Shown: positions 1 through 64,000 of the stretch, one piece after another
Numbering within the stretch: position 1 is the stretch's first letter
Layout of the letters: every line of letters begins with the position of its first letter
Position numbers and translations under genes: made by a program
The notes under the pieces: model-generated
Told to the model about the DNA's origin: nothing
The model's database searches: none
The model's input: the letters and a program-made list of their open reading frames with translations, nothing else
Assembly (NCBI RefSeq): GCF_002742335.1
Contig: NZ_MDGR01000007.1
Span: forward strand, 3,600,501 to 3,664,500
Length of the DNA: 64,000 nucleotides
Origin: Reichenbachiella sp. 5M10
Lineage (GTDB): Bacteria; Bacteroidota; Bacteroidia; Cytophagales; Cyclobacteriaceae
Direction: 5' to 3'

Positions 1-750
1 GATAATCGCCGAATTGATACCCGTGATCCCAAAGTAAGCCGGCAACAAACCCAAAGGCAACAAAAACAATGTATAAACCATTATATTGATCGCAGTATTC
101 AAATCCTTTTTGCCTTGATTTGGGAGCAGCTTAAACCCCGCTTTTTTATAATCTTTATCTGCAACCCAAGCAATCGCCCAAAAATGAGGAAACTGCCAAA
201 TAAACTGTATACCAAAAATAATCAATGCCTCATGACTGATAGTTCCCGTAGCAGCTACCCAACCCAACAATGGTGGCAATGCCCCTGGTATCGCTCCCAC
301 AAATACTGCTATAGGGCCTACTCGCTTGAGCGGAGTATACAAAAAACTATACAAAATCAATGAAATCAACGACAGTATGGCTGTCATTGGGTTAGTTGTC
401 ACATACAGCAATGTTAATCCCACTATTGCTACCAGTATAGCATAAACAATAGCTTCATTCTTAGAAATTTTACCTGTAGGCAATGGACGAGATTTAGTAC
501 GCTCCATCATCGCGTCATAACTGACTTCTATCACTTGATTGATTGTCACAGAAGCCCCTGACACCAAAAAACCACCTAAGGACAACAAGGCCAGTGTCAT
601 CCAGTTTACATCCGAATGGGAAGCCAGCATGTAACCAAACCCCGACGAAAAGGCTACTAAAAACGACAACCTAGGCTTCAACAACTCTATGTATGCCGAA
701 AACTTGCTCATACTACTTACCGCCAACACTTCCATGTTTTCACTATGCAT
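1..750 (-). CDS. ctaB: Protoheme IX farnesyltransferase (haem O synthase), C-terminus cut by window edge
   Basis: This integral-membrane UbiA-family prenyltransferase joins farnesyl diphosphate to haem b to give haem O, the precursor of the haem A used by the oxidase encoded upstream. About 250 residues are visible and the 3' end lies off the left edge. Counting from the inner Met at 711, the prenyl-diphosphate site reads NQVIEVSYDAMMERT from about residue 58; the usual first Asp is Glu here, while the second Asp and the following RTKSRPLP are present. A second Asp motif, DKDYKKAGFKLLP, is also there. Several hydrophobic membrane segments are visible. The Met codon at 750 lies 4 nt after the ctaA stop, and a Met at 711 is the alternative start. 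It is the last visible gene of the respiratory operon, and cytochrome oxidase subunit III may follow beyond the window. Confidence 0.93.
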   Translation of the reverse strand, partial: MHSENMEVLAVSSMSKFSAYIELLKPRLSFLVAFSSGFGYMLASHSDVNWMTLALLSLGGFLVSGASVTINQVIEVSYDAMMERTKSRPLPTGKISKNEAIVYAILVAIVGLTLLYVTTNPMTAILSLISLILYSFLYTPLKRVGPIAVFVGAIPGALPPLLGWVAATGTISHEALIIFGIQFIWQFPHFWAIAWVADKDYKKAGFKLLPNQGKKDLNTAINIMVYTLFLLPLGLLPAYFGITGINSAII

Positions 751-754
751 ATTC

Positions 755-1813
755 CTATGTTAAATCAGTTGATTTCTCACTGATGATTAAATACAAAAAG
801 TACTGAACACCAAAAATAACTAGTGCCAAGAGTAGATGTACAGGCTGGATAAAATAAGGCAAAGCAAAATACGACAAAACCACCCCTGTCATAATTTCCA
901 ACACCACTAAAACCAACAAGCTCCAAACGTAATTTTTCGCCATTGGAAAACTCTTCACACTCTTGGTCAATCGATATATCAATATCCCATGCAGCAGCAA
1001 AAGGATAATAGAATACGATCTATGGATGTAAAATATAATACCCAATTGATCGATCCACTCCCACCGGCTTGCCTCGCCCAACTTGATCGCTATCAAGTCT
1101 ACGGCTTCACGTACCTGTGTGCCCAACAATACCTGCGCAAAGAATAGAATCATACATACACGCAGTAGCCTTCTTACTTTGAAAGGCTTATAGTCGACTA
1201 CTCCCTCAATATGATTTTTCCTCGTGTGAAATCGTGTATAAATCAACAACGCAATCAGAGCAATTGCCAATACCATATGGAAAGTAATCAGTCCTGGCAG
1301 CAAATTGGTACTCACCACTAGAGACCCGGTCCATCCTTGAAAAATCACCAAAACCAAAGCGCTCAAAGATAGGAATACCACTCCCTTGTCAGAGGCCCAA
1401 TATGTCCAAGAAAAGACGCAACACAGAATGATCAAAAATCCAATCAATACACCCACCAAGCGGTTGATGTATTCGATCCATGTCTTGGTAAAATTAAACT
1501 CCTGCTCCTTCTGAACGGACTCTCCATCAACCACTTCCTGAGCCAATTGAGTCAAACCAATAGCATCAAGCACCGAGGCGAGCCTTTCGTTTTTTTCAAT
1601 CCGCTTCTGTGCATAGATTTCCTGATAATCATCAGGCAATTGACTCACATCTGTCGGAGGTGTATAAGATCCAAAACATTTGGGCCAATCCGGACACCCC
1701 ATACCTGACCCTGTACTACGAACAATGCCGCCTACTAAGATTAATAAGTAAACGGCAATGATCGTAATTAAATTAAATCTTCTAAATAACCCTTTATTAG
1801 GCTCTTTTTTCAT
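755..1813 (-). CDS. ctaA: Haem A synthase (COX15/CtaA family)
   Basis: This 352-residue membrane protein oxidises the C8 methyl of haem O to a formyl group, giving haem A for the aa3-type oxidase. The N-terminal membrane helix is followed by GSGMGCPDWPKC (about residues 36-47), typical of the family. Further helices carry His residues in the expected places: FHMVLA (about 180), IHRSYS (about 265) and PVHLLLA (about 330). A roughly 50-residue soluble insert between the first two helices is usual in Bacteroidota. The ATG overlaps the coxA stop (TAATG), so translation is probably coupled. ctaB follows after 4 nt, which puts haem O and haem A synthesis in the operon of the enzyme that uses them. 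Confidence 0.95.
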   Translation of the reverse strand: MKKEPNKGLFRRFNLITIIAVYLLILVGGIVRSTGSGMGCPDWPKCFGSYTPPTDVSQLPDDYQEIYAQKRIEKNERLASVLDAIGLTQLAQEVVDGESVQKEQEFNFTKTWIEYINRLVGVLIGFLIILCCVFSWTYWASDKGVVFLSLSALVLVIFQGWTGSLVVSTNLLPGLITFHMVLAIALIALLIYTRFHTRKNHIEGVVDYKPFKVRRLLRVCMILFFAQVLLGTQVREAVDLIAIKLGEASRWEWIDQLGIIFYIHRSYSIILLLLHGILIYRLTKSVKSFPMAKNYVWSLLVLVVLEIMTGVVLSYFALPYFIQPVHLLLALVIFGVQYFLYLIISEKSTDLT

Positions 1814-3654
1814 TAGACCTTTTCATTCTTCGCTTCTTCAGCTTCATGAGGTAGGTTGGATTCAGGTGTATTTGAATAAGGAACAGTCTGAGGAATAAAA
1901 TCAGAGGCTGAACCCGGCTTGCTATAGTCATATGGCCATCTGTACACCGTCGGAATCTCACCTGGCCAGTTACCGTGACCTGGTTCTCTTGGAGTCGTCC
2001 ACTCGAGCGTATTAGATTCCCATGGATTCAACGAAGCCTTCTTGCCTCTATACATACTGTAGAAGAAGTTGAACAAGAAGATGAACTGCGCACTAAATGT
2101 CAAAATAGCAGCAACCGTTACGAACATGTTCAAATCTGCAAAATCCGAAAAAGCATCAAAATTGGTGAATGAATAATAACGTCTTGGGAATCCTGCAATA
2201 CCGATGTAGTGCAATGGGAAAAACACCATATATACCCCCACAAAAGTCAACCAGAAGTGAATATAGCCCAATTTTTCATCTAGCATTCTACCAAACATCT
2301 TAGGGAACCAGTGGTAAATCCCTGCCACCATACCAAAGAATGCAGCACTACCCATCACTAGGTGAAAGTGAGCCACTACAAAGTAGGTGTCATGTAAGAA
2401 AATATCCAGTGCCGAATTTCCTAAAAATATACCTGTAACACCACCGGATATAAACAAAGACACCAAACCTATCGAGAACAACATCGCTGTGGTGAAGCGG
2501 ATGTTACCCTGCCATAGAGTGGTTATATAGTTGAAGGCTTTGATCGCTGAAGGTACAGCAATAACCAACGTCAATATCATAAAAATAGATCCCAAGAATG
2601 GGCTCATACCTGTCACAAACATATGGTGAGCCCATACGACAAAAGATAAGACCCCAATCCCCATCAGAGACGCAATCATAGCTCTATAACCAAAAATAGG
2701 CTTACGTGAATTGGTAGAAATGATCTCAGAACTAATCCCCAAAGCCGGCATAATAATAATGTAAACCTCTGGGTGACCTAGGAACCAAAACAAATGTTGA
2801 AACAAAATTGGGCTACCTCCAGTGTTAGGCAATGCCTCTCCCCCTATAAAAATATCAGAAAGATAAAAGCTAGTTCCAAATGATCTATCGAAGACTAACA
2901 GCAAGGCTGCTGCTACCAATACTGGAAATGACAACAAACCAAGAACAGCCGTCAAGAAAAACGCCCAGATAGTCAATGGCATTTTAGTAAATGACATCCC
3001 TTTGGTTCTCAAGTTGATCACCGTACTGATATAGTTGATACCTCCCAAAAGCTGGGATGCGATAAAGAAAACCATCGAAACCAACCATAGTGTCATTCCC
3101 AACCCCGAACCAGATATGGCCTGTGGCAATGCACTCAACGGAGGGTAAATCGTCCATCCTCCTGCCGCTGGGCCAGTAGAGATGAATAACGAAATGAACA
3201 TGATAATACTGGACAACATGAAAAACCAAAAAGACAGCATATTCATGAATCCAGAAGCCATATCTCTCGCGCCAATCTGTAAAGGAATCAAGAAGTTACT
3301 AAAGGTACCACTCAAACCAGCCGTCAACACAAAGAACACCATGATCGTACCATGCATGGTCACTAGTGCCAAATAAAACTCCGTGTCAATTTTGCCCGCA
3401 TCCGTGATCCACTCACCCAGCAATGGCCTCAACCACTCCAAATTCATGTCCGGAAAACCAAGCTGCAACCTAAAAATGATAGAAAGCCCACCACCAATGA
3501 TTGCCCAAAAAATACCAGCTATCAAAAACTGCTTACCAATGACTTTGTGATCTTGTGAGAAAATATAATTTGTCACAAAATTGCCATGATGCTCATGCTC
3601 ATCATGTGCAGCATGATCTACATGCTCATCTAATTGTACTTCAGTAACTGCCAT
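1813..3654 (-). CDS. coxA: Cytochrome c oxidase subunit I
   Basis: This is the catalytic subunit of the haem-copper oxidase, carrying the low-spin haem, the haem a3-CuB centre and about 12 membrane helices. Visible motifs are FLGHPEVYIIIMP (CuB His and the cross-linked Tyr), a following HHMF pair, and HDTYFVVAHFHLVMG (haem ligands). I start it at the Met of MAVTEVQL (3654), 613 residues. The in-frame Met at 3690 would overlap coxB by 26 nt and adds a basic tail that does not look like the family. The N-terminus is unusually His-rich (6 His within about 16 residues) before the first helix. It follows coxB by 10 nt and precedes ctaA with a 1-nt overlap. Confidence 0.97.
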   Translation of the reverse strand: MAVTEVQLDEHVDHAAHDEHEHHGNFVTNYIFSQDHKVIGKQFLIAGIFWAIIGGGLSIIFRLQLGFPDMNLEWLRPLLGEWITDAGKIDTEFYLALVTMHGTIMVFFVLTAGLSGTFSNFLIPLQIGARDMASGFMNMLSFWFFMLSSIIMFISLFISTGPAAGGWTIYPPLSALPQAISGSGLGMTLWLVSMVFFIASQLLGGINYISTVINLRTKGMSFTKMPLTIWAFFLTAVLGLLSFPVLVAAALLLVFDRSFGTSFYLSDIFIGGEALPNTGGSPILFQHLFWFLGHPEVYIIIMPALGISSEIISTNSRKPIFGYRAMIASLMGIGVLSFVVWAHHMFVTGMSPFLGSIFMILTLVIAVPSAIKAFNYITTLWQGNIRFTTAMLFSIGLVSLFISGGVTGIFLGNSALDIFLHDTYFVVAHFHLVMGSAAFFGMVAGIYHWFPKMFGRMLDEKLGYIHFWLTFVGVYMVFFPLHYIGIAGFPRRYYSFTNFDAFSDFADLNMFVTVAAILTFSAQFIFLFNFFYSMYRGKKASLNPWESNTLEWTTPREPGHGNWPGEIPTVYRWPYDYSKPGSASDFIPQTVPYSNTPESNLPHEAEEAKNEKV

Positions 3655-3664
3655 ATCTCTTCTA

Positions 3665-4720
3665 TTATAGTGAAGCTTGCGCTTCCTCAATCTCTTCTTT
3701 TGCCACTGCAGTCTCGATTGGACTTACAGTCTCTATTCTCGATAAATATTCAGGATTCTTAGACAACCATGACTTCTGCGAAGCCTTCCACTTCTCGTAC
3801 TCTGCAGGTTCATCCACTACGATCGTAGCTCTCATCGCAAAATGCCCTTTTCCACAAATCTTGTTACATACAAGCTCATATGTAAAATCTGGGTTCCCAG
3901 TCTCAGCAGCCATATCAGCTGTAGACTTAGTCGGTACAAACCAAAATTGTGTAGGCATACCTGGTACCGCATTCATCTGTAATCTAAAGTGCGGCACATA
4001 AACACTGTGAATCACATCTCTTGCTCTAATTTTGAACAGAACTGGCTTTCCTTTAGGAATATGAATCTCTCGAGGCAAGAAATCATCTTTGGAATACTGA
4101 TTGCTAAAGTCCACCCCTAACTTGTTGTCTGTATCAATCAATTTATAGTCGCTCGGCCCCAATTTACCGTCAGGACCAGGATAGCGAGAGGACCATGCAT
4201 ATTGGTACCCAAACACCTCAATTACCTCTGCATTTTCAGGTGCTTGATCCGTTATTTTCACCCAAGCCTTGAAACCTGAAAAAATCAACAATGCCAAAAC
4301 AATGGCAGGAACGATCGTCCATATCAACTCTAACTTGTCATTGTGAGGGTAAAAATTAGCCACGTTGCCTGGTTTATGCTGGTATCGATATGCAAACCAA
4401 AACAAAACGATGTGAGTAAGTATAAATGCCGCTGTAGTGATCGCCGTAGTGATCCAAAACAACTTGAAGGTCACCGCACCGTGCTCAGAAGCTACTGGTA
4501 CAGTGTAGCGATCAAACTGCGTATACGAGTAGCCGAAAAACAAAACTATACCTGCAACCAAGAAAACAAGAAACAATGCAGCATTGATCTTATTACTCTT
4601 TCCTAAAGACGCTCCGTCTTTACTTCCCCTTACTACTTGTACCAGTGTATGGGCTCTAAATATGGTCACCAATATGGCTCCAATTAGAATTACCGATACT
4701 AAGATTACAAAATTCAGCAT
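3665..4720 (-). CDS. coxB: Cytochrome c oxidase subunit II
   Basis: Subunit II (351 residues) takes electrons from cytochrome c, or directly from Alternative Complex III, through the binuclear CuA centre in its periplasmic cupredoxin domain. The CuA ligands are visible: a His in VIHSVYVPHF and the cluster CNKICGKGHFAM near residues 283-294. Three hydrophobic N-terminal stretches are seen, the first about residues 1-20 and the others about 50-70 and 90-115, so it may have one more helix than the classical two. No C-terminal haem-c CXXCH is present, so this is not a caa3 fusion; the haem c must come from the Act subunits or a separate cytochrome. It lies 33 nt after actF. Confidence 0.96.
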   Translation of the reverse strand: MLNFVILVSVILIGAILVTIFRAHTLVQVVRGSKDGASLGKSNKINAALFLVFLVAGIVLFFGYSYTQFDRYTVPVASEHGAVTFKLFWITTAITTAAFILTHIVLFWFAYRYQHKPGNVANFYPHNDKLELIWTIVPAIVLALLIFSGFKAWVKITDQAPENAEVIEVFGYQYAWSSRYPGPDGKLGPSDYKLIDTDNKLGVDFSNQYSKDDFLPREIHIPKGKPVLFKIRARDVIHSVYVPHFRLQMNAVPGMPTQFWFVPTKSTADMAAETGNPDFTYELVCNKICGKGHFAMRATIVVDEPAEYEKWKASQKSWLSKNPEYLSRIETVSPIETAVAKEEIEEAQASL

Positions 4721-4753
4721 GCCTATTTATATATTTTAATTTCTTACTATCTA

Positions 4754-6076
4754 TTAAATATGATGATTCAATGCCTCATTGTACATCGGGTGATTCTTTG
4801 CAACCAAAGGATGTTTGGCCAATGAGTGTAACACGACATAGACGAATGTAGAAGCATAAATCAACATCAAGCCCACTTCTAGGAATCCAAAATCTCCGTT
4901 TTCCTTCAACACACCTGGAGTGATCATCAAATAGAAATCAAACCAATGCCCCACCAAAACAATTGGGCAAACCACCTTCAAAATTCGTGCATGCCTCTTG
5001 GAATCACGTGTCATCAACAACAAGAATGGTAAAACAAAGTTTACAATCAAATTCATGAAGAATATCTTAGAGTAGAAATCGCTTTTCAATCGCTCTACAA
5101 AATAAATGGTCTCTTCTGGAATATTGGCATAGTAAATCAAAAGGAACTGAGAGAACCAAATGTACGTCCAAAAAATACTGAAGCCCCATACAAACTTACC
5201 TAGGTCATGCAAATGATTTGCATTGACGACTGACAAGTACCCCTTGTCTTTGAGCAACACTGCCACAAAAGTGATGAATGCCAAACCTGAAACCCACCAA
5301 CTGGCAAACACATACCAACCAAACATGGTAGAAAACCAGTGAGGATCTATGGACATCACCCAATCCCAAGCCGCGATAGAAGAAGAGTAACCAAAGAATA
5401 CAATAAATATAGCAGACAACCCTACCAATTTCTTCCATCGAGTCGTACCACCTTCAATATCTTCGGCCAACATATGTTTTCTGATTTGGATGAAAAGCAC
5501 ATACCATACACCAAAGAAAATAACCATTCTCGCCATATAAAAACCGAAGTTCAAATAGCCTTTCTTATTGTAAATCACTTCATCAAAATCAGCACTGTTC
5601 ACATCATAAAGTGAAGCATGCGTCCAGTGAAACAGTTCGTGGTTAGATGTCAACCATACCACAATCATCAACACTGCAGCAATCGGCAAGTAACTGGCCA
5701 TTGCCATAGGAATTCTTTTGACACCCACAGACCAACCTGCTTGCGCCACATACTGTATACAAATGAAAAACACACCAATGATCGCCAATCCTGTAAAGTA
5801 CAGGTTATTGATCCAAAGATTCGCCTTCAATCTGTGCACCCAACTATATTCTGCATGATGCTCACCACCTGCTTCGGTAGCATGCTCGCCATGTGTTGCA
5901 TGATCACCAGCGTGTGTGGCTGCAGTCTCTACCGCATGCTCCGCACCGTGACTATCATGGTGTCCTACAGAGTTCATCAATACAACTCCTAAAACAGCCA
6001 AGACTATCCCTACTGCCAGCGTAATAAAAAGGTTCTTCTTAGCTCCCGCTGAAAATATATATTTCTCGTCGCTCAT
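4754..6076 (-). CDS. actF: Alternative Complex III membrane subunit ActF
   Basis: This 440-residue polytopic membrane protein is the second NrfD-like quinol-side subunit of Alternative Complex III, related to ActC. About ten hydrophobic helices follow a first helix at residues 15-35. Between helices one and two lies a stretch with 10 His in about 40 residues (about 38-77), rich in His-Gly-Glu/Asp-Ala and predicted to be periplasmic. The rest matches the family: aromatic-rich helices and a conserved MSIDPHWFSTMFGW segment near residue 240. It follows actE by 21 nt and is followed by coxB, the arrangement known for Act-oxidase supercomplexes in Bacteroidota. The His-rich loop could bind metal, but that is only an inference. 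Confidence 0.93.
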   Translation of the reverse strand: MSDEKYIFSAGAKKNLFITLAVGIVLAVLGVVLMNSVGHHDSHGAEHAVETAATHAGDHATHGEHATEAGGEHHAEYSWVHRLKANLWINNLYFTGLAIIGVFFICIQYVAQAGWSVGVKRIPMAMASYLPIAAVLMIVVWLTSNHELFHWTHASLYDVNSADFDEVIYNKKGYLNFGFYMARMVIFFGVWYVLFIQIRKHMLAEDIEGGTTRWKKLVGLSAIFIVFFGYSSSIAAWDWVMSIDPHWFSTMFGWYVFASWWVSGLAFITFVAVLLKDKGYLSVVNANHLHDLGKFVWGFSIFWTYIWFSQFLLIYYANIPEETIYFVERLKSDFYSKIFFMNLIVNFVLPFLLLMTRDSKRHARILKVVCPIVLVGHWFDFYLMITPGVLKENGDFGFLEVGLMLIYASTFVYVVLHSLAKHPLVAKNHPMYNEALNHHI

Positions 6077-6097
6077 CTTTCTTTACTATTTTAAGAA

Positions 6098-6721
6098 TTA
6101 TTGTTTTTGAAGAGTTTGAACATAACGAACGATTTTCCATCGTTCCTCAATACTGAGCTGCGAAGCATGTGAGCCCATTCTGCCTTTACCGTAAGTGATC
6201 ACGTGAAAAATATGCCCTTCAGGCTTGTCCTTCACTGCTCTAGATGTATATGGAGTCACCCCTTTGAACTTCTGTCCTACAGGGCCATCGCCCAGACCTT
6301 GATCACCATGACAATGCCAGCAAAATCGTGTAAAAAGAACTTTCCCTTCTGCCAGTACTTCGTCAGTCTCCGGGAGTGGATTGGTCATCACTCTACCTGC
6401 CAATTCAATAGAATCCTTTGGTATTCTATAAGGCAGTGATTCACCTCTTCGTACCGTATTAGTCACAGGTTCTCTCATGTTCATTGCATGAGGGTTATTA
6501 GGATTTGAAGTATAGAACTCAGCAGGGCCTCCTTCTTGAGAAGTCAACCATCTACCAGCTTCTGTATCTGTGACCTGTGCCAAACCTTCGTAAGGAACTG
6601 AGTGATACATCTGTGGAGCATATTCCACACCCGTTTCATCTACTCCCGCAGCACATGACGTCAGCACATAAGCTCCCACTGCAACTGCAATTCCTTTAAT
6701 ATATGTATTCAATTTCATCAT
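6098..6721 (-). CDS. actE: Alternative Complex III monohaem cytochrome c lipoprotein ActE
   Basis: This 207-residue periplasmic cytochrome c is anchored by lipid. The N-terminal signal ends in the lipobox LTSC (Cys at about residue 23). One haem-binding motif, CWHCH, sits near residue 136, and the distal Met is probably in GRMGSHASQL near 180. In Alternative Complex III this subunit passes electrons from the pentahaem ActA to the oxidase or a soluble cytochrome. There are two adjacent Met codons at the start (6721, 6718); the choice does not affect the product much. It lies 24 nt after actD and 21 nt before actF. Confidence 0.95.
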   Translation of the reverse strand: MMKLNTYIKGIAVAVGAYVLTSCAAGVDETGVEYAPQMYHSVPYEGLAQVTDTEAGRWLTSQEGGPAEFYTSNPNNPHAMNMREPVTNTVRRGESLPYRIPKDSIELAGRVMTNPLPETDEVLAEGKVLFTRFCWHCHGDQGLGDGPVGQKFKGVTPYTSRAVKDKPEGHIFHVITYGKGRMGSHASQLSIEERWKIVRYVQTLQKQ

Positions 6722-6745
6722 TTCGTAATTTCGACTCCAGTTGAA

Positions 6746-7273
6746 TTATTCAAAACTTTTGTTATTGACCTCTTGGGCCCCTGATGCCTCCAGCGCCTTT
6801 TTGATTTCGTCTTCACTCATTGAGTTTTTATCCAGATCAATTGCCACAATGTGCTTATCATCTGTTATTCTCAAATCAAATATTCTTGGCTTTGCCCAAG
6901 GCTTGAGGTTACTCACTACGAAGAAAGTACCACACATCCCAAATGCTCCCAACAATACGGTCAACTCAAAGGTCACAGGAATGAAAGTTGGAAACGGAAA
7001 GAAATCTTTACCCCCAATAATCATCGGCCAATCAAAAGTCATCATACCAATCTGCATGGTCAAAGCCAATGTGGTACCTAGCAATCCAAAAATGAAAGCT
7101 GCGATAGACAACCTTGACCCCTTGTATCCCAACACATCGTCTATTCCATGAACAGGAAATGGAGAAAACACTTCGTAAATCTTAACTCCGCTTTGACGTA
7201 CATCCTTGATTGCCTTCAGCAACAAGTCTTCGTCATCATATACACCAAGTACAAAATTCTTATTTCCGCTCAT
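6746..7273 (-). CDS. actD: Alternative Complex III subunit ActD (DUF3341)
   Basis: This 175-residue protein has a soluble N-terminal domain beginning NFVLGVYDDEDLLLKAI, then two membrane helices (about residues 57-80 and 95-120), then a short cytoplasmic tail with a small ferredoxin-like fold (about 135-165). This is the DUF3341/ActD family, a structural subunit that packs against ActC and ActF. Its start lies 1 nt after the actC stop, so the two are probably translationally coupled. No cofactor motif is seen, as expected. Confidence 0.94.
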   Translation of the reverse strand: MSGNKNFVLGVYDDEDLLLKAIKDVRQSGVKIYEVFSPFPVHGIDDVLGYKGSRLSIAAFIFGLLGTTLALTMQIGMMTFDWPMIIGGKDFFPFPTFIPVTFELTVLLGAFGMCGTFFVVSNLKPWAKPRIFDLRITDDKHIVAIDLDKNSMSEDEIKKALEASGAQEVNNKSFE

Positions 7274-7274
7274 T

Positions 7275-8639
7275 TTATTTGTCAGTTTTTTCTCCAGTAG
7301 CTTTTACAATACTTTTCACCTCAGCCATGTTGATCACAGGGAAGAACTTAGCAAACAAGAAGAAGAGTGTAAAAAACAATCCAAATGTGAAAATATACAC
7401 ACCCATATCCACCCAAGTAGGGTAGAACATCGCCCAAGAAGAAGGCAAGAAGTCTCTATGAAGTGAAGTAACAATAATTACAAATCGCTCAAACCACATC
7501 CCGATGTTCACAATGATTGAAATCACAAATGTCGCTGCAATGTTTGTTCTGATTTTCTTGAACCAGAACAGTTGTGGGGAGATCACGTTACAAGTCATCA
7601 TAGAGAAATATGCCCATGCGTAAGGACCACTTACTCTATTGAGGAATGCGTACTGCTCTCCCTCTACTCCAGAATACCAAGCAATGAAAAGCTCAGTAAT
7701 GTAGGCCACTCCTACAATAGACCCTGTCACCATGATGATGATGTTCATCAACTCCATGTGCTGCATTGTAATATAGTCTTCCAATTTGTACACTCGGCGT
7801 GTCACCAAAAGCAACGTCAATACCATGGCAAATCCAGAGAAGATCGCTCCTGCCACAAAGTATGGAGGAAAAATCGTCGTATGCCATCCAGGTATCACCG
7901 AAGTAGCAAAGTCAAAGGATACAATGGTGTGAACAGATAGTACAAGAGGTGTTGCCAACCCCGCCAATACTAAGGCAACGGTTTCGTACCTAGACCAAGT
8001 CTTGGCGGCACCATCCCATCCAAAACTCAAGGTTCCGTATATTTTTTGTCTTAGTCCCGTCGCTCTATCTCTGATCGTAGCAAAATCGGGAATCAAACCG
8101 ATATACCAAAAGACGAGAGAAACCGAAAAATAAGTTGAAATCGCAAACACATCCCAAAGAAGCGGGGAATTGAAGTTTACCCAAAGTGACCCATAGGTGT
8201 TCGGTAATGGCAGAGCCCAAATTCCTCCAATCCATGGTCGCCCCATGTGGAGAAGTGGAAACTGCAAAGCACAAATAACCGCAAAAATGGTCATTGCTTC
8301 TGCTGCTCTGTTGATAGACATTCTCCATCGCTGTCTGAAAAGCAACAAAATGGCTGAGATCAATGTACCGGCGTGACCAATACCTACCCACCATACAAAG
8401 TTGGTGATATCCCAGGCCCAGCCGACAGTCTTATTCAGACCCCAGCTACCAATACCATCCCATACGAGACGGAAGACAGCATAAGCGCCGAAGGTCAACA
8501 AGCCAAGCGATATCGCCATGGCTAGCAACCAAGACTTGGCTGGTTTCTCCTCTACTCTACTGCAAATGTCGTCAGTTACGTCGTGAACTGTTTTCCCCCC
8601 TGTGACGAGAGGTTTACGAACTACTGCTTCTGCGTGCAT
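7275..8639 (-). CDS. actC: Alternative Complex III quinol-binding membrane subunit ActC (NrfD-like)
   Basis: This 454-residue polytopic membrane protein is of the NrfD/PsrC family and has about ten helices. ActC carries the main quinol-oxidation site of Alternative Complex III in the known structures. Family features visible here are the conserved [16 protein letters not shown] stretch near residue 88, the MGRPW turn near 130 and the [18 protein letters not shown] segment near 250. It follows actB by 14 nt and precedes actD by 1 nt. Length and helix content are normal for the family. Confidence 0.95.
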
Positions 8640-8653
8640 ATTAATCTAATTTA

Positions 8654-11600
8654 TTAACCTTGCTTTTCGTTTTCCTTGTTTCTAATCTTCGTGAAGTACC
8701 AAACGTTTGGTTTCACAGAGAGCTCTTCCAATACATGGTAAGCTCTAGGCTCTTTCACTTCTGGTCCATTCTCACCTTCCTCTAGTTTCAACAACTTAGA
8801 GATTTTAGAATTAGGATCCTTCATATCACCGAAGACAAGCGCCTCGGTAGGACAAGAAGCCGCACATGCAGAAGTAATCTCACCATCCACTGGTCTTCTT
8901 CCTTCCATTTTTGCACTTAGCTTACCTGCCTGAATTCTCTGAACACAGAAAGAACACTTCTCCATGACACCTCTTGATCTCACCGTCACGTCTGGGTTCA
9001 ATACCATTTTACCCAAATCATTGTTCATTGAAGTGTTGTCCGGGAACTGATCATTGTCATGATATTTGAACCAATTGAACCTTCTTACTTTATATGGACA
9101 GTTGTTTGCACAATATCTCGTACCTATACATCTGTTGTAGGCCATTTGGTTGAGCCCCTCCGTAGAATGGTTGGTTGCTGCTACGGGACAAACCGTCTCA
9201 CATGGAGCATTGTTACACTGCTGACACATCATCGGTTGGAAAGTCACTTCTGGATTTTCAGCAGCTACTTCCATCTGAGCATTCTTAGCCATTGCGCCAT
9301 CAGTACCGTCCACAATCTCCTGATCGAAGCTATAGTACCTATCGATTCTCAACCATGTCATTTCTCTACGGTTGAGCACCTCTTCTTTACCCACTACAGG
9401 AACGTTGTTTTCTGCTTGACATGACACTGTACATGATCCACAACCCGTACATGAGTTCAAATCAATGGTCATCCCCCAGTGATGGTTTGGATACTCATGT
9501 CCAGACCATAAAGAAATTGCTCCTGGCTTTTCCTTACCTGAATAGGTTGAAATCATTGGGTTGTACCGGCCTGCTCCTGCATCCTTTTGGTACTTGGAAA
9601 GAATAGATTCTTGAATCACATTCTCTCTCCCCATATATGTCTGATGAGTTTGTGTTTGAGCTATACGATATTCTTCACCGCTCATTTCCACTTTGACACC
9701 AGAGGTAATATTCAAATCTTGCGTTCCTGACTTGTAGCTAATCAATGGGTAGGCGTTAACTCCTACACCGTTGGCTACTTTTCCACCCTTGGTTCTACCA
9801 AATCCGATTGCCACTCCAACAGTCCCTTTGGCCTGCCCTGGCTGCACCAATGCAGGCAACTTGAGTGACTGATTTCCTACAGTCAAAGTAACCAACTGAG
9901 TCTTCATATCTCCTAGAACAAGACCCAATTCCTCAGCCATAGCAGGAGAAATAGTCAGGTAATTGTCCCAAACCGCTTTAGTAATCGGATCAGGCATCTC
10001 TTGCAACCACGGGTTGTTCGCCTGAGTACCATTACCCACTGCATAGTTTTCATATACCGCGAGTTCAATCGCAGAACCAGTAGTAGTAACCGCAGCAGCT
10101 GCAGCACTCACATCCCCACTGAAGACCACAGCCTCACTTGATATTTCTTTTTCGATCACTCCATCTTGGAGCGTCTTATCCCAGAATCCTTGCACATCAC
10201 CAGATTGATCAGCCGTCCATCTTCCTTTCACATAGTCAAAGTAAGAGGTGCTATTTCCTGCCCACGCCAAGAAAGATTCTCCCGCTTGTCTTGTATCAAA
10301 CAACGGTGAAATGGTAGGTTGTGAAAAGCTAAACTTGCCCGTTACTGCCTCAAAATCATTCCATGACTCCAAATAGTGGTTATCAGGAGCAATCACCTGC
10401 ACCAAAGAAGCTGTCTCATCCTTACGATCGGAAGTAGAAAGCGTAAATTTCGCTTTCTTCAACCCCTCTGCCAATTGGGCCCCAAGAGCATGATCATAAA
10501 CTGGGTTACAGTTATAAAACAAAACTCCATCGTAGTTCCCTGCATTGAGACTCTTGATGAAGTTTACAATTTCTTTATCGTTTCCTTTTCTTGTATTGAC
10601 AACAGAAGATAAATCTATCGTAGTGCCATAGCACCCCAATAGGCTATTGATTCCATTGACAATCATTTGCACATTGGCATCATTTGATCCAGACACGATC
10701 AATGACTTCCCTTTGCTTGCCCAAAGATCCTTTGCTGCCCTGCCCAGTACTGCGGAGTCTGCTACTTTAGGAGCTGTAATCGATGAGGCTCCTGCTTTAG
10801 CCGCCAACAGGTTGTACAAGTTGGCAATGTACGCTGCCTGCTGAGAAGGTTTGATCGCTACACGATAATCAGCGTTTGACCCTGTCAATGAGAGATTGGA
10901 CTCAAATGAATACAATCTAGACATGGTCTTTTTCTTATCTGACAATTTTCTTGTTTGTGCAAATTGCTTGCTATGCAAAGTGTGATTCATCCAGTTGCCC
11001 AAGAAATCCGCATCAAATGACACGATCGTATCGGCTTGACTGAAATCATATGAAGGAACCACTCGCTTGCCAAAAGACTGCTCGTTGGCAGCTAGCATAC
11101 CACTGAAAGAAACTTGATCGTATTGAAAATGCTCAACACCTGCATACTTTGCTTTGAGTTCGTCGATAGCTGCTAACGTGGATGGAGAAAACACTGAGTT
11201 ACTCACCAAAGCAATTTTGCCCGCCGCAGAAAGCTTGGCTACCACTTCCTTGTCTAAATCAGCCCAAGTCGTAGCTTTTCCATTCAACTCTGGCCCTGTC
11301 AACCTTTCTTTATCATATAGAGAAAGTACAGAAGCCTCCACTTGTGATGAAGTCCCACCTGCACTGATACTTGAGAGCTTATTGCCACCTATCTTGATTG
11401 GTCTCCCCTCTCTTGTCTTCACCACTACACTACAATAATCGCTACCATTGACATAGGTCGATGCGTAGTAGTTAGGAATACCCGGATCCACATCCGTTGG
11501 CTTATTCAAGTAAGGGATAGCCTTTCTGACAGGAGTCTCACAAGCCGCCAGTGATGCCGCAGCAACACCAAAGCCCATCAACTTCAAAAAGTCCCTTCTA

Positions 11601-11734
11601 CTTGCACCATTTCCTTCAGATTCACCATTAATCGGCAAATACTCAGGAAATTCTTTTTCAGCATTTTTCTCGAATTCTGGATTTTTGGTCAATTCCTCTA
11701 ATCCTTTCCAGTATTGCTTTTTGGTTTCTTTCAT
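8654..11734 (-). CDS. actB: Alternative Complex III iron-sulfur subunit ActB (molybdopterin-oxidoreductase-like, Tat signal)
   Basis: This 1026-residue periplasmic subunit fuses two modules. Residues about 45-70 hold a twin-arginine signal (SRRDFLKLMGF) that ends in LAAC, so it is probably both Tat-exported and lipid-anchored. The middle (about 75-700) resembles a molybdopterin oxidoreductase catalytic fold; ActB proteins are known to lack the cofactor. The C-terminal module has ferredoxin-type Cys clusters for [Fe-S] centres: CTGCGSCTVSC (near 760), CQQCNNAPCETVCP (near 840), CIGTRYCANNCP (near 868) and CSFCVQR (near 930), with SACAASCP later. It lies between actA (36 nt) and actC (14 nt). 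Confidence 0.96.
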   Translation of the reverse strand: MKETKKQYWKGLEELTKNPEFEKNAEKEFPEYLPINGESEGNGASRRDFLKLMGFGVAAASLAACETPVRKAIPYLNKPTDVDPGIPNYYASTYVNGSDYCSVVVKTREGRPIKIGGNKLSSISAGGTSSQVEASVLSLYDKERLTGPELNGKATTWADLDKEVVAKLSAAGKIALVSNSVFSPSTLAAIDELKAKYAGVEHFQYDQVSFSGMLAANEQSFGKRVVPSYDFSQADTIVSFDADFLGNWMNHTLHSKQFAQTRKLSDKKKTMSRLYSFESNLSLTGSNADYRVAIKPSQQAAYIANLYNLLAAKAGASSITAPKVADSAVLGRAAKDLWASKGKSLIVSGSNDANVQMIVNGINSLLGCYGTTIDLSSVVNTRKGNDKEIVNFIKSLNAGNYDGVLFYNCNPVYDHALGAQLAEGLKKAKFTLSTSDRKDETASLVQVIAPDNHYLESWNDFEAVTGKFSFSQPTISPLFDTRQAGESFLAWAGNSTSYFDYVKGRWTADQSGDVQGFWDKTLQDGVIEKEISSEAVVFSGDVSAAAAAVTTTGSAIELAVYENYAVGNGTQANNPWLQEMPDPITKAVWDNYLTISPAMAEELGLVLGDMKTQLVTLTVGNQSLKLPALVQPGQAKGTVGVAIGFGRTKGGKVANGVGVNAYPLISYKSGTQDLNITSGVKVEMSGEEYRIAQTQTHQTYMGRENVIQESILSKYQKDAGAGRYNPMISTYSGKEKPGAISLWSGHEYPNHHWGMTIDLNSCTGCGSCTVSCQAENNVPVVGKEEVLNRREMTWLRIDRYYSFDQEIVDGTDGAMAKNAQMEVAAENPEVTFQPMMCQQCNNAPCETVCPVAATNHSTEGLNQMAYNRCIGTRYCANNCPYKVRRFNWFKYHDNDQFPDNTSMNNDLGKMVLNPDVTVRSRGVMEKCSFCVQRIQAGKLSAKMEGRRPVDGEITSACAASCPTEALVFGDMKDPNSKISKLLKLEEGENGPEVKEPRAYHVLEELSVKPNVWYFTKIRNKENEKQG

Positions 11735-11770
11735 TTTATGATATCTATCCCAAATATTCTTTTCAAATAA

Positions 11771-13039
11771 TTAATAGTGACACTTAGCGCACTCAAGTCC
11801 GCCATTGTCTTCAACCTTCATTGGTTCTTTGCTATGCTCAGCATGCAATTCGACTAGGTTGTCATAGTATTCATTGCCTTTGGCATTGATATCAGTCTCT
11901 CTATGACAGTTGATACACCATCCCATAGTCAAAGGAGCATATTGATACACCACGTCCATCTCCTCGATAGGCCCATGACATGTTTGACACTCTATTTCGC
12001 CTACAGCGACGTGTTGGGAGTGATTGAAATATGCCAAATCCGGCAAATTGTGAATTCTCACCCATTCAATTGGTTGATTATTTTCCACAGCAGCATATAT
12101 CTTCTGGATCTCTGGAGATTCCGTCTTGATGGCTGAGTGACAATTCATACAGATGTTAGGTGAAGGGATATTAGCATTTTTACTCTTTCTCACCCCCGTG
12201 TGACAGTAGTTACAATCGATTTGATTGTCTCCTGCATGGATTTTGTGAGAGAATGCAATAGGCTGAGTAGGTTCATAACCTTGCTGCACACCGATAGTAA
12301 ACAAACCATCGATGACTGCCTTCAGTACGATCGCAGTAAATATGAATGCAACCAATCCTAAGAAAGCATTGCTCTTGACCAATGCGCCTACATCGAATGT
12401 TTGACTTACAATTTCTTGATCTTCTTCAGCTAGACCATCCTTCTGTGCCAAATACTTCTTCAACAAAGAGATGATCATCGCCAGCACCACAAGGATCAAT
12501 ACCAAGATGATCATAATAGCAATCATCAGTACATTGACCAAACCAGAAGGCTCCTCTACAGCAGCAGACGCTCCTCCAGCATCAGTCGTAGCGACTGCTG
12601 CTGCCTCAGGTGCTTTGTTTGATTCTGCTTTGAGATAAGCCACTATCGACAGTATCTCGTCATCAGAAAAATCAAAAGATGTCATTTCAGTTTTATTGTA
12701 CTCCTCGTACAACTTCACTGCATATTCATCTCCTCCCTTGATTACTTTCTGAGAATTTTGGACAAACGCCGTAATCCACGCAACATCTCTCCGCTTGTGC
12801 ACGTCCTTGAGTGCAGGACCAACTACTTTTTCATTGACCGCATGACATACCGTACAATTGGCCTTGAACAATTTTTCTCCGCTAGATATTACTGCCTCAT
12901 CGCTCGGTATATCACCACCGGCTTCTTGCGCCACAGCTACATTTTGAGTCAATAAAACTGAAAAAATTAGTGATAGGAACAACACGCACTTGAAGGTGTT
13001 ACGCCCCTTAATAGAATAGTAACTATATTTTTTTAACAT
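11771..13039 (-). CDS. actA: Alternative Complex III multihaem cytochrome c ActA with an extra N-terminal monohaem domain
   Basis: First gene of the respiratory operon. I start at the Met at 13039 (422 residues): the upstream in-frame Met at 13105 lies on the promoter -33 element (13103-13106). The protein has a signal sequence (about residues 1-38), a small cytochrome-c domain with CTVCH (near 60), a membrane helix (about 165-193), a second helix (about 225-250), and a C-terminal part with five motifs: CNYCH, CMNCH, CQTCH, CINCH and CAKCH (the last at the C-terminus). The five C-terminal haems are the usual ActA set; the N-terminal domain adds a sixth haem. ActA passes electrons from ActB to ActE or the oxidase. 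Confidence 0.94.
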   Translation of the reverse strand: MLKKYSYYSIKGRNTFKCVLFLSLIFSVLLTQNVAVAQEAGGDIPSDEAVISSGEKLFKANCTVCHAVNEKVVGPALKDVHKRRDVAWITAFVQNSQKVIKGGDEYAVKLYEEYNKTEMTSFDFSDDEILSIVAYLKAESNKAPEAAAVATTDAGGASAAVEEPSGLVNVLMIAIMIILVLILVVLAMIISLLKKYLAQKDGLAEEDQEIVSQTFDVGALVKSNAFLGLVAFIFTAIVLKAVIDGLFTIGVQQGYEPTQPIAFSHKIHAGDNQIDCNYCHTGVRKSKNANIPSPNICMNCHSAIKTESPEIQKIYAAVENNQPIEWVRIHNLPDLAYFNHSQHVAVGEIECQTCHGPIEEMDVVYQYAPLTMGWCINCHRETDINAKGNEYYDNLVELHAEHSKEPMKVEDNGGLECAKCHY

Positions 13040-13075
13040 CAGTTTTTGCTTTCCTTTTATACAAAAAAGTGGATG

Positions 13076-13106
13076 CAAATGTAGGCACGGGTTTTTCAAT
13101 TTCAAA
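13076..13106 (-). promoter_or_regulatory. Promoter of the act-cox-cta operon
   Basis: Reading the minus strand, TTTG (13106-13103) is followed by a 19-nt spacer and TACATTTG (13083-13076). This matches the Bacteroidota primary-sigma consensus TTTG-N19-TAnnTTTG exactly. Transcription should start near 13070, about 30 nt before the actA Met at 13039. The TTTG is itself part of a second TAnnTTTG-like box (TACCTTTG, 13110-13103), so two overlapping promoters are possible. Confidence 0.75.
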
Positions 13107-13110
13107 GGTA

Positions 13111-13426
13111 GAATTCGCGCTAAAAACCCATTGTTTCTCGCAACCTCCCTTCAAACATACGTTATTTATTGATTCACAGTGTTTTACATTTAATTTCTAA
13201 GTAGTAAATAGCGTTTATTTAGAACTATTACAAATAGAATATTCATCCTGATTAACACACCGTTCTCTTGCCAGTAAAACAACAATAATATATCGATGAT
13301 TGGGAACAAATACATCTAAATACTATAGCTCTTAGGGTGACCACTCAAACTACCTCAAGCCTATGCCTAAAATGAACGACTCAAATGACTGGCAGCTAGC
13401 GGTCAGACCTACACCGAAACGAGTGA
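13111..13426. other. Intergenic region between actA and the ACT-domain gene
   Basis: I see no gene here. It is AT-rich, as expected upstream of a strongly expressed respiratory operon. It contains one more -7-like box on the minus strand (TATGTTTG, 13159-13152) without a clear -33 partner, which may give a second, weaker operon promoter. No tRNA, riboswitch fold or long repeat was recognised. Confidence 0.6.
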
Positions 13427-14098
13427 CTAAATCTCACTATCGTCGGTTTTGATCTTCATCAAAACCGAAAATGCTTCATTTATATTTTTGGATTCCACCA
13501 CGATTGAAAATTCGTTTGATGTAGAAATCACCTCAATGATATTGATCCCATACCAAGCGATCATTTTGAATATATAATAGTACAACCCATAAGCTCGAAC
13601 ATTGGAAGCCTTGAGCATAACTGTCGCTGAGCTCAAGTCACGATTGCCTGTCAGATATTGCTCCTTTTTGAATATCTGCTCCACCCGCTCCGATATATTG
13701 TCACTGATAATGAGTGTACGCTCATACATTCCCTGTGTAAACGAACAATAGGTATCCGGCACATTTTGTATTTCGTGTAGCAATCTCGTCTGATTTTCCG
13801 TCAAGGTAGACGAATTCACATACGTATAGGTGGACAAACCAGACCGAACAAATATATCTCCGATATGTGCTCTAAAATTCTTGGGGTTCAGATTGAGCGA
13901 ATTCATTCCCATCGTAGAGCGCCTCTTGAGCGCCATAAGTATAGATGCCTCTGTCGCTTCTTTCATCAGACCTTTGGAGACGAAAGGCTGCAACATTCGC
14001 GCTAAAGACGAGTAATTGATCAACCCCGCATTCATGGCTTCCTCTACAAACGGCATTTTACGGATACCTTCTTCAACAATATCAGATATTTTTTTCAT
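13427..14098 (-). CDS. Aspartokinase-type ACT-domain protein without a kinase domain
   Basis: A 223-residue soluble protein. The N-terminal half (about 1-100) is helical and looks like a winged-helix arrangement: SDIVEEGIRKMPFVEEAMNA is followed by a segment ending LMALKRR. The C-terminal half (about 140-220) resembles an aspartokinase regulatory ACT domain, with SATVMLKASNVRAYGLYYY then IAWYGINIIEVISTSNEFSIVV. No nucleotide-binding or aspartokinase catalytic sequence is present. It is divergently transcribed from lysA (111 nt between starts), the last gene of the aspartate-derived DAP/lysine pathway, so sensing an amino acid and regulating lysA is an attractive but unproven role. I do not know a named family for the whole protein. 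Confidence 0.75.
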   Translation of the reverse strand: MKKISDIVEEGIRKMPFVEEAMNAGLINYSSLARMLQPFVSKGLMKEATEASILMALKRRSTMGMNSLNLNPKNFRAHIGDIFVRSGLSTYTYVNSSTLTENQTRLLHEIQNVPDTYCSFTQGMYERTLIISDNISERVEQIFKKEQYLTGNRDLSSATVMLKASNVRAYGLYYYIFKMIAWYGINIIEVISTSNEFSIVVESKNINEAFSVLMKIKTDDSEI

Positions 14099-14173
14099 TC
14101 TGTTAAGAAATTAACACGATGCAAAGTATATGAAAATATTTCACATTTATTTCACAGCCCCCACGCTAAAAAA

Positions 14174-14181
14174 TACTTTTG
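14174..14181 (+). promoter_or_regulatory. -7 box of lysA
   Basis: TACTTTTG matches TAnnTTTG and ends 28 nt before the lysA ATG. I found no exact TTTG/TTTA at the usual distance, so this could be an activator-dependent promoter. The neighbouring ACT-domain gene on the other strand is a candidate partner. Confidence 0.5.
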
Positions 14182-14209
14182 TTGAACCAAAAGTGTAAAT
14201 ATTAAAGAA

Positions 14210-15382
14210 ATGGCTATTCAAACACCTTTTTATTACTACGACATAGAATTATTAGAAGCTACGCTCCAGTCTCTCACTGACGCCGTCCCTAGCTCTAACT
14301 TCAAGGTGCATTATGCGATCAAAGCAAACGCCGAAGACCGCATACTGAAAACCATACGCAAATATGGGCTTGGAGCGGACTGTGTCAGTGGCAATGAAAT
14401 CACAAAAGCACTATCTTGTGGATTTGAAGCCAATGAAATCGTCCTTGCAGGAGTAGGTAAAAGTGATGCAGAACTGCACACGGCCATTTCCAATGGCATC
14501 CACAGTATCAATTGTGAATCTATTGAAGAGCTAGTCGTTATCAACGAAATCGCAGAACAAAACAACCGAGTGGCTAATATCTCGTTTCGAATCAACCCAA
14601 ATGTAGATGCCAAAACGCACCATAAAATCACCACTGGACTCAGTGAAAACAAATTTGGTATCCCAATAAGTGAGGTAAGCAGGGCCATCGCAGAAATCAG
14701 AAAAATGCCTTTTCTATCCTTATCAGGGATTCATTTTCATATCGGTTCACAAATTTTATCGATGGACCCGTTCATCAAACTATGCAACCAAGTCAATACA
14801 CTCTTGGATGAAATCGAAGCGGAAGGAATCAACCTAGAGCACATCAATGTAGGCGGAGGTTTGGGTATCGACTATTTGACACCTGACGAAAACCCTATTC
14901 CTGATTTTGAAAAATACTTCGCAGTATTCCACGAGCATCTGAATGTCAGAGAGAATCAGACCGTTCATTTTGAACTAGGCCGATCAGTGGTTGCTCAATG
15001 TGGCTCTTTGATTTCTAAAGTACTCTATGTCAAAAAAGGTGCGACCAAAAATTTCGCGATCATCGACGCTGGCATGACCGAATTGATCCGTCCTGCACTC
15101 TATGACTCATACCACGAAATCGAAAATATCACGGCAGATGCTGCTCTTGGCCAAGATAATTACTCCGTAGTAGGACCAATTTGCGAAAGTTCTGATGTTT
15201 TCGGTGAATTAGAAATGCCTATTACGAAAAGAGGTGATATATTGCAGATCAAATCAGCGGGAGCCTACGGACAAGTCCTCAGTTCCAACTACAATTTGAG
15301 AGATAGTGCACTAGCGTATTACTCAGACGAAAATGACTTAAAGAGCTACATCGGACAAACAAAAGAGTCCGCCTTGGCCTAA
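14210..15382 (+). CDS. lysA: Diaminopimelate decarboxylase
   Basis: PLP enzyme (390 residues) that decarboxylates meso-diaminopimelate to L-lysine. It has the fold-III barrel motif VHYAIKANAED with the PLP Lys near residue 38, HIGSQI near 177, GGGLGIDY near 220, and CESSDVFG near 325 contributing the catalytic Cys of the other subunit. Length is slightly short of the usual 400-420 but no motif is lost. It is transcribed alone, divergent from the ACT-domain gene and ended by a hairpin at 15415-15443. Confidence 0.96.
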   Translation: MAIQTPFYYYDIELLEATLQSLTDAVPSSNFKVHYAIKANAEDRILKTIRKYGLGADCVSGNEITKALSCGFEANEIVLAGVGKSDAELHTAISNGIHSINCESIEELVVINEIAEQNNRVANISFRINPNVDAKTHHKITTGLSENKFGIPISEVSRAIAEIRKMPFLSLSGIHFHIGSQILSMDPFIKLCNQVNTLLDEIEAEGINLEHINVGGGLGIDYLTPDENPIPDFEKYFAVFHEHLNVRENQTVHFELGRSVVAQCGSLISKVLYVKKGATKNFAIIDAGMTELIRPALYDSYHEIENITADAALGQDNYSVVGPICESSDVFGELEMPITKRGDILQIKSAGAYGQVLSSNYNLRDSALAYYSDENDLKSYIGQTKESALA

Positions 15383-15414
15383 AATACTGAATAAGTAGTT
15401 TAACGACTCGGAAA

Positions 15415-15443
15415 GGGCAGAAGTGATTCTGCTCTTTTTTTTT
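15415..15443 (+). terminator. Rho-independent terminator of lysA
   Basis: An 8-bp stem GGGCAGAA / TTCTGCTC (one G-T pair) with loop GTGA is followed by a run of T (about nine). Confidence 0.85.
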
Positions 15444-15540
15444 ACCCTACTCACCCAGGAAACAAAGCCCCTCTCTGCCCTTCTCCTTCTCAAATGACTA
15501 AACAACATCAAAGGAGTAAAGGAATAAAGTACGAATCGTA

Positions 15541-15548
15541 TATCTTTG
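15541..15548 (+). promoter_or_regulatory. -7 box upstream of the GNAT acyltransferase gene
   Basis: TATCTTTG followed by GCGCG is a good TAnnTTTG box, 40 nt before the ATG at 15589. No exact -33 element is seen at the usual distance. Confidence 0.5.
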
Positions 15549-15588
15549 CGCGATGTTCCAGTTTCTGACCCATGCCTAATCACACCTG

Positions 15589-16710
15589 ATGACGACAATC
15601 AAACAAGCAACAAGCAAACAAGACATTAAGCAATTCATTGATTTCCCACATGACTTGTATGCGAATGACCCACAATATGTCCCCGAGCTATTTATGGCGC
15701 AAAAAGAAATGCTCGACAAGAAACAATTCCCGTTTTTTCAGCATTCTGAGGCAGACTTCTTTTTGGCTTATCAGGGGAGCAAAGTCGTCGGCCGTATAGC
15801 AGCTATCAAAAACAACAACTACATCAACTACACCGACAATCATGTGGGGCATTTCGGTTTTTTTGATGTCATCGAGGACTATGAAGTAGCACAAGCACTT
15901 TTTGATACGGCTAAAAACTGGATCACAGACAAAGGCCTTCAGCTCATGGGTGGCCCGTACAACTTCTCTACCAACGAGTCTTGTGGAGTACTCGTCGAGG
16001 GATTTGACCTCCCCCCTACCCTGATGATGACGTACAACAAACCGTATTATTCCGAATTCATGGAAAAATATGGGTTTGAGTTGGATATGGATTTACTCTC
16101 ATATCAAATCTACACCAATGACGTACCCGAAAAGCTCACCCGAATGTCTGGCTTGATCTATGATAGATTGGTAACCAAAGGCATCACTATTCGCAAAGCC
16201 AACCTCAAGAAGTTTGACGAAGAGGTAGATAAACTCTACTATGTCTACAACAAGGCGTGGGAAAAGAACTGGGGGTTTGTCCCAATGACAGAAGCAGAAT
16301 TCAAACATTCGGCAAAAGACCTCAAGCTCATCGCAGATCCAGATTTCTTGCTGATAGCCGAAGCAGAAGGGCAACCTGTTGCATTTTCGCTTAGTCTACC
16401 TGACCTCAATCAACCTCTAAAACGGCTCAAAAAGGGCCGATTGTTTCCTTTTGGAATATTTAAACTACTTTATTTCAAAAGAAAGATAAATCGAGTGAGG
16501 GTAATCACCCTTGGAATTGTCGAACAATATAGGAAGCTAGGTATTGATGCTTACTTCTATGCCAAGGCCTTTGAAGAATGTAAAAACAAAAACTACGAAT
16601 ACGGAGACGCCTCTTGGATTCTAGAAAACAACGAAATGATGAATAAAGCGTTGAAGAACATCAACGGAAAAATATATAAAAAGCACAGATTGTATAAAAA
16701 AGCAATCTGA
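15589..16710 (+). CDS. GNAT-fold N-acyltransferase, candidate lipid N-acyltransferase
   Basis: A 373-residue soluble or peripheral protein with a GNAT fold in two parts. The N-terminal part (about 1-130) includes AYQGSKVVGRIAAI near 63, a typical GNAT beta-strand pair. The C-terminal part (about 180-373) has LIAEAEGQPVAFSLSL and ITLGIVEQYRKLGIDAYFY (about 308), the acyl-CoA or acyl-ACP binding strand and turn. It lies 81 nt upstream of an alpha-oxoamine synthase that probably makes a sphingoid or sulfonolipid base. Bacterial ceramide synthase (bCerS, known from Caulobacter) is also a GNAT-type protein of about this size, so N-acylation of the long-chain base is a reasonable guess. This rests on context and length; the substrate cannot be read from the sequence. 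Confidence 0.7.
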   Translation: MTTIKQATSKQDIKQFIDFPHDLYANDPQYVPELFMAQKEMLDKKQFPFFQHSEADFFLAYQGSKVVGRIAAIKNNNYINYTDNHVGHFGFFDVIEDYEVAQALFDTAKNWITDKGLQLMGGPYNFSTNESCGVLVEGFDLPPTLMMTYNKPYYSEFMEKYGFELDMDLLSYQIYTNDVPEKLTRMSGLIYDRLVTKGITIRKANLKKFDEEVDKLYYVYNKAWEKNWGFVPMTEAEFKHSAKDLKLIADPDFLLIAEAEGQPVAFSLSLPDLNQPLKRLKKGRLFPFGIFKLLYFKRKINRVRVITLGIVEQYRKLGIDAYFYAKAFEECKNKNYEYGDASWILENNEMMNKALKNINGKIYKKHRLYKKAI

Positions 16711-16791
16711 ATCGAGTAAAATCAAATAACAACAGTTGTGTGTATCTTATCTTTAGGCCAAATACACGCAAATAGTAAACTGACTTATTGA

Positions 16792-18018
<1,227 letters not shown>

Positions 18019-18030
18019 AAAAAGTCATAT

Positions 18031-18064
18031 AAAAAGGGGTGAACAATGATTCTCCCCTTTTTTC
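18031..18064. terminator. Bidirectional terminator between the oxoamine synthase gene and the DUF6048 gene
   Basis: AAAAAGGGG and CCCCTTTTTT flank a loop, with GAA/TTC pairs inside the stem. A/T tracts on both sides let it act for the plus-strand gene ending at 18018 and the minus-strand gene ending at 18084. Confidence 0.8.
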
Positions 18065-18083
18065 TTGTTCGTATCGTCCCTCC

Positions 18084-18773
18084 CTATTCTTTCAAATGCA
18101 CCCTTTTGGGTTTGGTTTCTATGGGCTTCTTTCGAAACCCAAACCGATAGGTAATGTAATAATTGAACCCAAACACACTACTCTTGTCCGCTTGACCGTA
18201 GCCTGGAATCTCATAAGGCTGCAACACTTCATAATCAGACATCCACTTGGCTAACTTGAAACGAACGGTATAGCCCAAAAACAAAGGCCCCACTATTCGT
18301 ACGTTTAATCCCATCATCGCTTCCATCCAATTGGCGCTCATCCCCTTGTTCTCGTAAGACAAATCCACATTATCCCAATCATCACCTACCACAAAATAAT
18401 TGATCTCGTCTGTAAAACTAGAATGGGCATACATCAGCCCAAAATAAATACTACTCCTAATTTTACTATAGGGAGTAAAATTCACTTGAGGACCTACTCT
18501 AAAAAAATTACCTGAACTCTGATAGTCAAAATTCTCACCATCAGAGTTCAGGTTGCTCCTGCCCCAGTCCACAGCCATGTAGAAATGATCAAAATCAACT
18601 TTCGCTTGAAATTCTGTCTGCACGTCACCAGACACCAACCTGGCCATACCCACGACATCTGCGGACAAAAACAACTCTGACGGCTTCCAATCTCGCACCC
18701 GCTTCTCTTGAGCCAAACCACTCAAAGCAGAAAGCAATAAGACACAACTAATTATATATTTTAATATTCTCAT
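18084..18773 (-). CDS. DUF6048 family outer-membrane beta-barrel protein
   Basis: A 229-residue exported protein. The signal sequence (about 1-21) ends LSGLAQ. The rest alternates hydrophobic and polar residues as in a small outer-membrane barrel, for example YFGLMYAHSSF and NYYITYRFGF near the C-terminus. It matches my memory of DUF6048, which in Bacteroidota usually sits beside a DUF6452 lipoprotein, as here. Its start overlaps the DUF6452 gene by 26 nt, so the two are probably coupled. Function unknown; the pair may act together at the outer membrane. Confidence 0.82.
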   Translation of the reverse strand: MRILKYIISCVLLLSALSGLAQEKRVRDWKPSELFLSADVVGMARLVSGDVQTEFQAKVDFDHFYMAVDWGRSNLNSDGENFDYQSSGNFFRVGPQVNFTPYSKIRSSIYFGLMYAHSSFTDEINYFVVGDDWDNVDLSYENKGMSANWMEAMMGLNVRIVGPLFLGYTVRFKLAKWMSDYEVLQPYEIPGYGQADKSSVFGFNYYITYRFGFRKKPIETKPKRVHLKE

Positions 18774-19206
18774 CGACAGTAATATCTATCGCAGATTGTT
18801 CCACACTCACAGAGTCAAATGTATGAAAAGCAACCTTTAATTTAGCGTAATTAAAAAACGGTCCACAACGTTCGGACAGCCACTCCAAATCGCGATCATA
18901 AGTCAACTGCAATGTATCTACCGATACACCCGTCAGAAAATAGTAAGTCACAGAGTCCGCCGCAGGGTTCAGCTTGAACGAAAAGTAAGAAAGTGTATCT
19001 TCACTATTGTACAAAATGGTATCACTACCCTCTGCACTCACAAAATCGAAACGCAACGTGTCCAGTTCCAAAGAACGCTCATCATAAAACCCTATCACAA
19101 ACTCGTCGTAAGGTTGCTCCAGACTACAATCGGGATCATCTTTACACGACGACATCACCGCCGAGCACAAGAACATCCACACCACAAGCCACTTCATTTT
19201 TTTCAT
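18748..19206 (-). CDS. DUF6452 family lipoprotein
   Basis: A 152-residue lipoprotein with signal and lipobox VMSSC (Cys about 20). The Asp-rich stretch CKDDPDC follows immediately. The mature part is beta-rich, with repeated SDTILYNSEDTLSYFSF-like strands. It matches the DUF6452 family of Bacteroidota and overlaps the DUF6048 gene downstream. It follows the gene at 19216-20028 by 9 nt and is therefore in the ftsH operon. Function unknown. Confidence 0.82.
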   Translation of the reverse strand: MKKMKWLVVWMFLCSAVMSSCKDDPDCSLEQPYDEFVIGFYDERSLELDTLRFDFVSAEGSDTILYNSEDTLSYFSFKLNPAADSVTYYFLTGVSVDTLQLTYDRDLEWLSERCGPFFNYAKLKVAFHTFDSVSVEQSAIDITVDENIKIYN

Positions 19207-19215
19207 TCAATCACC

Positions 19216-20028
19216 TCAATTATGACCGCTAAGATACTGATATATCCTGAATCCCTTGACGTCAAAAACATATAGCCTGTCGCCAAAATACCTCACTCCC
19301 AATCCTCTCTCCTTTGGCATCTCTATTTGTCGCGTTCTGAAGGTATACAAATTAGTAAAAAGTAACTTGTCGTACTGCATACAGTAGATTTCATCCTTAA
19401 AAAAACCCCAACTAGATACTTCATCAAACAACATTGTATTCAGATAGTTTCCCAAATTATCAAACACAAGTACTCCTTGGCTAGCATCCATAAGATAGGT
19501 TCTGTTCTGGTGATTTTTGAGTTCTTCTATTTGTGCTGTATTCTGGTTGAGGATCTTCCCTAAACTTTTCACTTCCACAAGCGCACTCCGCCTAGGATCG
19601 AAGAGTTTCAATGAAAAATCATGCATATCTACCAACCATATGTTTTGCTGCATATCTGGAGCAATATCTGACACATAGCCGATCCCAAAATCGGAAAAAA
19701 GATACCGAACTGGTTCAGACAAATATCGATTAAGTATGATGACCTCTTGAAAATCACGATAAAAAAGATACACCCTAAACTGACTATTGAAATCTACTTG
19801 ATGCACTTTGTTACTGAGTCTAGGAGAGTACTCGAGCATCAATTGTCCATTTGCATCAAATTTCGCTAGATCTCCATTGCTTCTCGTCACGTATACCTCT
19901 CCTCGATTGTTCAAGTCAAAGCGGTCCACATCCAGCCATTCAACTCTCTTCTCCAACCTCCATTGCGCATACGCCCACTGTGTGCACATCAACAATCCGA
20001 TCATAAGACCCCATCCCCTCATCATCAT
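19216..20028 (-). CDS. Exported beta-propeller-like protein of unknown function
   Basis: A 270-residue protein with an N-terminal signal (about 1-21, ending QWAYAQ). The mature part has repeats of the type DVDRFDLNNRGEVYVTRSNGDLAKFDANGQL and YLMDASQGVLVFDNLGNYLN, which suggest blades of a 6-bladed or NHL-like propeller. I recognise no named family. Its ATG overlaps the stop of the upstream phosphoesterase gene (ATGA), so it is coupled to it. Together with the two downstream genes it forms an envelope-protein tail to the rsfS-ftsH operon. Confidence 0.7.
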   Translation of the reverse strand: MMMRGWGLMIGLLMCTQWAYAQWRLEKRVEWLDVDRFDLNNRGEVYVTRSNGDLAKFDANGQLMLEYSPRLSNKVHQVDFNSQFRVYLFYRDFQEVIILNRYLSEPVRYLFSDFGIGYVSDIAPDMQQNIWLVDMHDFSLKLFDPRRSALVEVKSLGKILNQNTAQIEELKNHQNRTYLMDASQGVLVFDNLGNYLNTMLFDEVSSWGFFKDEIYCMQYDKLLFTNLYTFRTRQIEMPKERGLGVRYFGDRLYVFDVKGFRIYQYLSGHN

Positions 20029-20780
20029 CCCTCAAACGTCAGCAACTCCAAGTTCTCTCCATCAAATCGCGCATAAGTAGATCGAGTAATCCAATCTCCT
20101 AAATTGCAATATATAGCGCCCTCCAGGTCTTGAAGTCGATCTATGTGACAATCCCCATACATGTAAAAATCATGTGGTGATAGCGCCTGTAAACCCTCAC
20201 TGTATCGGATCAAGTGAGCATCATCATTTTGCCCTTCCTTTTCTTTTCTGCTACGCCCCGACCATGCATTGGCCAAGGCGACTCCCACATCAGGGTGCAA
20301 CCACGAAAAAAGCCACTGGCAGAATGGGTTGGTAAACACCTTTTTTATTAACCTAAATTTCTTGTCTGCAGGATCTAGCCCATCACCATGCGCTATATGA
20401 AAATACTTACCATTGATCTGAACATCTTGAGCAGTAGCGTAGATAATTGCACTCACTTGCTCCTTTAGGTAATCCTTGATCCATAAGTCATGATTGCCTA
20501 TAAAAACGACTATCTGCACCCCTCTATCAGATAACTCTGCCAATTTGCCCAAAAAACGAACATACCCTTTGGGTACGACATGACGGTACTCGAACCAAAA
20601 ATCGAACAGGTCTCCTACCAAAAACAATACCCCCGCATCCTTGGCAATCTCATCAAGCCATCGGACGATTCGTTTCTCTCTCATCATAGACAGCTCCATA
20701 CTAGGAGCTCCCAAATGAAAATCACTCGCAAAATAAGCTTTCTGACCCTTGGGGAGTGTAAAGTAGTTTTGTTGCATCAA
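20025..20780 (-). CDS. lpxH: LpxH-like UDP-2,3-diacylglucosamine diphosphatase
   Basis: A calcineurin-like metallophosphoesterase of 251 residues. Metal-binding motifs are SDFHLG (19-24), VGDLFDFWFE (55-64), GNHDLWIK (95-102) and HGDG (130-133). Near residue 210, where the family usually has GHTH, it reads YGDCHIDR. LpxH removes UMP from UDP-2,3-diacylglucosamine to give lipid X in lipid A synthesis, at the inner face of the inner membrane. The gene lies 32 nt after ftsH. Two adjacent Met codons start it (20780, 20777). The LpxH assignment is likely for Bacteroidota proteins of this length but the changed last motif leaves some doubt. Confidence 0.8.
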   Translation of the reverse strand: MMQQNYFTLPKGQKAYFASDFHLGAPSMELSMMREKRIVRWLDEIAKDAGVLFLVGDLFDFWFEYRHVVPKGYVRFLGKLAELSDRGVQIVVFIGNHDLWIKDYLKEQVSAIIYATAQDVQINGKYFHIAHGDGLDPADKKFRLIKKVFTNPFCQWLFSWLHPDVGVALANAWSGRSRKEKEGQNDDAHLIRYSEGLQALSPHDFYMYGDCHIDRLQDLEGAIYCNLGDWITRSTYARFDGENLELLTFEG

Positions 20781-20812
20781 AAAAATTGGGACTTAAAGTC
20801 CCAATTTAATAT

Positions 20813-22909
20813 TTAGTTTTCTTTATCCGTCGTAGATTCTTCCAAATCCTTCGGGGAGTCTGGAGAGTCCTCTTGCTCCACCTCCGTTTTGATTGTCGAC
20901 TTCAACTCCTCTAGGTCCTTCTCATTCTTCTTCTCTTGCACTCCCTTGGTCTCTAGATCCCCATTGGTAAATGCTTGATAATTGGTTTCCCCCTCAAAAG
21001 GTCTCTTACCAATCAAAGTCTCCAGATCAGCCTGAAAAATAATCTCCTTCTCAAGAAGAGCTTGAGCGATACGCTCCAGCTCCACCTTCTTGTCAATCAG
21101 GAGAGCTTTGGTACGGCCGTACGCTTTGTCCACAATTGACTTAACTTCCTTATCTATCTTCTCAGCAGTCGCATCCGAATATGGCTTATTGAAATTGTAC
21201 TCCGACTGTTTCGAATCATAAAATGACAAATTACCGATGGCATCATTCATACCGTATACAGTGACTATACTATACGCCATCTTGGTAATTCGCTCTAGAT
21301 CACTCAAAGCCCCCGTAGAAATCTTACCAAAAATTATTTCCTCTGCAGCTCTACCACCCAGTGCCATACACATCTCGTCCAACAACTGTTCGGTCTGATA
21401 CAAATACTGCTCTTTGGGCAAATACTGTGCATACCCCAAAGCCGCTAACCCTCTCGGCACGATACTTACTTTGACCAATGGATCAGCATGCTCCAAAAAC
21501 CAACCAGCCACAGCGTGACCTGCTTCATGATAAGCTACTATCTTCTTCTCCTCAGGAGAGATGATCTTGCTTTTCTTCTCCAGTCCTCCAATCACACGGT
21601 CAATAGCATCTTGAAAATCTTTCGCATCCACTGCTTTTTTATCCTTACGCGCAGCAATCAGCGCAGCTTCATTACACACGTTAGCGATTTCTGCTCCCGC
21701 AAACCCTGGTGTTTGAGCAGCCAATTTTCTCGAATCAATATCCTTATCAACCTTGATCGGCCCCAAATGCACTTTAAATATAGCATCTCTACCGATGATA
21801 TCAGGTTTGTCTATACTGATCTGACGATCAAAACGCCCTGGTCTCAACAACGCCGAATCCAACACGTCAGGCCTGTTGGTAGCAGCCAATATAATCACTC
21901 CCGAATCTGTCGAAAAACCATCCATCTCCACAAGTAGTGAATTCAAGGTATTTTCTCTTTCATCGTTAGAACCTGGCATCTGTCCCTTGCCACGAGATCT
22001 ACCAATCGCATCAATCTCATCGATAAACACGATACAAGGAGCCTTTTCTTTGGCCTGCTTAAACAAGTCTCTAACCCGAGCAGCCCCTACCCCCACAAAC
22101 ATCTCCACGAAATCAGAGCCAGAAAGTGTAAAGAAAGGCACTCCTGCCTCCCCAGCTACGGCCTTCGCCAACAAAGTCTTACCTGTACCTGGAGGGCCGA
22201 CAAGCAAAGCTCCCTTTGGAATCTTACCTCCTAGTTTAGTGAATTTCGTTGGCGTCTTGAGAAAGTCTACAATTTCCTTCACCTCTTCCTTTGCCTCATC
22301 GAGACCTGCGACGTTTCCAAAAGTAATCTTCACCTTGTTTTCTGCATCGAACAAAGCAGCTTTAGATTTCCCAATATTGAAAATCTGCCCCCCAGGACCT
22401 CCTCCTCCTGTCATTCTACGCATCAACAACCAAAACCCTAGTATGATAATGATGAAGAACCCAGAATTAAGAAATATGTTGGTATAATCTGATTTTTCGT
22501 CCACATAATACTCATACTGCGGTCCATCCTTGAGTTGAGCATCCAAAGCATTTTTCTTCTGTACGAAAATATCCTTGCTTTCTATTTTGAAATAATACTG
22601 CGGACCGGACGAAGACATCCCCAAATTGTTTTGGTGTTCGAGATCTAGCTTGTACTTGCTATTTTCCAACGCCTCCTCCTTGAGTTGTACATCTACTATG
22701 TTTTGATTCCCGATTAGGGTTACCTTTTGCACATCATTGCTGAGCACCATTTCCTCAAACTTTCTAAAGGAAATCTCCTTTGCAGAATTATTGTTCGAAA
22801 AATATGAAATCCCAAAGATGAAAGTCATCAACCCAATAATCACCCATATCTGGTAATTGGGCTTGTTTGGTTGAGTCGCAGTATTCTTATTTTTTGGTTT
22901 ATCCGCCAT
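20813..22909 (-). CDS. ftsH: ATP-dependent zinc metalloprotease FtsH
   Basis: Membrane-anchored AAA protease of 698 residues that degrades misfolded membrane and regulatory proteins. It has two N-terminal helices (about 20-40 and 145-165) with a periplasmic segment between. The AAA domain has Walker A GPPGTGKT (near 238), Walker [12 protein letters not shown], and the second region of homology [13 protein letters not shown]. The Zn protease site is HEAGH (near 463), with a third ligand Asp further on (SDLERIT). The C-terminus is a long Glu/Lys-rich tail. It is preceded by rsfS (53 nt) and followed by the phosphoesterase gene. Confidence 0.98.
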
Positions 22910-22962
22910 TCTAATTTTTTCTTAAAAACTCTCTTGATTACGTTCTGATACAACTTAAGTTA

Positions 22963-23331
22963 TTATTCGACTTTACTGACCACTGCATCCCCCCACAGTT
23001 TCTCTAGGGAATAAAACTCTCTACGGTCTTTTCTAAAGATATGAACCACTACATCTGCATAATCCAGTAGAATCCACTCTTTATTTTCTCTACCTTCTTT
23101 ATGCCAAGGGTCAATTTTCAAGGATTTGTAAACTTCCTCTTCTACAGATTGGGCGATTGAATCCAGGTGGGTATCAGAATTACCTGAGCAAATTACGAAA
23201 TATTTGGCAACCGAATTGGAGATTTCTCTCAAATCCATGACAACAATGTCAGAAGCCTTTATTTCTTGCATTCCTTGTACCACTACCTGCTCCAGATTTT
23301 CAGATTTCTGGACATCCTTTACTTCTGTCAT
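22963..23331 (-). CDS. rsfS: Ribosomal silencing factor RsfS
   Basis: A 122-residue protein of the RsfS/DUF143 family that binds ribosomal protein L14 and blocks subunit joining when nutrients are short. Typical parts are DIVVMDLREISN, YFVICSGNSDTHLDSI and DPWHKEGRENKEWILLDYADVVVHIF, covering most of the chain. First gene of the rsfS-ftsH operon and divergent from birA, with overlapping control region at 23318-23359. Confidence 0.96.
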   Translation of the reverse strand: MTEVKDVQKSENLEQVVVQGMQEIKASDIVVMDLREISNSVAKYFVICSGNSDTHLDSIAQSVEEEVYKSLKIDPWHKEGRENKEWILLDYADVVVHIFRKDRREFYSLEKLWGDAVVSKVE

Positions 23332-23359
23332 ATATTGTATCTAATTTTGCACAAAATTA
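23318..23359. promoter_or_regulatory. Back-to-back divergent promoters of birA and rsfS
   Basis: Two TAnnTTTG boxes lie almost back to back on opposite strands: TAATTTTG at 23342-23349 (plus, for birA) and its mirror CAAAATTA at 23352-23359 (minus, for rsfS). They form an 18-bp near-palindrome with CA in the middle. For birA a TTTA at 23318-23321 lies 20 nt upstream of the box. The rsfS side has no clear -33 element. Confidence 0.6.
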
Positions 23360-23370
23360 ATCAAATAATA

Positions 23371-24126
23371 TTGCATAAATTCTTTGCCAAACCTCATAAA
23401 CTGGGTAAAAAAGTCCTCTTTCTGCCACAATGTCACTCTACCAACGAGATCGCCCTCTCTTTGGTCAACAATGGACACGGCACAGAAGGCACCACGATCC
23501 TCACCGATGACCAAACTAAAGGCAAGGGACAACGAGGCAATCTCTGGCACTCTCAAGCAGGAAAAAACCTGACATTTTCCTTTATACTACAGCCAACGTT
23601 CATCCCACTTGTTGCACAATTTGATCTCCACCTCATGGTGTCGTTGGCCGTCTACGATACTCTTGCACAAATCTTGGACGATCGTTTGACTATCAAATGG
23701 CCAAACGACCTCTACTACAACAATCAAAAAATCGGAGGTATTCTCATCGAAAATTCCGTACGTGGCACACAAATCGCGCACTCAGTTGTTGGTATTGGCA
23801 TCAACGTCAATCAAGACACTTTTGATCCTCCACTCAATGCTACCAGCCTCAAAATAATCATGGAAAAAGAACACTCCATCGATGATTTGGCAGAAACAAT
23901 CCTTCTCCATACAGAGAAATACTACGACCTTATCCGTGAACCCAAGCACACCCTGCGCCAGAGCTATGAAAAACATCTTTATCAAATTCATCAGTTAAAG
24001 CGCTATCAAGCGGATGGAGAAGTTTTCTCTGGAGAGATTCGTGGGGTGAGCCCACACGGACAACTTCGAATCGAACAACAAGGAAACTATCGACTCTTTC
24101 ATTTCAAAGAAGTTAGTTTTTTATAA
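23371..24126 (+). CDS. birA: Biotin--[acetyl-CoA-carboxylase] ligase
   Basis: Class-I (catalytic-only) biotin protein ligase that makes biotinyl-AMP and transfers biotin to carboxylase carriers. Motifs are CHSTNEIA, GKGQRGNLWHS (the biotinyl-AMP loop; usually GRGRRGR-like), KWPNDLYYN and GGILIEN. There is no N-terminal DNA-binding domain, as usual in this phylum. An ATG at 23266 gives 286 residues but would overlap rsfS by 66 nt and span the promoter, so I prefer the TTG at 23371 (251 residues), which lies about 15 nt after the expected transcription start. Start is uncertain; the enzyme call is not. Confidence 0.92.
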   Translation: MHKFFAKPHKLGKKVLFLPQCHSTNEIALSLVNNGHGTEGTTILTDDQTKGKGQRGNLWHSQAGKNLTFSFILQPTFIPLVAQFDLHLMVSLAVYDTLAQILDDRLTIKWPNDLYYNNQKIGGILIENSVRGTQIAHSVVGIGINVNQDTFDPPLNATSLKIIMEKEHSIDDLAETILLHTEKYYDLIREPKHTLRQSYEKHLYQIHQLKRYQADGEVFSGEIRGVSPHGQLRIEQQGNYRLFHFKEVSFL

Positions 24127-24166
24127 AAATGGCGATCACACGGTGACTTTGGCTACAACCAAAGGC

Positions 24167-24196
24167 TTTAAGTTTCAAGCAATTCACGTAACTTTG
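24167..24196 (+). promoter_or_regulatory. Promoter of ahcY
   Basis: TTTA (24167-24170), 18-nt spacer, TAACTTTG (24189-24196), 26 nt before the ATG. The -33 element is TTTA rather than TTTG, as at several other promoters in this window. Confidence 0.6.
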
Positions 24197-24222
24197 CACT
24201 CTCAATCTGAAAATATAGAATA

Positions 24223-25524
24223 ATGATAGATTCACAACTAAAGAACAAAGTAAAGGACATCAGTCTAGCTGACTGGGGGAGAAAAGAAATCAAACTTGCT
24301 GAAGCTGAGATGCCAGGCCTCATGTCCCTTAGAGAAGAGTACGGCGCTAGCCAGCCTTTGAAAGGTGCTAGAATTGCCGGCTGCCTTCACATGACCATCC
24401 AAACTGCTGTATTGATCGAAACATTAATCGAATTGGGCGCTGAGGTAACTTGGTCTTCATGTAACATTTTTTCCACACAAGATCATGCTGCAGCTGCCAT
24501 TGCAAAAGCTGACATTCCTGTTTTCGCATGGAAAGGGATGAACGAAGAAGAGTTTGACTGGTGCATTGAGCAAACTCTTTTTGCATTCGAAGGAGGCAAG
24601 CCTCTCAATATGATTCTAGACGATGGAGGTGACTTGACCAACATGGTGCTAGACAGATACCCTGAACTGGTCAAAGACATCAAAGGATTGTCAGAAGAAA
24701 CCACCACTGGAGTACATAGACTCCAAGAGAGAGAAGCCAAAGGCACACTACCTATGCCGGCAATCAATGTCAACGACTCTGTGACCAAGTCTAAATTTGA
24801 CAACAAATATGGATGTAAGGAATCACTCGTAGATGCAATCAGACGTGCCACGGACGTCATGATGGCTGGAAAAGTAGCTGTAGTAGCAGGATACGGTGAC
24901 GTAGGAAAAGGCTCTGCTGCCTCACTAAGAGGAGCTGGCGCACGAGTCATTGTCACAGAAATCGACCCAATATGCGCACTCCAAGCTGCAATGGATGGTT
25001 TTGCTGTGAAGAAAATGGATGATGCAGTCAAAGAGGGTGACATCATCGTCACCACTACGGGCAACAAAGACATCATCGTAGACCGTCATTTCAAAGCAAT
25101 GAAGGACAAAGCGATCGTATGTAACATCGGTCACTTTGACAATGAAATCGACGTATCATGGCTCAACAGCAATGCGACCAAGGATGAAATCAAGCCTCAA
25201 GTAGACCTATACACACTCGATGGCAAAGAGATTGTCCTCTTAGCAGAAGGTCGTTTGGTCAACTTGGGATGTGCTACTGGTCACCCATCATTCGTAATGT
25301 CCAACTCGTTTACCAACCAAACTTTGGCTCAACTGGAACTATGGACAAACACAGATGCGTACGAAAATAAAGTATATATGCTGCCTAAGCACCTCGATGA
25401 GAAAGTAGCTAAACTACACCTCGCTAAAATTGGTGTAGAGTTAGATGTACTTTCTGAAGAGCAAGCAGAATACATAGGTGTAACTGTAGAAGGCCCCTAC
25501 AAGCCTGAGTACTACAGATACTAA
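24223..25524 (+). CDS. ahcY: S-adenosyl-L-homocysteine hydrolase
   Basis: NAD-dependent enzyme (433 residues) that splits S-adenosylhomocysteine into adenosine and homocysteine, completing the methyl cycle. The NAD-binding Rossmann motif [15 protein letters not shown] is near residue 226; [11 protein letters not shown] near 305 and the C-terminal Lys-Pro-x-x-Tyr-Arg-Tyr end (KPEYYRY) are diagnostic. The N-terminal substrate-binding part has [14 protein letters not shown] and [14 protein letters not shown]. Transcribed alone and ended by the hairpin at 25547-25575. No SAH riboswitch is seen; the leader is only about 20-25 nt. Confidence 0.98.
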
Positions 25525-25546
25525 AATTCACTCTCAGAAAACCTGA

Positions 25547-25575
25547 AGCCTCACCCTCTCGGTGAGGCTTTTCTT
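25547..25575 (+). terminator. Rho-independent terminator of ahcY
   Basis: A perfect 9-bp stem AGCCTCACC / GGTGAGGCT with loop CTCTC is followed by TTTTCTT. Confidence 0.9.
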
Positions 25576-25651
25576 ATTATTAGTACCTAAACCCAACAAC
25601 CTATTGCATAGGTATTCGTTTGGTTGTTGAAACAGATATCCGTACCTCCGA

Positions 25652-26236
25652 ATGGAAGAACAAACTGAGAAGAAGCAGCACAATGACCGTGAGAAACAAC
25701 GGATCTTCGACGAGGAGTTCATGCCACACCTTGGTGCACTCTACAACTTCGCCTACAAACTCACCTATGACGAGGATGATTCCAAAGACCTAGTACAGGA
25801 CACCTTCATGAAATCCTTTCGGTTCATTGATTCTTTCCAAGAAGGAACTAATGCCAAAGCATGGCTGTTTAGAATTCTAAAAAACAGTTTCATCAATGAA
25901 TTTAGAAAAAAGAGCAAACAACCCTCCAAAGTCGATTACCAAGAGGTAGAAGGCTACTATAATTCGGAAGGAACAGAAAAACCCAGTGTCACCACGGATC
26001 TACGCGTAGACACTGTCAAAAACATGATGGGCGATGAGGTCACCAACGCGCTCAACAGCTTAGACGTAGATTTCAAAACGGTCATTTTCCTATGTGATCT
26101 CGAAGGCTTCACCTATGAGGAAATGTCAAAAATACTCGACATTCCGATCGGCACAGTACGATCTCGTATACACAGAGCAAGGAATTTGCTAAAGGAAAGG
26201 CTTGCGCAATACGCAGCTAGTATGGGCTACAAATAA
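25652..26236 (+). CDS. ECF RNA polymerase sigma factor (RpoE/SigW-like)
   Basis: A 194-residue extracytoplasmic-function sigma factor. Region 2 (about 25-95) includes YNFAYKLTYDEDDSKDLVQDTF and AWLFRILKNSFINEFR; region 4 (about 130-185) includes LDVDFKTVIFLCDLEGFTYEEMSKIL and GTVRSRIHRAR, the -35 reading helix. A zinc-finger anti-sigma gene follows, then gmk and nadD on the same strand. Upstream, TTTG (25619-25622) with N20 and TACCTCCG (25643-25650) just before the ATG is an imperfect promoter that would give a leaderless message; an autoregulated promoter of different sequence is also possible. Confidence 0.9.
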   Translation: MEEQTEKKQHNDREKQRIFDEEFMPHLGALYNFAYKLTYDEDDSKDLVQDTFMKSFRFIDSFQEGTNAKAWLFRILKNSFINEFRKKSKQPSKVDYQEVEGYYNSEGTEKPSVTTDLRVDTVKNMMGDEVTNALNSLDVDFKTVIFLCDLEGFTYEEMSKILDIPIGTVRSRIHRARNLLKERLAQYAASMGYK

Positions 26237-26288
26237 TAGAACCGTGGGGATAAAAAAAACATTCAACAACTTAAAATACCGTGCCGGC

Positions 26289-26522
26289 ATGGGCAATTGC
26301 TCTGAGTACATAGATTTGATTCACGATGTGGTTGACAATCAATCCACCCCTGCACAAGAAGAATATTTGAGAAGGCATCTCAAATTGTGTTTAAAATGCC
26401 TAGATGAACTAAATTTGGAAAAAGAATTGAAAAAAGCGATTCAGCTCAAGCTTGTCAATCAGGAAGTCCCTGCTGGACTCGCCGAATCCATCAAAAACAA
26501 AATCCAAAAGTCTAGCTCATAA
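26289..26522 (+). CDS. Zinc-finger (ZAS-type) anti-sigma factor
   Basis: A small cytoplasmic protein, 77 residues from the Met at 26289, with the zinc anti-sigma signature: an N-terminal CSEYIDLIHDVVDN helix and then HLKLCLKC (His-x3-Cys-x2-Cys) near residue 40. It should bind the sigma factor encoded 52 nt upstream. No membrane segment is present, so it is a soluble anti-sigma factor. The reading frame is open back to 26202, overlapping the sigma gene, and a GTG at 26244 is an alternative start; the Met at 26289 fits the start of the domain. It ends 3 nt before gmk. Confidence 0.8.
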   Translation: MGNCSEYIDLIHDVVDNQSTPAQEEYLRRHLKLCLKCLDELNLEKELKKAIQLKLVNQEVPAGLAESIKNKIQKSSS

Positions 26523-26525
26523 TCC

Positions 26526-27098
26526 ATGCACGAAGGTAAAGCCATCATTTTTTCAGCACCCTCTGGTTCTGGCAAAACTACTATAGTCAAACATCTCCTA
26601 TCCAAGCTCCCAGAACTCGCTTTTAGTATTTCCGCTTCGACGCGAGACAAAAGAGGTCGTAGTGAAACCCACGGCAAAGACTACCATTTCCTCACGCCAG
26701 ATGAATTCAAAACCAAGATCGATAACAACGAGTTCATAGAATGGGAAGAAGTCTATGAAGGCAACTTTTATGGCACACTCAAGTCCGAAATCGACAGAAT
26801 ATGGAAAAGTGGCAAACATGTCATATTTGATGTAGATGTCAAAGGAGGACTGAATCTCAAACAATACTTTGGAGACAAAGCTCTCGCGATTTTTGTCAAG
26901 GTGACGGATATCGAAACGCTATCCGAACGGCTCAAAGACCGAGGCACAGAAGATGAACAAAGTTTGTCCCGAAGATTGTTCAAAGCAAAATTTGAAATGT
27001 CTTTCGAAGACAAATTTGACACCACGATCGTCAATGAAGTCCTCGAGACCTCCTTTGCGGAAAGCGAAAAAATAGTTTCAGAATTCCTAAACTCATGA
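26526..27098 (+). CDS. gmk: Guanylate kinase
   Basis: 190 residues. Phosphorylates GMP to GDP. P-loop [10 protein letters not shown] (10-19), the GMP-binding [20 protein letters not shown] (about 36-55), and [15 protein letters not shown] (about 73) are the standard motifs. It overlaps nadD by 4 nt, so the two are probably translationally coupled, and it follows the anti-sigma gene by 3 nt. Confidence 0.98.
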
Positions 27099-27679
27099 GC
27101 AAATCTACGGTCGTCGGGTTGTTTTTCGGATCCTTCAACCCCATCCATATAGGGCACATGATCATTGCTCAGGCCATTATCGATTCGGGCTCTGTCGACG
27201 AACTATGGTTTGTAGTCAGTCCACAGAACCCGTTCAAAAAAAGCAAATCACTTCTACACGAGTTTGATCGATACGACATGGTGCAAGCAGCCATACAAGA
27301 CCAGCCCAAGATGAAAGTGTCAGATGTTGAATTTGGAATGCCTAAACCTAATTATACCGTAAAAACCTTAGCTGTACTAGCCGAAAAGCACCCTGACAAA
27401 CAGTTTAAACTCATCATGGGAGAGGACAATCTGACACACTTTCACAAATGGAAGAATTACGAGAGCATCCTCGCATACCATAGTTTGCTCATCTATCCAA
27501 GGCCCAATGCACGCGCGCCCAAAATTGACCTGCAAGACAAAATAGAAATGATCAAAGCACCTATGCTTCACATATCGGCGACATTCATCCGAGAGGCCAT
27601 AGAAAAGGGCCACTCGATCAAATATCTAGTAGCCCCTGAAGTTGAATTCTTTATTAAGAGTAAAAATCTTTACTCTTAG
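27095..27679 (+). CDS. nadD: Nicotinate-nucleotide adenylyltransferase
   Basis: 194 residues. Transfers AMP to nicotinate mononucleotide in NAD synthesis. The nucleotidyltransferase motif [18 protein letters not shown] (8-25) and the C-terminal [20 protein letters not shown] (the ISSTxIR motif) are clear. It overlaps gmk by 4 nt at the start and the convergent frr gene by 4 nt at the stop, so there is no room for a terminator between them. Confidence 0.97.
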
Positions 27680-28245
27680 ATCGTCATGATGTCTTTTTCT
27701 TTCGCTTCGATGAGTGCATCGATTTTCAGTACATGACTGTCCGTTATTTTCTGTACTTCGGCCTCAGCGTCTTTGACAGAATCCTCTGACACTCCTTCCA
27801 CACCGTCTTTCAATAGTTTCTTCAAAGAATCGTTCGTGTCCTTTCTTACGTTTCGGATACTGACTTTTCCATTTTCGCCCTCTCCTTTGGCTTGTTTGAC
27901 GAGGTCTCTACGGCGGTCCTCTGTCAATGGAGGGATATTGATACGAATCTGCTCCCCGTCATTCTGAGGATTAAGACCTAGATCACTATTGATGATGGCA
28001 CGTTCGATATTTGAAATGACATTTTTTTCCCAAGGCTTGATCGCGAGTGTTCGTGCATCTGGAGTGGTAATAGAGGCTACCTGTGTGATAGGAGTCGGGC
28101 TACCATAGTACTCCACCATCAATCCATCCAGCATGGTTGGCGCTGCCTTCCCTGCTCGAATTTTGGTCAACTCATGCTGACAATGACTGACAGATTTATC
28201 CATTAGCTCTTTAGCCTCTTCCAAAAACATTTCTATCTCTTCCAT
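27676..28245 (-). CDS. frr: Ribosome recycling factor
   Basis: 189 residues. Splits post-termination ribosomes with EF-G. Standard sequence throughout: the N-terminal helix, ELTKIRAGKAAP (about 25), MVEYYGSPTPITQVA (about 43), and RINIPPLTEDRRRDLVKQAK (about 103). It is the second gene of a pyrH-frr operon with a 35-nt gap, a common gene pair in bacteria. Confidence 0.98.
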   Translation of the reverse strand: MEEIEMFLEEAKELMDKSVSHCQHELTKIRAGKAAPTMLDGLMVEYYGSPTPITQVASITTPDARTLAIKPWEKNVISNIERAIINSDLGLNPQNDGEQIRINIPPLTEDRRRDLVKQAKGEGENGKVSIRNVRKDTNDSLKKLLKDGVEGVSEDSVKDAEAEVQKITDSHVLKIDALIEAKEKDIMTI

Positions 28246-28280
28246 GTCTTACTATTTTTATGATTGAGTATTTCTATAAA

Positions 28281-28985
28281 TTAGGAAATCAAAGTCCCCA
28301 CGTCTTTGCCTTGCACGATATCAAACAAATTACCTTCTTTGTTCATGTCAAACACAATAATTGGCAGTTTGTTTTCTTGACACAAAGTGAATGCAGTCAT
28401 ATCCATCACATTGAGTCCCTTTTCGTACACTTCTTGAAACGAAATTTCAGTATACCGTGTAGCAGAGGGATCTTTTTCGGGATCAGCAGTATACACACCA
28501 TCTACGCGTGTACCTTTGAGTACTACGTCTGCTTCTACTTCGATAGCTCTCAAACTAGCCGTAGAGTCAGTAGTAAAATATGGGTTTCCGATTCCTGCAC
28601 CGAAAATCACAATCCGCCCCTTCTCTAGATGTCGCACAGCTCTTCGCTTGATGAACGGCTCGCACACCTCTTCGATCTTGATACCAGACATGAGTCGTGT
28701 ATACATACCTGCTTTCTCTAAAGCAGATTGCAACGCCATTGCATTGATGACAGTGGCCAACATCCCCATGTAGTCCCCTTGTACCCGATCGATCCCAGAA
28801 CTCTCAGCTTGCACACCTCTAAAGATGTTGCCGCCCCCGATCACAATAGCAATCTCTACTCCAGTTTCTTGGATTTTTTGGATGTCCTCGACATATTGTT
28901 CCAATCTTGAAGCATCTATCCCGTACTGTTTATCACCCATCAGGGCCTCTCCACTTAGCTTCAATAATATTCTTTTATACTTCAT
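28281..28985 (-). CDS. pyrH: UMP kinase
   Basis: 234 residues of the amino-acid-kinase family; phosphorylates UMP to [18 protein letters not shown] (3-17), [11 protein letters not shown] (about 48), [16 protein letters not shown] (about 129) and [20 protein letters not shown] (about 189) are diagnostic of bacterial UMP kinase. Upstream is the promoter at 29022-29053, and frr follows. Confidence 0.98.
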
Positions 28986-29021
28986 CTGCAGGTATTATTA
29001 CTATTTGTTTTTCAAACCTCA

Positions 29022-29053
29022 CAAATATAGAATGGATTTCGTCATCATTTAAA
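29022..29053 (-). promoter_or_regulatory. Promoter of pyrH-frr
   Basis: On the minus strand TTTA (29053-29050), 20-nt spacer, TATATTTG (29029-29022), 36 nt before the pyrH ATG. Confidence 0.6.
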
Positions 29054-29172
29054 ATATCGATCATATTTTGGCGTCTACAATACCACACGCCTACTACTTT
29101 CTGGAGCAACTCCTAGTTCATCCAAAATCCATAATACAGGTATCGCTCCCCACGCTCGGCATGGCCCCTACA

Positions 29173-29204
29173 CAAAAAAGCACCCTAAACTCAACTAGGG
29201 TGCT
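29173..29204 (-). terminator. Rho-independent terminator of the Lrp-family gene
   Basis: A perfect 9-bp stem (AGCACCCTA / TAGGGTGCT) with an 8-nt loop. Read on the minus strand it is followed by six T, and it lies about 30 nt after the stop of the gene at 29235-29699. Confidence 0.85.
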
Positions 29205-29234
29205 CTTAAACATGATTTCATCACTGCATGACTA

Positions 29235-29699
29235 CTATCCCAACTGAATCGGGCGGCTCATACTCTCATCCAAAGAGATGAAAGTTTCTGTCCTATCTAT
29301 ACCGTCTACTTTCTGGATCTTATCATGAAGTACTTCTCTGAGGTGATTAGTATCTCTACAATGAATCTTAATGAATATATTGTAATTGCCCGTCGTGTAA
29401 TGTATCCGTACGACCTCAGGAATCCCCTGCAGTTTCTCGACCACCGAGTCATACAAAGAGCTCTTTTGCAAATAAATCCCCAAAAAACAAGTCACATCGA
29501 ACCCTAGTTTAGAGTAATCCAACTGAAGTGTTGTACCTTTGACCACTCCCATCTCCTCGAGTTTTTTCATTCGGACATGGACTGTACCTCCAGAGACGTA
29601 CACCTTTTTAGCTATCTCCGTATATGGAGTTTTAGCGTCAATCATCAGATGAGACAAGATTTTCAAATCCACTTCATCAATTTCATAATTTTTCGCCAT
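29235..29699 (-). CDS. Lrp/AsnC family transcriptional regulator
   Basis: 154 residues. An N-terminal winged helix-turn-helix (about 5-60; ILSHLMIDAKTPYTEIAKKVYVSGGTVHVRMKKLEEMGVV) is followed by a regulatory RAM domain (about 65-150) that probably binds an amino acid. The target and ligand cannot be told from the sequence. It is transcribed alone, with a hairpin terminator at 29173-29204, and its upstream region holds palindromic sites (29701-29770) that could be autoregulatory. It lies next to, and divergent from, the tRNA-like RNA gene. Confidence 0.92.
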   Translation of the reverse strand: MAKNYEIDEVDLKILSHLMIDAKTPYTEIAKKVYVSGGTVHVRMKKLEEMGVVKGTTLQLDYSKLGFDVTCFLGIYLQKSSLYDSVVEKLQGIPEVVRIHYTTGNYNIFIKIHCRDTNHLREVLHDKIQKVDGIDRTETFISLDESMSRPIQLG

Positions 29700-29700
29700 G

Positions 29701-29770
29701 ATTCACAAGTCGTTTTATTAAATACTCAACAATTATAATCATTTATTAGGACACACATAAATATGTGAAT
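29701..29770. promoter_or_regulatory. Palindromic sites upstream of the Lrp-family gene
   Basis: A 14-bp palindrome CACATA-AA-TATGTG lies at 29754-29767, and ATTCACA (29701-29707) is matched in inverse orientation by TGTGAAT (29764-29770). Lrp-family proteins bind several such sites by wrapping DNA, so this is a plausible autoregulatory region, also shared by the promoter of the RNA unit to the right. Inference only. Confidence 0.35.
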
Positions 29771-29786
29771 GTTTTTATGAAAAATT

Positions 29787-29817
29787 TTTAATATTCCGAC
29801 GAGTTGCTATAAATTTG
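29787..29817 (+). promoter_or_regulatory. Promoter of the tRNA-like RNA
   Basis: TTTA (29787-29790), 19-nt spacer, TAAATTTG (29810-29817). Transcription would start near 29823, about 43 nt before the 5' end of the tRNA-like fold. Confidence 0.55.
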
Positions 29818-29865
29818 TAATCACAAAGGGAAAAGAAAGACGTTCTTTTTCTTCTTTTGACACAA

Positions 29866-29977
29866 TGTAGGGTGATGAAACAGGCAGCCATGCCCCCCTG
29901 TCTCGGGGGTGGAGATAAAGGATAAATCACATCTCGTGACTAACTGCTCCGTGGAGGTTCGAATCCTTCTCCTACAG
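29866..29977 (+). ncRNA. tRNA-like RNA with a long variable region, possibly a Y-RNA-like or atypical class-II tRNA
   Basis: The fold, done by hand: acceptor stem TGTAGGG (29866-29872) with TCCTACA (29970-29976), seven pairs including one G-T; D stem ATG (29875-29877) / CAT (29889-29891) with GG in the loop (29883-29884); hairpin CCCCC-CTGTCTC-GGGGG (29893-29909); then 43 nt of variable region with GGAG/CTCC (29911-29914 / 29947-29950) enclosing TCAC/GTGA (29927-29930 / 29936-29939); T stem GGAGG/CCTTC with the canonical loop TTCGAAT (29953-29969). The elbow signals (GG of the D loop, TTCGAAT) are intact. The anticodon position would read GTC, but position 37 is T and a class-II tRNA for Asp is not expected, so I do not call it a decoding tRNA. 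CCA is not encoded. A promoter and a terminator flank it. Confidence 0.7.
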
Positions 29978-30011
29978 CTATCATTTTTGGGTTAATGTTG
30001 TTTAATGAAAG

Positions 30012-30036
30012 AGTCTGGTTCTACCAGACTTTTTTC
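30012..30036 (+). terminator. Rho-independent terminator of the tRNA-like RNA unit
   Basis: A perfect 7-bp stem AGTCTGG / CCAGACT with loop TTCTA is followed by TTTTTT. It lies 35 nt after the end of the tRNA-like fold and before the start of the acyl-CoA synthetase gene. Confidence 0.9.
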
Positions 30037-30160
30037 ATTTTACCCCATCTGACCATACTCCCCTCCTTTTTCACTCCTCATTCTTTGTCTATTCGGTTTT
30101 CTATCCTCATCTTTATTGGTGAGATTTATCAAAAGAAGATCGCTCTCAGAAGACAACAAC

Positions 30161-31852
30161 ATGACTATGAAAAATGCGCCTTGGTTCAAACAGTATCCTA
30201 AAGGAATCCCTCACGAAATAGATGCCGACATCTATTCGTCTCTCGTCGATCTACTCGACACTGGCTTCAAAAAATATGCAAATCGTCCGGCCATGGAAAA
30301 TATGGGCAAAGCAATGACCTACGCAGAGCTCGAAGAACAAACCAACCACATGGCAAGCTATTTCCAAAACCAGACCAATCTTCGAAAAGGAGACCGGATA
30401 GCTCTCCAAATGCCCAACCTGCTCCAATACCCTGTGGTCATGTTTGCGGCACTTAAATGCGGCTTGACAGTTGTCAACATCAACCCGCTATATACAGCCG
30501 CCGAAATGAAACATCAAATCAATGATGCAGGAGCTAGAGCCATTGTCATCTTAGAAAACTTTGCCTTCAATCTTGAATCCATCTTGCCTGAGACCAAAAT
30601 AGATCTTGTCATCACGACACAGATAGGTGACTTATTTGGAGGACTAAAAAAAATCCTCACCAATTTCGTAGTGAAGCGAATTAAAAAAATGGTTCCTAGT
30701 TTCCATTTACCAAAAGCGGTAAAATTCAACACAGCCATGAAACTGGGAGCATCTACCCCTTTCTCTCCAGTCGCAATAGACGGAGAGGACCTTGCGTTTC
30801 TTCAATATACAGGAGGCACAACAGGCGTATCCAAAGGTGCTATGCTCACACACCGCAACCTAGTCGCTAACCTTGAGCAAGTCAGTGGCTGGCTAGAAGT
30901 CTGTCTCGAGCATGGCAAAGAAATCGTCATCACTCCCTTGCCACTTTACCACATATTCGCTCTTACAAGCAATTGCTTCACGATGTTCAAGTTCGGAGCA
31001 CACAACGTCTTGATCACCAACCCTCGTGATCTAGATACCTTCACCAAAGAGGTAAGCAAACACCAATTCACCATAATGACTGGAGTCAATACCTTATTCA
31101 ACAGTCTTGTCAACCACGAAGGTTTTCAAAAACTCGACTTCAGCAAACTCAAAGTAGCACTCGGTGGAGGCATGGCTGTCCAAAAATCTGTCGCTGAAAA
31201 ATGGATGCAAGTCACTGGATCACCACTGACCGAAGGATATGGGCTCACAGAAACCTCTCCCGTACTCACTGTCAATCCTATGGATGGTAGTCATAGATCA
31301 GGAACAATCGGTGTCCCAATGCCTAGTACCGACATCAAACTGGTCAACGAAAAAGGTGAAGAGGTAGGATTCAACGAACCTGGCGAACTCTATGCTCGTG
31401 GGCCGCAAATAATGAAAGGCTACTGGAATCAACCCGAAGAGACGGCCAATGTCATGGAAGGAGAATGGTTCAAGACAGGAGATATAGCCACTTTGGATGA
31501 AGACGGTTTCCTCAAAATCGTCGACCGAAAAAAGGAAATGATATTGGTATCTGGCTTCAATGTCTATCCCAACGAAGTAGAAGAAGCCATCGCAGCACAC
31601 CCCAAAGTCCTTGAAGTAGGAGCGATAGGAGTGCCTAACTCACGATCTACTGAAGTAGTCAAGGTATTCATCGTCAAAAAAGATGATTCGCTCACCGAAG
31701 AAGAAATACAGGAGTTTGCTCGGCAAACACTCACCGCCTACAAATGTCCCCGACACATCGAATTCTGCACAGAGCTACCCAAATCCAACGTAGGAAAAAT
31801 ACTCCGCAGAGTACTCAAAGAGAATGACGCCAAAAACAATAGCTACGATTAA
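30161..31852 (+). CDS. fadD: Long-chain fatty-acid--CoA ligase
   Basis: ATP-dependent acyl-CoA synthetase of the ANL superfamily, 563 residues from the Met at 30161 (an upstream Met at 30116 gives 15 extra, basic residues). Motifs are LQYTGGTTGVSKGAML (P-loop, about 215), EGYGLTETSP (about 360), and KTGDIATLDEDGFLKIVDRKKEMILVSG (about 435-465), with the catalytic Lys near the C-terminus in PKSNVGKILRR. It activates exogenous or recycled fatty acids. The only downstream gene on the strand nearby is an unrelated DUF3078 gene, so it is probably transcribed alone. Confidence 0.93.
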   Translation: MTMKNAPWFKQYPKGIPHEIDADIYSSLVDLLDTGFKKYANRPAMENMGKAMTYAELEEQTNHMASYFQNQTNLRKGDRIALQMPNLLQYPVVMFAALKCGLTVVNINPLYTAAEMKHQINDAGARAIVILENFAFNLESILPETKIDLVITTQIGDLFGGLKKILTNFVVKRIKKMVPSFHLPKAVKFNTAMKLGASTPFSPVAIDGEDLAFLQYTGGTTGVSKGAMLTHRNLVANLEQVSGWLEVCLEHGKEIVITPLPLYHIFALTSNCFTMFKFGAHNVLITNPRDLDTFTKEVSKHQFTIMTGVNTLFNSLVNHEGFQKLDFSKLKVALGGGMAVQKSVAEKWMQVTGSPLTEGYGLTETSPVLTVNPMDGSHRSGTIGVPMPSTDIKLVNEKGEEVGFNEPGELYARGPQIMKGYWNQPEETANVMEGEWFKTGDIATLDEDGFLKIVDRKKEMILVSGFNVYPNEVEEAIAAHPKVLEVGAIGVPNSRSTEVVKVFIVKKDDSLTEEEIQEFARQTLTAYKCPRHIEFCTELPKSNVGKILRRVLKENDAKNNSYD

Positions 31853-31929
31853 TTAACAATCAGAAAACAATCGTTTTGAGATTTTGAGCTAATTTAGCGG
31901 TCTATTTATCGAAATTAAAAAATCAACTT

Positions 31930-32877
31930 ATGAAAAAATTAATACTCATAGTATTGGTTTTGGGCCCACTATTTTCAATGGCTCAATCAGACACTACATA
32001 TTGGAACAAAGGAGGAAGCGTCGGAATCAATGCCAACCAAGCTTCATTGACCAACTGGTCTGCAGGAGGTGTCAATTCTTATGCAGGTGGTGCTTACTTT
32101 TATCAGTTCTTTGACTATAAAAAAGAATCCATCGTATGGACTAGTACCATCGACATGGGGTTTGGATTCATCAAAGAGGCTCAAGCTGACGCCCAAAAAG
32201 CGGACGACAGACTCGTGCTAACATCTCAAGTCGGAAAAAAAATTGGCAGTAGTGAAAAGTGGTACTACAGCGGCATGCTTGACTTCAGAACTCAATTTGC
32301 ATATGGGTACGACGCGGATGCTCCAGATGATAGCGACTACATTTCCAAATTTATGGCACCAGGATATCTACTCGCTTCGGTAGGAGTAGATTATAGGCCA
32401 ACCGATTACTTTCATGTCGCCATAGGCCCTTTGGCAAGCAAGATGACATTTGTCATGGATCAAAGACTTGCTGACCTTGGCAGTTTTGGTGTAGAAGGTG
32501 CGACTTTGGACACCAACGGCAACCTTGTCGAAGGTACTGGCAATCAATTCAGAGGGGAGTTTGGGGCAACACTTACAGCCTCATTCAACAAAGAGATCTT
32601 CAAAAACACCACCTTTGTTTCCAACTTGATCTTGTTCACCAATTACCTAGACAACCCCGAAAAAATTGACGTCAACTGGGAAAACATCCTTACCCTGAAA
32701 GTCAACGACTTCTTGTCGGCTATGGTTTACTTACAAACTATCTACGATTACGACATCAAATTTTACGACCTAGATGCCAATGGCGAACAGATCCTATCTA
32801 CGGAGACCGACAAATGGCAATTTAAAAGTATCATAGGTATCGGTTTAGGATACACCTTTGGAGGAACTAGAGGATAA
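31930..32877 (+). CDS. DUF3078 family outer-membrane protein
   Basis: 315 residues, with a signal sequence (about 1-18, ending FSMAQS). The N-terminal mature segment TTYWNKGGSVGINANQASLTNWSAGG is the DUF3078 hallmark. The rest is beta-strand-rich with alternating residues and ends in GLGYTFGGTRG, as expected for an outer-membrane barrel. Common throughout Bacteroidota; its function is not known. A strong terminator follows at 32890-32917. Confidence 0.9.
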   Translation: MKKLILIVLVLGPLFSMAQSDTTYWNKGGSVGINANQASLTNWSAGGVNSYAGGAYFYQFFDYKKESIVWTSTIDMGFGFIKEAQADAQKADDRLVLTSQVGKKIGSSEKWYYSGMLDFRTQFAYGYDADAPDDSDYISKFMAPGYLLASVGVDYRPTDYFHVAIGPLASKMTFVMDQRLADLGSFGVEGATLDTNGNLVEGTGNQFRGEFGATLTASFNKEIFKNTTFVSNLILFTNYLDNPEKIDVNWENILTLKVNDFLSAMVYLQTIYDYDIKFYDLDANGEQILSTETDKWQFKSIIGIGLGYTFGGTRG

Positions 32878-32889
32878 AGCAACAAAATA

Positions 32890-32917
32890 AAAAAGGCCAG
32901 TATGACTGGCCTTTTTT
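32890..32917 (+). terminator. Rho-independent terminator of the DUF3078 gene
   Basis: A-rich flank, stem GGCCAGT / ACTGGCC with loop ATG, then TTTTTT. Confidence 0.9.
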
Positions 32918-32930
32918 ATTTTCAAATACC

Positions 32931-33809
32931 ATGTCCACAAAAAAGAAAATCCTCTTCATCGCCAACCCCATTTCAGGGTCGGGTCACAAAATCGATTTCC
33001 ACAACGCTATCTCTCAAAACCTCGACACGAGTCGATTCGACTGGTCACTCTACTATACCACCGCTCGTGGAGATGCCACTCGCCGTGCTCAAGAGGCTTC
33101 TAACGGAACCTATCATGCCGTCATCGCTATAGGTGGAGACGGCACGATCAACGAAGTAGCCCAAGGACTCGTCTACACGGACACCTGTATGGGTATCATC
33201 CCCAATGGCTCAGGAAATGGCCTATCCAAACATCTCCGAATCTCCAACGACATCCCAGCAGCCATCACTCAGCTCAACCATGCCACGCCTCAACTCATCG
33301 ATACTGGCTGGTTCAACGACCAACTCTTCCTCAATGTCGCTGGCATTGGGTTTGATGCACAAGTCGCACACGCCTTCGATACCTTCGGCAAACGAGGTCT
33401 GTTTTCCTACATTCTCCTCTCCATCAAAGAGTTTGGCCAATTTTCTCCAAGCACATGTAAAATAAAGGTCGATGGCAAAAAACTGAAAGCAAAAGCCTTC
33501 ATCCTGACCATAGCCAACGGTAGCCAGTATGGCAACAATGCTTACATCGCCCCAAAAGCGCAAGTTACTGACGGATACCTTGACCTAGTCGTCATTGAGC
33601 CTCTCCGGTTTTGGCAATGGATCACCTTCCCTATCCAGCTTTTTGGCAAATCCTTAGACACGACCTCTCGCTATCGCTTTGCCAAAGGAAAAAAAATCAC
33701 CATCAAATCGAAATACACCAAAGCTCAACTAGACGGAGAGCCCATTCAAGCGGCTGACAAAAACCACATAGAAATAAAACCAAAATCACTAAAGATGCTT
33801 ATTCCTTAA
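32931..33809 (+). CDS. Diacylglycerol kinase family lipid kinase (YegS/BmrU-like)
   Basis: 292 residues. The lipid-kinase domain has ANPISGSG near residue 10, IGGDGTINEVAQGL near 65-80 and IIPNGSGNGLSKHL near 85-100, with a C-terminal beta-sandwich (about 140-290, TIANGSQYGNNAYIAPKAQVTDGYLDL). The family phosphorylates diacylglycerol or related lipids; in Bacteroidota the substrate is usually not known. It starts 14 nt after the DUF3078 terminator. Confidence 0.9.
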   Translation: MSTKKKILFIANPISGSGHKIDFHNAISQNLDTSRFDWSLYYTTARGDATRRAQEASNGTYHAVIAIGGDGTINEVAQGLVYTDTCMGIIPNGSGNGLSKHLRISNDIPAAITQLNHATPQLIDTGWFNDQLFLNVAGIGFDAQVAHAFDTFGKRGLFSYILLSIKEFGQFSPSTCKIKVDGKKLKAKAFILTIANGSQYGNNAYIAPKAQVTDGYLDLVVIEPLRFWQWITFPIQLFGKSLDTTSRYRFAKGKKITIKSKYTKAQLDGEPIQAADKNHIEIKPKSLKMLIP

Positions 33810-33856
33810 ATCTGCTCCTTTCAAATCCCTAGATTACTCTATATCTTAGACTCTGT

Positions 33857-34534
33857 ATGAAAATCGACTTAATCGAGATATGGGAATTCATGGAGATCGC
33901 TCCCGCACCACAAGGTCCCGCGCAAGGCAAACACTGGCAATATGAGTTGGTAGCAGGTGACATACGCATCCCCAATCTTAGTACTGCCGATATTCTCATA
34001 CTCAAAGAAGCCAACCTGTATGACACAGAACTATTGCCCTCAATTTTCACCTTTCGGGAAATATTGTGGCAACCCAACGTCTACCCACAGCCTTCTCTGT
34101 GCATTCCTCAGCTCAACATACTGAAAGTCTTTTGCGAAGAATACATCGCCGATCAAGAAGAAAATGAAAAAGCATGGTTTTATACACACCTAATGCAGGG
34201 GCTCAGCCGGTACTGCAATCGAGCCATTGAGCGGATCAACGAATCCAAAGAAACCGATGACGTTCGGATTGCCTCTATTTTAGGAGAGCTCCGAAAACAA
34301 GCTTTTCCCGTGATCAAATTTTTCATCTCTCATCCACTCAACCACAGCGGTCATCAAACAGATGCACTCCATCGGCTAAACTATGCCGTCAAGATCATGC
34401 TAACCCAATACAACAGCCACTACCAAGACCTCCTAGACCCCTACTGGAACATCACCATCACAGACTCAGGCACTGTCACTCCCTCGGACAAAACCACAGA
34501 AACCACCCCTATCTCTCAAGCCGCAGCTCAATAA
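33857..34534 (+). CDS. Hypothetical protein, no recognised family
   Basis: A 225-residue soluble protein with no signal sequence or membrane helix. It starts KIDLIEIWEFMEI and has a helical middle (about 95-180) with several Trp/His residues (WFYTHLMQGLSRYCN). The C-terminal 20 residues are Thr/Ser/Ala-rich and unordered. I cannot name a domain. It sits between a lipid kinase-like gene (47 nt) and a small VTT/DedA-like membrane gene (7 nt), so an operon with the latter is likely. Confidence 0.6.
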   Translation: MKIDLIEIWEFMEIAPAPQGPAQGKHWQYELVAGDIRIPNLSTADILILKEANLYDTELLPSIFTFREILWQPNVYPQPSLCIPQLNILKVFCEEYIADQEENEKAWFYTHLMQGLSRYCNRAIERINESKETDDVRIASILGELRKQAFPVIKFFISHPLNHSGHQTDALHRLNYAVKIMLTQYNSHYQDLLDPYWNITITDSGTVTPSDKTTETTPISQAAAQ

Positions 34535-34541
34535 TCACCCC

Positions 34542-35117
34542 ATGAACGACTCCAACAATAAATACCGCTATCTCGTCTCCAACCTCACCAAGGGATTGCT
34601 ATGGTTGGCGGTCATTCTCATCCTGTTTTTGACTGTCAAGTGGTACTTTGAAGACTGGTATATCGGGCTCATGCAAGAACTGTCCGACAAACCTCTGTTG
34701 ATCTTCGCTACATTCATCTGCTCAGAAGTATTTTTCGGAATCGTCCCTCCTGAGCTTTTTATGATCTGGGCTCTCAATCAAGGTGGGCTCCAACATTATA
34801 TCTTCTTCACCACGATCCTCGCGATCATTTCCTATGTCGCAGGTATGCTTGGGTACTTTATTGGGAGGCAGTTTAGTCATTTCAAGCTTTACGAACAGTT
34901 CAAAAAACGAATGGGAGAAAAACTAGAACCCAATGTTCAGCGCTTCGGAGGCTTCATGATCTTCATTGCGGCAGTCACCCCCATCCCCTACTCTGCCATA
35001 TGCATGCTCGCTGGAGCCGCTCATTACCACTGGGGCAGATTTGTACTCATCGGCATCTCGCGCTTGCTCAGATTCGCAGTATACGCCTATATTATCTGGC
35101 ACGTGGACAAGATTTAA
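34542..35117 (+). CDS. Small VTT/DedA-like (YqaA-like) membrane protein
   Basis: 191 residues with about five hydrophobic segments: 15-35, 45-70, 80-105, 128-150 and 160-185. Features of the SNARE-associated/VTT fold are the ICSEVFFGIVPPELFMIWA re-entrant segment with its Glu and Pro residues and the GFMIFIAAVTPIPYSAICMLAG segment. DedA/VTT proteins act as lipid scramblases or transporters of C55-P or phospholipids; the substrate here is unknown. It follows the orphan gene by 7 nt. Confidence 0.82.
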   Translation: MNDSNNKYRYLVSNLTKGLLWLAVILILFLTVKWYFEDWYIGLMQELSDKPLLIFATFICSEVFFGIVPPELFMIWALNQGGLQHYIFFTTILAIISYVAGMLGYFIGRQFSHFKLYEQFKKRMGEKLEPNVQRFGGFMIFIAAVTPIPYSAICMLAGAAHYHWGRFVLIGISRLLRFAVYAYIIWHVDKI

Positions 35118-35138
35118 TAGCTAATTAACTTCGCACTA

Positions 35139-35168
35139 TTTAGTTGTCAAATATTCCACGTAACTTTG
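35139..35168 (+). promoter_or_regulatory. Promoter of typA
   Basis: TTTA (35139-35142), 18-nt spacer, TAACTTTG (35161-35168), 25 nt before the ATG. Same spacing and elements as the ahcY promoter. Confidence 0.6.
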
Positions 35169-35193
35169 CGCCAAATTTCTAAGAAAAGAAAGA

Positions 35194-36972
35194 ATGACTG
35201 AGATAAGGAATGTAGCAATTATTGCACACGTTGACCATGGCAAAACTACATTGGTTGATAAAATCATCTATGCTGCGCAAGCAAACGATGCAAAAAGATC
35301 ACAGGACAACAACGACTTGATCCTGGACTCCAATGATCTTGAAAAAGAGCGTGGTATCACCATCCTCTCCAAAAACGTATCTGTAAACTACAAAGGAACG
35401 AAAATCAACATCATCGATACTCCTGGTCACGCCGATTTCGGAGGTGAAGTAGAGCGTGTATTGAGTATGGCAGATGGAGTAATCCTATTGGTAGATGCGT
35501 TTGAAGGCGCCATGCCTCAAACTAGATTTGTATTGAGCAAAGCATTGGCCATCGGTTTGACTCCTATCGTAGTAGTCAACAAAGTAGACAAAGAAAACTG
35601 TCGTCCAGACGAGGTACACGAGGAAGTATTCGACTTGATGTTCAACCTTGAAGCAACAGAAGAGCAACTGGACTTTCAAACCCTCTACGGGTCCTCTAAA
35701 AATGGCTGGATGAGCCATGATTGGAAAAACGAAACAGACAACCTAGAGCCACTACTCGATACGATCATCAAAGTGATCCCTGCTCCCGAGCAAAGAGAAG
35801 GTGTATTGAGAATGAAAATCACTTCATTGGACTTCTCATCATTCACAGGACGTATCGCCATCGGTAGAATCCACCAAGGGTCTATCGCAGTAGGTCAAAG
35901 CTTGGGCTTGACCAAAAGTGACGGAACAGTAAAAAGGGTCAGAATCAAAGAATTGCACGTATTCGAAGGGTTAGGCAAACGAAGTGTAGAATCTGTACAA
36001 TGCGGAGACCTTTGTGCTGTGACAGGAATCGACGATTTCGAAATCGGTGACACCATCACTGACTTTGACAACCCAGAGCCAATGGAAAGAGTAGGTGTAG
36101 ATGAACCTACGATGAACATGCTCTTCACCATCAACAACTCTCCATTCTTTGGAAAAGAAGGTAAATTCGTCACCTCTCGTCACTTGAGAGATCGTCTGAT
36201 GAAAGAAACCGAAAAGAATTTGGCACTGAGAGTACATTCTACAGACAGTGAAGACAAGTTTTTGGTCTATGGACGTGGTGTACTGCACTTGTCTGTATTG
36301 ATCGAGACGATGAGAAGAGAAGGCTATGAGCTACAAGTAGGTCAGCCACAGGTGATATTCAAAGAAATCGATGGTGTCAAATGTGAACCTATCGAGCACT
36401 TGGTCATCGATGTACCAGAAGAAACTTCAGGTAAAGCAATCGAGCTTGTCACCAAAAGAAAAGGTGAGCTGACTATCATGGAACCAAAAGGTGACGTACA
36501 ACATTTGGAGTTCAACATTCCTGCACGTGGATTGATCGGCTTGAGAAATCAGGTTTTGACAGCTACAGCGGGTGAGGCCATCATGACACACAGGTTCAGC
36601 TCATACGAACCCTACAAAGGAGACATTGCAGGTAGACAAAATGGCTCTTTGGTATCAATGGAGATGGGTGCGGGCACCGCCTACTCTATCGACAAGCTAC
36701 AAGACAGAGGTATCTTCTTCGTAGATCCAGGAGAGGAACTATACATCGGTCAGGTCATCGGTGAACACTCTAGAGCCAATGATCTAGCAGTCAATATCCA
36801 AAAAGGTAAAAAACTCACCAACATGAGAACCTCGGGTACGGACAACAATGCCAAGATTATCCCTGCCAAAAAATTCTCTCTGGAAGAAGCACTGGAATAC
36901 ATCAATGAGGATGAATACGTAGAGGTAACTCCTGCGTCGCTCCGTATGAGAAAAATAAACTTCAAGGCCTAA
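35194..36972 (+). CDS. typA: Translational GTPase TypA/BipA
   Basis: 592 residues. Ribosome-binding GTPase needed for assembly and stress growth. G1 AHVDHGKTTLVDKI (9-22), the switch II motif DTPGHADFGGEVERV (about 74), NKVDKENCRPDEV (about 128) and the EF-G-like C-terminal domains are all seen; the C-terminal KKLTNMRTSGTDN and MRKINF end are TypA features. Transcribed alone between the promoter at 35139 and the terminator at 37007. Confidence 0.98.
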   Translation: MTEIRNVAIIAHVDHGKTTLVDKIIYAAQANDAKRSQDNNDLILDSNDLEKERGITILSKNVSVNYKGTKINIIDTPGHADFGGEVERVLSMADGVILLVDAFEGAMPQTRFVLSKALAIGLTPIVVVNKVDKENCRPDEVHEEVFDLMFNLEATEEQLDFQTLYGSSKNGWMSHDWKNETDNLEPLLDTIIKVIPAPEQREGVLRMKITSLDFSSFTGRIAIGRIHQGSIAVGQSLGLTKSDGTVKRVRIKELHVFEGLGKRSVESVQCGDLCAVTGIDDFEIGDTITDFDNPEPMERVGVDEPTMNMLFTINNSPFFGKEGKFVTSRHLRDRLMKETEKNLALRVHSTDSEDKFLVYGRGVLHLSVLIETMRREGYELQVGQPQVIFKEIDGVKCEPIEHLVIDVPEETSGKAIELVTKRKGELTIMEPKGDVQHLEFNIPARGLIGLRNQVLTATAGEAIMTHRFSSYEPYKGDIAGRQNGSLVSMEMGAGTAYSIDKLQDRGIFFVDPGEELYIGQVIGEHSRANDLAVNIQKGKKLTNMRTSGTDNNAKIIPAKKFSLEEALEYINEDEYVEVTPASLRMRKINFKA

Positions 36973-37006
36973 CAGCCGTAGAAACATCAAGACAAGGTCA
37001 AAAACG

Positions 37007-37038
37007 AAAAGGCAACTCAGCAATGAGTTGCTTTTTTT
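37007..37038 (+). terminator. Rho-independent terminator of typA
   Basis: A perfect 8-bp stem GCAACTCA / TGAGTTGC with loop GCAA, preceded by AAAA and followed by TTTTTTT. Confidence 0.9.
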
Positions 37039-37201
37039 ATTACCAAGAAGTACAGAAACAAGGCTTTCCTCTATGGATAGTCACATCGATCTCCAGCCAG
37101 CACTGACTACACGCATACTTTATCTCAATTATTACACGAATCTCCCTACTACTTGTTAATTTCACAGCATCTATTATCATCAAAACTATAAAAGTCCATA
37201 C

Positions 37202-37900
37202 ATGCTTTTATTTGACCAAAGAATACGAAAAAGATCTCTACTCCATCTTGCCATAGCCGTTCTTGCACTGAGTTTGTACTCCTGTACACCTGCTATCGTC
37301 TCATGGACCAACCCAGCCTACAAACCTCATAAATTCAAGAAAATTGTCGTATTTGGGATGTTCCAAAGGCTCGACACTCGCTTGGCCTTTGAGGAAGAAG
37401 TTGTAGACGCACTCCTCGCACAAGGCTACACCGCTGCGCATGGGATGACCCTCATCCCTCCGAGCTACGAAGTATCCTCTCAGGAAGACATGGAACGCAT
37501 CATCAAGAAAGAAAATTTTGATTTGGTCATCATGGCCAGCAATATTGATCAAAAAGAACAAGTGCAGTACCACGAAAATTACAACGGACCTTACGCATAT
37601 GGTGCTTATGGTCCTTATGGAGGGTACGACATGTACAACTACTACAACTATCGCTATGGGTACGACGTGTACTACGGCGGCTATGGGTACGGCTGGCAAA
37701 ACTCAGGTTACTATACCGAATACACAGAGTACCTCATCGAATGCCAGCTCTATGACCTCAGTCCAGGCATAGACCCTGCACAGTCTGCCATCTGGACTGG
37801 ACAATCGCAAATCAGCGAATCCTCCAACATCAGAACTCTGGCTCGCAGATATGCCAACTTACTAATCAAGAATCTACAAAAAGAAAGCATTTTAAATTAA
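37202..37900 (+). CDS. Lipoprotein with a Gly/Tyr-rich insert
   Basis: 232 residues. The lipobox is LYSC (Cys about 28). The mature part starts with a domain resembling DUF4136/GNA1162-like folds (IVVFGMFQRLDTRLAFEEEVVDALLAQGYTA) and includes LVIMASNIDQKEQV (about 108). From about residue 127 to 170 there is a low-complexity Gly/Tyr/Asn tract (GPYAYGAYGPYGGYDMYNYY-like) that interrupts it, followed by YTEYLIECQLYDL. Probably anchored to the outer or inner membrane. It precedes the solute-binding protein gene by 11 nt, so they may be cotranscribed. Confidence 0.75.
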   Translation: MLLFDQRIRKRSLLHLAIAVLALSLYSCTPAIVSWTNPAYKPHKFKKIVVFGMFQRLDTRLAFEEEVVDALLAQGYTAAHGMTLIPPSYEVSSQEDMERIIKKENFDLVIMASNIDQKEQVQYHENYNGPYAYGAYGPYGGYDMYNYYNYRYGYDVYYGGYGYGWQNSGYYTEYTEYLIECQLYDLSPGIDPAQSAIWTGQSQISESSNIRTLARRYANLLIKNLQKESILN

Positions 37901-37911
37901 TCACTATACCA

Positions 37912-38706
37912 ATGAAGACAATCAAGACATACATTCTTGTAGCTATTGTTCTATTAGCTTCTAGTTCGCTATTTGCTCAAGAAAGACTAACCAAAATCGT
38001 AGAAAGTGGTGAATTGCGTGTGGGCATTTCTGGCACACAGCCTCCCTTCTCCATGAAAGCCAAAAACGACGAACTCATCGGGTTTGACGTAGACTTGGCC
38101 AACTTATTGGCTACTTCGATGGAACTCGAACTCGTATTGGTAGAGCTGCCTTTCGCAGACCTACTCCCGAGTCTAGCTGAAGGCAAGATTGACTTGGTCA
38201 TCTCGGGCATGACTATCACTCCTGCACGTAACCTCAAGACAGCCTTCGTAGGCCCATACTTGATCTCTGGTAAATCTATCTTGACTAAGTCAAAAGTATT
38301 GGCCAACGTGACCAATCCTCAAGACATCAACACAAACAGAAAAGTCGTGACGCTCAAAGGCTCAACTAGCCAAAAGTTTGCTGAAAAGCACTTGACAGAC
38401 GTGGATCTAGAGCTCGTAGACAACTACGATATCGCGATTGACAAAATCAGAAACGACGAATCTGAAATCATGATTGCGGATTACCCGACGTGTGCTTATG
38501 CCATGTTGAAATTCCCAAATGACGAACTGGTCATACTCAACCGACCAATGACCATTGAGCCAATTGGTATTGCGCTACCTAATGACGATGCATTGTTCGT
38601 CAACCTGGTAGACAACTATATCGAGTCTCTCGATGCTGCTGGCGTTCTAGAGATGATGGAGCAAAAGTGGTTCGAAAACCCATACTGGTTGATGCAGTTG
38701 AAATAA
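37912..38706 (+). CDS. Periplasmic solute-binding protein, family 3 (amino-acid type)
   Basis: 264 residues with a signal sequence (about 1-23, ending SSLFAQ). The SBP_bac_3 fold is clear: LTKIVESGELRVGISGTQPPFSMKA near 26, LIGFDVDLANLLA near 56, IDLVISGMTITPARNLKTAF near 100 and MMEQKWFENPYWL at the end. These proteins bind polar amino acids for an ABC importer, but no permease or ATPase gene lies nearby. The partner may be elsewhere, or the protein may have another binding role. It is followed by the hairpin at 38727-38765. Confidence 0.88.
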   Translation: MKTIKTYILVAIVLLASSSLFAQERLTKIVESGELRVGISGTQPPFSMKAKNDELIGFDVDLANLLATSMELELVLVELPFADLLPSLAEGKIDLVISGMTITPARNLKTAFVGPYLISGKSILTKSKVLANVTNPQDINTNRKVVTLKGSTSQKFAEKHLTDVDLELVDNYDIAIDKIRNDESEIMIADYPTCAYAMLKFPNDELVILNRPMTIEPIGIALPNDDALFVNLVDNYIESLDAAGVLEMMEQKWFENPYWLMQLK

Positions 38707-38726
38707 GCAACTCAAGACACTTGCCA

Positions 38727-38765
38727 AGAGGCTGTTTCGAAATGACATTTCGGAACAGCCTCTTT
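38727..38765. terminator. Long hairpin, terminator of the solute-binding protein gene
   Basis: A near-perfect stem of about 17 bp: AGAGGCTGTT (38727-38736) pairs with AACAGCCTCT (38754-38763), and CGAAAT pairs with ATTTCG inside with loop GAC. A short T-rich tail follows. This may be a repetitive extragenic element, but only one copy is seen in the window. Confidence 0.75.
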
Positions 38766-38778
38766 ATATTTCAGCCCA

Positions 38779-38813
38779 TTTGCTCCACACACCCAAGGAG
38801 TTTCTTACCTTTG
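38779..38813 (+). promoter_or_regulatory. Promoter of recQ
   Basis: TTTG (38779-38782), 23-nt spacer, TACCTTTG (38806-38813), 27 nt before the Met at 38841. The spacer is a little long. Confidence 0.5.
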
Positions 38814-38840
38814 AAAATTAGTTTTTTCAACCTCGTCTCC

Positions 38841-40967
38841 ATGCCTTCTGTATTAGACAAAGCCCAATCCATCCTCAAAGAAACCTATGGCTACAACGCC
38901 TTTCGCCCCCTCCAAGGTGAAGTAATCGAGCATGCCATGGAGGGCAAAGATGCACTAGTCATCATGCCTACAGGTGGTGGCAAATCCATGTGTTTTCAGA
39001 TCCCTGCACTGGCACAAGACGGGGTATGCCTAGTCATCTCTCCACTCATCTCGCTGATGCGTGATCAAGTCGAAGCTCTCAAACAAAACGGTGTCACATC
39101 TGCCTATCTCAACAGTAGCCTGACAGCCAAAGAACAAAACGAAATCGAGGAGAAATTCCTCTCCGGAGGAATCAAACTCCTGTATGTCTCTCCGGAGAAA
39201 TTGCTCACACGAGACTTCTTCAACGTGCTCAGGTCTGTCACGCTCAACCTCATCGCCGTAGATGAAGCACACTGTATATCGCAGTGGGGACACGATTTTC
39301 GTCCCGAATACACCAAGCTCGACTTCCTCAAGAAGCAGTTCCCTACTGTACCAATCATGGCTCTGACTGCTACCGCGGACAAGTCTACCCGAGCAGATAT
39401 CGCCAATCAACTTGGTATAGCGCAAGCAAAGACCTTCTTGGCATCTTTTGATCGCCCCAACCTCGACCTAACAGTCCGTGCAGCACAGGGGCGACTAGAG
39501 TCTATCATAGGCATGATCAACCGGGCCCCTGACGAATCAGGGATCATCTACTGCCTGAGTAGAAAGAGTTGTGAAAAGGTCGCAGAAAAACTACAAGCAA
39601 AAGGCATAGACGCAGACTTCTACCACGCAGGCATGCCTGCCGATGTACGCAACAAAACGCAAGAGCGCTTCATCCGAGACGACCTCAAAGTCGTCTGTGC
39701 CACCATTGCCTTTGGGATGGGGATAGACAAATCCAACGTTCGCTGGGTCATCCACTACAACCTACCCAAAAACCTCGAAAGCTACTACCAAGAAATCGGA
39801 CGTGCAGGCCGTGATGGATTGGACTCCAAGACGCTACTATTTTTTAGCTATGGGGATGTGGTGCAACTCAAGCAATTCATGGAGGGTAGCCCACAAAAAG
39901 CACTATTGGAAGCCAAACTACAACGGATGCAGCAGTTCGCCGAGGCAACAACATGCCGTAGACGAGTCCTACTGAGCTACTTCGGCGAACAGCTGGAACA
40001 CGACTGTGGCAATTGCGATGTATGCCGCAACCCGCCCACATTCATGGATGGTACCATCCTCGCACAAAAAGCCCTCTCTGCCAGTGCTCGTACTCAAGAA
40101 AAAGTAGGCATCGGTTTGCTGATCGACATCCTGCGTGCCTCTGGCCGCCAAGAAATATACCAACTAGGGTATCAAAACATCAAGACTTACGGAGCAGGTA
40201 AAGAACACAGTTATTTTGACTGGCAACACTTCATCGGTCAGTTCCTCAACCTCGGGCTCTTCGAAATCGCATTTGACAACCACAACATCCTGCGTATAAC
40301 GGAGCTGGGCAAACGTGCCTTACGAGGAGAAGTACCGGTACAAATCACCAAACCAGAAAGTCTTTCCGAACGCAGCGAAAGGCTCACTCCCGCCAAACCT
40401 AAAAAATCTACCCAGCACTCCAACGAGCTATTTGATCGACTCAGATCCCTTCGCAAAAAAATCGCCGAAGAACAACAAGTCCCAGCCTACGTGGTATTCA
40501 ACGATGCGACGCTTGAGGATATGGCAGCCAAGCGACCAAGCAACGAAGACGAAATGTTGGAGATATCAGGAGTCGGGCAACAGAAAGTCAACCAATACGG
40601 GGATCGGTTTGTCCGTGAAATCATTGCCTTCGTCAAAGAGAAAGCCGAACAAGGAGAGAAGATCAAAGGAGCGACACACCTCATCACCTTCGAGCTTCTC
40701 AAAGAAGGACTAAGCCCAGAGGAGATCGCTGAGAAACGAAAACTCAATATCGTCACCATCTATTCACATCTCGCTACACTCTACGAGCAAGGTCGAGACA
40801 TCTCCATCCGCGACTACCTCTCCGATGAGGAAGAAGTCAGAATCACGAAAGGAATAGAAGAGACGGGAGAAACCGAAAAGCTCAAGCCACTATTCGATCA
40901 CTTCAAAGAAGAAATCCCCTACTACAAACTGAGATTAGCGATAGCGGTTTATAAGAAGAGGCCGTAA
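38841..40967 (+). CDS. recQ: ATP-dependent DNA helicase RecQ
   Basis: 3'-5' helicase of 708 residues from the Met at 38841; a longer reading starting at 38667 would overlap the terminator, promoter and neighbouring gene. It has Walker A MPTGGGKSM (about 45), DEAH (about 140), zinc-binding Cys (ATTCRRR...CGNCDVC, about 375-395), RQC winged helix, HRDC domain (about 535-610, ISGVGQQKVNQYG) and a C-terminal HTH-like domain (about 625-690). It repairs stalled forks and acts in RecF-pathway recombination. Length is long but normal for Bacteroidota RecQ with the extra C-terminal domain. Confidence 0.96.
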   Translation: MPSVLDKAQSILKETYGYNAFRPLQGEVIEHAMEGKDALVIMPTGGGKSMCFQIPALAQDGVCLVISPLISLMRDQVEALKQNGVTSAYLNSSLTAKEQNEIEEKFLSGGIKLLYVSPEKLLTRDFFNVLRSVTLNLIAVDEAHCISQWGHDFRPEYTKLDFLKKQFPTVPIMALTATADKSTRADIANQLGIAQAKTFLASFDRPNLDLTVRAAQGRLESIIGMINRAPDESGIIYCLSRKSCEKVAEKLQAKGIDADFYHAGMPADVRNKTQERFIRDDLKVVCATIAFGMGIDKSNVRWVIHYNLPKNLESYYQEIGRAGRDGLDSKTLLFFSYGDVVQLKQFMEGSPQKALLEAKLQRMQQFAEATTCRRRVLLSYFGEQLEHDCGNCDVCRNPPTFMDGTILAQKALSASARTQEKVGIGLLIDILRASGRQEIYQLGYQNIKTYGAGKEHSYFDWQHFIGQFLNLGLFEIAFDNHNILRITELGKRALRGEVPVQITKPESLSERSERLTPAKPKKSTQHSNELFDRLRSLRKKIAEEQQVPAYVVFNDATLEDMAAKRPSNEDEMLEISGVGQQKVNQYGDRFVREIIAFVKEKAEQGEKIKGATHLITFELLKEGLSPEEIAEKRKLNIVTIYSHLATLYEQGRDISIRDYLSDEEEVRITKGIEETGETEKLKPLFDHFKEEIPYYKLRLAIAVYKKRP

Positions 40968-41172
40968 GAATCAAGACTATATGGACAATTACCCCCAAAC
41001 CAATAGAAAGAACTCTCCAAGCGTTTGGATATAAAACCAACAGTCTCATTCGTTCTCTTGCTGCGCTTGATGAACTCCTAGCCTTGGAGCACTCCTGTTT
41101 CATATCTTTTCATCAGAATCCATCAATACTCCTGCAGTAATGGAAACAACCAGAGCGTCTTAAACCATGATT

Positions 41173-42735
41173 CTACCATTCTTCCTTCAGTACATGCATC
41201 TGTAGATCAAATGGATCTAGTGCCACGAGCAGTTCTTTGATGAAATTGGGGTTGTTAATATAGAAGTTAAGGAAATTGTCGTGACGCTCTTGCAACCCGC
41301 CACTTGGAAAAAGTTTCTCTTTCAACGTAGCAATTTGGTTGAGCTCGGTCTCATGCTTACGTTCCTCGGATTTTTTGAGGCGCTTGCCGATATTGTCGAT
41401 ACTCTTGATGGCTTTGGCATGCTCGGCTGAGATGAAGCCTTTGAGCGATCCATCGATGACCTCCGCCTTTTGAATCAACTGCTCAAATACCTCCTCTAGG
41501 TTTTTATATTCCTCACTGAGACTCACCTCGTCGCTACCATGAGCGGCGACATACTGCGCTTGCAACTCCTCCACGGACTGAAACAATTGTTCATCAGTCC
41601 AAGCAAATTTATCAAGTTTCTTCTGCGATGCTCCGTTGATATAGAGCGCAAAATTCCTAGGCAAGAGGATAGGGAAAGCCACGTCATATTCATCAAACAC
41701 CTTGCCCAGCTGCAACCAATAGATCACCTCGGCAGGTCCCCCGACATAGGCCAGATTGGGCAGAATCACCTCTTGGTACAGAGGACGCATCACTACGTTG
41801 GGACTGAATTTTTCGGGATTGGAATCAAGGAGAGCGAGTATTTCTGTCTCCGAGAAAGAAAGTTTGGTATTGTTGACGAGATACTGACCATCCACTTTGA
41901 CGATGCGCTCCCGTACACCTTCGTCCAGATAGAAGAAATTGATTTCACGAGGGAATATCTGCGTTTTGTAACCCAACTCCGCCAAGTCACTGTTGGTCTG
42001 CTCGACCAAATTATTGGCTGTATGACGGAGTAAATCATCCTTGATCATAGGGGCAAAAAGAGCCTTGAGCCTATCATCATCTGCATCCAGGACCACCAAC
42101 CCGTCTTCACCAAACAACTCATTGACATAGCAGCGCACTGCATCAGCGAGGTTGCCATGGTCTCTGTAAGCCTGTTCAAACAACGTCACTTTCTCCGGCA
42201 ACTCCTCCAAAAGCGGCCCCAAACTATCGGTAGATAGTCTACCCACTCCTCCTTTGTCCTGACAGGCCCATTGGTACTTTTTACCGAATAGGTGGAAATA
42301 TGAAATCTCATCAAAATCATGATCCTCAGAAGCCATCCAATAGACGGGCACAAAGTTACAATCCGGATATTTTGCCTTCAACTCCCTACAGGCATTGACA
42401 ACAGTCGCAATCTTGTAAATGAAATATAGCGGCCCTGTAAAAATATTGAGCTGATGCCCTGTCGTCACGGTGTACGTATCAGGCAATCCCAGATCCGTCA
42501 GATTGGCCGCCAGTGCTGGCGCTACCTCGTATCCCTCGTATTGATCTTCGAGCACTTCACAGAGCACCTTACGGTGGGCATTCGAAAAACTCTTTTTTTC
42601 AATCTGTTTGGCAAAGGAATCTATTTCTGGCCTCAGACCGTAAAAGGAGGCCAATTCACGCTTGTTTGACAAATAATCTATGAAAAACTGAGAAAACGAC
42701 TGGGTGTCTTGGAGGGCTACCTTATTGACTTGCAT
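41173..42735 (-). CDS. bshC: Bacillithiol biosynthesis cysteine-adding enzyme
   Basis: 520 residues. BshC adds cysteine to GlcN-malate to form bacillithiol, the low-molecular-weight thiol used in place of glutathione in Firmicutes and many Bacteroidota. Family motifs include TTGHQLNIFTGPLYFIYKI (about 92-110) and VPVYWMASEDHDFDEI (about 131-146), both matching the conserved core. A C-terminal coiled coil (about 410-480) follows. Neither bshA nor bshB is in the window. It is transcribed alone, and the 275 nt upstream hold no gene, only a short inverted repeat (ATCCAA-AA-TTGGAT, 42784-42797). Confidence 0.92.
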   Translation of the reverse strand: MQVNKVALQDTQSFSQFFIDYLSNKRELASFYGLRPEIDSFAKQIEKKSFSNAHRKVLCEVLEDQYEGYEVAPALAANLTDLGLPDTYTVTTGHQLNIFTGPLYFIYKIATVVNACRELKAKYPDCNFVPVYWMASEDHDFDEISYFHLFGKKYQWACQDKGGVGRLSTDSLGPLLEELPEKVTLFEQAYRDHGNLADAVRCYVNELFGEDGLVVLDADDDRLKALFAPMIKDDLLRHTANNLVEQTNSDLAELGYKTQIFPREINFFYLDEGVRERIVKVDGQYLVNNTKLSFSETEILALLDSNPEKFSPNVVMRPLYQEVILPNLAYVGGPAEVIYWLQLGKVFDEYDVAFPILLPRNFALYINGASQKKLDKFAWTDEQLFQSVEELQAQYVAAHGSDEVSLSEEYKNLEEVFEQLIQKAEVIDGSLKGFISAEHAKAIKSIDNIGKRLKKSEERKHETELNQIATLKEKLFPSGGLQERHDNFLNFYINNPNFIKELLVALDPFDLQMHVLKEEW

Positions 42736-43010
42736 GTACCTTGATTGTAGTTGTATGAATTGATGTTAGCTTGTACGGGGTGATCCAAAATTGGATGCTT
42801 AAAATTGAACAAAGAAACAGACAATACTCCTCAAAACCGAATCAGATCATAAAACCATCGATGTAGACCACTGTTCACCAGCCGTCATTCGCCGAAGTGA
42901 CAAAACAAATGACCACAGACATACATGGAATAAACTATCTCAAGCATCCGCTTCATTAATCTCATATATCTCTAACTTGCGCAGACATAAACCCACCAAA
43001 AGAAAACCAC

Positions 43011-43769
43011 ATGGACACAAACCTAGCAGTACTGATCGATGGAGACAATATCCCCTCTGCACATGTCAAAGAAATGATGGAAGAGATCGCCAAATATGGC
43101 AACCCTACCATCAAAAGAATATATGGCGACTGGACAAAACCCAACTTGTCCAAATGGAAAAACCTACTCCTGGAAAACGCTATCACACCCATCCAACAAT
43201 ATGGCTATACTACAGGCAAAAACGCCACAGATTCGGCGATGATCATTGACGCCATGGACATCCTGTATTCGGAAAAAGTGAACGGGTTTTGTCTCGTATC
43301 CAGTGACAGTGATTTCACCAGATTGGCTACCCGTCTCAGAGAAGCGGGCATGCAGGTAATCGGCATTGGTGAGAAGAAGACGCCCAACCCCTTCATCGTC
43401 GCATGTGACAAATTCATCTACATCGAAATCCTAAAAGCCAAAACACAAGATGAAAAGGCAGGATCAGACAAAGACACCGGCAAAGACCACGTCGACAACA
43501 TCACCAAAAAGGAAATTGAATTGATCGCCACCACTATCTCAGATTTGTCAGATGACGATGGCTGGGCATTCCTCGGAGATGTCGGCAGTCTCTTGCAGAA
43601 GAAACAACCAAATTTCGATTCTAGAAACTTCGGTTTTGATAAATTGACACCCTTGATCAAGTCGATTGGACGTTTTGATCTCGAACAACGAGAAAGCCCC
43701 AAAGGCAGACACAAACTGATTTTCGTCAAAATAAAAGACAAGAACACCAGCAAAACCAAGCGTCAATAG
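43011..43769 (+). CDS. NYN-domain protein with a C-terminal OST-HTH/LOTUS domain
   Basis: 252 residues. The N-terminal NYN (PIN-like RNase) domain of the LabA/DUF88 type has acidic residues at the expected sites: LIDGDNIP (8-15), KNATDSAMIIDAMDIL (about 70) and LVSSDSDFTRL (about 95). A linker (about 140-165) leads to an OST-HTH/LOTUS-like domain (about 168-248) ending in GRHKLIFVKI. Together these point to a metal-dependent ribonuclease that binds RNA through the LOTUS domain; the RNA is unknown. It stands alone: no partner genes on either side. Confidence 0.88.
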   Translation: MDTNLAVLIDGDNIPSAHVKEMMEEIAKYGNPTIKRIYGDWTKPNLSKWKNLLLENAITPIQQYGYTTGKNATDSAMIIDAMDILYSEKVNGFCLVSSDSDFTRLATRLREAGMQVIGIGEKKTPNPFIVACDKFIYIEILKAKTQDEKAGSDKDTGKDHVDNITKKEIELIATTISDLSDDDGWAFLGDVGSLLQKKQPNFDSRNFGFDKLTPLIKSIGRFDLEQRESPKGRHKLIFVKIKDKNTSKTKRQ

Positions 43770-43949
43770 GTTCGTTCTCCCTATAGATAGCCACCTAGGC
43801 AGACCCCGTCAAACACGTAGGTCCTAACGCGAACGAATAGCTTTATGTAACCCTCTCAAATCGTAGTTTTGGCTAGCACATCCATTGATTTGGACAGGTC
43901 AATGGATGGATCACATCACAATTTTGTATTCTAATCAAACACCATAATC

Positions 43950-44795
43950 ATGAATACAAATAAAGTATGGTTCATCACAGGAGCTTCAAAAGGTTTGGGG
44001 CTCACGCTAGCTAAGCGACTATTGGCACAAGGCTATGCAGTAGCTGCTACTTCTAGAAAAAAGGAAGCTCTCATTCAAGAACTGGGAGAAGAATCCGCCA
44101 AATTTCTACCTATGCAATTGGACTTGACAGACAACAGTGATGTCAACCAAGGGATTGCACACACACTACGGCATTTTGGGCACATAGACATAGTCGTCAA
44201 TAATGCAGGCTACAGTCAAACAGGAACATTGGAAGAACTGACTGACAAGGAAGCCAAAAACAATTTCAACGTCAATGTGTTTGGCACGCTCAATGTCATT
44301 CGCAACGCCGCTCTTCATTTACGTAAGCAAAATTCCGGTCACATTTTCAACATTTCTTCGGTCGGCGGCTATGTCGGCAACTTTGCAGGCTTTGGGATAT
44401 ACTGCGCCACCAAATTTGCGGTAGCAGGACTCTCCGAAGCACTGGCCGAAGAAATGAAGGCCTTTGGTATACATACTACCTTGGTGTACCCTGGGTATTT
44501 CCGCACACAGTTCTTAGAAGCAGGATCTATACAGACGCCTTCCAAACCAATCGAGGCATACAAGACTGCCCGTGCATTGGAGCAAGCCCACTTGAATGAA
44601 ATCAACGGCAACCAACCAAATGATCCCGAAAAAGCTGCTGCTGTCCTAATAGAACTAAGCAAGCAAACCGCTCCTCCCCTTCACTTCTTCATGGGAGAAG
44701 ATGCCTACCATTATGCACGCACCAAAATTGACCTCATTCAATCCGCAATGGACGAAAATGAAGCACTAGGAACCTCAACTGGATTTGAAAATTAG
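43950..44795 (+). CDS. Short-chain dehydrogenase/reductase
   Basis: 281 residues of the classical SDR family. NADP/NAD motif TGASKGLGLTLAKRL (10-24), NNAGYSQTG (about 89), and the active site with Ser in HIFNISSVGG and YCATKFA (Tyr and Lys, about 151-157). This subtype (retinol- or oxidoreductase-like, about 280 residues, with a longer C-terminal part) acts on unknown small molecules. It is followed after 3 nt by a short Atu4866-like gene, then a AraC-family regulator that probably controls the pair. Confidence 0.93.
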   Translation: MNTNKVWFITGASKGLGLTLAKRLLAQGYAVAATSRKKEALIQELGEESAKFLPMQLDLTDNSDVNQGIAHTLRHFGHIDIVVNNAGYSQTGTLEELTDKEAKNNFNVNVFGTLNVIRNAALHLRKQNSGHIFNISSVGGYVGNFAGFGIYCATKFAVAGLSEALAEEMKAFGIHTTLVYPGYFRTQFLEAGSIQTPSKPIEAYKTARALEQAHLNEINGNQPNDPEKAAAVLIELSKQTAPPLHFFMGEDAYHYARTKIDLIQSAMDENEALGTSTGFEN

Positions 44796-44798
44796 ACT

Positions 44799-45056
44799 AT
44801 GAATCAGACGACAATAGAGGAGCCCCAAGACTATCTAGGCATGTGGGTGACAGAAGATGGGTATATCCGCCACGAACTCCTCCCCAACCATCGCTATGAT
44901 GAGGCCAGAGGAAAACGAAAGAGCGCCTACCTAGGTGACTACACGATCACTGGGAATCACATTGACTACCGAGACGATACGGGCTTCACAGCAGATGGAG
45001 AGTTTAGGGAAGGAGTCTTGTATCACGCTGGTATGATTCTCTACCGAGAAAAATAA
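44799..45056 (+). CDS. Atu4866-domain protein
   Basis: 85 residues. It resembles the Atu4866 family (small beta-sandwich), with the pattern YLGMWVTEDGYIRHELLPNHRYDEARG and GDYTITGNHIDYRDDTGFTADGEF covering nearly the whole chain. In other bacteria such genes occur near SDR and AraC genes too, as I recall. Function unknown. Starts 3 nt after the SDR stop, so the two are cotranscribed. Confidence 0.82.
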   Translation: MNQTTIEEPQDYLGMWVTEDGYIRHELLPNHRYDEARGKRKSAYLGDYTITGNHIDYRDDTGFTADGEFREGVLYHAGMILYREK

Positions 45057-45074
45057 TCTCTACATTTATACCAG

Positions 45075-45107
45075 CAACCACCATGATCTGACGCATCATG
45101 GTGGTTG
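45075..45107. repeat. Perfect 13-bp inverted repeat at the 5' end of the AraC-family gene
   Basis: CAACCACCATGAT (45075-45087) and ATCATGGTGGTTG (45095-45107) are perfect inverse copies with a 7-nt spacer (CTGACGC). There is no T run on either side, so it is a poor intrinsic terminator. Its position between the Atu4866 gene and the regulator's ATG suggests an operator or an mRNA structure. Confidence 0.8.
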
Positions 45108-45119
45108 ATCAAACCCCAA

Positions 45120-46037
45120 ATGAGCCGCAGCAATATGTATCGATTCCATACTATCAACGAATTTCACATCTACAGCCAGTTGCCCAAGCCCGAGCACCCA
45201 CTCATCAGTGTGATTGACTACAGCCAAGTCAAATACCCCGATGGCAGCCAGATCAAGTGGTCTCAAGGGTTTTATTCGATTGGGCTCAAGCGAAACGTAA
45301 GTGAAAAATTCAACTATGGACAACAAAAGTATGATTTTGACGAAGGTGTCTTTTCTTTCGTTTCTCCAGGGCAAGTTCTCAACATAGAAATCAATCAAAG
45401 CATCCGTGCAAAGCCTAACGGGTGGCTGATGCTCATTCATCCGGATTTTTTGTGGGGCACAAGTCTTGCTACTCGCATTAAAAACTACGCCTTCTTTGGC
45501 TACTCCGTCAGTGAAGCGCTCTTTCTCAGTGAAAAAGAAGAGGAAATGATCGTAGACATCCTAAAAAATATCGAAAGAGAGTACCAATCAAACATTGATA
45601 AGTTCAGCCAAAACATCATCATCTCTCAGCTTGAGCTTTTGCTCAACTATGCCGAACGCTATTACGAAAGGCAATTCATAACGCGAAAAATCACCAACCA
45701 TCATGTTTTACATCGTCTAGAACAAGTCTTGTCCGAATACTTCGATCATCAGCACCTGTTGCATCACGGTCTCCCTACTGTCCAGCAGGTTGCAGAGCAT
45801 TTGCATCTTTCGCCGAATTACCTGAGCAGTCTGCTAAAAGTCCTGACTGGGCAAACTACACAGCAGCACATTCATTCCAAGTTGATTGAAAAAGCCAAAG
45901 AAAAACTCTCTACATCAGAGCTATCCATAGGAGAGATTGCCTATGAACTAGGATTTGAGCACCCTACATCGTTCACCAAATTATTCAAGAGCAAGACCAA
46001 CACATCTCCTGTTGAATTTCGCCAATCGTTCAATTGA
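45120..46037 (+). CDS. AraC-family transcriptional regulator
   Basis: About 305 residues from the Met at 45120 (another Met at 45135 is possible, and a TTG at 45105 lies inside the inverted repeat). The N-terminal cupin-like effector domain (about 1-170) is followed by two helix-turn-helix motifs (about 205-300): VQQVAEHLHLSPNYLSSLLKVLTG and IGEIAYELGFEHPTSFTKLFKSKTN, then the usual SPVEFRQS end. It probably controls the SDR/Atu4866 genes upstream. Its inducer is unknown. Confidence 0.93.
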   Translation: MSRSNMYRFHTINEFHIYSQLPKPEHPLISVIDYSQVKYPDGSQIKWSQGFYSIGLKRNVSEKFNYGQQKYDFDEGVFSFVSPGQVLNIEINQSIRAKPNGWLMLIHPDFLWGTSLATRIKNYAFFGYSVSEALFLSEKEEEMIVDILKNIEREYQSNIDKFSQNIIISQLELLLNYAERYYERQFITRKITNHHVLHRLEQVLSEYFDHQHLLHHGLPTVQQVAEHLHLSPNYLSSLLKVLTGQTTQQHIHSKLIEKAKEKLSTSELSIGEIAYELGFEHPTSFTKLFKSKTNTSPVEFRQSFN

Positions 46038-46051
46038 CCATACTCAGCTCA

Positions 46052-47371
46052 TCACTTCTTAAACAAAGGCCTACCGTAAAGATCGAATGGTTCTGCGTCT
46101 GTGATCTCCACATCTACAAAATCACCAATACGTAGATAGTTTTCGTCTGCTTGCACGAGGACTTCATTGTCCACATCTGGAGAATCGTACTGCGTTCGTC
46201 CGATGAAATAGTCCCCATCCTTTCGGTCGATCAGCGTTTTGAAGGTCTTGCCAATCTTTTGTGTGTTTTTCTCTAAAGAGATCCCTTCTTGGAGCTCCAT
46301 GAGCATGTCTACACGTTCATTTTTGACATCCTCAGGGACATCATCGGCCATCGTGCCAGAGTGCGTATCCTCCTCATGCGAGTAGGCAAACACACCGAGA
46401 CGGTCAAATTGACTCCTCTCGACAAAACGCATCATCTCCTCAAAATCCTCCTCGGTCTCACCCGGGTGCCCCGCGATCAGTGTCGTACGTATAGCTATAT
46501 CAGGGATTTTGTCTCGAACCTCATCGAGCAACTTCTGGGTCTTCTCTCTATCCGTACCCCTACGCATCAACTTGAGGATCTTAGTAGATCCATGCTGTAG
46601 CGGGATATCGAGGTAGTTGCAGATATTGGGTTTGGCCTTCATCACGTCGAGCACATCCATCGGAAACCCCGTCGGAAAGGCATAGTGAAGACGCATCCAG
46701 TCCAGTCCTTCCACGTCCGAAAGACGATCCATGAGCTCGGCCAAGTTCCTCTTCTTGTACAAATCCAATCCATAGTAAGTCGAATCCTGCGCAATCAAAA
46801 GCAACTCCTTTGCTCCTTTGCTGACTAGGTTTTGCGCTTCGGTCACTAGTTCCTCCATCGGACGAGAGACGTGCTTGCCTCTCATCAGAGGGATCGCACA
46901 AAACGAACAAGGTCGATCGCATCCCTCCGCGATTTTAAGATGAGCATAGTGCGTATCTGCAGTAGAAATCCGCTCACCGAGGAGTTCATGCTTGTAGTCC
47001 GCCTTGAACTTCGCCAAGAGTCCCTTGAGATCTGTTGTCCCAAAGTATTCGTCCACATTGGGTATTTCTTTGCGGAGATCGTCCTTGTAGCGATGAGACA
47101 GGCAGCCCGTCACAAAGACTTTTTCGATGTGCCCCTGTTTCTTCGCATCGACAAAATTCAAAATCGTCTCGATAGATTCTTGCTTGGCATTCTCGATGAA
47201 CCCACACGTGTTGATAATCACAGTGGTTGCGTCATTCTGTTTTGACTCGTGTACTGCATCGATGGCATTGCCCTTCAACTGGGTCAAGATCACCTCTGAG
47301 TCCACTATATTTTTAGCACACCCCAAGGTCACGATGTTGACTTTTTCCTTTCTTCTACCTTTTGTCTTCAA
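46052..47371 (-). CDS. rimO: Ribosomal protein S12 methylthiotransferase RimO
   Basis: Radical-SAM enzyme that adds a methylthio group to Asp88 of ribosomal protein S12. The N-terminal MTTase domain has VTLGCAKNIVDSE (near residue 15) and NTCGFIENA. The radical-SAM cluster CDRPCSFCAIP (about 137-147) and the C-terminal TRAM domain (about 375-435) are present. The reading frame is open to ATG codons at 47410/47407, but the promoter -7 box (47401-47394) lies just inside that extension, so I start at the TTG at 47371 (439 residues), giving (M)KTKGRRKEKVNIV, which resembles the usual Cytophagales N-terminus. Confidence 0.95.
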   Translation of the reverse strand: MKTKGRRKEKVNIVTLGCAKNIVDSEVILTQLKGNAIDAVHESKQNDATTVIINTCGFIENAKQESIETILNFVDAKKQGHIEKVFVTGCLSHRYKDDLRKEIPNVDEYFGTTDLKGLLAKFKADYKHELLGERISTADTHYAHLKIAEGCDRPCSFCAIPLMRGKHVSRPMEELVTEAQNLVSKGAKELLLIAQDSTYYGLDLYKKRNLAELMDRLSDVEGLDWMRLHYAFPTGFPMDVLDVMKAKPNICNYLDIPLQHGSTKILKLMRRGTDREKTQKLLDEVRDKIPDIAIRTTLIAGHPGETEEDFEEMMRFVERSQFDRLGVFAYSHEEDTHSGTMADDVPEDVKNERVDMLMELQEGISLEKNTQKIGKTFKTLIDRKDGDYFIGRTQYDSPDVDNEVLVQADENYLRIGDFVDVEITDAEPFDLYGRPLFKK

Positions 47372-47393
47372 ACTCTTAGCACTTAATGAGATG

Positions 47394-47401
47394 CAAAGGT
47401 A
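47394..47401 (-). promoter_or_regulatory. -7 box of rimO
   Basis: TACCTTTG on the minus strand (47401-47394) is an exact TAnnTTTG. A TTTA (47428-47425) lies 23 nt upstream of it. It sits inside the first codons of the longest rimO reading frame, which argues for a start further in. Confidence 0.6.
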
Positions 47402-47490
47402 GAGCATCACCCCTTCAAAGTATATAAATCAAAGTCTAAAGTTGCGGACATGCCCAAGCCATCTTTCCAAACATATCCGCGTATACACAG

Positions 47491-47520
47491 TTGTCAATCC
47501 AGTTTTCAGTATTATTTTTG
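47491..47520 (+). promoter_or_regulatory. Promoter of the TPR-protein gene
   Basis: TTG (47491-47493), 19-nt spacer, TATTTTTG (47513-47520), followed 20 nt later by the ATG at 47540. Confidence 0.6.
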
Positions 47521-47539
47521 GATAGATTGGCTCTTTTTT

Positions 47540-48694
47540 ATGAAAAAAATATTCCTTCTTCTATGTATTTCATTTTCCCTCACGGGAAAAGCACAGCCCA
47601 GCGACAGCATCCCGTCACTATTGACAGACATCAATGTCCAAATAGAGACCACCGAAGGAATCAACAGCATGTACAACTTTGATTTTGCCCGTGCTGATGG
47701 GCAGTTTCGCTGGTTGAGAAGCAAGTACCCTTGGCATCCCCTGCCGCATTTCCTCCTAGGCTTGAGCCAATGGTGGCGCATCATGCCTTATATCCCCGAC
47801 ACACAGTATGACGAAGCTTTCCTGACACACATGGACAGTGCCATACTCGTAGCAGAGCATCTCTACGACCGAGGCAGCCGGATCGAGGGAGCCTTCGTGC
47901 TCTCAGCAGCCTATGCATTCAAGGGTCGCCTCTACTCGGAGCGCAAAGACTGGGGCAAAGCGGCCGCAGCGGCCAAAAACGCCATGAACTACCTCGAAGA
48001 AGTCCGAGGCAAAGCCGAATACAGTCCCGAAATCCTCTTCGGTGATGGCCTCTACAACTACTACATCGAGTGGATCCCCGACAACTACCCCATGCTCAAG
48101 CCCCTCATCATGTTTTTCGAAGACGGGGACAAAGAACTGGGCGTCCAGCAACTCAAAGAAGCCGCCAACAACGCCTTCTACACACGTACCGAAGCACAGT
48201 ACTTCCTCATGCGCATTTATGCCAACGACCTCAAAGACCGACGTGCAGCGCTCTTCACCTCCGAGTACCTCAACCACACCTTCCCCAACAATGCCTACTT
48301 TGAACGCTACTATGCTCGCATACTCTATACCAGTGGCAAGTACCGCACATGTGAAGCAATATCCCTGGACATCCTCGCCAAGATCGATAGCAGCTATGCT
48401 GGCTATGAAGCCAACAGCGGACGCTATGCGGCTTTTTTCCTAGGCGAAATCTACGCCGCACAAGACCTAAGCGACACAGCAGAGATATACTACAAAAAGT
48501 GTATTGAATATGGGGACGAAATCGGTGCGGAAGAAATGGGCTACTACATCTACTCCGTGCTCAACCTCGGCGAGATAGAGCGAGAGCGTGGCAATGACAA
48601 GGAGGCCAAGGAATACTTCAAACGAGTCAAAAAACTAGCCGATCGAAGTGACCGCTCCCACAAACTTGCCAAACGCTACCTCAAAGAGATGTAA
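47540..48694 (+). CDS. Exported TPR-repeat protein, paralogue of the one at 58515-59693
   Basis: 384 residues from the Met at 47540, preceded by the promoter at 47491-47520; the upstream Met at 47450 would overlap it. A signal sequence (about 1-19, ending SLTGKAQ) is followed by TPR-like helix pairs. The centre has a conserved stretch: GLYNYYIEWIPDNYPMLKPL then FFEDGDKELGVQQL (about 180-215), nearly the same as in the protein at 58515-59693. Late repeats are EIYYKKCIEYGDEIGAEEMG and LNLGEIERERGNDKEAKEY. Partner and function unknown; TPR proteins usually bind other proteins. Confidence 0.85.
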   Translation: MKKIFLLLCISFSLTGKAQPSDSIPSLLTDINVQIETTEGINSMYNFDFARADGQFRWLRSKYPWHPLPHFLLGLSQWWRIMPYIPDTQYDEAFLTHMDSAILVAEHLYDRGSRIEGAFVLSAAYAFKGRLYSERKDWGKAAAAAKNAMNYLEEVRGKAEYSPEILFGDGLYNYYIEWIPDNYPMLKPLIMFFEDGDKELGVQQLKEAANNAFYTRTEAQYFLMRIYANDLKDRRAALFTSEYLNHTFPNNAYFERYYARILYTSGKYRTCEAISLDILAKIDSSYAGYEANSGRYAAFFLGEIYAAQDLSDTAEIYYKKCIEYGDEIGAEEMGYYIYSVLNLGEIERERGNDKEAKEYFKRVKKLADRSDRSHKLAKRYLKEM

Positions 48695-48762
48695 CCAAAA
48701 GCCTCCAACTTATACACCGTGCCAAGGCCCGCATGCGACACTCCAAACACAGACGTTAGAGC

Positions 48763-49836
48763 CTAGGGTTCATCAAACAACGACAAGAAGTTGGCAGTAT
48801 TGGAGGCTACCGAAAACTGCTCTATGACGGTTTTTCTTCCATTTACCCCCATTTTCCGACGCATCGACTCGTTCAGAAGCAGCTTCTTGAGCCCTTCTTT
48901 CCAATCCTCGACAGACTCACAGTGCAACCCAGACACGCCATGCTCGACAATCTCGGCATTGACTCCCACAGGAGTCACCAGTACGGGCTTCTCCAAAGCC
49001 ATGAACTGCAACGCCTTGAACCCACACTTCCCTTGTGCCCACTCATCTACTTCGAGTGGCATCACACCTATATCAATCCGATTGAGGTCCTCAATCTCAG
49101 TTTCTTTATTCCACGGCACGAAGCGCAGGCCGTCGATGGCTAGATCAGGTTGTTGATCTGCAATCACACAGAAGTCAAACGCCATTTCTACTTTCAACGC
49201 TTGGATCACCGGTACGATCAGATGAAGATATTTGAGCGTAGAATGAGTTCCAGTCCAGCCCACGACGAGAGGTGATTGTATTGCATCAGACGGCAAGTGC
49301 CGATGCATCGTATCCAGTGTCGTCGGATTGACGACTACATGCGCATTGTACTGACATGCATACTCTGCCAAAAACTGATTGCCCACACTGACGCAATGAC
49401 TCCATCGACAGATTGCTTCAACCTTTTGCGGCCATTTGATTCGAGCTGCGAGCGAATTGGCTCCTGTCGTATTCTCTTTCCAAATCGCATCGTCAAAATC
49501 GTAAATAATTTTCTTCTTGAGCACCTTCGCCAATATCCATTCGAATATCGGAGGTCCCAAAGGACTGGCTTCTCTATGGATGAAAACATAGGTGTATCGA
49601 TGCGCGCGCATCAGCATCCATTTGCGCCGAGCAAAGCCTCGGATCACTCCCCAAATCTTTGCTCCAGCATGGCCTGGCAGATAGAGCAACCCCCACGTCT
49701 GTTCGTCAATGAAACTCTGACGATCCACCCGCCAGCCTTGGGCTTCCAGAGTCGTTATATACTGTTCAAAGCGAAATCTCTGCGATCCTGCCGTATCTTG
49801 TGGGTAGGGAGTGAGGAAAAGTATTCGTTTGATCAT
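48763..49836 (-). CDS. Glycosyltransferase (GT-B, GT4-like)
   Basis: 357 residues. GT-B fold with an N-terminal part starting KRILFLTPYPQD and a C-terminal nucleotide-sugar part with NRIDIGVMPLEVDEWAQGKCGFKALQFMALEKPVL (about 255-290), including the E-x7-E-like site of the family. It transfers a sugar in surface polysaccharide or glycan synthesis; the donor and acceptor cannot be read. Last gene of a minus-strand operon with the epimerase (3 nt) and DegT aminotransferase genes upstream. Confidence 0.85.
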   Translation of the reverse strand: MIKRILFLTPYPQDTAGSQRFRFEQYITTLEAQGWRVDRQSFIDEQTWGLLYLPGHAGAKIWGVIRGFARRKWMLMRAHRYTYVFIHREASPLGPPIFEWILAKVLKKKIIYDFDDAIWKENTTGANSLAARIKWPQKVEAICRWSHCVSVGNQFLAEYACQYNAHVVVNPTTLDTMHRHLPSDAIQSPLVVGWTGTHSTLKYLHLIVPVIQALKVEMAFDFCVIADQQPDLAIDGLRFVPWNKETEIEDLNRIDIGVMPLEVDEWAQGKCGFKALQFMALEKPVLVTPVGVNAEIVEHGVSGLHCESVEDWKEGLKKLLLNESMRRKMGVNGRKTVIEQFSVASNTANFLSLFDEP

Positions 49837-49839
49837 CGT

Positions 49840-50835
49840 CTATGCATCCAGCCAGTTAGGTGGCAAATTCTTGTCCAGTTCTATTGCATCAAACTTCTGT
49901 ACCGGCTTCAGTGCCACATTTTTCGCCCAAGCGACCATACGCCCAATCCCATCGTCCAAAGACACTTCCTCCGTAGGAGTAAAGACCCTTTTCAACTTGC
50001 CGTGCGAGCAATAGGCATGCGCGACTTCACTACGGGCAGGCAAATATGTAATCTCTGGCTCTAGCCCAAAAGCCTCCGCAAGCTTCTGAGCCAACTCCGA
50101 TACCGTACATGGGGTATCCGAACCGATGTTGTACACTTGGCCATAGGTCTCCGGCTGTACTACCGACCGAGCAATCCAAGGTGCTACATCATCAATATAG
50201 CTAAATGCTCGCGACTGACTACCATCTCCATACACCGTGAGTTTTTCTCCAGTCATCAGCTGCTTCACAAATATGCCGAGCACATTGCGGTATGGGTCGC
50301 TAAGATTTTGATTTTCACCATAGACATTGTGCGGACGAAAAATGACGTAAGGCATACCAAACATCTCTTGAGAAACTTTGAGTTCTTGCTCAAACGCATA
50401 CTTCGCGATACCATAAGGGTCTTCGGGCTGAGGTATCATCTCCTCCGTCATAGGAGGCACTTGTCCACCGTATACCGCAATCGACGAAGTAAACACAAAA
50501 CATTTGACCTCATGACGGATAGACTCGTTGAGTAGATTCACACTACCAATCAGGTTGTTTTGATAATTAAACCTCTTGATAAAATGACTCAATCCTTCTG
50601 CCGCGTAAGCAGCCAAATGATAAACATAGTCGAACTGATTTTCCACAAATAGCTCTTGCAAGAGCTCCACATCCAAGATACTACCTTTTACAAAAATTGC
50701 CTCGTGGGGGACGTTGGAACGAAATCCTCCGCTCAGATCATCCAAGACTACTACTTGATGTCCCATCTGTAGCAGCTCACGACTGACATGACTTCCTATA
50801 AACCCGGCCCCACCGGTGACTAAACTCTTTGGCAT
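49840..50835 (-). CDS. NAD-dependent epimerase/dehydratase (extended SDR, GalE-like)
   Basis: 331 residues. The NAD motif is GGAGFIGSHV (8-17). The active site has Ser in TSSIAVYGG and Tyr/Lys in YGIAKYAFE (about 150-158). It epimerises or dehydrates a nucleotide sugar. The middle has RPHNVYGENQN (about 180), as in UDP-glucose/GlcNAc 4-epimerase-like enzymes. It sits 21 nt after the DegT gene and 3 nt before the glycosyltransferase gene, so the three genes build and attach a modified sugar. Confidence 0.92.
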   Translation of the reverse strand: MPKSLVTGGAGFIGSHVSRELLQMGHQVVVLDDLSGGFRSNVPHEAIFVKGSILDVELLQELFVENQFDYVYHLAAYAAEGLSHFIKRFNYQNNLIGSVNLLNESIRHEVKCFVFTSSIAVYGGQVPPMTEEMIPQPEDPYGIAKYAFEQELKVSQEMFGMPYVIFRPHNVYGENQNLSDPYRNVLGIFVKQLMTGEKLTVYGDGSQSRAFSYIDDVAPWIARSVVQPETYGQVYNIGSDTPCTVSELAQKLAEAFGLEPEITYLPARSEVAHAYCSHGKLKRVFTPTEEVSLDDGIGRMVAWAKNVALKPVQKFDAIELDKNLPPNWLDA

Positions 50836-50856
50836 ACTCCTCTATCCTACAGATAA

Positions 50857-51963
50857 CTACTTTTCTGCTTTCGCATAAAATGTCTTGATGATCCTACAAA
50901 TATAATCGACTTCTTCGTCTCTCAGTTCCGGGTACACAGGCAGAGAGATAGCCTCTTGACAAAACAAATCAGCCATAGCAAACTCCTCGACACGCTGCCC
51001 GAGATGATTAAACACACGCAACTGTGGCAAAGCCTCTGGGTAATGCACCTCTGTCCCTATCCCATGTTTCTGCAGATAGGTTCGTAGTACATGGCGTGAC
51101 GATGTACGAATCACAAAGTGATGGTAGACATGATAAGCTTCCTCATGTACAACAGGCAACTGCAGTCCCTCTACCTCTTTGAGGTGGTACACATACCGCT
51201 GCGCTATAGCGCGTCGACGCTCAGTCCACTGAGAGAGCCGCTGAAGTTTGACTAGTAGGATAGCAGCTTGCAGTGTATCCATACGACTGGTCACCCCCAA
51301 GACGTCATGGACTCCTCTTCCCCCTTGATTAGCAATGGCACGGCAACTGTCAGCCAAGTCCTGATCATGACACACGATGGCTCCCGCATCTCCCCATGCT
51401 CCCAGGTTTTTGGTAGGGTAAAAACTATACGCCGCTAGATCAGCCCCTTCGCCTACTCCCATACCTCCTCTTCGTGCCAGATGAGCTTGAGCTGCATCCT
51501 CTAGTAGGGCAATGTTCCGATCTTTGCACAAAGTACGGATAGCCGACATGTCTGCCATCTGCCCGTACAAGTGTACAGGCAATATAGCCTTGGTCCTTGC
51601 GGTGATCTTGCCCAGCAACAGCTCCACGTCGAGCAGCCCATCCGCCCCCACGTCTACAAACACCGGCACAGCACCTGATTGCAAGACGACACTCGCCGTA
51701 GACACCCATGACACAGCGGGGACAATCACCTCATCTCCAGCACCAATACCTAATGCACAGAGACCAATGAACAATGCGTCCGTACCGTTCCCCACAGCCA
51801 CCACACACCTCGCACCCACAGTCTCGGCCCATGCCCGCTCAAACTCCCCCACAGCAGCGCCACCGATCCACATCCCCTCATCTGCGATAGCCTCCAGCGA
51901 CTGCTGCATTTCGGCTTGGAGACCCGCGTACTGTCGTTTCGTATCAAAAAAAGGTATCTTCAT
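50857..51963 (-). CDS. DegT/DnrJ/EryC1/StrS-family sugar aminotransferase
   Basis: PLP-dependent nucleotide-sugar aminotransferase, 368 residues from the Met at 51963 (Met at 51975 or 51999 also in frame). It begins KIPFFDTKRQY, the usual start of the family. PLP Lys is in YSFYPTKNLGAWGDAG (about 180). GNGTDALFIGLCALGIGAGDEVI (about 58-80) and VHLYGQMADM are typical. It makes an amino sugar from a keto sugar. First gene of the three-gene operon, divergent from an Lrp-family gene. Confidence 0.92.
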   Translation of the reverse strand: MKIPFFDTKRQYAGLQAEMQQSLEAIADEGMWIGGAAVGEFERAWAETVGARCVVAVGNGTDALFIGLCALGIGAGDEVIVPAVSWVSTASVVLQSGAVPVFVDVGADGLLDVELLLGKITARTKAILPVHLYGQMADMSAIRTLCKDRNIALLEDAAQAHLARRGGMGVGEGADLAAYSFYPTKNLGAWGDAGAIVCHDQDLADSCRAIANQGGRGVHDVLGVTSRMDTLQAAILLVKLQRLSQWTERRRAIAQRYVYHLKEVEGLQLPVVHEEAYHVYHHFVIRTSSRHVLRTYLQKHGIGTEVHYPEALPQLRVFNHLGQRVEEFAMADLFCQEAISLPVYPELRDEEVDYICRIIKTFYAKAEK

Positions 51964-52108
51964 CCTATCTGCCATTGAGGGTGTGAAGATACGAAGCAAA
52001 AAGGAAAATGTATGCCCTTAAACTTGACAGAGAGCCTTTTCAATACCTTAACAATATTTTGATATTTATTAACTTGCCCGTCTTTTTCTTCCATTATATT
52101 TCGTATAT

Positions 52109-52116
52109 TATATTTG
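52109..52116 (+). promoter_or_regulatory. -7 box of the Lrp-family gene
   Basis: TATATTTG followed by CG is an exact TAnnTTTG, 60 nt before the ATG at 52176. The upstream part is TTTC-like at N20, not the usual TTTG. Confidence 0.5.
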
Positions 52117-52175
52117 CGTAAAATAAAATTTCGACACAAACCAATCCGACCGCACTGTAGACTTCAAACACAATC

Positions 52176-52658
52176 ATGAAAGGAAACATCAAAATCGACA
52201 ACACAGATCGAAAAATCTTAAAAATTCTCCAGACAAACGGTAAAATCACAAATGCCAAGCTTTCAGAAGAAGTAGGACTATCTCCAGCGCCAACACTCGA
52301 GCGTGTCAAAAAACTCGAACAGTCTGGGATCATCAAAAGCTACCATGCTGAACTCAACGCTGAGCTGCTAGGTCTAGGAGTCAACACTTTTGTCCAAGTC
52401 ACACTCAAAGGGCACAACAAGCAAAACATCGATTCATTCTTGAGCAAAATCAATGAAATAGAAGAGGTCATCGAGTGTCATCACATCACGGGATCGGGAG
52501 ATTTCATCCTAAAGGTCATCGCCAAAGATATCGCCTCATACCAACTGCTTATGCTCGAAAAAGTAAGTGACATAGATACAGTGGATAGTTTGCAGTCCAT
52601 GGTAATTTTGTCTACTTTCAAAAACAACAAAGAAATACCTCTACAGCAAACCAATTGA
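52176..52658 (+). CDS. Lrp/AsnC family transcriptional regulator
   Basis: 160 residues. Helix-turn-helix (about 5-60; RKILKILQTNGKITNAKLSEEVGLS) and RAM domain (about 68-150, with VTLKGHNKQNIDSFL and HHITGSGDFILKVIAKD). The second Lrp-family gene in the window; the two proteins are clearly related but not close copies. The TGA stop overlaps the TTG of the next reading frame (TTGA), so it is coupled to the phosphoribosyltransferase gene. Confidence 0.92.
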   Translation: MKGNIKIDNTDRKILKILQTNGKITNAKLSEEVGLSPAPTLERVKKLEQSGIIKSYHAELNAELLGLGVNTFVQVTLKGHNKQNIDSFLSKINEIEEVIECHHITGSGDFILKVIAKDIASYQLLMLEKVSDIDTVDSLQSMVILSTFKNNKEIPLQQTN

Positions 52659-52663
52659 AACAA

Positions 52664-53164
52664 ATGTCACAGGATTTAATACTCGATGCTGCTCAAATAG
52701 ATCAGCGGATCATCCGAATGGCCTACCAAATCTACGAGCATCACCTCGATGAAAAGCATCTCATTCTGGCTGGGGTCTCAGACAATGGCCATGATTTTGC
52801 GAAACTGCTGGAGAAAGAACTCAAAAAAATCTCTACATTGACACTGACAGTAGGCAAAGTAGATATCAACAAAGAGGCCCCATTTTCGGAAGAGATCGCG
52901 CTCGACCTAGACGACAAACAGCTCGTCAAAAAGTCCGTCATCCTCATCGATGACGTGCTCAACTCTGGCAAAACCGCAGCTTTTGCCCTCAAAGCGCTAC
53001 TCACTGTCAATGTCAAAAAGATAGAAGTAGCAGTCATGGTCAATAGAAGCCACAAATCGTTTCCGATCTATCCAAAATACACTGGGTACGAACTGACTAC
53101 CACCATCAGTGAGCATGTGACGGTTCATTTCCTTGGAAAAGAAAAGGGTGTTTATTTATCCTAA
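52664..53164 (+). CDS. Phosphoribosyltransferase-family protein (PyrR-like)
   Basis: 166 residues from the Met at 52664; a TTG at 52655 is an alternative, overlapping the upstream stop. The PRPP site VILIDDVLNSGKTAAFALKAL (about 104-124) is clear, and HLILAGVSDNGHDFAKLL (about 33) and IAVMVNRSHKSFPIYPKYTG-like sequence (about 130) are typical. It resembles PyrR, which is an uracil phosphoribosyltransferase and RNA regulator in Firmicutes. In Bacteroidota these are often called phosphoribosyltransferase only. Coupled to an Lrp regulator; role unknown. Confidence 0.85.
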   Translation: MSQDLILDAAQIDQRIIRMAYQIYEHHLDEKHLILAGVSDNGHDFAKLLEKELKKISTLTLTVGKVDINKEAPFSEEIALDLDDKQLVKKSVILIDDVLNSGKTAAFALKALLTVNVKKIEVAVMVNRSHKSFPIYPKYTGYELTTTISEHVTVHFLGKEKGVYLS

Positions 53165-53174
53165 ACACCCTTTT
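53142..53174. terminator. Bidirectional terminator at the end of the phosphoribosyltransferase gene
   Basis: A perfect 13-bp stem AAAAGGGTGTTTA / TAAACACCCTTTT with loop TTTATCC spans the stop codon. A/T tracts on both sides suit both this gene and the convergent M16 peptidase gene. Confidence 0.9.
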
Positions 53175-53198
53175 CATTCACTCTTCTCCTACGCCTTT

Positions 53199-56021
53199 TT
53201 ACTCTGTGGTTTCTGGATACAGCACGATCCTGATATACTCTTCAGTATCCACGTACTTCTTGGCAGCCGTCTGTATATCTTTCGCACTGAGCTCTTCTAT
53301 CCTCTCATTTAGCTCATTGATTTTGCTCAAATCCAGGTCATTCTTGACGTAGGATTTCATGGCCCCTAGCCAAAAGCCATTCTCCTTCCAATTGAGTTCC
53401 ATGTCTCGTCTCTGCGTCTCTTTGATTTTATTGAGATCCTCTTCGCTCACACCATTTTGCTGAATATCTCTCACTACGTCGAGGGCAGCCCTCACCAATG
53501 TATCCACATTTTCTGGTGCACAAGGAAACTGGATCTGAGTACTGTAATGCTCGTATGGTCTCAAATGTCCTTGACCACTCGCTCCTACACCATACACTCC
53601 TCCCTTTTCTTCACGCAAAATCTCGATCAACTTGATATCGAGCACCTCTGAAAACGCCTTGATATAATAACTATCCTTGCGTTTGTATTTTTTTTGTTCG
53701 GAGAAAGTCATCACCACTGAGCTCTTGGGTTCGCTTCCCTTATAGATTGCTTCTGACACCATCCCTGTCGGCGGACGAATACCTCTATCTACCCAAGACA
53801 TTTTTTCGACAGAGGCCGTGCCTCCACCTAGATACCGCTCAATGAGTGGGATTAGAGTCCCTTCGTCGTAGTTACCAACAAACCAATACGTAAAATCTCC
53901 CGGCTGTGTAAACTGTGTTTTAAAAAATGCAATGGCAGCATCCCTATCCACTTTTTCCAAATCTTCGACAGATGGCACTCCCCCTCCACGCAGATGACCC
54001 TGACTCATGATGCGAGCCATGCGGTCTTGGAAATAATAATTGGGGTTAGAGAGCACATTGGCAAGTACAGCCTTGTTGCGCTGCATCAATGACTGAAACG
54101 CCTCCTCATCCGTCCGTACTTGGGTAAAATACAGGAAAACCAACTGTAGCATCGTCTCCAAATCCTTGGGGGAAGCATTGCCACTAAACCCAGACTCCAA
54201 ATCCGACAAGTAAGGTGACACACCAAGTGACTTGCCTGCGAGAGCCTTTTGCAGCTGTGTGTAGGAGTAGTCTCCAACACCACTCAGCGAAATGATGCTT
54301 GACGCAAAACTAGCCGACCAATAATCCTCATCAGATGCAACAGATATCCCACCGCTACGGTAGGCAGAAAATAGAATCTCATCGTTTTTATAATCAGTAG
54401 GCTTCAAGTACACCGTTGCTCCGTTGGAGAGCTCAAGTACCTTGACCTCTATACGGTCGTAGGTAGACACCTTGGTTACTTTCCCTCCCTCTGGTAGCTC
54501 CTTGACCAAATCCGTGTCGACAGCTACTTCGGCCAATGGATCCATTTGCTTTTGCTCAATCTCTGCTACCCAAGCTAGTATTTCTTCTTTCGTTGGTAGA
54601 GTCAAACCTTCCAATTCCGGCGCAGTGATGTAGAGCACTCTGTTCTCTGCCTTGATCCAATTCCCAATGATGCTGTTGATTTCCTCAATGGTGATTCCTT
54701 CGATATTTTCTTTCAAAAACTCATATTCAAAAGTAATCCCAGGCACAGGTTCGTGCTCTAAAAAATGCCGTATCAACTCATCTGCCAAAGATTCGGACTT
54801 GGACTTGTCACGCTCTTTGTAGGCACTTTCATACGCTTCGAGCGTATTGAGCTTGGCTGTATGGAGCTCCGACGCATTGAATCCATGAAGCTCTACTCTT
54901 CGGATTTCCTCGAGCAGAGTCACTATACCAGACTTGATATCGTCCGGTTTGGTCACCGAATACCCCGAAAACGCCGTGGTTTTTCGAGATACAGGGGAAC
55001 CTATGTACGTACCTGCATAAAGGTAAGGAGGATTGGCTGACTGTAGCAGATCACTCAAGCGCTGGTTCATCATCTCCAAAAACAGCGCCTGTACATAACT
55101 CTTGCGAAACTGCTCTAAAGTCTTAAACTCCTGCGCCTCGGACTTGTACATGATATTGAAAAGAATGTTGGTCGCTTCAGGATCAGAAGCAATTGCAATC
55201 AATGGTTCTTTGTTTTTGGGAAGATCAAACTCTTCTCTCTGTCTTTGTTTGTCTGGATTCCTCAACCCCGAAAAATGCGTCTTTATACGCTCCTCCATCT
55301 TGTCCACATCGATATCTCCGACCGCTACGACAGCCATCAAGTCTGGGCGATACCAGTCTTCGTAGTACCGAACGATCGTCTTTCTATCAAAGGTTTCTAA
55401 AATCTCTTTCTTACCTATGGGTAGTCTCTCCGCATATTTTGACCCTTTAAATATCACTGGAAGATACTCTTGGAGCATCCGTGTTTGGGCTCCTTGCCCA
55501 AGACGCCACTCTTCGATAACAACCCCTCTTTCTTTGTCTATCTCCTCTTGGGCAAAATTCAAATTACCTGCCCAATCTTCGAGGATAGTCAGGCCACTTT
55601 CGAGTATCTCTTCATCATCAGACGGTATCGGCAAGATGTACACCGTCTCATCAAATGAGGTATAGGCATTGAGATGGGCACCAAACTTCACACCCACAGA
55701 CTGCAGGTAGCTCACCAAGTCATTCTTTCCAAAATGCTTTGAACCATTGAATGCCATGTGCTCCGTAAAATGCGCCAAGCCTTGCTGATCATCATCCTCC
55801 AAAATCGAACCCGCATTGACAACAAGTCGAAGCTCCACGCGGTTCTCTGGTTTCGTGTTTTGTTTGATATAATAAGTGAGCCCATTTTCCAATGTCCCCA
55901 TACGAACACTGGGATCAAAAGGAATCAACTGTTCGGTCGGTTCCTGAGCCAATACAGACCCAAAACACAACATCATCGCTAGCAATAGTGCATGGCACTT
56001 CATCGATGAGAATACTTTCAT
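53199..56021 (-). CDS. M16-family zinc metallopeptidase (pitrilysin-like)
   Basis: 940 residues. Signal sequence (about 1-25, ending GSVLAQ). The first M16 domain has the inverted zinc motif HFTEH (about 86) and then MAFNGSKHFGKND, with the third ligand Glu about 75 residues on (ERGVVIEEWR). A second inactive M16 domain follows, and the C-terminal half repeats the pattern, as usual for two-domain M16 proteins. It is an exported peptidase, probably periplasmic or outer-membrane. The gene follows the DUF6134 gene by 42 nt. Confidence 0.95.
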   Translation of the reverse strand: MKVFSSMKCHALLLAMMLCFGSVLAQEPTEQLIPFDPSVRMGTLENGLTYYIKQNTKPENRVELRLVVNAGSILEDDDQQGLAHFTEHMAFNGSKHFGKNDLVSYLQSVGVKFGAHLNAYTSFDETVYILPIPSDDEEILESGLTILEDWAGNLNFAQEEIDKERGVVIEEWRLGQGAQTRMLQEYLPVIFKGSKYAERLPIGKKEILETFDRKTIVRYYEDWYRPDLMAVVAVGDIDVDKMEERIKTHFSGLRNPDKQRQREEFDLPKNKEPLIAIASDPEATNILFNIMYKSEAQEFKTLEQFRKSYVQALFLEMMNQRLSDLLQSANPPYLYAGTYIGSPVSRKTTAFSGYSVTKPDDIKSGIVTLLEEIRRVELHGFNASELHTAKLNTLEAYESAYKERDKSKSESLADELIRHFLEHEPVPGITFEYEFLKENIEGITIEEINSIIGNWIKAENRVLYITAPELEGLTLPTKEEILAWVAEIEQKQMDPLAEVAVDTDLVKELPEGGKVTKVSTYDRIEVKVLELSNGATVYLKPTDYKNDEILFSAYRSGGISVASDEDYWSASFASSIISLSGVGDYSYTQLQKALAGKSLGVSPYLSDLESGFSGNASPKDLETMLQLVFLYFTQVRTDEEAFQSLMQRNKAVLANVLSNPNYYFQDRMARIMSQGHLRGGGVPSVEDLEKVDRDAAIAFFKTQFTQPGDFTYWFVGNYDEGTLIPLIERYLGGGTASVEKMSWVDRGIRPPTGMVSEAIYKGSEPKSSVVMTFSEQKKYKRKDSYYIKAFSEVLDIKLIEILREEKGGVYGVGASGQGHLRPYEHYSTQIQFPCAPENVDTLVRAALDVVRDIQQNGVSEEDLNKIKETQRRDMELNWKENGFWLGAMKSYVKNDLDLSKINELNERIEELSAKDIQTAAKKYVDTEEYIRIVLYPETTE

Positions 56022-56063
56022 AATTTGAGGTTTAGGATAAAACTAAAAACAGCTTGCGCCGCA

Positions 56064-56726
56064 CTATTTGGATTTTAATCGAATGTAAAACGTGGCATAT
56101 GTCCGATTGACCTTCACTTCCACACACACACCCTTTTTATAGGTATAGGTATTGTCACCATCTTCTGATTCTAGATGGTAGACATGATTGCCTCGGTTCT
56201 CTATGATTAGGTTTGTGCCAAAAATCTGCGAGAACACCTCTCCCTTGCCTACCGGCTCTGAAAAATAAATCTCTGGAATTGAATACTTCACTCCCGTAGA
56301 TTCGAAGTGCAAGAAATCACTATCTCGCTCGATGTGGTAATACCCCTTTCGTCTTTCTACTTTGGATTCCTTTTGGGTCGCACCATTGAGGGTACTCAGC
56401 GCGTGCCCCGAATAAAGTACACCATTGACATAAGTCTCCGTCAAATTGTAATCCACCCTCAGTTTGACTACCACCCGAAAATGAGTCACACTTGAGATCG
56501 AATAAAACATCGAATCCCCCTTAACGATACGCTTAGCGGTCATGTTGCCGATTACATTTCCCCCTTTGACGATTTCATAATTCAGAGTCTGAGCAGATGA
56601 GCTCATAATTCCCCATCCAAGGACAAAAACAAACAAACAAGTGGCTTTTCGCAATGAGAATTTCAAGTAATTCAGGTTTATTTCAATGACACGATTAATC
56701 CGTATTGAAGTTTGAAGATAAAGCAA
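56064..56726 (-). CDS. DUF6134 family exported protein
   Basis: 220 residues. The start is uncertain: from the Met at 56726 the n-region is very long, and a TTG at 56666 (MKFSLRKATCLFVFVLG...) gives an ordinary signal sequence ending SSSAQ. The mature beta-rich part, with repeats such as LNYEIVKGGNVIGNMTAKR and RVDYNLTETYVNGVLYSG, matches my memory of DUF6134. Function unknown. It is directly upstream of the M16 peptidase and probably cotranscribed. Confidence 0.72.
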   Translation of the reverse strand: MLYLQTSIRINRVIEINLNYLKFSLRKATCLFVFVLGWGIMSSSAQTLNYEIVKGGNVIGNMTAKRIVKGDSMFYSISSVTHFRVVVKLRVDYNLTETYVNGVLYSGHALSTLNGATQKESKVERRKGYYHIERDSDFLHFESTGVKYSIPEIYFSEPVGKGEVFSQIFGTNLIIENRGNHVYHLESEDGDNTYTYKKGVCVEVKVNRTYATFYIRLKSK

Positions 56727-56834
56727 AATTGGAGAGTATAAAATTCTACAGTCAATAGATTTGTCACATTTGACCTCCTCATATTTATATCTTCCTCATC
56801 CTTTAGAATTTAGGATTCGAAGGGCAAATAATTC

Positions 56835-56842
56835 TATCTTTG
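56835..56842 (+). promoter_or_regulatory. -7 box of rlmN
   Basis: TATCTTTG ends 5 nt before the ATG at 56847, so a leaderless or nearly leaderless transcript is expected. TTTA at 56809-56812 lies 22 nt upstream of it. Confidence 0.5.
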
Positions 56843-56846
56843 CGCC

Positions 56847-57893
56847 ATGGGCACGAACGTTGGTTTAAAAGATTTGAGGAAGGTCCCTCAAGAGGATATT
56901 AGTCTGTTTTTGAAAGAAATCGGAGAAAAGCCTTTCCGAGCTAAGCAGATCAAAGAATGGATTTGGAAAAAATCAGCCAAATCCATTGACGACATGACCA
57001 ACATCTCCCTCAAGACCAGAGACCTACTTAAGGCCCACTACGTGATCAAGCCTGTCTCCGTAGACAAGGAACAAAAAAGCTCCGACGGTACCATCAAGTC
57101 GGCCATGAAACTACACGACGACCATGTCGTCGAAAGCGTCCTCATCCCCGCTGACAGTCGCATGACTGCCTGTGTCTCATCACAAGTAGGCTGTTCGTTG
57201 AGTTGTAAATTTTGTGCGACAGGATACATGGACCGTGCACGCAACCTTGACGCTTCTGAGATCTACGACCAAGTGGTAGCAGTCAACAATCAATCTCTCG
57301 AAAACTACAATACCCCACTCTCCAACATCGTATACATGGGCATGGGAGAACCTCTCCTCAACTATGCCAACGTACTCGAGTCCATCAAACACATCACTTC
57401 GCCCGAAGGACTCAACATGAGCCCAAAACGGATCACAGTCTCTACGGCTGGCATCTCCAAAATGATTAGAAAACTGGCTGACGATCAGGTCAAATTTAAC
57501 CTCGCCCTATCCCTCCATGCGGCCAACGACGAGAAGCGAAACAAGATCATGCCTATCAACGAGTCCAATACGCTCGATGTATTGCGGGATGCCTTGAACT
57601 ACTTCTACCAAAAGACCAACAACAAAATAACCTTCGAGTACATTTTATTTTACGACTTCAACGATTCGATCCAAGATGCCCAAGAGCTCTACGAGTTTTG
57701 GAAGCGCGTACCCGCTCGCATCAATATCATCGAATACAACCCCATCGCTGAAGCCAACTACAAAAACGCCGATGACACAACCTTAGATAAATTCATAGAC
57801 TACCTGCAAAACAAAGGGGTAAATGTACACGTACGCCGCAGCAGAGGAAAAGACATCGATGCGGCTTGTGGTCAACTGGCTAACAAAAGTTAA
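56847..57893 (+). CDS. rlmN: 23S rRNA (adenine2503-C2)-methyltransferase RlmN
   Basis: 348 residues. Radical-SAM enzyme that methylates A2503 of 23S rRNA and A37 of some tRNAs. Motifs are CSLSCKFCATG (CxxxCxxC, about 116-126), MGMGEPLLNY (about 166), and catalytic Cys in AACGQLANKS at the C-terminus (about 341). All are present. The start follows the -7 box very closely. Confidence 0.97.
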   Translation: MGTNVGLKDLRKVPQEDISLFLKEIGEKPFRAKQIKEWIWKKSAKSIDDMTNISLKTRDLLKAHYVIKPVSVDKEQKSSDGTIKSAMKLHDDHVVESVLIPADSRMTACVSSQVGCSLSCKFCATGYMDRARNLDASEIYDQVVAVNNQSLENYNTPLSNIVYMGMGEPLLNYANVLESIKHITSPEGLNMSPKRITVSTAGISKMIRKLADDQVKFNLALSLHAANDEKRNKIMPINESNTLDVLRDALNYFYQKTNNKITFEYILFYDFNDSIQDAQELYEFWKRVPARINIIEYNPIAEANYKNADDTTLDKFIDYLQNKGVNVHVRRSRGKDIDAACGQLANKS

Positions 57894-57900
57894 ATCAAAT

Positions 57901-58518
57901 CTAGCCACTATTAGCCCCAAGCCTCACCACATCCAATTTGAGAAGGAGCATTTTCTCTCGGAGAGCAGGATAGCGTTCGGGTTCGATACGTCCCCTTAGC
58001 AGACAACTTGCCGTAAATTCTTGCCCTTTGATTTCTACACCAAAATCGTTGAGGACTCGCATCACGTCTTGTGTTTGTTCATAAGGATACTCCAAAGTAA
58101 AATCCGTTTTGATCTCAACCGTAAGAATCTCAGCGTGAGACAATGCGTCCTCAGCTGCCGTTTTGTAAGCATGGACTAAACCACTCACTCCTAGTTTAGT
58201 CCCGCCAAAGTACCGCACGACCACCACCAGCGTATCTACCAAATCCAAAGACCGAATCTGTCCGAGGATAGGATCCCCAGCCGAATGATTCGGTTCTCCA
58301 TCATCATTGGCTCGAATCAATTGCTGATTACCCTCATTGATGATGTGAGCAAAACAATGGTGTCTCGCATCATAATATTTCTTCTTTAATTCGTCTACCC
58401 TCTCTTTGACCTCATCAATGGAACCTACCGGATAGGCATAAGCCAAAAACTTACTCCCCTTCTCTTTGTAGAACCCCTCTGCTTCCGCTTTTATGACACG
58501 ATACGTTTCCACCATCAA
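57901..58518 (-). CDS. YigZ/IMPACT-family protein
   Basis: 205 residues. The UPF0029 domain has RHHCFAHII (about 54), DDGEPNHSAGDPILGQI (about 72) and VVVVRYFGGTKLGVSGLVHAYKTAAEDAL (about 97-125); the C-terminal domain is ferredoxin-like. Its homologues are linked to the GCN2/IMPACT response in eukaryotes and in bacteria are unassigned. Its start overlaps the TPR gene stop by 4 nt, so it is coupled to it. Confidence 0.93.
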   Translation of the reverse strand: MMVETYRVIKAEAEGFYKEKGSKFLAYAYPVGSIDEVKERVDELKKKYYDARHHCFAHIINEGNQQLIRANDDGEPNHSAGDPILGQIRSLDLVDTLVVVVRYFGGTKLGVSGLVHAYKTAAEDALSHAEILTVEIKTDFTLEYPYEQTQDVMRVLNDFGVEIKGQEFTASCLLRGRIEPERYPALREKMLLLKLDVVRLGANSG

Positions 58519-59693
58519 TCCAATCGCTCCAATCTCTCTTTTGCCTCTTTGGTCACCAAATCACTCTCATCAACCTCTACAGCAAGCTTGTAGTAGTTGA
58601 TCGCTTGATTTACTTTGCCCTGACGCTCCATGATTCTCCCCATCCCTACGAAAGCCAAGCTCTTGTAGTACTCTCCACGATCCGGGTCCGTATTCCCAGA
58701 AGCTATGGCCTTATGGTAATATTTTTCGGCCATTTCATCTGAGCCTTGGATTTTTTCTTGGTAGATAGCAGTAAAAACCTCCCCACACATGCGAAAATAT
58801 GCTTTCGGATTGCCAAGCAAGGTTTTCACCAAAGGCATAGCCGTCTGGTAATCCCCAATAGCCATCAATCCCTCGATGTATTTCGCCTTGAAATAGGTGT
58901 TTCGTGGATATTCATAGTGCAGCTTCTTCAAGTAAAACAACGCCTTGTGCGGGTTGTTTTCATAGCGCAAATAGATATAAGCCGTGTAAAGATGGGCTTC
59001 TGCTCTAACGATGGTACTCTGATACACCGCACTATCAAGTTGCTTCAAGCCCAAAGCCTTGTTTCCCGATTTGAAAAACCACAAAAATGGAGAGTAGACA
59101 GGGTGGCGCTCTGGGTATTTTTCACGAAAATAATTGTACAGGCCTGCCAAAAAATAGAACTCTGGACTCTGCTCCGTTTGCTCCATGGTCACGGTAATCA
59201 AGTTATAAGTCTTCTTGGCTTGGGTCACGGATTTCATGTAGCTTCCTTCTCGAGCCAGATACTCTGCCAACAACCCATGTGCAGACATTTTGAAAAACAA
59301 ACCGTCGAGATCATCAGGATCCTGTTCAATCAACTTTTCAGAATATGCAATCACCTTTTCGAGTTGGGCTTGATGCGCAGGATAAGTAGGACTCGTAGTA
59401 CGGATCGGTTGATCCTGCCAAGCTATATTCATCGCGCGCATCATCGGGATCACAGGGTGCTTGGGCAGTCTCAGTTCCATTTTCTTGATCAAAAGCTCCG
59501 CCGAGTCAGGGGACTCGTTGTACACATAGCTCGCTACTTCCTTGACCTGTGAGAGTATCTCTTGGTCATGCAAAACAGGCAGCTTCTGAGCTTGAAGCAC
59601 TCCATGGCCAACCAAGCAAATCGATATCAATACTATCAGTCGTCTTCTCAAGTAATTGTGATTTAATCCAGAGGGCAGCAGTGCAATTAACAT
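58515..59693 (-). CDS. Exported TPR-repeat protein, paralogue of the one at 47540-48694
   Basis: 392 residues from the Met at 59693; a TTG at 59651 (MRRRLIVLISICLVGHG...QAQ) gives a tidier signal sequence. The middle stretch GLYNYFREKYPERHPVYSPFLWFFKSGNKALGLKQL is very like that in the protein at 47540-48694, which marks them as paralogues. TPR-like helix pairs follow (ALFYLKKLHYEYPRN; ARIL-type repeats). Convergent or divergent partner genes differ, so a duplication with later divergence is likely. Coupled to yigZ downstream. Confidence 0.85.
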   Translation of the reverse strand: MLIALLPSGLNHNYLRRRLIVLISICLVGHGVLQAQKLPVLHDQEILSQVKEVASYVYNESPDSAELLIKKMELRLPKHPVIPMMRAMNIAWQDQPIRTTSPTYPAHQAQLEKVIAYSEKLIEQDPDDLDGLFFKMSAHGLLAEYLAREGSYMKSVTQAKKTYNLITVTMEQTEQSPEFYFLAGLYNYFREKYPERHPVYSPFLWFFKSGNKALGLKQLDSAVYQSTIVRAEAHLYTAYIYLRYENNPHKALFYLKKLHYEYPRNTYFKAKYIEGLMAIGDYQTAMPLVKTLLGNPKAYFRMCGEVFTAIYQEKIQGSDEMAEKYYHKAIASGNTDPDRGEYYKSLAFVGMGRIMERQGKVNQAINYYKLAVEVDESDLVTKEAKERLERLD

Positions 59694-59759
59694 ACCAACC
59701 TATATCTTTGGTCAACTCCAATTTCTCAAAAAAAATTGTAGAAGGACCGTTTCAAATTT

Positions 59760-60629
59760 ATGCTTTTTAATGAAGAAAAATATTGTACTGCCAATGAAAT
59801 AGCACCGCGTATTCTCTTTGATTGGCAAAGCAAACGTGGCACTTCTCAATCCAGACTCATACTTCACACTCACGCAGGCCAAGCGACTTCCTTACCCCGG
59901 TCTCCGTATGCCGGTTTTCGGACCACAGGCTCGTTGACCCCTACGGATGCAGACGAGATGATCGACGCACTCCTCAACTTCCTCACCTCTCACCAAATCC
60001 AGCATCTCGAAATCAAGCAAGCTCCTGCTTTCATCCACCCCACTCACAGCAAGGTATTGCACGAGGCATTATCACTTCATGGGTTCTCTCATCGATCAGA
60101 CATCAACCATCACATCGATCTCATGGCATTTACCCCTTCTTCATTTCACAAAATGGAGCAGCGAAAAGTCAAAAAATGCTTGAAAGCAGGCTTTGCTTTC
60201 GCCAAGGAAGACATCAGTCAGGCATCCCATATCCACTCATTTATCTGTAGGTGCAGACAGCAGCAAAAGCTCGACATCAACATCCCTGCTCCCCGATTCT
60301 TACATTTGATTGAGCAACTGCCTACTTGTTTTGATCTATACACCGTTCGTGACTCACAGGCCACCTTACTCGCTGCAACAGTCACAGTACAAGTCAGCCC
60401 CCAGGTCGTCTACAACTTCTTACCTGCCTTTGACAGGACATATGGTGCATTCAGTCCATTGGCACTCCTTCATCATCAACTGATCCACGATTTGCAACAC
60501 AACCATGTTTCTACACTAGATCTTGGCATCTCCTCTTTGGACGGCAAACCGCAAAGCAACCTTGCCAAGTTCAAAGAACGCATCGGAGGCATCCCAGGCT
60601 TCCGAAACACCTACACAAGACATATGTAG
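59760..60629 (+). CDS. GNAT-fold acyltransferase-like protein
   Basis: 289 residues with a GNAT/FemX-type fold: HLEIKQAPAFIHP (about 80), KVKKCLKAGFAFAKEDIS (about 137) and the C-terminal GAFSPLALLHHQLIHDLQHN (about 232), then ISSLDGKPQSNLAKFKERIGG, which looks like the substrate-binding end. No signal sequence. Target unknown; peptidoglycan or lipid aminoacylation are possible but not shown. A -7 box (TATCTTTG, 59703-59710) lies 50 nt before the start. Confidence 0.72.
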   Translation: MLFNEEKYCTANEIAPRILFDWQSKRGTSQSRLILHTHAGQATSLPRSPYAGFRTTGSLTPTDADEMIDALLNFLTSHQIQHLEIKQAPAFIHPTHSKVLHEALSLHGFSHRSDINHHIDLMAFTPSSFHKMEQRKVKKCLKAGFAFAKEDISQASHIHSFICRCRQQQKLDINIPAPRFLHLIEQLPTCFDLYTVRDSQATLLAATVTVQVSPQVVYNFLPAFDRTYGAFSPLALLHHQLIHDLQHNHVSTLDLGISSLDGKPQSNLAKFKERIGGIPGFRNTYTRHM

Positions 60630-60716
60630 CTATGTCTTTTCGCATATTGAACTAGAAGTCATGGTGTTACCCCGTTTTTTTGTTATTTTGCCAACTAACA
60701 ACCATTAGTCTCAAAT

Positions 60717-61037
60717 TTGAAAAGTATAATATCCATTTTATTCTTAGTTCTTACGACGAGCTATGTCTTTGCTGGAGACACTACTGGCAAAAGCGAAAAA
60801 GACAAAGTAGAAAAAGAGAACTACAAGTATGACCCAGACACACACAAATCTGGCGAAACTACTCTCGAGAAAACTGAAACAGCGCGCGAAACAAAAACGA
60901 GCCAAAACGAGTCTCAATCAGAAAATGATCCGGACTCAAGTTACTACTCGGTCAACAAATTCAACTACTTGTTTTACTTCGTCTACAAAATCAAATACAT
61001 GAGTGATGAGGTCCCAGAGGTAGAATTAGGGTTGTAA
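60717..61037 (+). CDS. Small exported acidic protein, unknown
   Basis: 106 residues starting with TTG (LKSIISILFLVLTTSYVFAG gives a signal sequence of about 20). The mature part is very rich in Lys, Glu, Ser and Thr (GKSEKDKVEKENYKYD), then a short hydrophobic C-terminal segment NYLFYFVYKIKYMSDE. It has no recognised family. Low complexity and small size make this less sure than other calls, but signal sequence and position support a gene. Confidence 0.6.
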   Translation: MKSIISILFLVLTTSYVFAGDTTGKSEKDKVEKENYKYDPDTHKSGETTLEKTETARETKTSQNESQSENDPDSSYYSVNKFNYLFYFVYKIKYMSDEVPEVELGL

Positions 61038-61048
61038 GCCTCAATGGC

Positions 61049-61837
61049 TTAGTGCCTTTTTTGCTTACCCCCTTTGCGTCTAAACGTAGAAGGACCTCCC
61101 TCAAACGTAATATAAAACGCTAAAGTATGGATAGTCAGGCGCTTCATGGGCGCATTGAAGTCGTTGGTTGCCGAATCTCCATCTAGTACATTGACTAGTC
61201 CAAACGAATACCTAAGTTCTGGTGAAAACTTAAACAAAGGCTGGTACAGATCCATCCCCACGCCAATATCAAGAGACAAGTTATATCCCTTCGTTTGCAG
61301 TCTTTCTATCGAATTGTCTTTATCCTTTGAGCTCGTCGCTTTGATCGCCGGATTGACCCCTCCCAAAAAATACATCCTTCGATTTCTACGTCGGACCGAC
61401 TTGTACTTGAGCAAAATAGGAAACTCCACATAAGTCGGATCCTGTATATCACTGACACTCGTCCCATCCGAATACCTGTATTCTAATTCCAGCTGGTTGA
61501 ATGCCACCGTAGGACTAAACCGAATATCCAATGTCTCCATCAAATGATAGTCAACGACAAATCCAATCTTGAAACCTGGATTGCTCGGTGGCACGACCGA
61601 ATGCAAAGTATCATAACTAGGCGTCACGAAAGCATCGACATACTGGGACTGATAAGCGGAAGTATGCATGCCTAGCATAAACCCAAAATGCCAACGTTGC
61701 TCATCAAAATTGGGCAAATTAACGGAATTGATCTGAGCCTGCGACACATTGGGGATTACCCCCCAAAATACCACCAAAGCGAAGACTACTTTATAGCTGT
61801 GTAAATAGAGCTGATGCCGAAAGTAAGTGGAATACAT
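61049..61837 (-). CDS. porT: PorT-family outer-membrane beta-barrel protein of the type IX secretion system
   Basis: 262 residues. Signal sequence (about 1-35, ending SQAQ). Barrel strands such as WHFGFMLGMHTSAYQSQY (about 47), YLELEYRYSDGTSV and LRYSFGLVNVL fit the PorT/SprT family. It directly follows ubiE with a 52-nt overlap, the conserved order in Bacteroidota. PorT is needed for type IX secretion and gliding in related species. No other T9SS gene is in the window. The start is not certain because of the overlap, but no good inner start exists. Confidence 0.85.
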   Translation of the reverse strand: MYSTYFRHQLYLHSYKVVFALVVFWGVIPNVSQAQINSVNLPNFDEQRWHFGFMLGMHTSAYQSQYVDAFVTPSYDTLHSVVPPSNPGFKIGFVVDYHLMETLDIRFSPTVAFNQLELEYRYSDGTSVSDIQDPTYVEFPILLKYKSVRRRNRRMYFLGGVNPAIKATSSKDKDNSIERLQTKGYNLSLDIGVGMDLYQPLFKFSPELRYSFGLVNVLDGDSATNDFNAPMKRLTIHTLAFYITFEGGPSTFRRKGGKQKRH

Positions 61838-62508
61838 TTAGTTTGTTTAAATCCTAATTTGTCCAAAATCCCTGTAAACTCCTTCCCAAAAGGAAACTCC
61901 TGAACGGATTCTGGCAAGTAAGTATACGCAGAATTATCTTTTGATACCAATTTGCCAATCATGGGCAAAACAGCCTTAGAGTAGAAACTGTAGAGCTGTT
62001 TCATAGGAAATGCTGTAGGGTTCGAGAATTCAAGAATCACCACCATACCGCCATCCTTTAGCACTCTACGCATGTCTGCAAGCCCTTTTTCCAAATCTTG
62101 AAAATTGCGTACACCAAAAGCAACGACTACTGCATCAAAGGTATTGTCCTCAAACAACAACTGCTCAGAATCCCCCATAGACATTTCGATGCGATCGTCA
62201 TAGCCAAGACGTTTCATCTTTTCTCTACCCATCTCTAGCATACCTTCAGAGATGTCCACGCCAGTGATTCGCTCTGGGTTCAATGTCAATGCTTCGATCG
62301 CTAGATCGCCCGTTCCTGTTGCTACATCCAAGATCAATTTGGGCTGATGTGCTTTGAGTTGGCGAATCGCCTTCTTTCTCCAAAGAATGTCTATTCCCAT
62401 ACTCAAGAAGTGATTCAAAAAATCATAGCGCTTGCTGATACTGTTAAACATCTCCGCGACTTGCTCCTTTTTACTGCCCTCTTTGTCTTTATAAGGTAAT
62501 ACTGTCAA
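61786..62508 (-). CDS. ubiE: Demethylmenaquinone methyltransferase UbiE/MenG
   Basis: 240 residues. SAM-dependent methyltransferase for the last step of menaquinone synthesis. It has MFNSISKRYDFLNHFLSMGID (about 20), LDVATGTGDLAIEAL (SAM motif, about 60), GVDISEGMLEMGREK and VVVAFGVRNFQDLEKGL (about 128). Menaquinone is the likely quinol substrate for the respiratory operon at the left end of the window. Confidence 0.97.
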   Translation of the reverse strand: MTVLPYKDKEGSKKEQVAEMFNSISKRYDFLNHFLSMGIDILWRKKAIRQLKAHQPKLILDVATGTGDLAIEALTLNPERITGVDISEGMLEMGREKMKRLGYDDRIEMSMGDSEQLLFEDNTFDAVVVAFGVRNFQDLEKGLADMRRVLKDGGMVVILEFSNPTAFPMKQLYSFYSKAVLPMIGKLVSKDNSAYTYLPESVQEFPFGKEFTGILDKLGFKQTKCIPLTFGISSIYTAIK

Positions 62509-62624
62509 TTTCCTACTGTTTTATGGACTGCAATATTAAGCAGTTAGCCCTTGAATCTTTCCGAAAAAAATGGAAATATAATGACATAAAGGTGCGCATA
62601 TCCACAATTATCCATTTAAGCACA

Positions 62625-62632
62625 TAATTTTG
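62625..62632 (+). promoter_or_regulatory. -7 box of engB
   Basis: TAATTTTG ends 5 nt before the ATG at 62638. As with rlmN, a leaderless transcript is expected. The -33 element is not clear. Confidence 0.45.
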
Positions 62633-62637
62633 CAGCT

Positions 62638-63234
62638 ATGAAAATCAAATCAGCAGAGTTCGTCATCAGCAATACCGACATCACCAAGTGCCCAGTCACC
62701 AAAGAGCCAGAGTACGCATTTATCGGACGATCCAATGTCGGCAAGTCCTCTCTCATCAATATGCTGACAGACCGCACCAAACTTGCAAAAACCTCAGGAA
62801 AACCGGGCAAGACTCAGCTGATCAACCATTTTCACATCAACAAAGAGTGGTACTTGGTTGATTTGCCAGGCTATGGCTGGGCACAGGTCAGCAAAAAACT
62901 CAAAGAAGAGTGGGAGATCATGATTCGCAAATACCTCCGCGAAAGAACCAACCTAATCAATATTTTCATTCTGATAGATTCTCGTATCCCTCCCCAAAAA
63001 ATCGACTTGGACTTCATCCAATGGGTAGGAGAGAACGGGCTACCGTTCTCGATCATATTTACCAAAGCAGACAAAACTGGCAACCGAAAAATTCTTTCCA
63101 ACATAGAAACCTTCAAAAACACACTCAGACAAAATTGGGATGAGTTGCCTCCGATGTTTGTATCCTCATCTGCACAAAAGCATGGGCAACAGGAAATATT
63201 GGAATACATCGATCAAATCAATAGTACCCTATAA
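62638..63234 (+). CDS. engB: Ribosome biogenesis GTP-binding protein EngB (YihA/YsxC)
   Basis: 198 residues. GTPase for 50S assembly. G1 GRSNVGKSSLINML (30-43), G3 DLPGYGW (about 77), and G4 TKADKTG (about 140) are all present, as are the family's end residues. It is followed 39 nt later by the DUF5606 gene. Confidence 0.97.
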   Translation: MKIKSAEFVISNTDITKCPVTKEPEYAFIGRSNVGKSSLINMLTDRTKLAKTSGKPGKTQLINHFHINKEWYLVDLPGYGWAQVSKKLKEEWEIMIRKYLRERTNLINIFILIDSRIPPQKIDLDFIQWVGENGLPFSIIFTKADKTGNRKILSNIETFKNTLRQNWDELPPMFVSSSAQKHGQQEILEYIDQINSTL

Positions 63235-63244
63235 AACATTATAT

Positions 63245-63252
63245 TAGTTTTG
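63245..63252 (+). promoter_or_regulatory. -7 box of the DUF5606 gene
   Basis: TAGTTTTG followed by CCCCCC lies 21 nt before the ATG at 63274, inside the short engB-DUF5606 gap. It would give the downstream genes their own promoter. Confidence 0.45.
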
Positions 63253-63273
63253 CCCCCCATAAATAATTAGCAC

Positions 63274-63699
63274 ATGGATTTTAACGAAATAGCAACAGTA
63301 TCAGGCAAGGGAGGTCTATTCACCGTAGTAGCTCCTACTAGAGGAGGCGTCATCCTCGAAACAATGGATGACCAAAAGAAAAAAATGATCGTCAACATGA
63401 ACTCCAAGGTATCCATACTCGGCGAGATTTCGATCTATACGACCGATGCTGAAGGGTCCTCTCCTCTTGGAGATGTCATGAAAAAAATTCATGCAGAATT
63501 TGACGGAGACACTGGCCTCACAAGCAATTCTGACCCTGAAGAACTCAAAGCATTCCTCAAACACGTCCTCCCAGAGTACGACGAAGAAAGAGTCTATGTA
63601 TCTGACATCAAAAAAGTAGTCACTTGGTACAACCTCTTGAGCGCGACACAACCGCAACTCTTTGAAGAGGCCAAAGAAGATTCTAAAACAGAAGAATAA
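63274..63699 (+). CDS. DUF5606 family protein
   Basis: 141 residues, cytoplasmic. The N-terminal domain begins ATVSGKGGLFTVVAPTRGGVILETMDD and the C-terminal part (about 85-130) has ELKAFLKHVLPEYDEERVYVSDIKKVV, both characteristic of DUF5606, a family limited to Bacteroidota. Function unknown. The following gene starts at the next base. Confidence 0.9.
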   Translation: MDFNEIATVSGKGGLFTVVAPTRGGVILETMDDQKKKMIVNMNSKVSILGEISIYTTDAEGSSPLGDVMKKIHAEFDGDTGLTSNSDPEELKAFLKHVLPEYDEERVYVSDIKKVVTWYNLLSATQPQLFEEAKEDSKTEE

Positions 63700-64000
63700 T
63701 TGGAAAAGAAAGTTCGACAGTGTATCCCCCTGCTACTCGCTCACTTCCAACTACCGGATGAGGAGCTTGTACTCCAAGAGGACACCCTCGACGAACTCGA
63801 AAGGAAACTTTCGTCCATCATAGGATACCTGCTCACTCATGATCTAGATCGGCTCATGAGTGCCTTTTACAAAATCGATTTGAGCGAGCAGGTATTTAAG
63901 AAAATAATCAGTGAAGCTCCCCCCGAAGAAATCAATAGTTTGTTAGCCAAAGAAGTCATTCAAAGAGAGCAGCAGAAACTCGTCACACGAGAAAAATACC
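63700..64000 (+). CDS. Hypothetical protein, truncated by the window edge
   Basis: An open frame begins with TTG directly after the DUF5606 stop (TAATTG) and runs off the right edge with 100 codons. It reads LEKKVRQCIPLLLAHFQLPD and later LLTHDLDRLMSAFYKIDLSEQ, with a Glu/Gln-rich helix at the end. No family recognised. Codon use and the immediate adjacency to DUF5606 suggest a real coupled gene, but an ATG at 63855 could be the start instead. Confidence 0.6.
   Translation, partial: MEKKVRQCIPLLLAHFQLPDEELVLQEDTLDELERKLSSIIGYLLTHDLDRLMSAFYKIDLSEQVFKKIISEAPPEEINSLLAKEVIQREQQKLVTREKY

Follow-up and report, generated by a model that had tools for sequence, protein, structure and literature searches.

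The 64,000-nucleotide stretch of Reichenbachiella sp. 5M10 DNA analysed here (the window) carries a tRNA-like RNA on its forward strand, next to a divergently oriented gene for an AsnC/Lrp-family regulator. The features of the locus are as follows.

29235..29699, minus strand: AsnC/Lrp-family regulator, divergent neighbour (Pfam AsnC_trans_reg)
29810..29817, plus strand: TAAATTTG, which fits the Bacteroidota −7 box TAnnTTTG (motif match)
29842..29847, plus strand: GTTCTT in the leader (motif enrichment)
29866..29978, plus strand: body of the tRNA-like RNA, a 7/5 cloverleaf ending in G73-C74 (sequence and alignment; 123.4 bits with covariance model R1)
29893..29909, plus strand: anticodon-position hairpin CCCCC-CTGTCTC-GGGGG, loop at 29898-29904 (sequence and alignment)
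29911..29950, plus strand: variable arm, with stem GGAG/CTCC, internal loop and a variable distal hairpin at 29927-29939 (alignments)
29953..29969, plus strand: T arm, loop TTCGAAT (sequence and alignment)
30012..30035, plus strand: terminator-like hairpin AGTCTGGT-TCT-ACCAGACT followed by a T run (by eye)

The original prediction drew a tRNA-like cloverleaf at this place, and each of its elements is supported by the sequence and by an alignment of relatives: a 7-bp acceptor stem (29866-29872 with 29970-29976; 7/7 pairs, one of them G-U), a 3-bp D stem (ATG/CAT), a 5-bp anticodon-position hairpin (5+7+5), a two-helix variable arm within a 43-nt variable region (29910-29952) and a 5-bp T arm. 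U8 is present, and the D-T elbow signals described as kept are borne out in the sequence and in the relatives. Two details have to be adjusted. The loop TTCGAAT is there, but the T arm called perfect contains one G-U pair; the start of the RNA at 29866 stands, but the proposed end at 29977 is the discriminator, G73, and C74 extends the RNA to 29978.

Signals for expression flank the RNA and many of its relatives. Of 253 upstream regions, 125 contain TAnnTTTG no more than 90 nt from the RNA, against 10 of 253 after one letter shuffle, and the TA..TTT of the putative −7 box is kept in all eight genus relatives. The leader motif GTTCTT, which 39 of 185 leaders carry (one letter shuffle left it in 4 of 185), may be a boxA-like element, and the terminator-like hairpin recurs in genus relatives. 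We infer that the RNA is transcribed. Tandem neighbours occur at 45 of 181 loci, with spacers of 11-1978 nt, 60 of 75 being 110 nt or shorter. One locus (L123) has seven matches 13-27 nt apart, with one spacer spanning 77 masked bases; in such a short-spaced array single RNAs would have to be excised if they act singly. The trailer motif TTTGGGTTAATGTTG was dropped as a general feature, being only local (37 of 255 trailers, 3 after one letter shuffle).

Covariation and anatomy of the RNA family

Folded by itself, the window RNA is unremarkable, with a minimum-free-energy z-score of −0.42 and 63 of 200 shuffles folding as well, and its minimum-free-energy structure differs from the full cloverleaf. 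The case for the fold thus rests on comparison with relatives. A MAFFT alignment of 29 copies (A1; 28 distinct, six helices, 31 pairs) has standard pairs in 95.7% of cells, against 53.7-57.2% with slid partners, and its covariation score was reached by 0 of 500 shuffles. Changes on both sides affect eleven of its pairs, and 58 of 500 shuffles do as well or better; 14 pairs never vary and are hence uninformative. A second alignment (A4), fitted to the covariance model and drawn from contigs of named genomes, has 23 of 31 pairs changing on both sides, matched by 0 of 500 shuffles. The pairs of the 7/5 acceptor/T architecture hold in 99.6-100% of cells in A1 and A4. Covariation in relatives had been named beforehand as the check on the fold; the helices are conserved or covarying in both alignments, and the tRNA-like RNA is confirmed as a conserved, covarying family.

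Across the family, the variable arm is roughly 40-140 nt long and consists of a 4-bp stem, an asymmetric internal loop with the consensus ..GGRAYAAA / CTAACYR and a distal hairpin that is free in sequence and length; all seven counted pairs of this hairpin change on both sides in A1. U1 G2 and G73 C74 are invariant in 98/98 distinct copies, a set not chosen by loop pattern. An element GGGTWGACCAC, possibly a small GG-GUWGA-CC hairpin, sits in the distal variable hairpin of 62 of 250 member sequences, including distant families and viral contigs.

The anticodon-position loop

Most of the 289 aligned rows kept out of 331 (252 distinct, two non-members) were fetched by a pattern demanding NNTCTCG, and loop frequencies were taken from the 98 distinct copies not fetched by a loop pattern. 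The consensus for positions 32-38 is YNNUCYC: 32 is C in 89 and U in 9; 33 is U in 69, G in 17, C in 7 and A in 5; 34 is G in 81, A in 8, C in 7 and U in 2; 35 is U in 98; 36 is C in 98; 37 is U in 93 and C in 5; and 38 is C in 98. The window loop is CTGTCTC, so the reading of the anticodon position as GTC with T at 37 holds.

In loops that decode, position 33 is normally U and position 37 a purine. Since U33 is found in only 69/98 copies and 37 is a pyrimidine in 98/98, decoding is unlikely, in agreement with the earlier statement that no credible decoding loop is present; judged by its sequence, the RNA probably does not decode codons. The marks of a decoding tRNA are divided accordingly: the 7-bp acceptor, 5-bp T stem, T loop and D-T elbow are all present, and both the U33/purine 37 combination and recognition by tRNA models are missing. 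The idea that the UCUC loop might pair with the variable stem was dropped on inspection by eye, because the stem varies without keeping complementarity.

Recognition by existing models

Neither ARAGORN nor Rfam assigned the RNA to a known family. ARAGORN found 0 genes in the whole window and called 0 of 250 distinct family members when these were left unmodified. After replacement of the variable tip by a tetraloop it called 216 of 247 as tRNAs, namely 183 Asp-GTC, 19 Asp-ATC (202 Asp in all) and 14 Glu. Rfam 15 gave no gathering-score match in the window or at ten relative loci; relaxing the search to E ≤ 10 over 29700-30120 brought nine matches, all discarded, with no tRNA family among them and none near its own family's cut-off. 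There was no tmRNA match at the locus in Rfam 15, and the host genome carries a separate tmRNA (141 bits).

The bacterial Y RNAs, one of the groups to which the RNA had been compared, contain in YrlA a tRNA-like module that is a non-decoding tRNA mimic, and Rfam includes a YrlA model. The likeness lies in that non-decoding, tRNA-like module. Unlike YrlA, the RNA described here is a free-standing cloverleaf with a closed acceptor stem and a discriminator, and as no Rfam match appeared at the locus or at the ten relative loci, membership among the Y RNAs was not upheld.

The other suggested group, the allo-tRNAs, has a 12-bp acceptor domain arranged as 8/4 or 9/3, a longer variable arm and an anticodon mismatched to the body, with GUC among the common ones, according to a review (PMC7609411). 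The same review gives Clostridia, Proteobacteria and Acidobacteria as sources and mentions irregular relatives in polycistrons of soil metatranscriptomes (PMC7609411). Measured against the architecture given there, the 7/5 arrangement of our family takes the place of the defining 8/4 or 9/3, and the RNA does not fit the allo-tRNA definition. For tRNA-Sec, an 8-bp-type acceptor stem and a UCA-type anticodon are the defining traits, as is common knowledge and as stated in that review (PMC7609411). Rfam returned no tRNA-Sec match at the locus, and the 7-bp acceptor and the loop do not fit that definition either.

Relationship to the tRNAs of the host

Among nine host class II tRNAs scored with R1, tRNA-Leu(GAG) ranks first at 57.4 bits, followed by the four other tRNA-Leu (44.9-50.8), tRNA-Tyr (45.0) and three tRNA-Ser (32.9-35.0). 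The RNA resembles tRNA-Leu in its D arm, 3-bp D stem, class II variable arm and T arm. It differs in having no Leu anticodon, in G73 instead of A73, in a longer variable arm with a conserved internal loop, and in that the family escapes ARAGORN. A73 is a main determinant for LeuRS; host tRNA-Leu end in A73, and host tRNA-Ser and tRNA-Asp end in G73. Many host tRNA genes encode C74 only, and some encode CCA. On these sequence grounds the RNA may be read as a tRNA-Leu paralogue in which A73 has been exchanged for G73.

Its loop leads in another direction. The host tRNA-Asp loop is ctgtcac, differing from the window loop only at position 37. G73, G34-U35-C36, C38, G2-C71 and G10 serve as identity elements for AspRS, and the RNA shares with tRNA-Asp G73, G2-C71, U35, C36 and C38, with G34 in 81/98 copies. 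In contrast to tRNA-Asp, it has a class II body, U1-A72, a pyrimidine at 37, an unconserved U33 and no G10.

Distribution

With the 181-nt locus as DNA query, 44 of 59 relatives gave a match at E ≤ 1e-10 (hand count). Full-length copies score at least 74 bits with R1, and by hand count 212 of the 291 order genomes sampled had a best R1 match at E ≤ 2.5e-18. Because scoring was restricted to 12 candidates per genome and used strict filters, 212 is a minimum, and the 79 genomes of 291 with no member-level match are a maximum. The raw tally of 279 in this survey takes in ordinary tRNAs. In a sample of 395 genomes of the phylum, hand counts gave member-level matches in 22 genomes that belong to the class but not to the order, and in three, all of one genus, from outside the class; these counts leave aside a few matches of 61-66 bits, for instance one of 176 nt in G609, that may represent diverged members. 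A pattern scan of named genomes yielded at least 120 loci, including, among the matches listed, Hymenobacter, Pontibacter, Algoriphagus, Cyclobacterium, Chitinophaga, Terrimonas, Niabella, Lewinella and Flammeovirga. The family is thus widespread in Cytophagales and neighbouring bacteria of several orders. It occurs in about three quarters of the sampled order genomes, yet neither ARAGORN nor an Rfam search at gathering scores picks it up. No description of the RNA was found in the open-access literature as represented by titles, the starts of abstracts and part of one review (PMC7609411), and the family is apparently undescribed so far.

The window genome has one high-scoring copy and two further R1 matches below member level. 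Elsewhere copies can be numerous: in L122:5300-11300 (G014), three full copies lie among 14 partial 3'-end copies, among the matches listed, with a T-loop insert and a common trailer. Near-identical dispersed copies in G316 and similar ones in G477 (L118-L120, L127-L130) lie away from AsnC. Members scoring 92-105 bits were also found in 11 phage-like, putatively viral contigs, and 8 of these 11 stretches carry at least one ARAGORN-called tRNA gene. Collections of plasmid and phage records contained no match to the window RNA, and phage records none to a phage-contig copy.

The divergent AsnC-type regulator

The best NCBIfam model for the regulator at 29235..29699 is AsnC PRK11179, at 176 bits, below its cut-off of 227. 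Of 41 mapped loci, 21 have a divergent homologue upstream, which in 20 is the immediate neighbour. These 41 loci showed no second, non-AsnC partner common to distant families, and scanning 12 distinct neighbour proteins revealed no second shared partner. A profile search placed AsnC divergently upstream in 24 of 50 chosen loci and, among the matches listed, in 62 of 101 pattern loci, with median gaps to the open-frame edge of 125 and 131 nt, respectively. It was absent next door in 26/50 and, again among the pattern matches listed, 39/101 loci, and adjacent in 0 of 11 viral loci. The 50 loci were picked by the author, who took several from a genome, and four or more of the pattern loci coincide with them; the pattern-locus count drops 19 of 120 listed loci with less than 900 nt upstream. 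Counted by genome, linkage is seen in 25 of 38 (hand count, window included).

In ten linked genomes, the RNA-linked AsnC comes first in the search, at 57-81% identity or as the query itself, and the next AsnC paralogue reaches at most 32% identity. Nine RNA-bearing genomes that have no adjacent AsnC hold an orthologue elsewhere (58-73%). The linkage of AsnC and RNA is strong, not obligatory. The arrangement by which an AsnC-regulated gene would be recognised, a divergent, adjoining AsnC-type regulator, is present in the window.

In E. coli, an AsnC-type regulator is paired with asnA, in the control of asparagine synthesis. The asnC-asnA pair shares with our loci the AsnC-type regulator with a divergent neighbour; the differences are that the neighbour here is an RNA gene and that E. 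coli-type asnA is missing (0/10 linked genomes). Control genomes had asnA in 2 of 14, E. coli and Bacteroides ihuae. A single AspRS and a single AsnRS scored above cut-off in each of the ten linked genomes.

The stretch upstream of AsnC was also read in members of the order that R1 had missed. Four RNA-less genomes (G195, G231, G271 and G274) have an open reading frame of 317-318 aa there, starting divergently from AsnC. The four proteins share 66-81% identity with one another, and with scores of 313-329 bits all exceed the cut-off of 309 set for the NCBIfam model of asparagine synthetase A; the one from G271 also matches 3p8t, an archaeal asparagine synthetase A (E 3.5e-53). In G050 the RNA is split over two contig ends, one of them beside AsnC. 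The slot in G280 may hold a remnant of the RNA, its match (10.4 bits, E 0.11) not being significant by itself, and in G262 AsnC is present with no asparagine synthetase A block in the 801 nt fetched. By eye, L465 (G103; about 200-280 after reverse complement) has an acceptor and a T-like arm with no D or anticodon arms beside AsnC, a possible minihelix remnant of the RNA; its trailer resembles that of the full G058 RNA. Upstream of AsnC, nine loci (L121, L122, L131, L136, L138, L139, L144, L145 and L150) share a conserved gene run that resembles sufB-sufC-sufD(-sufS) in gene size.

GatB was found in 20/20 RNA-bearing genomes and in 13/13 order members that have no intact RNA, and in 0/6 genomes of the RNA-less families f26, f30 and f31. 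GatB thus fits an amidation model but does not track the RNA within the order.

Proposed role and alternatives

We tentatively favour, with somewhat less than even confidence, a processed, non-decoding tRNA paralogue that is controlled by AsnC and acts in aspartate/asparagine homeostasis. The RNA would be a paralogue of tRNA-Leu, either standing alone with a promoter and terminator of its own or grouped in short-spaced arrays, that has lost the Leu anticodon and discriminator A73 and has kept, in place of the Leu signals, U1-A72, G2-C71, G73, the U35-C36-Y37-C38 loop and the internal loop of the variable arm. It is probably excised by tRNA-processing enzymes. Control probably lies with the AsnC-type regulator, whose gene is often found about 100-160 nt away in divergent orientation, and the signal would be asparagine or a related amino acid. 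The RNA would then act through an enzyme that recognises tRNAs; the most plausible case is that AspRS aspartylates it or is occupied by it, and this step would sense or adjust the supply of aspartate and asparagine. AspRS is proposed because of the location beside AsnC and the tRNA-Asp-like loop, and charging by this enzyme is our hypothesis; processing, AsnC control and the amino-acid link are likewise what we infer from the genomic picture.

Counting against the AspRS step are the lack of G10, the U1-A72 pair, the varying position 34 and, possibly, the long variable arm; against AsnC control, the loci that have no adjacent AsnC and the score of the regulator below its NCBIfam cut-off; and against the explanation as a whole, the part of the order that does without the RNA and the failure of GatB to follow the RNA within the order. 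AsnC, and asparagine synthetase A in the place of the RNA, nonetheless provide a genomic pointer to a possible role. If true, the RNA would exemplify neofunctionalisation cleanly, as a tRNA taken out of translation and handed to an amino-acid regulator, and could uncover a new route for sensing or making asparagine.

A possible, though rather unlikely, alternative is a stable regulatory small RNA of the AsnC regulon, which would use the tRNA fold solely for processing and stability and pair with mRNAs through the exposed UCUC loop or the variable arm. The constancy of loop positions 35-38 in 98/98 copies (save U/C at 37) next to the variable 33-34, the AsnC linkage and the promoter-like and terminator-like signals would all suit such an RNA, but the fixed acceptor end and the kept D-T elbow point to tRNA-binding proteins.

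We consider it unlikely that the RNA is a decoy or guard in phage-host conflict, mimicking the tRNA-Asp loop and absorbing anticodon nucleases or modification enzymes, with phage copies doing likewise. The loop is indeed close to that of tRNA-Asp, and there are members in the 11 putative viral contigs, mostly in company with tRNA genes; the RNA is, however, chromosomal in most sampled genomes of the order and linked to AsnC, and the 12 distinct neighbour proteins include one of the PD-(D/E)XK nuclease family and no toxin-family match.

More doubtful still is an AsnC-controlled role as a dedicated carrier in RNA-dependent asparagine chemistry. Here AspRS would charge the RNA by way of G73 and the U35-C36-C38 loop, GatCAB would amidate the aspartate, and the asparagine would be freed or used outside translation, so that the RNA at the AsnC locus would replace the asparagine synthetase role of other lineages. 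The absence of asnA from the ten linked genomes, the asparagine synthetase A in the slot of the four RNA-less genomes, and GatB in 20/20 RNA-bearing genomes and 0/6 of the three RNA-less families are compatible with such a carrier, whereas GatB in 13/13 order members that have no intact RNA is neutral or speaks against it.

A translating tRNA of unusual, allo-tRNA-like shape reading GAC/GAU is very improbable: positions 34-36 are GUC in most copies, and allo-tRNAs with GUC are reported in PMC7609411, but U33 is missing in 29/98 copies, 37 is a pyrimidine throughout, 34 varies to A, C and U, and the architecture is 7/5, not 8/4 or 9/3. A functionless tRNA relic spreading as a repeat or integration site, as the dispersed copies in G316 and G477 and the partial 3' copies in G014 might suggest, is hardly credible in view of the compensatory changes, the promoter-like signals and the AsnC linkage across families.

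A second tRNA-like family

A second tRNA-like family was noticed in viral contigs, with constant ends AGTCAGGTGGCGGAATTGGTAGACGC ... TACAGGTTCGAATCCTGTCCTGACTAC, a hypervariable middle, a length of 70 to about 249 nt and an anticodon arm not evident by eye. It occurs in L282, L283, L284, L287, L288 and L290 and in the viral loci L311-L430. At least 226 three-prime ends were counted in at least 131 loci, at least 192 of them with a 5' head, and among the loci listed a single stretch carries up to nine three-prime ends.
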